From assembly GCA_010032545.1 (NCBI GenBank), contig RGPT01000017.1, forward strand, positions 1-33,253: DNA of 33,253 nt, given 5' to 3'. Numbering within the stretch: position 1 is the first letter of the stretch; each line of letters opens with the position of its first letter. The position numbers and the translations under genes are program-made. Origin of the DNA: Alphaproteobacteria bacterium (lineage in GTDB: Bacteria > Pseudomonadota > Alphaproteobacteria > Reyranellales > Reyranellaceae). Of this stretch, positions 1 to 33,253 are shown in pieces. The notes below the pieces were generated by a model. That model saw only the letters and a program-made list of their open reading frames with translations, ran no database searches and was not told the DNA's origin.

Positions 1-413
1 TCTGGCGATCGCTGGTCGAGGCGCGCCGCTACCGGCCGGTGCGCTATGCCGTCGAGATCGACGGCGTGAACCACCAGGCGGCGTCGGTGATCGTGACCCA
101 CGGCCGGCACTATGCTGGACCCTACGTGGTGGCGCCCGATGCGGCACTGGGCCGCCCGCTGCTGCATGTCTGCCTGTTCGAACGCTGGGGCCGGGCGCAG
201 ACTTTACGCTTTGGCCTCGCCCTGCTGCTGGGCCGCCTGCCGCGCACGGCGGGTTATCGTGTGATTGCGGGCCACGACATCCGCATCTCGGTGCTGAGCG
301 ATGCCGGGGAGCACGGCCGCCAGCCCGTCCAGATCGACGGCGACGATGCGCTCACGCTCCCGGTGTCGATCGCGCTGGCCGCCGGTGCCGTGCGGCTGCT
401 GCGGCCTGTCTAG
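1..413 (+). CDS. Diacylglycerol kinase-family lipid kinase, C-terminal part (5' truncated)
   Basis: The reading frame is open from base 3 to a TAG at 411-413, giving about 136 residues; the N-terminal catalytic half lies outside the window. What is visible fits the C-terminal beta-sandwich domain of DAGK/YegS/sphingosine-kinase-like enzymes: a VEIDG stretch, then THGRHYAGPYVVAPDA, LLHVCLFE and, near the end, PVQIDGDD, the usual QIDGE-type signature. Family members phosphorylate diacylglycerol or related lipids with ATP at the inner membrane face; the substrate cannot be told from this fragment. The gene converges on the transglycosylase gene, and the two stop codons share one CTAG (410-413), so there is no room for a terminator between them. 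Confidence 0.75.
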   Translation, partial: WRSLVEARRYRPVRYAVEIDGVNHQAASVIVTHGRHYAGPYVVAPDAALGRPLLHVCLFERWGRAQTLRFGLALLLGRLPRTAGYRVIAGHDIRISVLSDAGEHGRQPVQIDGDDALTLPVSIALAAGAVRLLRPV

Positions 414-1606
414 CGGGATTGGAGCCGTCGTACCGTCTCGGCCGAGGGATGGCCGTCGGCCGGCAGGCTGGACTGCTGCTGGAACAGGCGCAGCGCCGAG
501 CGCGTCTTGGGGCCCAGAAGCCCGTCGGTGTCGTCCTTGTAGAGGCCGAGCCGGGCGAGCCGGGTCTGGATGTCGATCACCGTATCGCGCGAGATGGGCT
601 GGTCGTCGTCAGGTGCCGCCTGCTGGACGCCGGGGCCGCCCGCGATCTGGCGGGCGAGGATGCCGACCGACAGCGCATAGAGCGTCGAGCGGTTCCAGTT
701 CATCACCGCCTTGAAGTTTGGATAGAGGATGAAGGCAGGGCCGCGAAAACCGGCCGGCAGAATGATCGATGACGGCTCGTCGCTCGCCGGAAGCGCGCCG
801 CCGCCCGCCTTCTTGACGCCAAGCGCCGTCCAGGCGCGCACCGGCTTCTCGATCGAAGCGTCGGCCTGGTCGAGCGCGAAGCCCCTGGGCAGCACGACCT
901 CCTCGCTCGACGGCAGGCCTGGCTTGAAGCCGATGCCACGCAGGAAGTTGGAGGCCGAGGCGAAGGCGTCGGGCAGGCTGGTCCAGATGTCGATCTTGCC
1001 GTTGCCGTCGCGGTCGACCGCCCACTTGGTGAAAGTGGACGGCATGAACTGCATGTTGCCCATGGCGCCCGCCCACGAGCCGCGCATCTGCTCGCTGGTC
1101 ATGTGGTTCATGTTGAGGATGCGCAGCGCCTGAACGGTCTCGTTCGAGAAGAAGACCGTGCGCTTGGTCATGCAGGCCAGCGTCGCCACCGAGCGGACGA
1201 CGCGGAAGTCGCCCATGTAAGTGCCGTAGTTGGTTTCTATGCCCCAAAAGGCCATGAGGTACTGCGGCGGCACGCCGTACTCTGCCTGCAGGGCGTCGAG
1301 CAGCGCGCGGTGCTGCGCCATCTTCTGCTGGCCCTTGGCGATGCGGTCGGCCGACACCGTGCCGCCGACATACTTGGCGTAGGTCAGCGAGAATTCCGGC
1401 TGGCGCCCATCGAGGTCGATCACCTTCTGGTCGGGGGTCAGGCCCTGGAAGGCCTTGTCGGCGACGGCGGCGGGCACACCCTGGCGCACCGCCTCGGTCT
1501 TGATGCCCTGCAGGCAGTCGCGGAAGTCGCCGCTTTGCGCCCAGGCCGGCGTTGAAAGGAGCGCCGTCGTTGCGGCAAGGAAAGTCAGTTTTGTGAAGGG
1601 GGTCAT
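410..1606 (-). CDS. Lytic murein transglycosylase, MltB-like, with C-terminal peptidoglycan-binding domain
   Basis: 398 residues. A cleavable signal peptide is clear (hydrophobic residues about 7-20, cleavage after AWA at 23), so the enzyme acts in the periplasm. The SLT-type catalytic domain covers about residues 28-320: the catalytic glutamate is E124 in WGIETNYGTY, followed by GAMGNMQFMPSTF (181-192) and the DRDGNGKIDIW loop (198-208). Residues about 335-396 form a PG_binding_1 domain (DIQTRLARLGLY, DGLLGPKTRSALRLFQ). Lytic transglycosylases cleave the MurNAc-GlcNAc bond to give 1,6-anhydroMurNAc ends, in wall remodelling or recycling. There is no lipobox, so this is a soluble rather than lipoprotein form. 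pmbA begins upstream on the same strand and ends 13 bp before this start, so co-transcription is possible. Confidence 0.92.
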   Translation of the reverse strand: MTPFTKLTFLAATTALLSTPAWAQSGDFRDCLQGIKTEAVRQGVPAAVADKAFQGLTPDQKVIDLDGRQPEFSLTYAKYVGGTVSADRIAKGQQKMAQHRALLDALQAEYGVPPQYLMAFWGIETNYGTYMGDFRVVRSVATLACMTKRTVFFSNETVQALRILNMNHMTSEQMRGSWAGAMGNMQFMPSTFTKWAVDRDGNGKIDIWTSLPDAFASASNFLRGIGFKPGLPSSEEVVLPRGFALDQADASIEKPVRAWTALGVKKAGGGALPASDEPSSIILPAGFRGPAFILYPNFKAVMNWNRSTLYALSVGILARQIAGGPGVQQAAPDDDQPISRDTVIDIQTRLARLGLYKDDTDGLLGPKTRSALRLFQQQSSLPADGHPSAETVRRLQSR

Positions 1607-1619
1607 GGCCGCGAGAATA

Positions 1620-2972
1620 TCACGACCCGGCGACGGTCAGCCCTTCAATTCTCACGGTCGGGGCGTTGGTCGAGCTCTTGAATTGCAGGTCGCTGGCCGG
1701 AGTCATGTGCAGGAACATGTCCTTGAGATTGCCGGCGACGGTGATTCCGCTCACCGGCCAGGCGAGCTTGCCCTTCTCGATCCAGAAGCCCGAGGCGCCG
1801 CGGCTATAGTCGCCGGTGACGCCATTGATACCGAAGCCGATCAGGTCGGTGATGAAAAGACCGCTCTTGATGTCGCCGATCAATTCCTCGACCGACAGCT
1901 TGCCCTTCTCGAGATAGAAGTTGGACGTGCTGGGCGAGGGCGGGCCGGAGACGCCGCGCGAGGCATGGCCGGTCGGCTTGAGGTTGAGCTGCCGGGCGGC
2001 CGCGAGATCAAGCAGCCAGGTGGTGAGGCGGCCGTCGTCGATCACGGCGAGGCGCCTGGTTGCGAGACCCTCGGCATCGAATGGCCGGCTGCCCAGTCCG
2101 CGCTTGCGCAGGGGGTTGTCGAGGATGCGGATGCCGTCGGCGAAAACTTTCTTGCCCATCGAATCCTTGAGGAAGGACGTGCCGCGCGCCACGGCGCGGC
2201 CGTTGATGGCGCTTGCGAGATGGCCGATCAGCCCGCCCGAGACGCGGCGGTCGTAGACCACCGGCACGCGCGCACTCGAGGCCTTGCGCGGATTCAGGCG
2301 GCGGACCGCGAACTTGCCGGCGTTGCGGCCGACCTTGGCCGCCGACATCAGATCGTCGAAGTGGACAGCGCTCGTCCATTCGTAGTCGCGTTCCATGCCG
2401 GTGCCTTCACCGCCCACCACCGAGCAGGAGAGCGACCAGCCGCCGCGGCTATAGCCGCCGGAAAAGCCGTTGCTGGCGGCCAGCATGACGGAGGAGCGGC
2501 CCCAGCCCGCCTCGGCGCCTTCGGAATTGGTCACGCCCTTGACGGCGCGGGCGGCGTCTTCTGCCTCGGCGACCAGACTGAGCAACTTCCTGGCCGAGGG
2601 CCGGCCCCTGTCATCGAGATCGAGGTCGGGCCACTTGCGCGCCAGCAGCTCCTCTGGGGCAATGCCGCAGACCGGGTCCTCAGGCACTGCGCGCGCCATG
2701 TCGACGGCGCGCTGGGCCACGGTCCGCAGCGCCTTGGGCGCGAAGTCGGTCGAGGAGACGAAGGCCTGGCGCTTGCCCACGAACACGCGAAGGCCGAGAT
2801 CCCGGCCCTCGCTGCTCTCGAGCTTCTCGCGGCGGCCGAGCCGCTGGGCGACCGAGATCGACTCGCCGTGAACGTAAAGCGCATCGGCCGAATCGGCGCC
2901 GGCGGCTTTTGCCCATTTCAGGAGGTCGGAGAGGAGATCGGCATCGGGAGCGGATTTCGTTGCTTTGGCCAT
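1620..2972 (-). CDS. pmbA: PmbA/TldE, TldD-partner metalloprotease subunit
   Basis: 450 residues from the ATG at 2972 (MAKATKSAPDADLLSD). The frame is open further upstream, but that extension has no family resemblance and overlaps the gene upstream. The N-terminal domain carries SEGRDLGLRVFVGKRQAFVSS, and the C-terminal half carries the PmbA signatures GLGSRPFDAEG and GVTGDYSRGASGFWIE. As expected for PmbA/TldE it lacks the HExxxH zinc motif, which is on TldD (28433-29878 here). In E. coli the TldD-TldE heterodimer degrades unfolded peptides and matures microcin B17 and CcdA is among its substrates. The start lies 17 bp after a small membrane-protein gene on the same strand, and the transglycosylase gene follows 13 bp downstream. 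The ribosome-binding site is weak. Confidence 0.9.
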   Translation of the reverse strand: MAKATKSAPDADLLSDLLKWAKAAGADSADALYVHGESISVAQRLGRREKLESSEGRDLGLRVFVGKRQAFVSSTDFAPKALRTVAQRAVDMARAVPEDPVCGIAPEELLARKWPDLDLDDRGRPSARKLLSLVAEAEDAARAVKGVTNSEGAEAGWGRSSVMLAASNGFSGGYSRGGWSLSCSVVGGEGTGMERDYEWTSAVHFDDLMSAAKVGRNAGKFAVRRLNPRKASSARVPVVYDRRVSGGLIGHLASAINGRAVARGTSFLKDSMGKKVFADGIRILDNPLRKRGLGSRPFDAEGLATRRLAVIDDGRLTTWLLDLAAARQLNLKPTGHASRGVSGPPSPSTSNFYLEKGKLSVEELIGDIKSGLFITDLIGFGINGVTGDYSRGASGFWIEKGKLAWPVSGITVAGNLKDMFLHMTPASDLQFKSSTNAPTVRIEGLTVAGS

Positions 2973-2989
2973 GACGCCGTTTCTACGCG

Positions 2990-3208
2990 CTAACGGGCGG
3001 TGTCGTCGAGATAGTACGAGAAGAACAATACGCCCGACGCGCCGAGCCCGAGGAGCCAGAAGAAGGCTCGCGCGGCATCGGCCACGAATTCGGTCTCCGG
3101 CCACAGCCGGGCGATGGCGTCAGCCGCGAACTGGTGGCCGATCAGGCCGATCATCGTGCCCAGCATCGCCGAGATCGCCACGTTCCAGGTGAACCGCGCC
3201 GCACGCAT
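2990..3208 (-). CDS. Small two-helix membrane protein of unknown function
   Basis: 72 residues from the ATG at 3208, which has GGGAGG about 8 bases upstream; a longer frame from a TTG at 3277 is possible but lacks this support. Two hydrophobic segments are visible, about residues 7-26 (WNVAISAMLGTMIGLIGH) and 47-66 (ARAFFWLLGLGASGVLFFSY), joined by a short acidic and aromatic loop, with a YYLDDTAR tail. I do not recognise a family. It lies between leuA (72 bp upstream) and pmbA (17 bp downstream) on the same strand. It is probably a real inner-membrane protein because of the good ribosome-binding site and well-spaced helices, but no function can be assigned. Confidence 0.65.
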   Translation of the reverse strand: MRAARFTWNVAISAMLGTMIGLIGHQFAADAIARLWPETEFVADAARAFFWLLGLGASGVLFFSYYLDDTAR

Positions 3209-3280
3209 GACCGGCCCCTCCCGCCGCCGGAGCGGCGAGCTGGGGTCGGGCGGGACCGCCGGGAGTGGCTTGGCCAAGGC

Positions 3281-5014
<1,734 letters not shown>

Positions 5015-5083
5015 CTAAGCGAACACTGCGATGGAAAAAGGGGGAGGCGGCGACTGGGTGGTGGGATCGAGCGAACGACAAGC

Positions 5084-5120
5084 GACCCGCATGGGCCCCG
5101 GAACACCGGGGCGGCGGATC
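5084..5120 (-). promoter_or_regulatory. Candidate attenuator hairpin upstream of leuA
   Basis: On the minus strand, right at the stop of the leucine-rich leader ORF, there is a two-tier hairpin. The inner stem GCCCCGG/CCGGGGC has a TGTT loop; the outer stem GATCCGC/GCGGGTC has one G-T wobble. The 3' outer arm (GGGTCG, 5083-5088) can instead pair with CGATCCC at 5063-5069 with one bulged base, so two exclusive folds exist, as attenuation needs. The hairpin is not followed by a clean T-run; the nearest T5 is at about 5035-5039. It could work by Rho-type or non-canonical termination, or not be a terminator at all. Confidence 0.45.
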
Positions 5121-5154
5121 AGCCAATAAGTCGAAGCGTCGTCAGTCGCAGCAT
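5119..5154 (-). CDS. Leucine-rich leader peptide upstream of leuA (candidate)
   Basis: An 11-codon ORF plus TGA reads MLRLTTLRLIG, with leucine at positions 2, 4, 7 and 9 (CTG, CTG, CTT, CTT). It lies 140 bases upstream of leuA on the same strand, and its stop abuts a strong hairpin. This is the layout of amino-acid biosynthetic leader peptides, where ribosome stalling at the regulatory codons decides the downstream fold. There is no well-placed Shine-Dalgarno, but the inferred promoter puts the start of transcription about 4 bases before the ATG. A leaderless leader ORF has a precedent in Sinorhizobium trpL. The gene is too short to judge by coding statistics; the case rests on composition and position. 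Confidence 0.5.
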   Translation of the reverse strand: MLRLTTLRLIG

Positions 5155-5164
5155 GATGGAGACG

Positions 5165-5193
5165 AATTTCCTCGATTTGATGCGTCCCGTCAA
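5165..5193 (-). promoter_or_regulatory. Candidate promoter for the leuA leader
   Basis: On the minus strand TTGACG (5193-5188) matches the -35 consensus at five of six bases. It is followed after 17 bases by GAAATT (5170-5165), a poor -10 match. The predicted start is near 5158, just before the leader ATG. The -35 overlaps the stop codon of the upstream methyltransferase gene, so leuA need not depend on that gene's transcript. Confidence 0.35.
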
Positions 5194-6020
5194 CCCGTCG
5201 CGCCGGACGGCTTCCGCAGCAGGAAACTGTAGTAGACCATCTCGCCGCTGGCCAACAGAGATGGAATGCGGGTTCCTTCGACGCCGGTGAAGACGTCGGC
5301 GATGGCCGAGAAAGGACGGGAGACGATGCGTCGTCCGCCAGCCCGGCGGCGGGCACTGTCGCGATGCAAGGCCTCCACGACATTGGCAGTGATGTCGTGC
5401 TCGATAATGGCTTCGAGGCCGCTCTCGGCTATCGCGGTGTGCCAATCGGCGATTTCGTGCGTGAGGCGCAGGTCGGTGTAGTGGAAGTGGCCGCCGGGTC
5501 GGAGCACGCGCTTCACTTCGGCGAAAAACCGGCCGATCGACGGATAGCAGAAGGAAGATTCAACGTTGATGACTGAATCGAAACTCGCATCGGAGAACGG
5601 CAGACTCTCGGCGTCGCCTTCTTGAAAGTGCAGCGAATCTAAGCGGTACTGCCTGTTGCTGAATGCCACCGCCTTGACGCTGAGATCGATTCCAACCAGC
5701 CGGGCGGGCTTCAGATAGCGCGCGACGTACGACGCGCCTCCGCCCCGCCCACTGCCGACCTCAAGCACGTCGTGGCCGGCAACCGGCGCCAAGGTCGCCA
5801 CATGATGATAGAGCGCGATCGGGTAGCGCTCGGCTTCGTCGGCTGGCAGCAATTCGAGCGGGGGCACGCCGACCTGCAAGTCGGCATAGCCGTAGTTCAT
5901 CAGGGTCCACCAGCTGATGTCGCCGAAGCGGGAGGCCAAGAAGTCGAAGAAGGTGCGCCACATCGCCCGGCGCAACGAAGGTGTCCGGTTGAGGACCCAC
6001 AGAAATGCGTCGGCGATCAT
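5190..6020 (-). CDS. Class I SAM-dependent methyltransferase, similar to mycobacterial phthiotriol-dimycocerosate methyltransferase
   Basis: 276 residues. SAM-binding motif I is VLEVGSGRGGGASYVA (about residues 84-99), with the acidic residue after strand 2 in VGIDLS, then DAESLPFSDASFDSVINVE (motif II region), and VKRVLRPGGHFHYTDLR after it. The pattern of GGGASYV, the NVESSFCYPSIGRFFAEV stretch and GVEGTRIPSLLASGEMVYYSFLL closely recalls the mycobacterial phthiotriol/phenolphthiotriol dimycocerosate O-methyltransferase family, from my memory of that family. Alphaproteobacteria do not make those waxes, so the substrate here is probably another hydroxylated lipid or small polyketide; I cannot name it. 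It is divergent from the cyclase gene, with 143 bp between the starts. A purine-rich GAGGAGGGGGAG lies about 11 bases upstream of the ATG. Confidence 0.8.
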   Translation of the reverse strand: MIADAFLWVLNRTPSLRRAMWRTFFDFLASRFGDISWWTLMNYGYADLQVGVPPLELLPADEAERYPIALYHHVATLAPVAGHDVLEVGSGRGGGASYVARYLKPARLVGIDLSVKAVAFSNRQYRLDSLHFQEGDAESLPFSDASFDSVINVESSFCYPSIGRFFAEVKRVLRPGGHFHYTDLRLTHEIADWHTAIAESGLEAIIEHDITANVVEALHRDSARRRAGGRRIVSRPFSAIADVFTGVEGTRIPSLLASGEMVYYSFLLRKPSGATG

Positions 6021-6163
6021 TCGTAGTTCGGCTCCCCCTCCTCGCCGGCGCGGATAGACGATCGCTGGCGCCGCTGCAAGCGGGACACCTTTGGATGTCG
6101 CGCCGCCGGCTCGCCAACGCCTGTGCCAGGCGATAGGATCGGGTTCAGAGTCATGAGGGCACT

Positions 6164-9100
6164 ATGCTCTGTCCTGCCTGCAAGATCGCAAACAATCCTG
6201 GAAGCCGCTTCTGCACGGCGTGCGGAGCACAATTGGTGCTGATCTGTACCTCATGTGGTGCGGGTAACGCACCCAGCGACCGATTTTGCGCGAGCTGCGG
6301 CTTCGGCCTCACCACGGGGGCCCGTCCAGTCGCGCCCATCCTGCCAGTTGCATCAGGGGTGGACGCAGCGAGGGGAGCGGAGATACGGCGCCGTGTCGGC
6401 GACGGTGAGCGCAAGCGGGTGACGGTCCTTTTCGCTGACCTCAAGGGATCTACGGCGGCGATCGAAGGCCTCGACCCGGAGGCCGCTCTTGGCCGCCTCG
6501 AGCCTGCCATCCAGATCATGATTCGTCTCGTGCATCGCTATGAGGGCGTCGTCTGCCGTCGGCTCGGCGATGGCATTCTGGCGATCTTCGGGGCACCTGT
6601 TGCACACGAGGACCATGCCGTGCGGGCGTGCTTCTCTGCGCTCGGCATGCAGCGCGATCTGCGCGACATCGACATGGGCGAGATGGTGCGCGTCGGACTC
6701 AACTCCGGCGACGTTCTCTATCGCACGGTCACGTCCGAGTTGGGGCTCGAGGTCGATGTTGTCGGGCCGGTGGTTCACGTGGCTGCGCGCATGGAGCAGT
6801 TGGCATCTCCAGGCTCGGTGTTCATGACCGGCGAGACCCAGGCGCTGACCCAGGGATTGGTCGAGATCCGCGGCCTGGGGCCGCGGGATGTCAAAGGAGC
6901 CACCGCGCCGATCGAGATCTATGAGGCGACGGGCGCGTCGCTGCACAGGTCGCGCTGGCATGCCGCGTCGGCCCGCGAGAAGGCGCCTTTTGTCGGGCGA
7001 GACAGCGAGTGCGCCACGCTGGACGCGGCCCTTGTCGCACTCGACCGCAAGCGCGGCGGCGTCATTGGTGTCTGCGGTGAAGCCGGGCTCGGCAAGTCGC
7101 GCCTCGTGCACAATGCGATCGATGAGGGCAATGGATCCTCCGCGCACAAGTCGGTTTTTGCCGCGGCGACGGCCTTGGGCCGCAACATTCCGTATCACGC
7201 ATTGGCTTCGGCGCTGCGCGATCTCTTCCGCATAGCCGACAGCGACAACGCCGCGCGGATGCCGTCGGCGGTCGCATCGGTGCTGACCGACATCGATCCC
7301 AGGCTGGCTGCCGATGCGGCGGTCTTTTCCTCGCTCATCTCACTGGCGTCGGCGACCTCCGAGTGGCTCGCGATGGATCCTCGGCGGAAACGCACGGCGG
7401 CGCGCGACGCCGTGCTGAGGTTGGCCCGGGCCGCGGCCGCGATCGGCCCAATTGTCTTCGTTTTCGAGGATATGCATTGGGTCGACCGAGACAGCGAGGA
7501 GATTTTGCGTGCGCTTGCCGACCTGACGCGCGAGGTGCCACTGCTTGTCGTGCTGACCTATCGTGCCGAGTACGACGATTCGTGGCTGGCGGCGGTTGGC
7601 GGCACCAGGTTGCGCATGGCGCCGCTCGCCGACGACGACATCAGGCGATCCTTGCGCGACTGGTTCGTCGAGGGCCCGGAAACGGAGCTTCTGATCGAGC
7701 GCCTGACCCAGCGAGTCGGCGGCAATCCGTTGTTCGTTGAGGAATGCGTGCGTGCGCTGTCACAGCAGGGCGCATTGACGACCATCATGGCCGTGGGAGA
7801 GGGATCCCAGCCGCAACGCCGTCGCTTTGCCTGCTGGGAAGCGCCCGAGTCGATTAGCATGCCGCCTTCCGTCCACGACGTGATCGCGTCGCGTATCGAT
7901 CGTCGGACGCCCGAGTGCGTGGCATTGCTGCAGACCCTTGCCATGATCGGGACGCGCGTGCCGCTGTGGCTTGTGGAACGGGTGTCCGGTCACCCGCCGG
8001 CGGAGACAGCAGCTGCATTGGGGGAGGCGGTAGCGGCGGAGATCCTCGTCCAGGTCAGCCTCTATCCCGATGTCGAGTATAGCTTTGGTCACGCGCTGTT
8101 GCGCGAAGTTGCGCATGATTCGTTGACTCGTGCCCGCCGGGTCGAGGCACATCGCCGGATCCTGGCGGCGATCGAGGCTCAACATGCCGGCCGGCCGAAC
8201 GAGCAGGCGGAATGGCTGGCCCACCATGCGGCCGAGGGTGAGCTGTGGGAGACCGCCGCGATCTACCAAGGACAGGCCGCCGAACGGGCGCTCGCCCGCG
8301 GTTCATACGCAGAGGCGATTACCGGCACGCGGGCGGCGCTGGTGTCCTTTGATCGATCCGACAAACCCCTCGCTGCCACGGAACGCGCCATCGACCAGCT
8401 GCGGTCATTGCGAGCCCTGCTCTATGCCACCGGGGGAGATGCCGAGGAGGTCAAGACAGTCCTCGATCGAGCCGAGGGGCTCGCCCGCGGCATCGATGAC
8501 AGAGTGCGGCTGGCCTGGGTGTGGGCAGATCAGTCGGCACAGTTCTGGGTCGACGGCGAGAATCTTCATGCCATTGCCACGGCGCGGCGGAGCCTCGAGA
8601 TCGCCGAACAGTCGGGGGACGTGCGTTTGCGCGCGCTCGCGCTGTTCCGGCTCGGCCTCGGTGGCTACGCCGTCGGCGACTACGTCGGCGCCAGCGAAGC
8701 GCTCGGCCGCAGCTGTGATTTGCTGACGGGCGATCTTCAGTTCGAGCGCATCGGTACGGCCGGCGCAACGTCGGTTTTCGGCGGAGGTTATCTCGTTTTC
8801 ACCCTGTGCGAGTTGGGGCGCTTCGAGGAAGCCGACCAGCGTCTGGCCGCTGCGATCGCTGCTGCGGCCGGCGCGCGCGACATTTATTCGATCGCATCGG
8901 CCCAGATCGCGCGCTGTGTGCTGGCCATAGCGCGCGCCGACGTGGCAACGGCGATCCCCCCGCTCGAGGCGCTGCTGGGAGCGGCCAAGGCCGCCGGCGT
9001 GTTGGTGGTCTCGGTGTTCATCGAGTCGCTGCTGGGACGCGCCAAGTTCATCGCCGGGGATGTCGCCGAAGCCGTCGTCCTGCTGACCGGCAGAAAGAAG

Positions 9101-9439
9101 ACCGGCACCATTTCGCGGGCGCATCTTCACGGGCTGAACAAGGTATGGTTGGCTGAAGCTATCTGCGCCCAGGGCATGCCGGCGGAGGCCGACGCCATCC
9201 TCGACCGCGTCGAACCGGACATGCTGGAACGCGGCGAGGCTGGAAACCTCGCGCACTGCTGGCAGGTGCGGGGCAAGATTGCCCTGGCGCGTGCCGATCT
9301 CGGCGCGGCGGAGGCCGCCTTCAAGCGCGGCCTAGACCAGGCATCGGTGCTCTGGATGCGGCCGGTCTGCGACGCCTGCGAAGCCGGCCTCGCCGCGGTG
9401 GCCGCGGCCCGCGGCAAGACAGGCCTTGCCGCGAGTTGA
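6164..9439 (+). CDS. Zinc-ribbon / class III cyclase-like / AAA ATPase / TPR signalling protein
   Basis: 1091 residues; the ATG is preceded by AGGG. Order of domains: two CxxC zinc-ribbon knuckle pairs at residues 3-45 (CPAC, CTAC, CTSC, CASC); a class III nucleotidyl cyclase homology domain at about 84-256; an AAA_16/NACHT-like ATPase from about 276 with Walker A GEAGLGKS (305-312) and Walker B VFVFEDMHWVD (431-441); and a long helical TPR-like C-terminal half. In the cyclase domain both metal aspartates are present (D92 in FADLKGST, D136 in RRLGDG). The substrate-selecting Lys and Asp positions read R and P (GPVVH), and the Asn of the NxxxR motif is H205 (HVAAR, R209). I believe this H is common in this multidomain subfamily, so cAMP synthesis should not be assumed. 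The protein is probably cytoplasmic. It stands alone in its transcript and ends 9 bp from a convergent gene. Confidence 0.88.
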   Translation: MLCPACKIANNPGSRFCTACGAQLVLICTSCGAGNAPSDRFCASCGFGLTTGARPVAPILPVASGVDAARGAEIRRRVGDGERKRVTVLFADLKGSTAAIEGLDPEAALGRLEPAIQIMIRLVHRYEGVVCRRLGDGILAIFGAPVAHEDHAVRACFSALGMQRDLRDIDMGEMVRVGLNSGDVLYRTVTSELGLEVDVVGPVVHVAARMEQLASPGSVFMTGETQALTQGLVEIRGLGPRDVKGATAPIEIYEATGASLHRSRWHAASAREKAPFVGRDSECATLDAALVALDRKRGGVIGVCGEAGLGKSRLVHNAIDEGNGSSAHKSVFAAATALGRNIPYHALASALRDLFRIADSDNAARMPSAVASVLTDIDPRLAADAAVFSSLISLASATSEWLAMDPRRKRTAARDAVLRLARAAAAIGPIVFVFEDMHWVDRDSEEILRALADLTREVPLLVVLTYRAEYDDSWLAAVGGTRLRMAPLADDDIRRSLRDWFVEGPETELLIERLTQRVGGNPLFVEECVRALSQQGALTTIMAVGEGSQPQRRRFACWEAPESISMPPSVHDVIASRIDRRTPECVALLQTLAMIGTRVPLWLVERVSGHPPAETAAALGEAVAAEILVQVSLYPDVEYSFGHALLREVAHDSLTRARRVEAHRRILAAIEAQHAGRPNEQAEWLAHHAAEGELWETAAIYQGQAAERALARGSYAEAITGTRAALVSFDRSDKPLAATERAIDQLRSLRALLYATGGDAEEVKTVLDRAEGLARGIDDRVRLAWVWADQSAQFWVDGENLHAIATARRSLEIAEQSGDVRLRALALFRLGLGGYAVGDYVGASEALGRSCDLLTGDLQFERIGTAGATSVFGGGYLVFTLCELGRFEEADQRLAAAIAAAAGARDIYSIASAQIARCVLAIARADVATAIPPLEALLGAAKAAGVLVVSVFIESLLGRAKFIAGDVAEAVVLLTGRKKTGTISRAHLHGLNKVWLAEAICAQGMPAEADAILDRVEPDMLERGEAGNLAHCWQVRGKIALARADLGAAEAAFKRGLDQASVLWMRPVCDACEAGLAAVAAARGKTGLAAS

Positions 9440-9448
9440 CGACTGAAC

Positions 9449-9766
9449 CTAGCGCAACGGCAGGCTGATGCCGAGATTGAGGCTGCCGACCGGCGCGTAG
9501 GGGGCGACATAGACGGGATAGGCCGGCGCATACACGATCGGGGCGGGATAGACGACCACGGGCTGGGCATAGACGACCGGCGCGGGTGCGTAATAGCGCG
9601 CGTGTCCCGGTGGGACGGCGACATAGCCTGGCACGTAGTAGCCCTGTGACTTCTTCCAGTCGTGTGCATGTGCTTCAGTCGCGAGCCCGGCAAAGGACGC
9701 GACGCTGATCGCGACGGCACCGTTCCATGTCATGGCATTTCGCAGCTTGTTGAGGTCGACTCGCAT
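9449..9766 (-). CDS. Exported Tyr/Pro/Val-rich small protein of unknown function
   Basis: 105 residues from the ATG at 9766, backed by AAGGAG 7 bases upstream; a longer frame to 9865 has no such support. A signal peptide is visible (hydrophobic WNGAVAISVASFAGLA, cleavage after AHA near residue 34). The mature part starts HDWKKSQGYYVPGYVAVPPG and continues with tandem short units of the VVY-x-P and APAYPVYVAP type: many Tyr, Pro and Val, no Cys. It ends LNLGISLPLR, with alternating hydrophobic residues. Similar low-complexity proteins are common as exported hypothetical proteins in alphaproteobacteria. No function is known to me; a structural or envelope-associated role is only a guess. It is convergent with the cyclase/AAA gene and divergent from the CoA-transferase gene. 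Confidence 0.7.
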   Translation of the reverse strand: MRVDLNKLRNAMTWNGAVAISVASFAGLATEAHAHDWKKSQGYYVPGYVAVPPGHARYYAPAPVVYAQPVVVYPAPIVYAPAYPVYVAPYAPVGSLNLGISLPLR

Positions 9767-9928
9767 CGCAGTCTCCTTCGACAGCAGGAAAGGCGCCTGC
9801 ACGCCGGCGAAGGTTGCGTCTCGATTATGGCGGCTATGTGAGGACGACCGCCTGTCTTCGGCCATCTTTCACAGCCGCTTGCCCGGACTCTGTGGTACTC
9901 GGAAAGAAAGCAAGGGGAGGAAGCAGCC

Positions 9929-11122
9929 ATGGCGGGTCCGTTGGCCGGCGTCAGAATTCTGGATTGCACGACGGTCGTGCTCGGGCCATGGGCCGCGCAG
10001 CAGCTGGGCGATCTCGGCGCCGACGTGATCAAGATCGAGCCGCCCGAGGGCGACACGACTCGGCAGCTCGGACCGGGCCGCAATCCCGGCATGGCCGCCT
10101 TCTACCTAGGCTGCAACCGCTCCAAGCGCTCGATCGTGCTCGACCTGAAGCAGGACTCCGGCCGCAAGGCGCTGTTCAAGCTGGCCGAAACCGCCGACGT
10201 TCTGATGCACAACTACCGGCCCGAGCCCGCCAAGCGGCTGGGCGTGGAATACGAAGCGTTCGAGAAGATCAACCCGCGCCTCGTCTACCTCGCCACCTAC
10301 GGCTACCGCGCCGCGGGGCCAATGGGGCCGAAGGCCGCCTACGACGACATCATCCAGGCGGGCTCCGGTCTCGCCGCGCTGCAGAGCGTTGTGGCGGGCC
10401 AGCCGCGCTTCCTGCCCACCATCGTGGCCGACAAGACGAGTTCCAACGGTGTGGTTTCTGCGCTGCTGGCAGCGCTATATGCACGTGAGAAGACCGGTCA
10501 GGGCCAGTCGGTCGAGGTGCCGATGTTCGAAACCCTGGTCTCCTTCGTCATGGTCGAACATCTCTATGGCGAGACCTTCCGGCCGGCGCTGGAAACCGCG
10601 GGCTACAAGCGCGTGCTCAACAAGGAGCGCCGGCCCTATCCGTCGAAGGACGGCTATTTCGCGCTGCTGCCCTATACCGACGGACACTGGAAGGAGTTCT
10701 GCGGCCTGATCGGCCGACCCGAGCTCGCCGCCGACGCCCGCTTCACCTCGCTCGCCAATCGCCTCAAGAACGTCGAGCACTACTATGCGATGCTGGCCGA
10801 GATCTGCGCCACGCGCACAAATGCCGAGTGGGTGGCGCTACTGGGCAAATCCAATGTGCCGCACGGTCCGGTCAACACGCTCGACGATCTGTTCGTCGAT
10901 CCGCAGCTCGAGGCCACCGGCTTCTGGAAGGAAGTCGATCATCCGACCGAGGGCCGGCTGCGCATGACCGACATCCCGCCGCGCTTCAGCAAGACCAAGC
11001 CCGAAGTGACACGACTTCAGCCGCGGCTGGGCGAGCACAGCGTCGAGGTCCTGCGGGAAGCAGGGTTTACGGCCGGCGAGATCGACGCCATGCTGATGAC
11101 CGGCGCGACCAAGACGGCTTAG
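9929..11122 (+). CDS. CaiB/BaiF family (class III) CoA-transferase
   Basis: 397 residues; the ATG at 9929 is preceded by GGGGAGGA. Family III CoA-transferases move CoA between carboxylic acids. Signatures: PLAGVRILDCTTVVLGPWAAQQLGDLGADVIKIEPP (1-39, in pieces typical of the family N-terminus), NRSKRSIVLDLK, DVLMHNYRP and YDDIIQAGSGLAALQ. The position of the catalytic Asp (D169 in formyl-CoA transferase) is Glu201 here, in VEVPMFETLVSF. I recall PMFET-type members as a regular subgroup, so activity is plausible but the nucleophile is unusual. The acyl substrate is unknown. A solute-binding protein gene follows after 159 bp on the same strand, suggesting uptake and activation of a carboxylic acid. 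That gap contains a decayed copy of a CoA-transferase 3' end. Confidence 0.9.
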   Translation: MAGPLAGVRILDCTTVVLGPWAAQQLGDLGADVIKIEPPEGDTTRQLGPGRNPGMAAFYLGCNRSKRSIVLDLKQDSGRKALFKLAETADVLMHNYRPEPAKRLGVEYEAFEKINPRLVYLATYGYRAAGPMGPKAAYDDIIQAGSGLAALQSVVAGQPRFLPTIVADKTSSNGVVSALLAALYAREKTGQGQSVEVPMFETLVSFVMVEHLYGETFRPALETAGYKRVLNKERRPYPSKDGYFALLPYTDGHWKEFCGLIGRPELAADARFTSLANRLKNVEHYYAMLAEICATRTNAEWVALLGKSNVPHGPVNTLDDLFVDPQLEATGFWKEVDHPTEGRLRMTDIPPRFSKTKPEVTRLQPRLGEHSVEVLREAGFTAGEIDAMLMTGATKTA

Positions 11123-11167
11123 ACCGGCGGGCGCTCTCTCCGAGCCGCAAGAGCGCGATTGCCACAC

Positions 11168-11242
11168 CTCCGCCCTGAAGCCGCCTTTACGGCTGCAGCA
11201 ATCGCGGCCATGCTGAACACTGGCGTGGCAAATACGGCATAG
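11168..11242 (+). pseudogene. Remnant of a second CaiB/BaiF CoA-transferase 3' end
   Basis: In one frame this stretch reads LRPEAAFTAAAIAAMLNTGV then ANTA and a TAG. The intact gene just upstream ends LREAGFTAGEIDAMLMTGAT then KTA and TAG (11051-11122). By my count 52 of 72 aligned bases agree, with one extra codon (CCT) in the copy, and both copies run on into ACCG after the stop. There is no start codon or upstream body. It looks like the last 25 codons of a deleted or decayed tandem paralogue, or a partial duplication. Confidence 0.6.
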
Positions 11243-11281
11243 ACCGTCGCAGAAAACCCGTCGCGCCGCAGGGAGGAAAGA

Positions 11282-12274
11282 ATGACCGTTCGTCCGTCGC
11301 GGCGCGAAGTGTTGCGCCTTGGTTCCGTTGCTGCCGCTGCCGCGGCCATGCCGGCTCCGGCGATCGCCCAGGCACCCTGGCCCAGCAAGCCGATCCGCAT
11401 CATCTGCGGTTATCCGGCCGGCGGCCTCACCGACACATTCGCCCGTGCCTATGGCGACTTCATCGCGCAGAAGACCGGCCAGCCGGTCTCGGTCGAGAAC
11501 AAGACCGGGGCGAGCGGCGCCATCGCCGCCGAGCAGGTGAAGAGCGCAGCCCCCGACGGCTACACGCTGATGTGGACGATCTCGACCACGATGATCATGA
11601 ACAAGGTGCTGTTCAAGAAGCTGCCCTACGACCCGGACAAGGACTTCGTCCTGATCTCGTGGATGGACGCCGGCCACCTGCCGCTGATCGTCAACAAGAA
11701 TGTCCCAGCCAAAAATCTCGCGGAGTTCGTCGAGTTTGCCCGCAAGAACAAGGTCAGCCTCGGCACTTACGGCGCGGGTTCCTACAGCCACGTCGCCGTT
11801 GAGGCGCTGAACCGCTTCTACAATCTGAAGATCGAGGCTGTACACTATCGCGGCGAAGCACCGATGTGGACCGACGTGATGTCGGGCGCCATCCATGGTG
11901 GCAGCGGCAGCTATGCCGCGGCCTCCAGCGTGCTGCAGAGCGGCAACGGTCGTGCGATCGCGGTGCCGACCAGGGAGCGGATGAAGAAGCTGCCCGACGT
12001 CGGCACGTTTTACGAGCAGGGCGTGACCGACATCGCCTTCCAGGTCCAGGGCTTCATCTGCCTGGTCGGTCCCGCCGGCATGCCCAAGGAGATCGTGAAG
12101 AAGCTTTCCGACCTGATGGTCGAGGCGGGCCAAAGCGAGCGCATCCAGAAGATCCTCGACACTTTCGGCATCGACCGCGCGGCCCAGGACAGCGCCTTCT
12201 TCGAGAAGATGATAGCCGAGCAGGGCCCGGTCTGGATCGACCTGGTGAAGGGGCTGAACCTCGAGCCGCAATAG
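11282..12274 (+). CDS. Tripartite tricarboxylate transporter substrate-binding protein (Bug/TctC family)
   Basis: 330 residues; GGAGGAAAG sits just before the ATG. The N-terminus has a twin-arginine-like signal (SRREVLRLG, then an alanine-rich segment, cleavage after AIA near residue 29), so the protein is exported folded or by Sec to the periplasm. The mature protein starts PWPSKPIRIICGYPAGGLTD, the standard opening of Bug proteins, followed by VENKTGASGAIAAEQVKSAAPDGYTL and LPYDPDKDFVLIS. Bug proteins bind carboxylates and deliver them to TctAB, but no TctA or TctB gene is visible here; orphan Bug proteins are common. The CoA-transferase gene upstream on the same strand suggests a carboxylic acid ligand. 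The transcript probably ends at the perfect hairpin 20 bp downstream. Confidence 0.92.
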   Translation: MTVRPSRREVLRLGSVAAAAAAMPAPAIAQAPWPSKPIRIICGYPAGGLTDTFARAYGDFIAQKTGQPVSVENKTGASGAIAAEQVKSAAPDGYTLMWTISTTMIMNKVLFKKLPYDPDKDFVLISWMDAGHLPLIVNKNVPAKNLAEFVEFARKNKVSLGTYGAGSYSHVAVEALNRFYNLKIEAVHYRGEAPMWTDVMSGAIHGGSGSYAAASSVLQSGNGRAIAVPTRERMKKLPDVGTFYEQGVTDIAFQVQGFICLVGPAGMPKEIVKKLSDLMVEAGQSERIQKILDTFGIDRAAQDSAFFEKMIAEQGPVWIDLVKGLNLEPQ

Positions 12275-12293
12275 GCGGCGCCGCTGAAACGAA

Positions 12294-12325
12294 ACCGCCC
12301 GCAACGCGGGGGCGTTGCGGGCGGT
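12294..12325. terminator. Perfect 14-bp stem, probable bidirectional terminator
   Basis: ACCGCCCGCAACGC (12294-12307) pairs perfectly with GCGTTGCGGGCGGT (12312-12325) around a GGGG loop. It sits between two convergent genes, where a shared terminator is expected. There is no T-run on either side (CGGTCGGTTCT on plus), so it may act as a 3' stabilising hairpin or with Rho. Confidence 0.65.
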
Positions 12326-12356
12326 CGGTCGGTTCTGCCCGGCCGGGGAAGAGAGA

Positions 12357-12785
12357 TCAGGCCGGCGAAGCCTCGCCGGTCTGGGCCGGCGGTGCAGGCG
12401 GGCGGCCGCGGCGGTCGTTCATGAACTGGTCGAACTCGGCGCGGTCCTTGGCGGCCCGCAGCTTGTCGAGATAGTCGCGGAACTCGCGCTGGTCTTCCTC
12501 GAGCTTGCGCAGGGTCTCCTCGCGATATTCGTCGAAGGCGACGTTGCCGGTCGAGGCCTCGCGGCCCCAGCGATGGCGGCGCTTCCAGTCACGGAACTCG
12601 TCGCGGGCATTGCGGCCGTCCGGGGTATTCCAGTGGCCATAGCGCTTTGAGCAAAACATGCGTCCACTCCATTTCAGGTAAACCAGAAGGGCAACGCCGA
12701 CCGGCCAGAACAGGATGAAGCTCAGAACCACGAGGGCGATCCAGGCGGGCCTGCCGATGTCGTCGATTTTCGAGATCAGGCCCAT
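12357..12785 (-). CDS. DUF2852 domain-containing membrane protein
   Basis: 142 residues from the ATG at 12785, which has a near-ideal AAAAGGAGG 6 bases upstream; the frame upstream of that is not supported. One or two membrane segments lie at about residues 13-40 (PAWIALVVLSFILFWPVGVALLVYL, given here as the span), followed by an Arg/Asp/Glu-rich cytoplasmic part with NAFDEYREETLRKLEEDQ-like helix (about residues 80-120) and a Pro-rich tail. The layout and the FDEYREETLRKLEEDQREF motif match DUF2852, a family known mainly in alphaproteobacteria with no assigned function. It lies downstream of a TetR gene on the same strand, with 98 bp between them containing a perfect palindrome, so direct TetR control is likely. 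Confidence 0.8.
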   Translation of the reverse strand: MGLISKIDDIGRPAWIALVVLSFILFWPVGVALLVYLKWSGRMFCSKRYGHWNTPDGRNARDEFRDWKRRHRWGREASTGNVAFDEYREETLRKLEEDQREFRDYLDKLRAAKDRAEFDQFMNDRRGRPPAPPAQTGEASPA

Positions 12786-12813
12786 GGGGAGCCTCCTTTT
12801 GCTGCTGTTAACG

Positions 12814-12838
12814 ATGTAAATGTTAACGACATTTACAT
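12814..12838. promoter_or_regulatory. Perfect palindromic operator upstream of the DUF2852 gene
   Basis: ATGTAAATG (12814-12822), a 7-base spacer TTAACGA, then CATTTACAT (12830-12838): a perfect 9-bp inverted repeat centred about 41 bp upstream of the DUF2852 start. TGTTAACGA also occurs twice, at 12806-12814 and 12821-12829, at a 15-bp period. A related half-palindrome covers the start of the TetR gene. This AT-rich stretch stands out in GC-rich surroundings and fits a TetR-type operator overlapping a promoter. Confidence 0.6.
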
Positions 12839-12883
12839 TTGGTATTCCGGCCCCGGGAGTCAAGGCCCCCCCCCGGGCGGCAA

Positions 12884-13516
12884 TCAGGCCTTTTGTGGGA
12901 AACCCAGCCCCTGGAGATAGATCAGGACCTCCGATTCGAGCAGTTCCTCGGCCGTCATGGGCAGCGGCCGGCGGCCGGCATCGCCGCGCCCGAACAGCGA
13001 GGCGATGCCATGCGACATCGACCAGATGTGCAGGCTCATCATCAGGGCGGGCGGGCGCTTGGCCGCCGGCAGCAGCGTGACCAGCACGTCGGCGGCGGCC
13101 CGCAGGACGCCAAAGGCGCGGTCGGAGGCGGCGCGCAGGTCGGGGCTGAGATCGGGCGGCAGGCCCGATTCGAACATGGCGGCGTAGTAGGCCGGTTCGG
13201 CGCGGGCGAAGGCGAGGTAGGCCTTGCCGACGTTGTTGAAGGCCGTCATCGCGTCGGGCTTGCCGCCGTTCCAGCCGGTGGCGAGCATCGCCTCGAAGCG
13301 CTGGAAGCCCTCGCGCGCCACGTCGGCCAGCAGCGCCTCGCGGTCGCGGAAGTGGCGGTAGGGCGCGGCCGGGCTCACACCGGCTGAGCGCGCGGCGTCG
13401 GCGAAGGTGAAGCCGCCCGGGCCCTTCTCCTTGATCAGGTCGCGCGCGGCCTGGATCAGCGCCTCGCGCAGATTGCCGTGGTGGTAGGCGCGCTCGGCTC
13501 GCTTCTTCCAGCTCAT
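12884..13516 (-). CDS. TetR/AcrR family transcriptional regulator with WHG-type C-terminal domain
   Basis: 210 residues. The N-terminal DNA-binding domain is typical: HHGNLREALIQAARDLI, then the helix-turn-helix FTFADAARSAGVSPAAPYRHF (about residues 36-57, listed as span) and RDREALLADVA. The C-terminal ligand domain contains SLHIWSMSHGIASLF (about residues 162-176), resembling the WHG motif of one TetR C-terminal family. The ligand is unknown. Two candidate operators share ATGTAAA-type half-sites: one upstream of the DUF2852 gene (12814-12838) and one over its own start (13515-13533), implying autoregulation and control of the downstream gene. No Shine-Dalgarno is visible before the ATG, so its mRNA may be leaderless or nearly so. 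It is divergent from the EEP-family gene. Confidence 0.88.
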   Translation of the reverse strand: MSWKKRAERAYHHGNLREALIQAARDLIKEKGPGGFTFADAARSAGVSPAAPYRHFRDREALLADVAREGFQRFEAMLATGWNGGKPDAMTAFNNVGKAYLAFARAEPAYYAAMFESGLPPDLSPDLRAASDRAFGVLRAAADVLVTLLPAAKRPPALMMSLHIWSMSHGIASLFGRGDAGRRPLPMTAEELLESEVLIYLQGLGFPQKA

Positions 13517-13533
13517 GTTAAGGGAGTTTACAT
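13515..13533. promoter_or_regulatory. Imperfect palindrome at the TetR gene start (candidate autoregulatory site)
   Basis: On the plus strand ATGTTAA-GGGAG-TTTACAT: six of the seven arm bases pair, and it overlaps the first bases of the TetR coding region. On the minus strand it reads ATGTAAA then TTAAC, the same two blocks as in the 12814-12838 site but with 5 rather than 2 bases between them. Confidence 0.45.
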
Positions 13534-13640
13534 CAAAGCGCGGAGGCGCAACAGGCGCGGGATATGCGCATAAGCTGCGTGTGTCGGCCGCTGGCGCTTT
13601 CTACCCTGTTCGCGCGCATCGACGACAGCGGGAGCTCAAA

Positions 13641-14627
13641 ATGCACCATGGAGATGTCTCACCCGAGATCGCAGCCGGCCTGCTGGCGCTCAAGAAGCGC
13701 ATTGCGGCCGCCAAAATTCCACCTTCCCAACTCGACCAGACGATCAACGTCGCGGTCTGGAACATCCGTGAGTTCGGCAAGAAGCGCCGCACGCTGCCGG
13801 CTATTCACTACATCGCCGAGATCCTGGGCCAGTTCGACCTGATCGCGCTCGTGGAGTTGCGTGACGACCTGACCGACTTCGGCCGTGTCTGCGAGTTCCT
13901 CGGGCCAAGCTGGGACCTCGTCTATTCGGACTGGATGTCGGATCCCGGCGGCAACCGCGAACGCACCGGTTTCCTGTACGACCGCCGCGCCGTCACCTTC
14001 AATGGCCTCGCCGCCGAGGTCGATGCGCCGCGCGGCAAGAAGGGCACGGAGTATCTGGCGACCCAGTCCTTCTGGCGCGCGCCCTACATGTGTTCGTTCC
14101 GGGCCGGCAATTTCGACTTCGTCGCCGTCGCCACGCACGCGCGCTGGGGCGACAGCATCGCCGGCCGCGAAGCGGAGCTCGGCATGCTGGCCGACTGGCT
14201 CGACGTTCGCCTCAAGGACAAGTCGTTCGAGGACGAGGATCTCATCGTCATGGGCGACTTCAATACGCCCAAGCTCGACGACAGGCTGTTCAAGGCGTTG
14301 TCGCGGCGTGGCCTGCAGGCGCCGGACTCGCTGGTGAAGCTCAAGGTCGGCGACGTGACGGTCGGCGGATCCAATCTCAACAAGGACGCGCGCTACGACC
14401 AGATCCTGCACATGCCGACGACGAGGAAGCGGTTCACCAATTTCGGCGGCACGCTCGACTTCCACATCTCCGACGCCCACATCAAGGAACTCTTCCCGGG
14501 CAAGGGCTTTACGCGCACCGAGTTCAGCTACCAGCTTTCCGACCATTTCCCGGTCTGGGTGCAGATCAAGACCGATATCGATGGCGAGCGGCTGACGCAG
14601 ATCGTGCAGAACGCAAAGAAGGGCTAG
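13641..14627 (+). CDS. Endonuclease/exonuclease/phosphatase (EEP) family protein
   Basis: 328 residues from the ATG at 13641, preceded by GGGAG at 6 bases; the frame is open further upstream but that part is not conserved-looking. EEP-fold motifs occur in order: VAVWNIREFG (N-containing strand), IALVELRDD (metal-binding Glu), RTGFLYD, THARWGD (the catalytic His region), VMGDFNTPKLDD (catalytic D-x-N) and LSDHFPVWVQI (the DH pair near the C-terminus). The full catalytic set is present, so it should be a metal-dependent phosphodiesterase or nuclease; whether it cuts DNA, RNA, lipid or a small molecule is not visible. There is no signal peptide, so it is probably cytoplasmic. It is followed by a REP-like repeat. 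Confidence 0.85.
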   Translation: MHHGDVSPEIAAGLLALKKRIAAAKIPPSQLDQTINVAVWNIREFGKKRRTLPAIHYIAEILGQFDLIALVELRDDLTDFGRVCEFLGPSWDLVYSDWMSDPGGNRERTGFLYDRRAVTFNGLAAEVDAPRGKKGTEYLATQSFWRAPYMCSFRAGNFDFVAVATHARWGDSIAGREAELGMLADWLDVRLKDKSFEDEDLIVMGDFNTPKLDDRLFKALSRRGLQAPDSLVKLKVGDVTVGGSNLNKDARYDQILHMPTTRKRFTNFGGTLDFHISDAHIKELFPGKGFTRTEFSYQLSDHFPVWVQIKTDIDGERLTQIVQNAKKG

Positions 14628-14637
14628 GTATCGTCAG

Positions 14638-14748
14638 CCTCACAGTGACTTCATCGTGAGGAGCGCGCGTCTCGAAGGATCTGTTGCAAACAAGGTAGTG
14701 GTTCCACCCGTCGAGACACAACCCTATGTGTCGCTCCTCAAGGTGAGG
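14638..14748. repeat. REP-like palindromic repeat pair (family A)
   Basis: Two copies of one motif in opposite orientation. The plus copy (14651-14680) has TCATCGTGAGGAGCG then GTCTCGAAGGAT. The minus copy (14748-14708) has CCTCACCTTGAGGAGCG, a small GACACA/TGTGTC hairpin, and TCTCGACG. CCTCAC at 14638 also pairs with GTGAGG at 14656. The TGAGGAGC...TCTCGAAGGA layout recalls short intergenic repeats common in alphaproteobacterial genomes. It lies between the EEP gene and the LLM gene. Confidence 0.6.
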
Positions 14749-14800
14749 CAATATGGTCCATTAGAGCTACACTGTGACAAAGCTCAAGGGGAGGCGGCAC

Positions 14801-15896
14801 GTGCAACTCTGGACCACCGGTGTCGCGTCGGCGCGCGGCGCGGCGCGGACCGCGCAGGAGATCGAGGCGGCCGGCTGGGACGGCATGCTGGTGGTCGATT
14901 CGCAGAACCTCTCCGGCGATCCCTATGTCTCGCTGGCGCTGGCGGCGACCGTCACCACGCGCATCGGCCTCGGTACTGGCGTCACCAACTCGGTCACCCG
15001 CCACGCGGCGGCGACCGCCACCGCCATCGCCAGCGTGCACCGCATCTCCAACGGCCGCGCCGTACTGGGCATCGGCCGCGGCGATTCCGCGCTCGCACAT
15101 CTCGGCCGGGCGCCGGCGCGCCTCGGCCAGTTCGAGCGCTACCTGCGCCATCTCCAGAGCTACCTCGCCGGCGAGTCGGTGAGCTTCGACGAGATCGACA
15201 TCCCGCCCGAGGTGGCGCCGCCGCTCTCCGGCCTGCACCTGCACGACGCCCCCCCCGGTCAGCCGCATCGGCTGGATCGCCGAAGGGCTCGAGGGCGGGG
15301 CAAAGGGCGGTACCAAGGTGCCGGTCGAGGTCGCGGCCAGCGGCCCGAAGGTGATCGCCCTGTCCGCCCTTCATGCCGAGCGGGTGATGTTCACGCTGGG
15401 GGCCGATGTCGAGCGCCTGGCCTGGGGCATTGAACTGGCGAAAAAGACCCGCCGGGACGCGGGCCTCGATCCCGACGCCATCGCCTTCGGCGCCTATGTG
15501 AACCTGGGCTGCCACACCGACATCGGCGCGGCGCGCGGCCTGGTGCGCGGCGGCCTCACCACCTTCGCGCGCTTCTCGGTGATGCACGGCAAGGCCAACG
15601 GCCCCGTCTCGGCCCAGGATCGCGCGCAGCTGGAGACGCTGGTCACCAACTACGACATGAACGCCCACACGAGGGGCGATTCCCGCCAGGCCGGCACGCT
15701 GGCCGACGATTTCGTCGACCGCTTCGCCATCGTCGGCACCCCCGATCGCTGCATCGAACGCCTGCGCGCGCTCGCGGCGCTCGGCCTCGACAAGGTGGCC
15801 ATCAGCGGCGGCATGCGCGGCGCCTCGGCAGAGGACGCCGCGGTGAGCAAGAAACTCGTTGCGGAGCAGGTACTGGCGGGGATGCGGCTGTCGTAG
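14801..15896 (+). pseudogene. LLM class flavin-dependent oxidoreductase, frameshifted in a C8 run
   Basis: The best start is GTG at 14801 (MQLWTTGVASARG), with GGGGAGG 6 bases upstream; another GTG at 14774 lacks a site. The first part reads GWDGMLVVDSQNLSGDPYVS, GLGTGVTNSVTRH and GRAVLGIGRGDSALAHLG, typical of the bacterial-luciferase-like TIM barrel (F420 or FMN dependent). At 15249-15256 a run of eight C shifts the frame. Reading one C fewer gives DAPPVSRIGWIAEG and continues in the second frame through VEVAASGPKVIALSA and VGTPDRCIERLRALAALGLD to the TAG at 15896, a normal 364 residues. Everything on both sides is intact. This is either a sequencing error in a homopolymer or a very recent mutation; phase variation is possible but unsupported. 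Confidence 0.8.
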
Positions 15897-15908
15897 GCAG
15901 GTCGGCGA

Positions 15909-16256
15909 TCAGGCCTTACACCTGAACAGCACGTAGTAATTCACCTCGCCGGACAGGCCCTCACTCAGGATTTCATGCGGCCGGCCCCTGCAGGTGCGTT
16001 CGATGAAGCGCGGATAGACATTCTGCGCGCGTTCCGCTTCGTTCTCGCTGTCGGCATTGATCACCAGCGTGGCGCGCACGATCAGCATTCGGTATTCGCC
16101 GGGCGTGCCGGTCGATCCCAGACGGACCTCGTATTTACGCCCGTCGACCGTGACCATCTCGACCTGCGTGTCGTCGAGCGAGGCTTTTGGGGCGCAGGCG
16201 CTTAGGACCAAGGAGGCGATGAGAATCTTGGCGACCGCGACAACGATCACCCTCAT
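15909..16256 (-). CDS. Small putative lipoprotein of unknown function
   Basis: 115 residues from the ATG at 16256. The N-terminus is hydrophobic ([16 protein letters not shown]) and ends in a lipobox LSAC with Cys21, so it is probably lipidated and anchored to a membrane on the periplasmic side. The mature part is rich in beta-type sequence ([32 protein letters not shown]) and has two further Cys (CRGRPHE and the C-terminal FRCKA), which could form a disulphide. I do not recognise a family. Its ATG overlaps the ubiD stop in an ATGA, and GGAGGAAG lies at the end of ubiD, so it is translationally coupled to ubiD. A functional link to ubiquinone synthesis is not implied by the sequence. Confidence 0.7.
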
Positions 16257-17776
16257 GGCTTCCTCCAGATGCTCTTGCCGCTCCCCGGCAGCCCCAGGTC
16301 GCTCCACATCGCATCGACCTTGTCGACGACAGCCTGGTCCATCCTGATCTGGCTGCCCCATTCGCGATGGGTCTCGCCGGGGAATTTGTCGGTGGCGTCG
16401 AGGCCGATCTTGGAGCCGAGGCCCGACACCGGACTCGCGAAGTCGAGATAGTCGATCGGCGTGTTCTCGATCACGGTGATGTCGCGTGCCGGGTCCATGC
16501 GCGTCGACAGGGCCCACATCACCTGCTTCCAGTCGCGGGCATCGATGTCGGCGTCCACCACGATCACCCATTTGGTGTACATGAACTGTCGCAGATAGCT
16601 CCACACGCCCATCATCACGCGCTTGGCATGGCCGGCGTAGGCCTTCTTCATCGAGACCACGGCGATGCGATAGCTGCAGCCCTCGGGCGGCAGCCAAAAA
16701 TCGACCACCTCGGGGAACTGCTGCTGGAAGAGGGGGATAAAGACCTCGTTCAGCGCCTCGCCCAGCACGCTCGGCTCGTCGGGCGGCCGGCCGGTGAAGG
16801 TCGAGAGATAGATCGGCTTCCGGCGCATGGTGATCGCGCTGATGGTGAATACCGGAAATTTCTCGACGCTGTTGTAGTAGCCGGTGTGGTCGCCGTAGGG
16901 GCCCTCGTCGCCGTAATCGTCGAGGCTGACATGGCCTTCCAGCACGATCTCGGCCTCGGCCGGCACTTTCAGCGGCACGGTCTTGCAGTCGACCAGCTCG
17001 ACCTTCTTGCCGCGCAGGAGTCCGGCGAACTGGTACTCCGACAGCGTGTCGGGCACCGGCGTGACGGCGGCCAGGATGGTGCCGGGATCGGCGCCGATGA
17101 CGGCGGCCACCGGCAGCGGCTCGCGCTTGCCAGTGCCCTTCCAGCGCTGGTGATGCTGCGCCCCGCCGCGATGTTTCAGCCAGCGCATCAGTGTGGTGTT
17201 CTTGCCCGTCACCTGCAGGCGGTAGATGCCGAGGTTGAAGGCATCCTGCTTGTCGCCCTTGGGATTCGGACCCTGCGTCACGATCAGTGGCCAGGTGATC
17301 AACGGCGCGGGCTCGCCCGGCCAGCAGGTCTGTATGGGCAGGCGGCCGAGGTCGATGTCGTCGCCGGTCAGCACCACTTCCTGACACGGCGCCGAGTTCA
17401 CCGTCCTGGGCTTCATCGCCATGACGGTGCGCACCAGCGGCAGCATGTCGAGCGCCTCGCGCCAGCCGCCCGGCGGCTCTGGCTGGCGCAGGAAGGCCAG
17501 CGTCTCGCCCACGGCGCGGAGCTGGCCGGGCTCGCGGTCCATGCCCCAGGCCACGCGTTCGACCGTGCCGAAGAGATTGACCAGCACCGGGATGTCCGAG
17601 CGCGTGCCGTCGGGGCGCACGACATTCTCGAACAGCACCGCCGGGCCCTTTTCGGCCAGCAGCCGGGTCTGGATCTCGGTCATCTCGAGATGCGGCGACA
17701 CCGGCGCGCTGACGCGCACCAGCCGGCCGCTCTTTTCCAGAAGGTCGATGAAGTCGCGCAGCGAGGCGAAAGGCAT
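16253..17776 (-). CDS. ubiD: UbiD, 4-hydroxy-3-polyprenylbenzoate decarboxylase
   Basis: 507 residues, close to the E. coli enzyme in length. UbiD uses prenylated FMN (made by UbiX) to decarboxylate the polyprenyl-hydroxybenzoate intermediate of ubiquinone. Strong family stretches: PAVLFENV (46-53), [20 protein letters not shown] with [32 protein letters not shown] (178-193, including R186), [28 protein letters not shown] with E280, [12 protein letters not shown] (291-302), [20 protein letters not shown] and [20 protein letters not shown]. These match E. coli UbiD almost block by block from memory, so this is a true UbiD rather than a distant aromatic decarboxylase. The acceptor substrate comes from UbiA, encoded at 23976-24905. 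A REP-like repeat sits just upstream. Confidence 0.95.
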
Positions 17777-17807
17777 GCGGCTCTTTAGAGGAGGAAGCCC
17801 GGCGTTG

Positions 17808-17963
17808 TCATCTTGAGGAGCCCTTTTCCGTCGTCCTGAGCGGAGCCGCCCGCAGGGCGGCGCAGTCGAAGGACCTTTTTGGGATGGCCCGCCAGGGAAA
17901 AGAGGTCCTTCGACTGCGCTACGCTCCGCTTCAGGGCGGGGATTACCCCGCCCGAGACGACGG
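17808..17963. repeat. Nested REP-like palindrome (family B, with a family A half-site)
   Basis: Starts with a family A half-site TCATCTTGAGGAGCCC (17808-17823). Then comes a large palindrome: CCGTCGTC (17828-17835) with GACGACGG (17956-17963); CCTGAGCGGAGC (17835-17846) with GCTCCGCTTCAGG (17923-17935, one base offset); and a perfect 17-bp inner arm GCGCAGTCGAAGGACCT (17860-17876) with its complement at 17903-17919. The central loop is 17877-17902. It fills the space between the LLM gene and ubiD, both on the minus strand, and could fold in their shared transcript. Confidence 0.7.
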
Positions 17964-17968
17964 GAGGC

Positions 17969-19060
17969 TTAAGCCGCCTGCGCCGCCTTGACCGGTCCCC
18001 ACGACTTCAGCACCGGCAGCACCTCCTTGGCGAAGAGTTTCAGTCCGCGCTCGGAGACCTCGTAGGGCGTGCCGCCGAAGCGGAAGGCGACGTTCATCTC
18101 GAAGTCGCCCAGCAGTTCGCGGCGCGCCTCGAGGCCACGCAGGATCTTGTCCGGCGTGCCCCAGGACGCCGCCTGCATGAAGCCCGTGACGGCGCCGTCC
18201 AGGCCACCCTTGCGCGCGATCTCGGCCTTCTGCTGGTAGGAGTCATAGCCCTTCACCGTCTTGAAGTGCTCGCCCAGGAATTCGTAGTGATAAAAGTTGC
18301 TTTCGACGAACTTGCCCTGGTAGCGCCGCGCCTCGTCCTCGATCGTCGTGGCATCGGGGCCGCAGACGCAGAACTCGGTCAGCATGACGGTGGGCGGCGC
18401 GGTGCCGTGATACTTGCGGTGCAGCTCGCGACCCTTCTCGATCATCGGCGCCCGCATCTCCCACGGCCGGTCGGCGAACATCACGATATGGGCGCCGAGC
18501 TTGGCGGCCGAATCGATCGAGTCCTCGCTGGAGGCCACGGCGTAGATGCGCCCGTCGAAGGAGCGTTGCGGCCGCGGCCGGATTTCTATGCGCGGCTGCT
18601 TGTAGAAGGGACCGTTGCCTTCCATGAAGCCCGTCTTGAGCGCCTCGATGATCATGGGGGCGGCCTCGTCGAAGCGGCCGCGCGATTCGTCCATGCTGAG
18701 GCGGAAGGCCTCGAACTCGCGCCGGGCGAGGCCGCGGCCCATGCCGAGCCGGAGCCGGCCCTTGCTCAAGAGGTCGAGCACGGCGGCATTCTCGGCCACG
18801 CGCAGCGGATCGTGCCAGGGCAGGATCACGGCGGCGGTGCCGACGTCGATGTTCGGGCAGAGCGCCGCGAGATGGGTCATCAGCGCGAGGTTGTCGGGCA
18901 CGAACGAGTAGTCGTTGAAATGGTGCTCGGCCGACCACAGGCAGTCGAAGCCCGAGTCGGCGGCGATGCGCGCGAGGCGGATCTCCTCGTCCCAGACGCG
19001 CTGGTCGGTGCAGTTCTCCCAGCCGTAGCTGGCGAACACCATCATCATGCCGACGTCCAT
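17969..19060 (-). CDS. LLM class flavin-dependent oxidoreductase
   Basis: 363 residues from the ATG at 19060, preceded by GAGGAGGAAG. The luciferase-like fold is evident: the early MDVGMMMVFASYGWEN strand, GFDCLWSAEHHFNDYSFVPD (about residues 38-57), GTAAVILPWHDPLRVAENAA, and LSKGRLRLGMGRGLARREFEAF, the usual flavin-phosphate region, then RIYAVASSEDSIDSAAKLGA and VMFADRPWEM. It resembles the alkanal-monooxygenase/limonene-type group; the physiological substrate is unknown. It is not closely similar to the other LLM gene at 14801, which is of a different subgroup. It may share a transcript with ubiD downstream, although 192 bp of repeat lies between them. Confidence 0.92.
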   Translation of the reverse strand: MDVGMMMVFASYGWENCTDQRVWDEEIRLARIAADSGFDCLWSAEHHFNDYSFVPDNLALMTHLAALCPNIDVGTAAVILPWHDPLRVAENAAVLDLLSKGRLRLGMGRGLARREFEAFRLSMDESRGRFDEAAPMIIEALKTGFMEGNGPFYKQPRIEIRPRPQRSFDGRIYAVASSEDSIDSAAKLGAHIVMFADRPWEMRAPMIEKGRELHRKYHGTAPPTVMLTEFCVCGPDATTIEDEARRYQGKFVESNFYHYEFLGEHFKTVKGYDSYQQKAEIARKGGLDGAVTGFMQAASWGTPDKILRGLEARRELLGDFEMNVAFRFGGTPYEVSERGLKLFAKEVLPVLKSWGPVKAAQAA

Positions 19061-19156
19061 GGGACTTCCTCCTCGTTCGGTCTCTTCTGACGCTTCGGGA
19101 AATGCTTTCATGGGAAGGTGCTTCGTGTCATCCGGCATGGCATTCTGTCGTCTGGC

Positions 19157-19879
19157 ATGCGGAACGTAGCCTTCCCGAAGGAGTTCGAGGACCTGCTGAG
19201 CCGGGCCGGCCGGCGGGTTCTGGCGGGCACGCATCCCCTGTGCGGCGCGCTCGCCGATCCGCGCCTCCGCTTCCTCGCCCAGGACGATCTTTTGGACCGG
19301 ACCAAGGCCACGCGGCTGCGCCATGCCCTGGAAGACAACCTCGCCGACAAGCTCGAGGCGATCGAGAAGCCGATCCCGCCCGAGAGCATCTGGGGCATGC
19401 GCCACGACTACGGCGAGCGCCTGCCCAAGACCAGCCGCGCGCGCACCATCTATTTCGAAAGCCGGCGCGAGCCTGGCGTGAAGGTCGCGGAAAAGCTCGG
19501 GCTGGTGCGGATGATGCGCTCGCAAAGCTTCCGCGCCTTTGCCGAGGCGCTGGCCGGCCGCAAGCTCGCATCGGGATGGGGCCTCCAGGTGCTGCGCTAC
19601 GGGCCGGGCGACTATGCCGGGCCGCACAACGACCACCATCCCGAGAATAAAGACGCCAAGGGCGGCTATATCGACCTCCACCTCAGCCTGGCCACGCCGT
19701 CGGTGGCGCATCAATGGCTGGTCTACAGCCGCGCCGGCCATTTCAGCGAGATCGTGTCGGTGGCGAGGCCCGCGGCGGTGACGGCCTATCGCCTGCCGTT
19801 CTGGCACTACACCACGCCGCTGGTCGGCACGGCGAAGGCTGCGCGCTGGGTGCTGCTGGGGACGTTTCTCTACCGCTGA
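19157..19879 (+). CDS. 2OG-Fe(II) oxygenase-like protein
   Basis: 240 residues from the ATG at 19157; a GTG at 19118 would add 13 residues, and neither start has a convincing ribosome-binding site. The C-terminal half shows a double-stranded beta-helix dioxygenase pattern: GWGLQVLRYGPGDYAGPHND with H157-x-D159 as likely iron ligands, YIDLHLSLATPS, then AYRLPFWHYTTPL with H217 as the candidate distal ligand, and R230 in ARWVLLGTFLY as the candidate 2-oxoglutarate anchor. The N-terminal 140 residues, with a WGMRHDYGERLPKTSRARTIYFESRR-type stretch (79-104), do not match a domain I know. Targets could be protein, nucleic acid or metabolite. The 3' end overlaps the convergent CitE-like gene by 10 bases. 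Confidence 0.65.
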   Translation: MRNVAFPKEFEDLLSRAGRRVLAGTHPLCGALADPRLRFLAQDDLLDRTKATRLRHALEDNLADKLEAIEKPIPPESIWGMRHDYGERLPKTSRARTIYFESRREPGVKVAEKLGLVRMMRSQSFRAFAEALAGRKLASGWGLQVLRYGPGDYAGPHNDHHPENKDAKGGYIDLHLSLATPSVAHQWLVYSRAGHFSEIVSVARPAAVTAYRLPFWHYTTPLVGTAKAARWVLLGTFLYR

Positions 19880-20778
19880 TCGTCGCCGGATTTTGTCCAA
19901 CTCGCCGCCCGCGCGAGCAGGCGCCGCGCGCGGATGACCACCGGCAGGTCGATCATGCTGCCTTCGAAGGCGACGGCGCCTTCGCCGGCGGCCACGGCGG
20001 TGTCGAAGGCGGCCAACAGCCGGCGCGCCCGGTCGAGTTCGGCGGCGGAGGAGCCATATTCCTCGTTGATGATCGGCACGTGCGCCGGATGGATGCAGGC
20101 CGCGGTCGTGAAGCCCAGTGCGCGGCCGCGCCTGAGGCCCGCCCGGTAGGAGTCGAGATCGTCGATCTTGGCGAGCTGTCCCATGGATCCCATCGGCAGG
20201 ATGCCGGCGGCCCGGCAGGCGGCAAGGCCCTGCATGGCGAAGACATACATGCTGTCGGCCGAGGGGATGGCGCCGAGTTCGGTCGCCATGTCCTCGCCGC
20301 CCACGGACATGCCCGCCATGCGCGGCTCGGCGGCGATGGCGAAGAGGTGCGGCAGGGCGGCGGGCTCCTCGATCAGGACCAGGAAGCGGGTGTGGCCGAT
20401 CGGCATGCCGAGGGCGGTCTCGCGGTCCGTCACCAGTTCTGCCAGAAGGCGGACATGCTCCGGGCCCATGACCTTGGGCAGCATCAGGGCGGCGACGCCC
20501 GGCATGACGGCGGCGGCGATGTCGGGCACGGCGAGGTCGAGCGGGCGGTTGATGCGGACCACGACGTCGGCCCCGCGCCCCTCTGGACCCCTTTGGGCGA
20601 CTCGCGGCACGGCCGCGGCCACGGCGGCCCGCGCCGCCGGCTTGTTGGCCGGCACGATCGAGTCCTCGAGGTCGAGGATGATGGCGTCGGCGCCGCGAGT
20701 GTGGGCCTTGGCAACGAAGCGTTCGGCCAGCACCGGCACGAACAGCAGCGATCGCCAGGTGGGCAGGGGCTGGGTCAT
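19870..20778 (-). CDS. CitE-like CoA ester lyase (HpcH/HpaI aldolase family)
   Basis: 302 residues from the ATG at 20778, with GAGAGGAA about 9 bases upstream. The family signatures are in order: RSLLFVPVLAERFVAKA, ADAIILDLEDSIVPANKPAAR (metal-adjacent LEDS), DVVVRIN, ALMLPKVMGPEHVRLLAE, FLVLIEEPAALPHL (Glu pair), MSVGGEDMATELG and TAACIHPAHVPIINEEYG. Members cleave or hydrolyse CoA esters such as citramalyl-, malyl- or beta-methylmalyl-CoA. With no citDF genes nearby it is not citrate lyase; malyl/citramalyl-CoA lyase or thioesterase activity is more likely, but this is inference. The region upstream contains two plus-strand hairpins with T-runs. Confidence 0.88.
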   Translation of the reverse strand: MTQPLPTWRSLLFVPVLAERFVAKAHTRGADAIILDLEDSIVPANKPAARAAVAAAVPRVAQRGPEGRGADVVVRINRPLDLAVPDIAAAVMPGVAALMLPKVMGPEHVRLLAELVTDRETALGMPIGHTRFLVLIEEPAALPHLFAIAAEPRMAGMSVGGEDMATELGAIPSADSMYVFAMQGLAACRAAGILPMGSMGQLAKIDDLDSYRAGLRRGRALGFTTAACIHPAHVPIINEEYGSSAAELDRARRLLAAFDTAVAAGEGAVAFEGSMIDLPVVIRARRLLARAASWTKSGDDQR

Positions 20779-20813
20779 TCGGAGCGTTCCTCTCGGCGCA
20801 TGTGCTGGTACCG

Positions 20814-20832
20814 CCTGCATTTGCAGGTTTTT
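20814..20832 (+). terminator. Short intrinsic-terminator-like hairpin (orphan)
   Basis: CCTGC, loop ATTT, GCAGG, then TTTTT, read on the plus strand. No plus-strand gene ends nearby; the closest is the oxygenase gene ending at 19879. It lies antisense to the leader of the CitE-like gene. Confidence 0.4.
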
Positions 20833-20864
20833 CCAGGGCTTTGCTATTTTTTTGTCACGAGGGG

Positions 20865-20896
20865 AACGCCCGCAGAGAAATCCGGCGGGCGTTTTT
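20865..20896 (+). terminator. Intrinsic terminator on the plus strand (orphan)
   Basis: AACGCCCGC (20865-20873) pairs perfectly with GCGGGCGTT (20885-20893) and the T-run extends to 20896. An outer GTCAC/GTGAC pair (20854-20858, 20897-20901) could extend the stem. This is the best canonical terminator in the window, yet no plus-strand gene precedes it within about 1 kb. Confidence 0.6.
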
Positions 20897-21045
20897 GTGA
20901 CCCACTATTGTTGCCTGAATGGTCCACCCCGTCGATCGCTCCGGGGCTCCCATCGCAGCCGGGAGCGGGGCTCAGCGGCACGGTTTATCGGGGCGCGATC
21001 CGGCTTCCCGATCAAGGGGTTGAGGCCGCTTCGTGGCACAGGCAG

Positions 21046-21076
21046 CGGCACACCGCGTGGCACACGAGGTGTGCCG
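21046..21076 (-). terminator. Inverted repeat after creA, possible 3' hairpin
   Basis: CGGCACACC (21046-21054) and GGTGTGCCG (21068-21076) pair perfectly around 13 bases, and an alternative tighter hairpin GGCACAC-GAG-GTGTGCC (21059-21075) competes. It lies 13 bp after the creA stop, at the end of the ubiA-to-creA operon. There is no T-run. Confidence 0.4.
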
Positions 21077-21088
21077 CGAAACGGTCCA

Positions 21089-21544
21089 CTATTTGAGACC
21101 GACGGGCACCACGCTGATGGAATTCTGCGGGCTGCCCTCGATGATGCGGTCGGTGTAGCTGAGATAGACCAGCGCGCGGCGCTTGGCGTCCCAGAAGCGC
21201 ACCACCTGGGTGGTCTTGAAGATTAGCGAGGCGCGCTCGCTGAAGACCTCGTGCGGGCTCTTGAGCCTGTCGAGCGCGGCCGCGTCGATCGGCCCGGTCT
21301 GCCGGCACGAGATCGAGGCCTGGGCCGGATCTTCGGCGACGCCGAAGGCGCCCTTGAGGCCGCCGGTGCGGGCGCGGGCGATGTAGCAGGTGACGCCCGC
21401 CACATCGGGGTCGTCGAAGGCTTCTATGGCGATCTTGTCGTTGGGGCCGAGCCACTTGAAGCGGTAGCTGACGGCGCCGATCTCCTCGGCGAAGGCGGGA
21501 AGCGCCACCAGCAGGGCGAGCAGGCTAAGGATCGCACGAAACAT
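21089..21544 (-). CDS. creA: CreA family periplasmic protein
   Basis: 151 residues with a signal peptide (MFRAILSLLALLVALPAFA, cleaved before EE at 20). The mature protein matches E. coli CreA block by block from memory: EEIGAVSYRFKWLGPNDKI, IEAFDDPDVAGVTCYIARA, GGLKGAFGVAEDPAQASISC, IFKTTQVVRFWDAKRRALVY and IIEGSPQNSISVVPV. The two conserved Cys (TCYIA and ISCRQ) are present and could form a disulphide. CreA is widespread in proteobacteria and its function is unknown; no creB or creC regulator genes are nearby. It is the last gene of a minus-strand run, starting 1 bp after the DMT transporter stop, so it is almost certainly co-transcribed. Confidence 0.94.
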   Translation of the reverse strand: MFRAILSLLALLVALPAFAEEIGAVSYRFKWLGPNDKIAIEAFDDPDVAGVTCYIARARTGGLKGAFGVAEDPAQASISCRQTGPIDAAALDRLKSPHEVFSERASLIFKTTQVVRFWDAKRRALVYLSYTDRIIEGSPQNSISVVPVGLK

Positions 21545-21545
21545 G

Positions 21546-22466
21546 TCAGGCTCCTTTGACGGGCAGGCGTGTGGCCAGGAACAGGCCGGGCAGCACCAGC
21601 AGCGTGCCGATCAGATGGTACCACTGGGGCGTCTCGCCAAGGGCGGCCCAGGCCATCAGGCCGACGTAGAGTGGCCCGAGGTACATCGATACGCCAGTGA
21701 CCGAAGGCCCGAGTTCGCGGACGCAGAAGGCGAAGGCGCCATAGGCGCCGACGCCGGGGACGATGGCGAGCACGATCCAGGCGGCCCATGTTCGCCAGTC
21801 GGTGAAATCGGGGCCGTGCCAGAAGGCCGCTTCGCCCAGCGCAAAGGGCAGGAGCACCAGCGAGCCGGCCATGGAAATGGCGCAGAGCCTAGTCAGCGGA
21901 TCGAGTGCGCTCTGCCGGTGCTTGAGCAGGATCGAGTAGAGGCCCCAGCAGGCCGAAGCGGCGGCGATCCAGAGATCGCCCTCGCTGAAGCGGACGGACA
22001 GGAGATTGTCGAATCGACCCTTGGCGAAGACCGCGGCAACGCCTGCCAGGCAGAGCACGATGCCGGCGATGCGGGCCGCCGTCAGCCGCTCGCGATAGAG
22101 CAGGCGGCCGAGCACCACGATCAGGATCGGCGAGGCAGCATAGATCAGGCCGATGTTGAGGGCAGGTGTGGTCCGGCCGCCGATATAGACCCAGGCGCCA
22201 CAGATCCACATGCCCAACGCGCCCAGCATCAGCAGGTCGGGCCATTCGCGCGCCAGCGCACGCCGGTGGCGGGCCAGGCGGGGCCAGACGAAGGGCAGCA
22301 GGATCAGGGCGACCAGCAGCCAGCGGCCGAGGGCCAGGGCGTTGGGCGGCACGAAAGTGGCGTAGCGCGCCATCAGCATGTTGACGGCGAAGAAGGCCGG
22401 CGACAGGAACAGCAGCAGCCAGGCGAGATGACGACGGCTCAACGGACGGCGGCTGAGGGACGGCAC
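21546..22466 (-). CDS. DMT superfamily (EamA) transporter
   Basis: 306 residues from a GTG at 22466, with AAGG a few bases upstream; a TTG eight codons on (MSRRHLAW) is an alternative. About ten membrane segments in two EamA repeats are visible, for example LAWLLLFLSPAFFAVNMLMA, LLMLGALGMWICGAWVYIGG, IGLIYAASPILIVVLG, IAGIVLCLAGVAAVFA, then a second half with DLWIAAASACWGLYSILLKH and LGPLYVGLMAWAALGE. EamA proteins export amino acids, nucleosides or other metabolites; the substrate here is not predictable. It sits between the Cys-cluster protein gene (26 bp upstream) and creA (1 bp downstream) in the ubiA operon. Confidence 0.9.
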   Translation of the reverse strand: MPSLSRRPLSRRHLAWLLLFLSPAFFAVNMLMARYATFVPPNALALGRWLLVALILLPFVWPRLARHRRALAREWPDLLMLGALGMWICGAWVYIGGRTTPALNIGLIYAASPILIVVLGRLLYRERLTAARIAGIVLCLAGVAAVFAKGRFDNLLSVRFSEGDLWIAAASACWGLYSILLKHRQSALDPLTRLCAISMAGSLVLLPFALGEAAFWHGPDFTDWRTWAAWIVLAIVPGVGAYGAFAFCVRELGPSVTGVSMYLGPLYVGLMAWAALGETPQWYHLIGTLLVLPGLFLATRLPVKGA

Positions 22467-22492
22467 GGCGACCTTATTCGGGCGGTGCCGGG

Positions 22493-23245
22493 TCAGCTCG
22501 GACGAAGGCCTTCCTTGGGGACTTCGCCACCGGCTTCCTTGACCGCTTCACGATACTCTTTTTCGGAGGTGAAGGGCGCGGCCTTGGGGAAGTCCTTCTT
22601 GCGGCCCGGCCTGATCTCGCCGGTCGAGGGCGTCACGATCAGCAGCTCGCCCTTGCGGCCGAGCAGCGGGATCTCGCGCTTCCAGCGCGAATAGACGCGC
22701 CGCGCCGAGGCGGAGAAGTCGACGTAGGTTTCGAACTCACTGTTGTCCTTGAAGAACAGCGCCTCGTAGGTGGCGATGAATTCGCGGACGAACTTGGCGT
22801 CGACGATCTCGAGATTCGACATCATCCAGCAGCGGTCCTCGAACACCCAGTAGGTGCCGATGCCGACGAATTGCCGCTCGCGCGTGAGGTAGGGATAGAA
22901 GGGGAAGCCGCGGCAGGCGATGGTGCGGTTGTCGCGCTCGCAGTGCCTGGCGCCCTTGCAATGGATGGCCATGCAGTCGCTGGTGAGCTCGGCCACGATC
23001 TGCCGGGTCGAATAGTCGTACGGCTTGAACTTGGACCACAGGTCTGTGCGGGTCTTCAGCAGGTCGAACTCGACCTTGTGTACCACCGGCACGGCGTTCT
23101 GGGTGGAGCAGCAGACCGGCTCGCCGTCGTTCAACGGGGCGCACTTGCGGCCGCAATCGAAGCGCGAGACGGGCGCGTTGAAACCCTCGTAGAGGGTGGC
23201 GAAGTCGGCCGGCTTGATCTTGGATTTGGGAGACTTGGGAGGCAT
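22493..23245 (-). CDS. Cysteine-cluster protein (YkgJ-like), putative metal or Fe-S binding
   Basis: 250 residues. The first 140 contain nine cysteines: C31, C35, C45, C46, C91, C96, C102, C111 and C139 (DCGRKCAP, PVCCSTQ, SDCMAIHCKG, HCERDN, IACRGFPFYPY, DRCW). The CxxxC and CRGFPFYP patterns are those of YkgJ/CxxCxxCC-type clusters that bind zinc or an iron-sulphur cluster, though the spacing here is more spread than in standard YkgJ proteins. The C-terminal 110 residues are charged with no Cys. The ATG at 23245 lacks a good ribosome-binding site. It lies in the ubiA operon, 59 bp after the ETF-beta-type methyltransferase gene. Its role is unknown; a redox or metal-maturation function is only inferred from the ligands. 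Confidence 0.75.
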   Translation of the reverse strand: MPPKSPKSKIKPADFATLYEGFNAPVSRFDCGRKCAPLNDGEPVCCSTQNAVPVVHKVEFDLLKTRTDLWSKFKPYDYSTRQIVAELTSDCMAIHCKGARHCERDNRTIACRGFPFYPYLTRERQFVGIGTYWVFEDRCWMMSNLEIVDAKFVREFIATYEALFFKDNSEFETYVDFSASARRVYSRWKREIPLLGRKGELLIVTPSTGEIRPGRKKDFPKAAPFTSEKEYREAVKEAGGEVPKEGLRPS

Positions 23246-23304
23246 GTCGCGGCCGTTTAGCCCAATCCAGTGTGAAAGAACAGTGAAGGAATTCTTAAAG
23301 CTGC

Positions 23305-23976
23305 CTAGCTATGAGGCAGTACGCGCCAGACAACCGTCTCGCGCATGCCCCGGTTCTCGAGCTGGAGTGACGTCGGAATGTCGTAGCGCGCCCGTTCCTC
23401 GAGGCCCTGGGCGCTGAAGTAGTTGCGGCCGGGATCGCCCAGCAGGACCAGTCGGCCGAGCCTTGCGTGGCCGCGCAGCCAGGCCAGCGCCCGTACCGAC
23501 ATGTCGCGCTCGTAACAGACGTCACCCGCAATCACGACGTCGGCATCAGGGCGGCCCTCGGCGCCGGCCAGCCAGTCCTCGGCGCTGACGTCGAAAGCGA
23601 GGTTGTTGGCCTGTCCGTTGAGGCGGGCGGCCACCAGCGACAGCGCATCGATGTCGTTGGCGGTCACCGAGCGGGCGCCCGCGCGGACCGCCGCCATCGA
23701 GGACACACCGGAACCCGAGGCGAAATCGATCACGCGCTTGCCGCGGACCAGCCCTGGGTTGTCGAGCAGGTAGCGCGCGATCGCCTGGCCGCCCGGCCAG
23801 CAAAAGGCCCAGTAGGGCGGGTCGACGTTCTGCTCTTCCAGCCACGCCTCGGTCGCTTGCCAGATCGGCACGTATTCGGTGGCGAGCCAGAGCTTGAACT
23901 CCGGCACCATGACCGGCGTCTCGAGAGCGGTGTTGATGCGGATGAAGCCTTCCGGATCGGCTGGCAGGCGTGTCAT
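23305..23976 (-). CDS. Protein lysine methyltransferase, ETF-beta (METTL20)-type
   Basis: 223 residues from the ATG at 23976, which overlaps the ubiA stop in TGATG. This is a class I SAM methyltransferase of the METTL20/ETFBKMT group: it has the group-specific PPYWAFCWPGGQAIARYLLDN before motif I (given as span 53-73), motif I VIDFASGSGVSS (82-93), the acidic residue in TANDID (105-110), and VVIAGDVCYERDMS, where the catalytic D/N-type motif is expected. The bacterial homologue in Agrobacterium has been shown to methylate lysines of the ETF beta subunit. ETF passes electrons from acyl-CoA dehydrogenases through ETF-QO to ubiquinone, so translational coupling with ubiA is suggestive. Ribosomal-protein methyltransferase activity (PrmA-like) is the main alternative. 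Confidence 0.8.
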   Translation of the reverse strand: MTRLPADPEGFIRINTALETPVMVPEFKLWLATEYVPIWQATEAWLEEQNVDPPYWAFCWPGGQAIARYLLDNPGLVRGKRVIDFASGSGVSSMAAVRAGARSVTANDIDALSLVAARLNGQANNLAFDVSAEDWLAGAEGRPDADVVIAGDVCYERDMSVRALAWLRGHARLGRLVLLGDPGRNYFSAQGLEERARYDIPTSLQLENRGMRETVVWRVLPHS

Positions 23977-24905
23977 CAGCGCACGGCCAGATGGCCGGCA
24001 GCGATGGCTGCCAGCAGCAACCAGCCGACCAGCGCATTGGCCTTGAACTTGAACAGGCAATCGGCAGGATCGTTGGGCCGGAGCAGTACGATCTGCCAGA
24101 GGAAGTGCAGAGCGACAGCAGCCAGCAGCGCAAAATAGAAGGGCCCGAGCCCGGCCAGATGGCCGGCCAGTGTCCAGGCACCGAGAGCCAGCGCCGCGAA
24201 CAGCGTGAGCCAGCGCCGGGGCGCCGCTGCAAAGCGCCTTGCGGTCGAACGGACGCCAACTACCGCGTCGTCGCGCTGGTCCTGCATGGCGTAGATGGTG
24301 TCGTAGACCATCGTCCAGGCGACGCCGCCGACATACAGCATGACCGTGGCCCACGACAGCGTGCCGGTTACGGCGGCGAAGCCGACCAGCGCGCCCCAGT
24401 TGAACGCCAGACCCAGCACGACCTGCGGCCAGGACGTGAGGCGCTTCATGGTCGGATAAATGGCCACCAGGATCAGCGAGGCCAGCGCCACGCCGCCCGC
24501 GAACTTGTTCAGCTTGAAGAGGATGGCGACGCCCACCAGGCTCTGCAGCACGGTCCAGATCAGCGCATTGCGCAGCGTCACCTCGCCCGCCGGCAGCGGC
24601 CGGCCGCGCGTGCGCTCGACCTGGGCGTCGATCTTGCGGTCCACGATGTCATTCCAGGTGCAGCCGGCGCCGCGCATGGCGAGCGCGCCCAGTGCGAACA
24701 ACGCCATCCAGCCGACCAGGCGGCCCCATTGCGGTGCCAGACCGAGGGTGAGCGACCACCAGCACGGAAACAGCAGCAGCCACGTACCGATCGGCCGGTC
24801 CCAGCGCGACAGGCGGCCGTAGGGCCGGGCCCATGGCGGCAGGTAGCGGAGCGACCAATGGCGGTGGTTGATGTCGGTAAAGCCGGTTGTTCCGTCGGCG
24901 GTCAT
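23976..24905 (-). CDS. ubiA: 4-hydroxybenzoate polyprenyltransferase
   Basis: 309 residues from the ATG at 24905; another in-frame ATG at 24941 would add 12, and neither has a clear ribosome-binding site. UbiA attaches the polyprenyl tail to 4-hydroxybenzoate in the inner membrane, the step before UbiD. The two aspartate-rich Mg-diphosphate sites are present: NDIVDRKID (85-93, D86, D89, D93) followed by RTRGRPLPAG, and YDTIYAMQDQRDD in the second half. The RPIGTWLLLFPCWWSL and FKANALVGWLLLAAI membrane helices fit the family, with about eight to nine segments in all. It begins a minus-strand operon (ubiA, ETF-beta-type methyltransferase, Cys-cluster protein, DMT transporter, creA) and is divergent from rsmE with 47 bp between them. 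Confidence 0.95.
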   Translation of the reverse strand: MTADGTTGFTDINHRHWSLRYLPPWARPYGRLSRWDRPIGTWLLLFPCWWSLTLGLAPQWGRLVGWMALFALGALAMRGAGCTWNDIVDRKIDAQVERTRGRPLPAGEVTLRNALIWTVLQSLVGVAILFKLNKFAGGVALASLILVAIYPTMKRLTSWPQVVLGLAFNWGALVGFAAVTGTLSWATVMLYVGGVAWTMVYDTIYAMQDQRDDAVVGVRSTARRFAAAPRRWLTLFAALALGAWTLAGHLAGLGPFYFALLAAVALHFLWQIVLLRPNDPADCLFKFKANALVGWLLLAAIAAGHLAVR

Positions 24906-24952
24906 GGCGGCATCATGCAGCCATGAAGCGCAATGATCCATGAGGGAACTCG

Positions 24953-25722
24953 ATGAGCCTAACGCGCCTTTTCGTCGAAGCCGACCTCGCCGCCGGTATC
25001 GAGGCGCCGCTCGGCGAGGCGCAGGTCCACTATCTGCGCCACGTCATGCGGCGTCCCGACGGCGCCCCGCTGCTGCTGTTCAACGGCCGCGACGGCGAAT
25101 GGCAGGCAGCACTCGCGGCCCGCGGCAAGAAGTCGGCCGTGGCCGAGGTCGGTGATCAAACGCGCGCCCAGGCGGCCGACCCTGACGTTTGGCTTTGCTT
25201 CGCGCCGGTCAAGCGGGCGCGTATCGACTACATCGCCGAGAAGGCGACCGAACTCGGCGTTTCGGTGCTGCAGCCCGTGCTTACGCGCCACACCGCCGTC
25301 GAACGGGTGAATGTCGAGCGGCTGCGTGCCAATGCCATCGAGGCCGCCGAGCAGACCGAGCGGCTCTCCGTTCCCGAAATTCGTGCGCCGGTCGATCTCT
25401 CACGGCTGCTGGCCACCTGGCCGGTGGGAAGGCGACTCCTGATGTGCCACCGATTGCCGACGCGCTCGGCGGCCTCGACGCGACGGCCCGCGCAGCACCT
25501 TGGGCGATCATGATCGGACCCGAAGGCGGCTTTGCGGCAGAAGAGTTGGCAGCGCTTCGTCGCATAAGGGATGTAATGGCAGTGGGGCTCGGTCCGCGTA
25601 TCCTCCGGGCCGATACCGCAGCCCTGGCGGCGCTTGCCTGCTGGCAGGCGCTGGTCGGCGACTGGCGGAAGCCGACACCACGTCTGCATGCTGATTATCG
25701 CACATCTAAGGTTACCGTCTGA
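24953..25722 (+). pseudogene. rsmE: 16S rRNA m3U1498 methyltransferase RsmE, frameshifted
   Basis: The ATG at 24953 has GAGGGAA just upstream. The N-terminal PUA-like part reads MSLTRLFVEADLAAG, HYLRHVMRRPDG, LLLFNGRDGEW, followed by the SPOUT part [20 protein letters not shown] and [17 protein letters not shown]. The frame changes at about 25447: TGC codes the last residue of the first frame (LLMC), and the family sequence continues one base out as PPIADALGG, then [14 protein letters not shown] (the trefoil-knot SAM site) and [20 protein letters not shown] to the TGA at 25722. Adding one C to the CC at 25447-25448 gives one ORF of 256 residues, a normal length; a longer 3n+1 deletion of a DE-containing segment after LLMC is also possible. 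RsmE methylates U1498 of 16S rRNA and is not essential. Confidence 0.82.
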
Positions 25723-25864
25723 CCGCTTGCGCTTGGCCCTGTCGGCATGGGAGACGGGGACTTGAACATCATGAACCAGCCGCGTGCTCGCGTGAGACAT
25801 TCTCATGCGACCGCGCCGCCTCTGGCCTGCAGAAGGTCACGGGCGACCAGGGAGTCTGCAACGT

Positions 25865-27229
25865 ATGTCCGCACCACCGTCGGGCGGCGGCGCGCCGATC
25901 GAGAATCGGCGTCAGCTGATCGAGTATTTCATTGCCGGAAACAAGCCGCGCGCTGCGTGGCGGATGGGCACCGAGCACGAGAAGTTCGGCTACCACAAGG
26001 CGACACTGAAGCCGCTTGCCTATGAAGGGCAGAATGGCGTCCGCGCCCTGCTCGAGGGCCTGACCCGATTCGGCTGGGAGCCGGTCATCGAAGGCAACAA
26101 CCCGATCGCGCTGTTGCGCGACAAGGCCAGCATCACGCTCGAGCCGGGTGGGCAGTTCGAACTGTCCGGCGCGCCGCTCGAGACGTTGCACGAGACGGCG
26201 GCCGAGAACTCCCAGCACCTGCGCGAAGTCGGCGAGGTTGCAGGCGAAATCGGTGCGGCTTTCATCGGGCTCGGCTTCGCACCGCAGTGGAAGCGCGAGG
26301 ACATGCATTGGATGCCCAAGGGGCGCTACAAGATCATGCGCGAGTACATGCCCAAGAAGGGCAAACTCGGTCTCGACATGATGCTGCGCACCTGTACCGT
26401 CCAGACCAATCTCGACTTCGAGTCCGAAGCCGACATGGTGAAGAAGTTCCGGGTGTCGCTGGCGCTGCAGCCGGTGGCGACGGCGCTGTTCGCCAATTCG
26501 CCCTTCGTCGAGGGCAAGGCCGTGGGCTTCAAGAGTTACCGCAGCCATATCTGGACCGATACCGATCCCGATCGCTGCGGTGTACTGCCGTTCGTGTTCG
26601 AGCCGGGATTCGGCTTCGAACGCTATGTCGACTACATGCTCGACGTGCCGATGTACTTCGTCTATCGCGACGGCAAGTACCTCGACGCCTCCGGCCAGAA
26701 TTTCCGCGATTTTCTCAAGGGCAAGCTGCCGGCGCGACCGGGCGAACTGCCAACCGTGAACGACTGGGGCGACCATATCACCACGGCGTTTCCGGAAGTC
26801 AGGCTGAAGCGCTACCTCGAAATGCGCGGCGCCGATTCTGGCTCCTGGGCGGCGCTGAACGCCTTGCCGGCGCTGTGGGTCGGTCTGCTCTACGACGAGG
26901 GCGCGCTCGACGCCGCTTGGGATCTGGTGAAGGGGTGGACCGCCGCAGATCACGATTTCCTTCGGGCCGAAACGCCCAAGACCGGGCTGTCCACGATGTT
27001 CCGAGGTCGGCCGCTGAATGCACTGGCGCGCGAGGTCGTGGCAATTGCCCATGCGGGTCTGAAGGCGCGTCGCCGTCTCGACGAACGCGGCAACGACGAG
27101 ACTGTGCATCTGTTTCCGCTCGACCGTGCGGTCGACAGTGGATTGGCGCCGGCCGACGAGTTGCTCGCCAAATGGCAGGGCGAGTGGCAGGGCGCCTTCG
27201 CCCCGCTGTTCCGCGAATACTCATACTGA
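25865..27229 (+). CDS. gshA: Glutamate-cysteine ligase (alphaproteobacterial/plant type)
   Basis: 454 residues from the ATG at 25865, with AGGGAG about 10 bases upstream; the frame is open 60 bases further up but without support. It makes gamma-glutamylcysteine from glutamate, cysteine and ATP, the first step of glutathione synthesis, in the cytosol. The GCS2-type signatures are RMGTEHEKFGY (33-43), EPGGQFELSGAPLETLHE (about 116-133), FIGLGFAPQWKREDMHWMPKGRYKIM, DMMLRTCTVQTNLDFESE and ANSPFVEGKAVGFKSYRSHIW. The length and motifs fit the class found in alphaproteobacteria and plants rather than the E. coli GshA class. It lies 142 bp after rsmE and 14 bp before the VOC gene on the same strand. 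gshB is not in the window. Confidence 0.95.
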   Translation: MSAPPSGGGAPIENRRQLIEYFIAGNKPRAAWRMGTEHEKFGYHKATLKPLAYEGQNGVRALLEGLTRFGWEPVIEGNNPIALLRDKASITLEPGGQFELSGAPLETLHETAAENSQHLREVGEVAGEIGAAFIGLGFAPQWKREDMHWMPKGRYKIMREYMPKKGKLGLDMMLRTCTVQTNLDFESEADMVKKFRVSLALQPVATALFANSPFVEGKAVGFKSYRSHIWTDTDPDRCGVLPFVFEPGFGFERYVDYMLDVPMYFVYRDGKYLDASGQNFRDFLKGKLPARPGELPTVNDWGDHITTAFPEVRLKRYLEMRGADSGSWAALNALPALWVGLLYDEGALDAAWDLVKGWTAADHDFLRAETPKTGLSTMFRGRPLNALAREVVAIAHAGLKARRRLDERGNDETVHLFPLDRAVDSGLAPADELLAKWQGEWQGAFAPLFREYSY

Positions 27230-27243
27230 GGTAATCTCGGCTA

Positions 27244-28422
27244 ATGCTCGACCGTTGCGATCGTGTCCAGATTGCCGTCCACGATGCCGCCAAGGCGGCG
27301 GAGCGCTACCGGCTGTTGCTCGGTTGCGAAGTCGCGCGCCGCGATCACAGCCGGCATCTCGCGGCCAAGCGCACGGTCCTCGCCGTCGGCGAGAGCGAGT
27401 TCGAACTTTGCGAGGCCGATGGCGCCGGCCGCACCCAGGATTTTCTTACCCGGCGCGGCGAGGGGTTGATGACGGCGGGCTACTGCACCGCCGATCTCGA
27501 CAACATGGCGAAGCGCTGGGAAGGGCTCGGTGTCGCGTACGACCGTGATGGCGAGCAGCTTTATCTTGCCTCGGACGTCACCTTCGGCCTGCCGATCGTC
27601 ATTTCGGAGAGCACCTACCGGCCCCGGGTCGGGCCGGTGTCCTTTCTCTACGAGACGACCAACACGCTGATCAGCGACTGGCGGCGGGTAGCCGCGGTCT
27701 ATGCCGGCCTGTTCGGGCTCGATCCGACGCGGTTCAGCGAGATCGGCAGCGAGCGCTTCGGCTACATCGGCACGCTTACCCTGTTCGATCCGCCCAACCG
27801 GCTCGACCGCATCGAATTGAGCCAGGTCACCGACAACGTGCATGCCATGGGCCGTTATGCCCACAAGCACGGCGACTCTCTCTATATGTGCTATGTCGAG
27901 GTTCACGACTGGCCGAACGTCCGCCAGCGCTTGCTCGATGCCAACGCCCGCTACACGCCGCGTGGTGCCGAGCCGGTAACCGAGCCCGACGGCGGCTGGG
28001 TTCATCCAAAGGAACTGCACGGCCTGCTGCTCGGCGTCTCGCGCACCGGCGTCGCCTGGGACTGGTCGCAGTCCAAGCGGGACGACGAACTGTTCGATTT
28101 CGACTACGTCGACTACGAAGCCGGATGGTACTCGACCCGCGACACCAAGTTCATGGCTCGTGAGCTCGGCCGTGGCGAAGCCGAGATAGCTTTCCCGCGC
28201 AGCCGCTTCAAATACGTTCTGGACGAGGCGATCACCCTGCAGGGGTGGGATGGCTATGCCCTCGACATCGAGGATACCAACGCCTCCAGAGTGATGATGC
28301 GCACCTACATCGTGAAGGATCGCCTCTACCGGATGCTGGTCACGACAAAGGGCGACCTGAAGTCGATGAGTGCTGCAACGCGCTTTCTGGACTCGCTGCG
28401 GCTGGCGGAGACGCGACCGTAG
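27244..28422 (+). CDS. VOC (glyoxalase-like) domain protein with a C-terminal extension
   Basis: 392 residues; a TGAGGT lies about 11 bases before the ATG. Two VOC-type betaalphabetabetabeta modules are visible: residues about 5-120 start RVQIAVHDAAKAAERYRLLLGCE (H13 a likely metal ligand) and about 130-265 start VGPVSFLYETTNTLISDWRRVAAVYAGLFGLDP, with FDPPNRLDRIELSQV and WVHPKELHGLLLGVSRTGVAWDW closing the modules (HPKELHG carries a likely ligand pair). Residues about 300-390 form a separate unit ending YIVKDRLYRMLVTTKGDL then FLDSLRL, a pattern I have seen in small exported or stress proteins but cannot name. The substrate is unknown. It starts 14 bp after gshA; as some VOC enzymes use glutathione, a link is possible but unproven. 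It is convergent with tldD, 10 bp away. Confidence 0.78.
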   Translation: MLDRCDRVQIAVHDAAKAAERYRLLLGCEVARRDHSRHLAAKRTVLAVGESEFELCEADGAGRTQDFLTRRGEGLMTAGYCTADLDNMAKRWEGLGVAYDRDGEQLYLASDVTFGLPIVISESTYRPRVGPVSFLYETTNTLISDWRRVAAVYAGLFGLDPTRFSEIGSERFGYIGTLTLFDPPNRLDRIELSQVTDNVHAMGRYAHKHGDSLYMCYVEVHDWPNVRQRLLDANARYTPRGAEPVTEPDGGWVHPKELHGLLLGVSRTGVAWDWSQSKRDDELFDFDYVDYEAGWYSTRDTKFMARELGRGEAEIAFPRSRFKYVLDEAITLQGWDGYALDIEDTNASRVMMRTYIVKDRLYRMLVTTKGDLKSMSAATRFLDSLRLAETRP

Positions 28423-28432
28423 GCGAACGCGA

Positions 28433-29878
28433 TCAGGTCGCCGTGCCGCCGACCGTCAAGGCATCGATGCGCAGCGTCGGCTGGCCAACGCCGACCGGCA
28501 CGCCCTGGCCGTCCTTGCCGCAGGTGCCGATCCCAGGGTCGAGCGCCATGTCGTTGCCTACCATGCCGACTTTCGTCAGCGCCTCTGACCCGGCGCCGAT
28601 CAGCGTGGCGCCCTTGACCGGCCGGCCGAGCTTGCCGTTCTCGATGATGTAGGCTTCGGTGCAGCTGAACACGAACTTGCCCGAGACGATGTCGACCTGG
28701 CCGCCGCCGAAATTTGCGGCATAGAGGCCCTTCTTCACCGACGCGATGATCTCCTTCGGGTCCTTGTCGCCGCCCAGCATGATGGTGTTGGTCATGCGCG
28801 GCATCGGCGCATAGGCGTGGCTCTGGCGGCGTCCGTTGCCGGTCGGCTTGACACCCATCAGGCGGGCGTTCTGGCGGTCCTGCATCAGCCCGACCAGACG
28901 GCCGTTTTCGATCAGGACGTTGCGCTGGGTGGGCGTGCCCTCATCGTCGATCGTGAGCGACCCGCGGCGGTCCGACAAAGTGCCGTCGTCGACCACGGTG
29001 ACGCCCGGGGAGGCGATCATCTCGCCCATCAGATGGCTGAACACCGAGGTCTTCTTGCGGTGGAAGTCGCCTTCCAGGCCGTGGCCGACTGCTTCGTGCC
29101 ACAGCACGCCCGACCAGCCGGCGCCCAGCACGACCGGCATTTCGCCCGCCGGAGCATCGACCGACTCGAGATTTACCAGCGCCTGGCGGATCGCCTCGTC
29201 GGCCTCGCGCTTCCAGTGCGCCGGCTTGAAGATGTCGCCATAGGCAGCGCGGCAGCCCCTGCCGGTGCTGCCTGCTTCCATGCGGGTGCCGTCGCCACAC
29301 ACGACGCTGACGTTCAGCCGCACCAGCGGCCGCACGTCGGCGGCGCGCCAGCCACCGGCACGGATGATTTCCACCACCTGCCACGACCCCGCCAGCGAGA
29401 TCGAGACCTGGCGGGCCTTGGGTTCCTTGCCGCGCACATAGGCGTCGATCTGTTCGAGCAGCGCCACCTTCTTGGCGAAGGCTTCGCCGTCGATCGGGTT
29501 GTCGTCGGCATAGAGCAGCCGGTTGGTGCCGCGCGGCGATTCGTCCGATTTGGCCGAGCGGCCGGAGCGGACTGCCTTTACCGTCGCGGCGGCTCGCTTG
29601 AGGGCATGCTCGTCGAGCGCCGAGGCGTGTGCGAAGCCCGTCGAATCGCCAGCGACGGCGCGCAACCCGAAGCCCTGAGTGGTGTCGAACGACGCGCTCT
29701 TCAGTTTGCCGTCGTCGAACGACAGGCTCTCGCTTTGCACGTATTCCAGGAACAGTTCGCCGTCGTCGGTGCCGGCCAGCGCTTCGTCGACCATCTTCGA
29801 GGTCTTGCGCTGGTCGAGCCCGCCTTTGCCAAAAAACAGGCCGTCGGCGGTGGCGAGGTGGTTGATCGACTTGCTCAT
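28433..29878 (-). CDS. tldD: TldD metalloprotease subunit
   Basis: 481 residues from the ATG at 29878, with AAGAGG upstream. TldD is the zinc-carrying partner of PmbA/TldE. The metal motif HEAVGHGLEGD is at 261-271 (H261, E262, H266), and the third ligand region FSCTEAYIIENGKLGRPVKG is near the C-terminus. The N-terminal domain has SFDDGKLKSASFDTTQGFGLRAVAG, and GNGRRQSHAYAPMPRMTNT plus NFGGGQVDIVSGKFVF are typical of TldD. It degrades disordered or short peptides threaded between the subunits, and in some bacteria matures peptide products. It follows the MDR oxidoreductase gene by 16 bp on the minus strand. The partner pmbA is at 1620-2972, so the two subunits are made from separate transcripts. 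Confidence 0.95.
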   Translation of the reverse strand: MSKSINHLATADGLFFGKGGLDQRKTSKMVDEALAGTDDGELFLEYVQSESLSFDDGKLKSASFDTTQGFGLRAVAGDSTGFAHASALDEHALKRAAATVKAVRSGRSAKSDESPRGTNRLLYADDNPIDGEAFAKKVALLEQIDAYVRGKEPKARQVSISLAGSWQVVEIIRAGGWRAADVRPLVRLNVSVVCGDGTRMEAGSTGRGCRAAYGDIFKPAHWKREADEAIRQALVNLESVDAPAGEMPVVLGAGWSGVLWHEAVGHGLEGDFHRKKTSVFSHLMGEMIASPGVTVVDDGTLSDRRGSLTIDDEGTPTQRNVLIENGRLVGLMQDRQNARLMGVKPTGNGRRQSHAYAPMPRMTNTIMLGGDKDPKEIIASVKKGLYAANFGGGQVDIVSGKFVFSCTEAYIIENGKLGRPVKGATLIGAGSEALTKVGMVGNDMALDPGIGTCGKDGQGVPVGVGQPTLRIDALTVGGTAT

Positions 29879-29894
29879 GGGGCTGCCTCTTGCG

Positions 29895-30866
29895 TCAGAC
29901 GACGAGGACGATCTTGCCAAAATGGGCATTGGCCTTCATGTGCGCAAGCGCATCGGCGGCCTGGGCGAGGGGGAAGGTCTTGTCGATCGGCAGGCTGAGC
30001 TTGCCCGCCTCGATGGCCGGCCACAGGTCGGCGCGGGCGGCCTTCACGATGGCGCGCACTTCCTCGGGGCTGCGGGTACGGAAGGTGACGCCGATGTAAT
30101 CGATGCGTTTCAACGCATGCAGGTCGAAGTTGAACTCGCCCTTCATGCCGCCCAGCCGGCCGACATTGACGATGCGGCCGAGGATGGCGGCAGCCTCCAT
30201 GTTCTGGTCCATGACCCCACCCGATACCTGGTCGACGATCAGGTCGACCCCCTTGCCGCCGGTCGCCTCCTTGACCTTGTCAGGCCACTTCGGATCGCGC
30301 GTGTCGAGGGCAAGGTCGCAGCCGAACTCTTTCAGCCGTGCCCGGCGGCCGTCGTTCGTCGAGGTGCCCATGACGATCGACGCGCCGAGGAACTTGGCGA
30401 TCTGCATGCCGAGCAGGCCGACGCCCGAACTCGCCCCCTGGATCAGCACCGACTCAGCCTTCTTGAGGCGGCCGGCGCCCACCAGGGCGTTGTGCATGGT
30501 CTGCACGGCCACCGGCATGCACGCGGCCTGCTCGTAGGTCATGTTGTTGGCAGGGATCCTGTGGGCGCGTCCCGAATCCGCGACGGCATATTCGGCAAAG
30601 CCGCCGGCTGCCGAACTCATGACGCGGTCACCCGGCTTGAAGTCCTTTACCTCCGCGCCGACGGCCTCGACTTCGCCGGCGCATTCCAGGCCGACAATCG
30701 TGCCGGCACCGCCCACCGTGCCATGGCGATGGCCGGACGCGACCGCCAGATCGGCGCGGTTGAGCGAGGCGGCGCGGACCCTGATCAGGATCTCGTTGGG
30801 CTTGGGTGCGGGCTTGGGCGCGTCTGTGAACTGGACGCCTTGCTCGGTGACGACGGCTGCCTTCAT
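29895..30866 (-). CDS. MDR family quinone oxidoreductase-like / zinc-binding dehydrogenase-like protein
   Basis: 323 residues; AGGAG sits 5 bases before the ATG. A GroES-like N-terminal half begins MKAAVVTEQGVQFTDAP and contains RVRAASLNRADLAVASG, GLECAGEVEAVGAEVKDFKPGDRVM and GGFAEYAV. The NADPH-binding Rossmann part has LIQGASSGVGLLGMQIAKFLGA (the ASSGVG motif). The usual zinc ligands of alcohol dehydrogenases are missing (SLNRADL in place of the Cys motif), so it belongs to the zinc-free quinone oxidoreductase group, reducing quinones or activated double bonds with NADPH. It lies between the NTF2-like gene (41 bp upstream) and tldD (16 bp downstream) on the minus strand. Confidence 0.9.
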   Translation of the reverse strand: MKAAVVTEQGVQFTDAPKPAPKPNEILIRVRAASLNRADLAVASGHRHGTVGGAGTIVGLECAGEVEAVGAEVKDFKPGDRVMSSAAGGFAEYAVADSGRAHRIPANNMTYEQAACMPVAVQTMHNALVGAGRLKKAESVLIQGASSGVGLLGMQIAKFLGASIVMGTSTNDGRRARLKEFGCDLALDTRDPKWPDKVKEATGGKGVDLIVDQVSGGVMDQNMEAAAILGRIVNVGRLGGMKGEFNFDLHALKRIDYIGVTFRTRSPEEVRAIVKAARADLWPAIEAGKLSLPIDKTFPLAQAADALAHMKANAHFGKIVLVV

Positions 30867-30907
30867 GGTGATCTCCTGGGAACAGGGAGACACCAATAGC
30901 ACGCCCG

Positions 30908-31339
30908 TCAGGGCTGGATCTGGCCTCTGACGTATTTCTTCACGATCGTTTCGTCGGGCGGGTAGTTGGCGGGCGCGACCGGCGTGATCTGCGCCTGAAC
31001 GCACTTCCAGGCACCGTCCTCTCGGACGTAGGTGTCGGTGTACATCGTCATACCCGTGGTCTCGACGCCTTCGACCATTCTGGTGCTCTTGTTGGTCGAC
31101 CGAAGAAGGGCCGTGACACCGAACACGTCGATTTTCTCGTCGCGATAGTCGAAATAGGGGATGCGCGTAGCATCGAACCCGGTCGCCCAGGCCTTCAGGT
31201 AGTCGGCCCGGCTGACGCGGACACCTGTCGGCGTGATGCAGATGAAATCCTTGTGCAGGATGGCATCGTGCGAGGGCACGTCGTTGGTGATGAAGTTATG
31301 GATGAACCTGGCATTGAGCGCGCGCAGCTCGGCAGTCAT
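30908..31339 (-). CDS. NTF2-like / SnoaL-like (DUF4440-type) small protein
   Basis: 143 residues; GGAGG lies 5 bases before the ATG at 31339. The cone-shaped NTF2 fold is suggested by LRALNARFIHNFITNDVPSHDAILHKDFICITPTGVRVSRADYL (early helices and first strand, residues about 5-48) and MTMYTDTYVREDGAWKCVQAQITPVAP (late strands, about 97-123). Members are ketosteroid-isomerase-like enzymes or ligand-binding proteins; no catalytic residue set is clear here. An RNA-level hairpin with ATGGTTAG/CTAACCAT arms covers the start codon and encloses the ribosome-binding site, so translation may be regulated. The gene lies between an acyl-CoA synthetase gene and the MDR gene, all on the minus strand. Confidence 0.82.
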   Translation of the reverse strand: MTAELRALNARFIHNFITNDVPSHDAILHKDFICITPTGVRVSRADYLKAWATGFDATRIPYFDYRDEKIDVFGVTALLRSTNKSTRMVEGVETTGMTMYTDTYVREDGAWKCVQAQITPVAPANYPPDETIVKKYVRGQIQP

Positions 31340-31374
31340 GGTTAGCCTCCGTCGATGGACTAACCATATAACCA
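31338..31374 (-). promoter_or_regulatory. Inverted repeat over the NTF2-like gene start
   Basis: On plus, ATGGTTAG (31338-31345) and CTAACCAT (31360-31367) are perfect complements separated by 14 bases that contain the Shine-Dalgarno complement. Another TAACCA follows at 31369-31374, inside an AT-rich patch. In the mRNA this could form a hairpin with the start codon in the stem and GGAGG in the loop; as DNA it could be an operator with TGGTTA half-sites. Confidence 0.45.
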
Positions 31375-31393
31375 GTTATGAAGGGGAGTCGAG

Positions 31394-32932
31394 TCAGATC
31401 CTGGCCGCCCGGCCCTCCCAGTAGCGGTCACGCAACAGGCGCTTGTAAAGCTTGCCGGTGGGATGCCGCGGCAACTCGGCCTCGAAGTCGACGCTGCGTG
31501 GGCACTTGATCGCGGAGAGGTGCCGCTTGCAGTAGGCGATCAGCTCCTCGGCCAGGGCGGGACCGGCGTCGGCCATGTCGCGCGGCTGGACGACCGCCTT
31601 CACTTCCTCGCCGAAGTCCGCGTTGGGCACGCCGAACACGGCGCAGTCCATCACCTTGGGATGGTTGATCAGGAGGTTTTCGCATTCCTGCGGATAGATG
31701 TTCACGCCGCCGGAAATGATCATGAACGCTTTGCGATCGGTCAGGTGCAGGAAGCCGTCGGCGTCGAGGTAGCCAACGTCGCCCAGCGTGCTCCAGCCTT
31801 TGGGATGGCGCGACTCGGCGGTCTTCTTCTGGTCGTTGTGGTAGGCGAAGGGTCGGCCGTCGGCGAAATAGACCGTGCCGGACTGGCCCGTGGGCAATTC
31901 ATTGCCTTCGTCGTCGCAGATCTTGACTGTGCCCACCACGGCACGTCCCACGGTGCCCTTGTGCGCCATCCACTCCTGGGAATTGCAGATGGTAAGGCCG
32001 TTGCCCTCGGTGCCGGCGTAGTATTCCCAGACGATCGGGCCCCACCAGCCGATCATCGCTTCCTTGGTCGGAATCGGGCAGGGCGCCGCGGCATGGATCG
32101 CGCACTTGAGCGACGACACGTCGTACTTCCCCCGGACCCCGGCCGGCAGCTTCAGGAAACGCACGAACATGGTCGGCACGACCTGGGTGTGTGTGGCCCC
32201 GTACTTCTGCACGAGCTTCAGGAATTCCTCGGCGTCGAAATGCTCCATGATCACCGAGGTGCCGCCCAGCCGCATGACGCTCATGTTGAAGCGCAGCGGC
32301 GCGGCGTGATAGAGCGGCGCCGGCGACAGATAGATCGTGTTCTGGTCGATGCCGTAGAGCTTGCGGCTGATGGCGAGCAGCGGGTTGTCGAAGTCGATCG
32401 GCTGCGGCTCGACGACCGGCATGACGCCCTTGGGCCGGCCGGTCGTGCCCGACGAGTAGAGCATGTCGTGGCCCGCCGTCTGGTCGGCGATCGGCGTGGC
32501 GGGAAAGCGCGCCACCGCCTCCTCCCAGGAGCCGTAGCCGGCGATGGTGCCGTCGATCATGAAGCGATGGGTGACACCTTTCAGGAGTGGCCCGCGTTCG
32601 GCTGCCGTGTCGGCGAGATACTTCGACGTGATGAACAGCCGCGCGCCGCAATCGGTGACGATGTAGTCGACTTCGGCCGCCGTCAGTCGCGAGCTGATGG
32701 CGGTGTAGACCAGCCCCGAGCGCTGGGCGCCCCAGCAGATCTCGAAGTAGCGCGGGTGATTCTCGAGGAAGAGCGCGATGTGATCACCGGCCTTTAGTCC
32801 CAGGGAACGGAACAGCTGCGCGATGCGGTTGGATTGGTCGTCGAGCTGCCGATAGGTGACCGTCTCGCCGCTGCCGGCCATGATGTAGGCAGGCTTGTCG
32901 GGGTTCTTCTGGGCATGGATGTACGGATGCAC
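31394..32932 (-). CDS. Acyl-CoA synthetase, AMP-forming
   Basis: 512 residues from a GTG at 32932 (MHPYIHAQKNPDKPAYIM), which has GGAGG about 10 bases upstream and fits where relatives start; an ATG at 32989 is less likely. ANL-superfamily signatures are intact: the P-loop MLYSSGTTGRPKG (157-169), the YYAGTEG motif, GWSTLGDVGYLDADGFLHLTDR, GGVNIYPQECE, and the catalytic lysine K494 in HPTGKLYKR. It activates a carboxylic acid with ATP and CoA through an acyl-adenylate. The substrate cannot be read from sequence; a fatty or aromatic acid is likely. It heads a minus-strand run (synthetase, NTF2-like, MDR oxidoreductase, tldD) and is divergent from the tRNA-Leu gene, 134 bp away. Confidence 0.93.
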   Translation of the reverse strand: MHPYIHAQKNPDKPAYIMAGSGETVTYRQLDDQSNRIAQLFRSLGLKAGDHIALFLENHPRYFEICWGAQRSGLVYTAISSRLTAAEVDYIVTDCGARLFITSKYLADTAAERGPLLKGVTHRFMIDGTIAGYGSWEEAVARFPATPIADQTAGHDMLYSSGTTGRPKGVMPVVEPQPIDFDNPLLAISRKLYGIDQNTIYLSPAPLYHAAPLRFNMSVMRLGGTSVIMEHFDAEEFLKLVQKYGATHTQVVPTMFVRFLKLPAGVRGKYDVSSLKCAIHAAAPCPIPTKEAMIGWWGPIVWEYYAGTEGNGLTICNSQEWMAHKGTVGRAVVGTVKICDDEGNELPTGQSGTVYFADGRPFAYHNDQKKTAESRHPKGWSTLGDVGYLDADGFLHLTDRKAFMIISGGVNIYPQECENLLINHPKVMDCAVFGVPNADFGEEVKAVVQPRDMADAGPALAEELIAYCKRHLSAIKCPRSVDFEAELPRHPTGKLYKRLLRDRYWEGRAARI

Positions 32933-33019
32933 TCTGGGTCGTCCTCCGGCGGCGTTTCTTGAGGTGGCGTTTCTGGGGCGTCGCAGCATAAAACCGGACA
33001 GGTAGCGGGCGGGCAAGCG

Positions 33020-33048
33020 TTGACCTTGTTCCGCGCATCGGCTTTATT
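33020..33048 (+). promoter_or_regulatory. Promoter of the tRNA-Leu gene
   Basis: TTGACC (33020-33025), a 17-base spacer, then TTTATT (33043-33048): five and four of six consensus bases. The predicted start is about 11 bases before the mature tRNA. Confidence 0.6.
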
Positions 33049-33066
33049 CGCGCCGCACCGAAATGT

Positions 33067-33151
33067 GCCCCCGTGGCGGAATTGGTAGACGCGCCTGACT
33101 CAAAATCAGGTTCCCCAGGGAGTGTTGGTTCGAGTCCGACCGGGGGCACCA
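33067..33151 (+). tRNA. tRNA-Leu(CAA)
   Basis: 85 nt including an encoded CCA. The acceptor stem is GCCCCCG (33067-33073) with CGGGGGC (33141-33147), with discriminator A. The anticodon arm CCTGA-CTCAAAA-TCAGG gives anticodon CAA, reading UUG. The D-loop has TTGGTAGAC, the T-arm GGTTCGAGTCC, and a long variable arm (TTCCCCAGGGAGT) marks it as class II, as expected for leucine. UUG should be a rarely used leucine codon in this GC-rich genome. Confidence 0.97.
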
Positions 33152-33171
33152 CCTCTCTTTTTCATTCCTGT

Positions 33172-33196
33172 AACCGAGAGGTGGCTCGGTTTGTTT
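33172..33196 (+). terminator. Terminator of the tRNA-Leu transcript
   Basis: AACCGAG (33172-33178), loop AGGTGG, CTCGGTT (33185-33191), then TGTTT: a perfect 7-bp stem with a T-rich tail 20 bases after the tRNA. An overlapping inverted repeat ACCTCTC/GAGAGGT (33151-33157, 33176-33182) competes with it. The remaining bases to 33253 show no gene I can support. Confidence 0.6.
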
Positions 33197-33253
33197 GAAC
33201 AGTTTCCCGGGCTTTCTAAGTGGAGCCTCTGCCGAGGTTAGGCCGCCGCGAGA

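Follow-up and report, generated by a model that had tools for sequence, protein, structure and literature searches.

The leuA gene of a Reyranella genome (Alphaproteobacteria) lies behind a short, leucine-rich leader that we read as a leucine-responsive translational attenuator, with a probability of roughly 0.6. Translational attenuation fits this leader better than a classical terminator does. Control at the level of translation initiation is favored by relatives with shorter leaders and by a copied cassette in front of a TauE/SafE gene. For the long leader of the window itself (the whole stretch of 33,253 nucleotides that was analysed), our confidence in the translational route is moderate.

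Leader ORF and promoter upstream of leuA

In the window, leuA occupies positions 3281-4978 on the minus strand and encodes 565 amino acids. In view of what is known of the family, we take its product to be 2-isopropylmalate synthase. The leader ORF, 36 nt in length, lies at 5119-5154 on the minus strand, with its ATG at 5154-5152 and its TGA stop codon at 5121-5119, and the distance from its ATG to that of leuA is 176 nt in this long form. It encodes the peptide MLRLTTLRLIG, in which four of the 11 codons specify leucine, as the original prediction had described it; the Leu codons are CTG, CTG, CTT and CTT. The leuA Shine-Dalgarno (SD) sequence, GAGGAG (4986-4991, minus strand), is found in all 35 long leaders examined.

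The leader ORF is preceded by a -35 element, TTGACG (5188-5193, minus strand), and by a -10-like element, GAAATT (5165-5170, minus strand), which are separated by a 17-nt spacer. The -10-like element ends 10 nt 5' of the leader ATG. TTGAC recurs at about the same distance in other Reyranella leaders, while the -10 position reads GATTGT, GAAGTT or TATTGT in relatives. From the position of these elements we infer that the RNA would start about 2-4 nt before the leader ATG, in keeping with the earlier expectation of a promoter that places the start of transcription next to the ORF. A generic promoter scan, in which at least 9 of 12 matches were required, called no promoter between 4500 and 5800.

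The -35 element shares bases with the stop codon of an upstream minus-strand ORF (5190-6020), which presumably encodes a methyltransferase, by the look of its sequence alone. The spacer contains the motif CAAATC (5174-5179 in the window), common to many Reyranella leaders; other leaders of the genus have the TATTGT form of the -10 element without CAAATC, and thus there are two promoter types for one leader. Elsewhere, the right end of the window holds a tRNA gene (33067-33148, plus strand). Inspection by eye of the DNA upstream of ilvB and trpE in the window's genome revealed no branched-chain or Trp leaders.

Conservation of the leader and its rare leucine codons

Among 78 leuA upstream regions, which include the window and draw on the best 80 of 585 leuA loci, the same type of ORF was found in L001-L037, L058 and L072. 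The remaining regions belong mostly to more distant relatives. Within Reyranella, the leader peptide sequence is very conserved. A covariance model (R1), built from 31 leuA leaders that it matches by construction, was searched against the genomes with strict filters, under which weak matches are lost. It matched 62 of 75 genomes of the family and 61 of 65 in the genus, and all 62 best matches lie 110-217 nt upstream of leuA. The four genomes of the genus without a match also lack the 5' part of leuA.

This type of leuA (E < 1e-100) occurs in 74 of 241 genomes of the class. Of 73 further leuA places in the class sample, 69 were read, as 29 loci and 40 fetched stretches, and a promoter-adjacent, Leu-rich ORF precedes leuA in 59 of these 69. 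When 167 leuA upstream regions were considered, a set that includes near-duplicate genomes and many near-identical sequences, 148 contained a Leu-rich ATG ORF at a leaderless distance from a TTGA-type promoter, whereas five dinucleotide-shuffled controls contained 6, 10, 10, 13 and 16 of 167. The gap between the -10 element and the ATG is 6-10 nt in 150 of 178 candidate ORFs, and the RNA is therefore predicted to start at the AUG or at most about 4 nt before it. The same leuA type is carried by records labelled Mycobacterium, Actinomadura, Gammaproteobacteria, Chloroflexi or Dormibacteria (L063, L065, L066, L069, L074, L075 and L078), and their labels or binning may be wrong; L066 has an Inquilinus-like double leader.

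The leucine codons of the leaders are enriched in rare ones. In 60 leader ORFs from many genomes, CTT accounts for 41% and CTA for 18% of the 266 leucine codons, as compared to 8.6% and 1.2% of 325 leucine codons in seven window genes, a background taken from the window's genome stretch only. The sensor codons are thus rare ones, as far as one genome stretch stands for the others. The 60 leaders were hand-picked, several of them from a single genus, and regions without a recognisable first leader ORF (ORF1) were left out (e.g. L148, L150, L168, L172, L173, L176, L178 and L180). A short ORF with rare cognate codons upstream of a gene of the pathway, one of the marks of an amino-acid leader, is present. 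Given that a Leu-rich leader, predicted to be nearly leaderless, is conserved with its adjoining hairpin in relatives, the supply of leucyl-tRNA very likely tunes leuA, as was originally proposed, and we hold with high confidence that the leader is a leucine sensor.

The leader might instead be the binding site of a regulatory protein, as has been proposed for the actinobacterial LEU element, and the very high nucleotide conservation of the leader in Reyranella would suit such a site. However, the features that recur across the class are the ORF, its rare Leu codons and the hairpins; the sequence separating these features is free. Moreover, the enrichment of rare codons argues for a ribosome as the sensor, and we regard a protein site as highly improbable.

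The stop-codon hairpin and the scarcity of terminators

The leader ORF runs directly into a two-tier, GC-rich hairpin, as predicted, and the outer stem begins within the stop codon. This stem joins GATCCGC (5114-5120, minus strand) to GCGGGTC (5084-5090, minus strand), and encloses the inner stem-loop GCCCCGG-TGTT-CCGGGGC (5095-5112, minus strand), in which 5112-5106 pair with 5101-5095 around a loop at 5105-5102. The length of this loop varies widely among relatives. One pair of the outer stem is changed on both sides in 3 of 40 sequences of one alignment (A1) and in 6 of 31 of another (A2). The fold of 5153-5050 has an energy of -44.7 kcal/mol (z -2.37; 5 of 200 shuffles were equally good), which taken alone is modest evidence.

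In classical intrinsic-terminator attenuation, of the type known from E. coli leu and trp, this hairpin would be the terminator, and the leader ORF, the rare cognate codons and the position of a GC-rich hairpin directly at the stop codon all agree with such a scheme. The hairpin nevertheless has no U-run. The lone terminator-like site between 4500 and 5800 (5097-5084) equals the chance expectation of 1.0, in line with the lack of a T-run that had already been pointed out, and terminator-like sites between leader and leuA occur in 5 of 60 leaders against 2.3 expected from shuffles. The leader does not resemble a known leader family either: no Rfam family was found at gathering score, and a search of window positions 4900-5400 up to E 10 returned two unrelated families only. 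With U-run terminators this close to chance, premature termination at the hairpin, which the original prediction had considered, was not borne out, and attenuation of the classical type seems very unlikely.

The same scarcity bears on the idea that the main role of the leader RNA or of its peptide is in trans, as for Sinorhizobium rnTrpL/peTrpL. A small ORF of the leaderless type, with a peptide so well conserved in Reyranella, would fit this idea. As there is no terminator that could release a small RNA, however, a released trans-acting RNA has no support here. In addition, all 62 best matches of the model adjoin leuA and 18 further ones adjoin TauE, and in the TauE cassette the peptide drifts (e.g. 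MKRQTLRLKR in L217) while the pairing described below is retained. A role mainly in trans is thus the most remote of the explanations considered here.

Pairing elements of the long leader

In 40 long leaders, the first codons (element A) pair with a downstream element A', codons 5-9 pair with an element B', and the stop-codon hairpin is closed. Element A (GCTGCGACTG; 5143-5152, minus strand) corresponds to leader nt 3-12, and overlaps the start codon as well as the Leu codons at positions 2 and 4. Element A' (CAGTCGCCGC; 5047-5056, minus strand), about 70 nt from the leuA start in the window, is complementary to A or, alternatively, to the pre-SD sequence GCGGCG (4998-4993). A:A' consists of eight consensus pairs (nt 3, 4 and 6-11), each formed in 38-40 of the 40 sequences, while the pair of nt 12 is restricted to the window sequence. 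Element B' (GTCG; 5076-5079, minus strand) pairs with CGAC of codons 8-9 (5133-5130) and is invariant in the 40 sequences, and thus offers no evidence of covariation. For a further element, A'' (CCATCGC; 5028-5034, minus strand), the models of the unblocked leader propose pairing to GCGAGG (4993-4988) in the SD region; A'' is conserved, again without covariation.

The ORF and its hairpin are conserved in relatives, and compensatory changes were found in few pairs: most pairs of the long leaders are invariant, and double changes affect just 2 of 28. Because A, A', A'' and the SD are nearly invariant in the long leaders, covariation is unable to test them.

A different way to couple the leader to leuA in the long form would be Rho-dependent attenuation, in which a C-rich, G-poor stretch located between the hairpin and leuA would bind Rho and a stalled ribosome would alter its exposure or the pausing of the polymerase. 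The absence of a U-run terminator agrees with this, as does the composition of the 35 long leaders, with 45% C and 15% G at nt 80-120 and, in each leader, a segment of 40 nt in which C outnumbers G by 12-19. However, a stall would be expected to free A' within the C-rich stretch and hence to cause termination in starvation, which would be the wrong sign. Moreover, the leader is retained in the short leuA and TauE forms although the gene starts at +99 to +129, and there is little room for Rho in them. The composition itself is undecisive, since nt 75-100 are 34% C and 18% or 25% G in the short forms, as compared to 37% and 17% in the long form. On balance, we consider a Rho-dependent mechanism unlikely.

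Short leaders and a leader cassette upstream of TauE/SafE genes

Translational attenuation draws its main support from relatives in which A' lies immediately 5' of the start of the target gene, namely those with short leuA leaders and 18 TauE copies. Eight of the 62 R1 matches are short leuA leaders, at 110-129 nt from leuA. In the four distinct ones that were aligned (L013, L018, L036 and L037), the leuA ATG follows the leader ATG by 110-129 nt and is directly preceded by A'. Thus, the leader pairs immediately 5' of the leuA ATG, where no clear SD was seen.

A second copy of the promoter and leader is present in 18 genomes, 99-115 nt 5' of a gene for a membrane protein. These copies were absent from the building set of R1. 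The membrane protein belongs to the Pfam TauE/SafE family, to which 2 of the 18 proteins were assigned by scanning and the other 16 by very similar first 70 residues. A nineteenth cassette (L225) was spotted by eye; in these 19 Reyranella genomes (L205-L222 and L225), the cassette stands directly before the TauE/SafE gene without a clear Shine-Dalgarno. In front of the window's own TauE orthologue (L223), no such leader was seen. For the TauE orthologues without a model match, upstream DNA was fetched for 20 of 47.

We examined A:A' in an alignment of 22 sequences (18 TauE copies and four short leuA leaders) that had been made without reference to structure. In this alignment, 82.8% of the cells are paired, as compared to 75.7 +/- 1.6 in shuffled controls, and the covariation score is 0.196, as compared to 0.117 +/- 0.017; each of these scores was reached by 0 of 500 shuffles. 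Versions of the helix slid out of register attained at most 56.6% pairing and a covariation of 0.098. Two pairs differ between the groups in the same register, being A-U in the TauE copies and C-G or U-A in leuA, and one further pair varies within the TauE copies. On the other side, neither the doubly changed pairs (3 against 3.1 shuffled) nor the pair types (10 against 9.1) exceed the shuffles, and a single pair fails to form in 9 of 22 rows. The helix was selected after the alignment had been viewed, and the RNAalifold consensus of the 22-sequence alignment (A3) did not predict this long-range helix. The changes between the groups may be single events, and common ancestry of both groups can raise the score. 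With these caveats, the A:A' helix appears to covary.

A proposed model of translational attenuation and the modelled ribosome stall

On this basis, we propose the following course of events. As its position suggests, the promoter would start transcription at the AUG of the 11-codon leader or slightly upstream of it, and ribosomes would load at the RNA 5' end and translate the leader. With ample leucyl-tRNA, the ribosome would complete the leader and depart, allowing A to pair with A'. In the short leuA leaders and the TauE cassette, A:A' would directly close the initiation region of the next gene, while in the long form of the window it would leave A'' free to cover the leuA SD. When leucine is scarce, the ribosome would stall at codons 7-9 (CTT CGA CTT) and mask A, and the A' thus released would allow translation of the target. 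In the long form with a blocked leader, A' would take the pre-SD and the A'':SD contact would fall, which would free the SD.

The stall was modelled by blocking leader nt 1-33, the stretch that a ribosome would occupy if it halted with codon 7 in its A site. On blocking, the energy for opening the target start decreased from 9.6 to 6.3 kcal/mol in the 18 TauE cassettes, with a gain above 0.5 in 16 of them. In the short leuA leaders it decreased from 9.2 to 4.2 kcal/mol, in 5 of 5 rows, two of which are identical. The mean gain in the TauE cassettes was 3.27, as compared to 0.62 (-0.22 to 1.61) in 15 rounds with shuffled leaders, and that in the four distinct short leuA leaders was 4.79, as compared to 1.73 (0.3 to 3.9). 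A ribosome placed at the stop codon produced mean gains of 0.00 in the TauE cassettes and 1.26 in the short leuA leaders. In these models, therefore, stalling and not completion of the leader would open the target gene, and this would be the sense expected for a biosynthetic gene.

For the long leaders, the modelled stall rearranged the pairing without a general opening of the leuA start. On blocking in the 35 long leaders, A' leaves A (0.74 to 0.00) and moves to the pre-SD GCGGCG (0.14 to 0.88), and the A'':SD contact declines from 0.40 to 0.12. The wider leuA start region is not opened (12.7 to 13.9 kcal/mol; gain above 0.5 in 5 of 35), and the real gain of -0.23 falls inside the range of -0.64 to 1.11 obtained by shuffling in the 12 of 35 that were tested. 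The mean unpaired probability of the SD is 0.31 with or without the block, and the energy of the segment from SD to AUG changes from 6.42 to 6.05, being lower by more than 0.3 in 15 leaders and higher in 8. Over these 35 leaders as a whole, a stall is not predicted to open the leuA start directly, and this reading was rejected for the long form. In the window's own leader, blocking lowered the energy of the start region from 14.0 to 12.5 kcal/mol and that from SD to AUG from 6.39 to 5.60, a predicted effect that is small and slightly in the expected direction.

We also considered a universal, simple complement of the Leu codons in the downstream sequence. This crude complementarity was significant in 10 of 60 leaders, with a mean z of -0.35, and the candidate was rejected; we therefore make no claim of this kind for the class as a whole.

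A second leader ORF in relatives

Outside the Reyranellaceae, the leader is commonly followed by a second one. Among the 54 other leaders examined, namely the 60 hand-picked leaders minus six Reyranellaceae-type rows, 40 have a second ORF (ORF2) with a pair of leucines and a start at +85 to +140. The mean spacing between ORF1 and ORF2 is 115 (sd 12), a value that depends in part on the range, since only ATGs at +85 to +140 were considered. Better evidence on the spacing comes from unrestricted counts of ATGs, which peak in the bins from +110 to +129 (21 and 13; the flanking bins hold 5 and 7), with a smaller peak of 10 at +210. The main peak is close to the positions at which leuA or TauE starts in the short forms. 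No second leader ORF was seen in the Reyranella leaders. In L139 (1387-1454) and L145, which belong to one genus, a single leaderless ORF of 36 codons with an ORF2-like end lies just before leuA, and L135 has a similar ORF of 18 codons.

ORF2 ends in a conserved motif (LRLxGGxRA and similar), with Leu codons and a hairpin at the stop codon. In 36 of the 41 leaders (out of 54) that bear this second motif, the frame that reads the leucines stays open between an ATG at +85 to +140 and the motif, as compared to 1 and 1 for the other frames, and ORF2 is thus very probably coding. Its stop-codon hairpin, in an alignment (A4) of 48 of the 54 prepared rows, is 82.4% paired as compared to 77.2 (sd 0.8) in shuffles, with a covariation of 0.278 as compared to 0.195 (sd 0.013) and at most 0.132 when slid; the doubly changed pairs number 7 against 5.3, a value reached by 42 of 500 shuffles.

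When a stall in ORF1 was modelled in 40 leaders, the ORF2 start was opened by a mean of 3.4 kcal/mol, as compared to 0.56 with shuffled ORF1. The gain was positive in 35, negative in 3 and zero in 2, and it exceeded the leader's own shuffled mean in 34 of 40. A modelled stall in ORF2 had a mean effect of 1.21 kcal/mol at the leuA start in native sequences, with gains above 0.5 in 17 of 38 and below -0.5 in 4.

A covariance model of the second module (R2) had as its best match in the window the window's own first leader, at a weak score (E 0.025), which fits a shared origin without proving it. R2 matched 11 of 115 genomes of the class. Ten of the matches lie just upstream of known leuA places, and as all ten come from genomes used to build the model, they add no new members. 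The eleventh (G117, E 0.004) was rejected as a second module, the stretch being without any leader layout; the long ORFs there resemble, as we take it, the antisense of a chaperonin gene.

These data tentatively suggest a class-wide relay in two stages, to which we give somewhat less than even odds. A stall in ORF1 would open ORF2 at a near-fixed distance (mostly 110-129 nt), and the Leu codons and hairpin of ORF2 would in turn gate leuA. The leader would be a portable unit: in Reyranella, ORF1 would gate leuA more directly, and the cassette would have been copied in front of TauE/SafE.

Relation to known leaders

The leuL attenuator of E. coli and the leucine leaders in Rfam combine rare Leu codons in a short ORF with a U-run terminator and an SD-led leader. 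The leuA leader shares the rare Leu codons, but not the U-run terminator or the SD-led leader. In rtpL-rtpA of Bacillus subtilis, uncharged tRNA(Trp) stalls the leader ribosome and the translation of the next gene changes. The conversion of a stall into a change in translation would be alike in the two systems, whereas the amino acid, the gap of a few nt between leader and gene and the phylum differ.

The LEU element of Actinobacteria is, in the available portion of its description, a leader ORF whose Leu codons pair with the leuA SD without a terminator (Seliverstov et al. 2005, PMC1262725). The window's leader resembles it in being a Leu-codon ORF before leuA with no terminator. According to the same portion of the paper, however, the LEU element takes the form of a pseudoknot whose base stem lies on the SD, and its authors regard it as a likely protein site; a leaderless start, a second leader ORF and a TauE copy are not reported in that portion (PMC1262725). 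The erm translational attenuators, including the two-leader ermBL/ermBL2, are similar to the scheme proposed here in that a ribosome stalled on a leader alters the expression of the next gene and that two leader ORFs are possible, but their signal is a drug and not a missing aminoacyl-tRNA, and the genes are unrelated, as far as the available text describes them (PMC8274638).

Within the Alphaproteobacteria, trpL/rnTrpL of Sinorhizobium meliloti is described, in the available parts of the reports, as an attenuator of transcription from which a small RNA arises (PMC10117765, PMC7298713). Its leaderless ORF in front of an amino-acid gene is of the type predicted for the leuA leader, but the leuA leader has no visible terminator. 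The Caulobacter ilvBN leader, as outlined in the available part of its description, has Ile/Val codons and a Rho-independent terminator (PMC4117421). It is likewise a branched-chain amino acid leader peptide of an alphaproteobacterium, and differs in its codons and its terminator.

Leader-peptide control, leaderless leaders, two-leader attenuation and, in Actinobacteria, pairing of Leu codons with the SD at leuA are thus already known. Among the matches listed in a search of the open literature, we found no account of this alphaproteobacterial leader family, of the second leuA leader or of the TauE copies, and an earlier prediction of the first leader in older attenuator surveys is possible.

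Biological implications

If these readings hold, a widespread family of leucine-sensing leaders would be present in a class with many environmental and plant-associated members. Control would be exerted at translation instead of at a terminator, with two leader peptides in series for one amino acid. The leaders bear on how amino-acid leaders function in GC-rich bacteria without U-run terminators, and on whether leaderless ORFs are favored through the part that the leader start codon would play in the lock. The TauE copies provide a functional lead for a poorly assigned group of transporters and, if the relay and the cassette are as proposed, the TauE/SafE transporter would join the leucine response.
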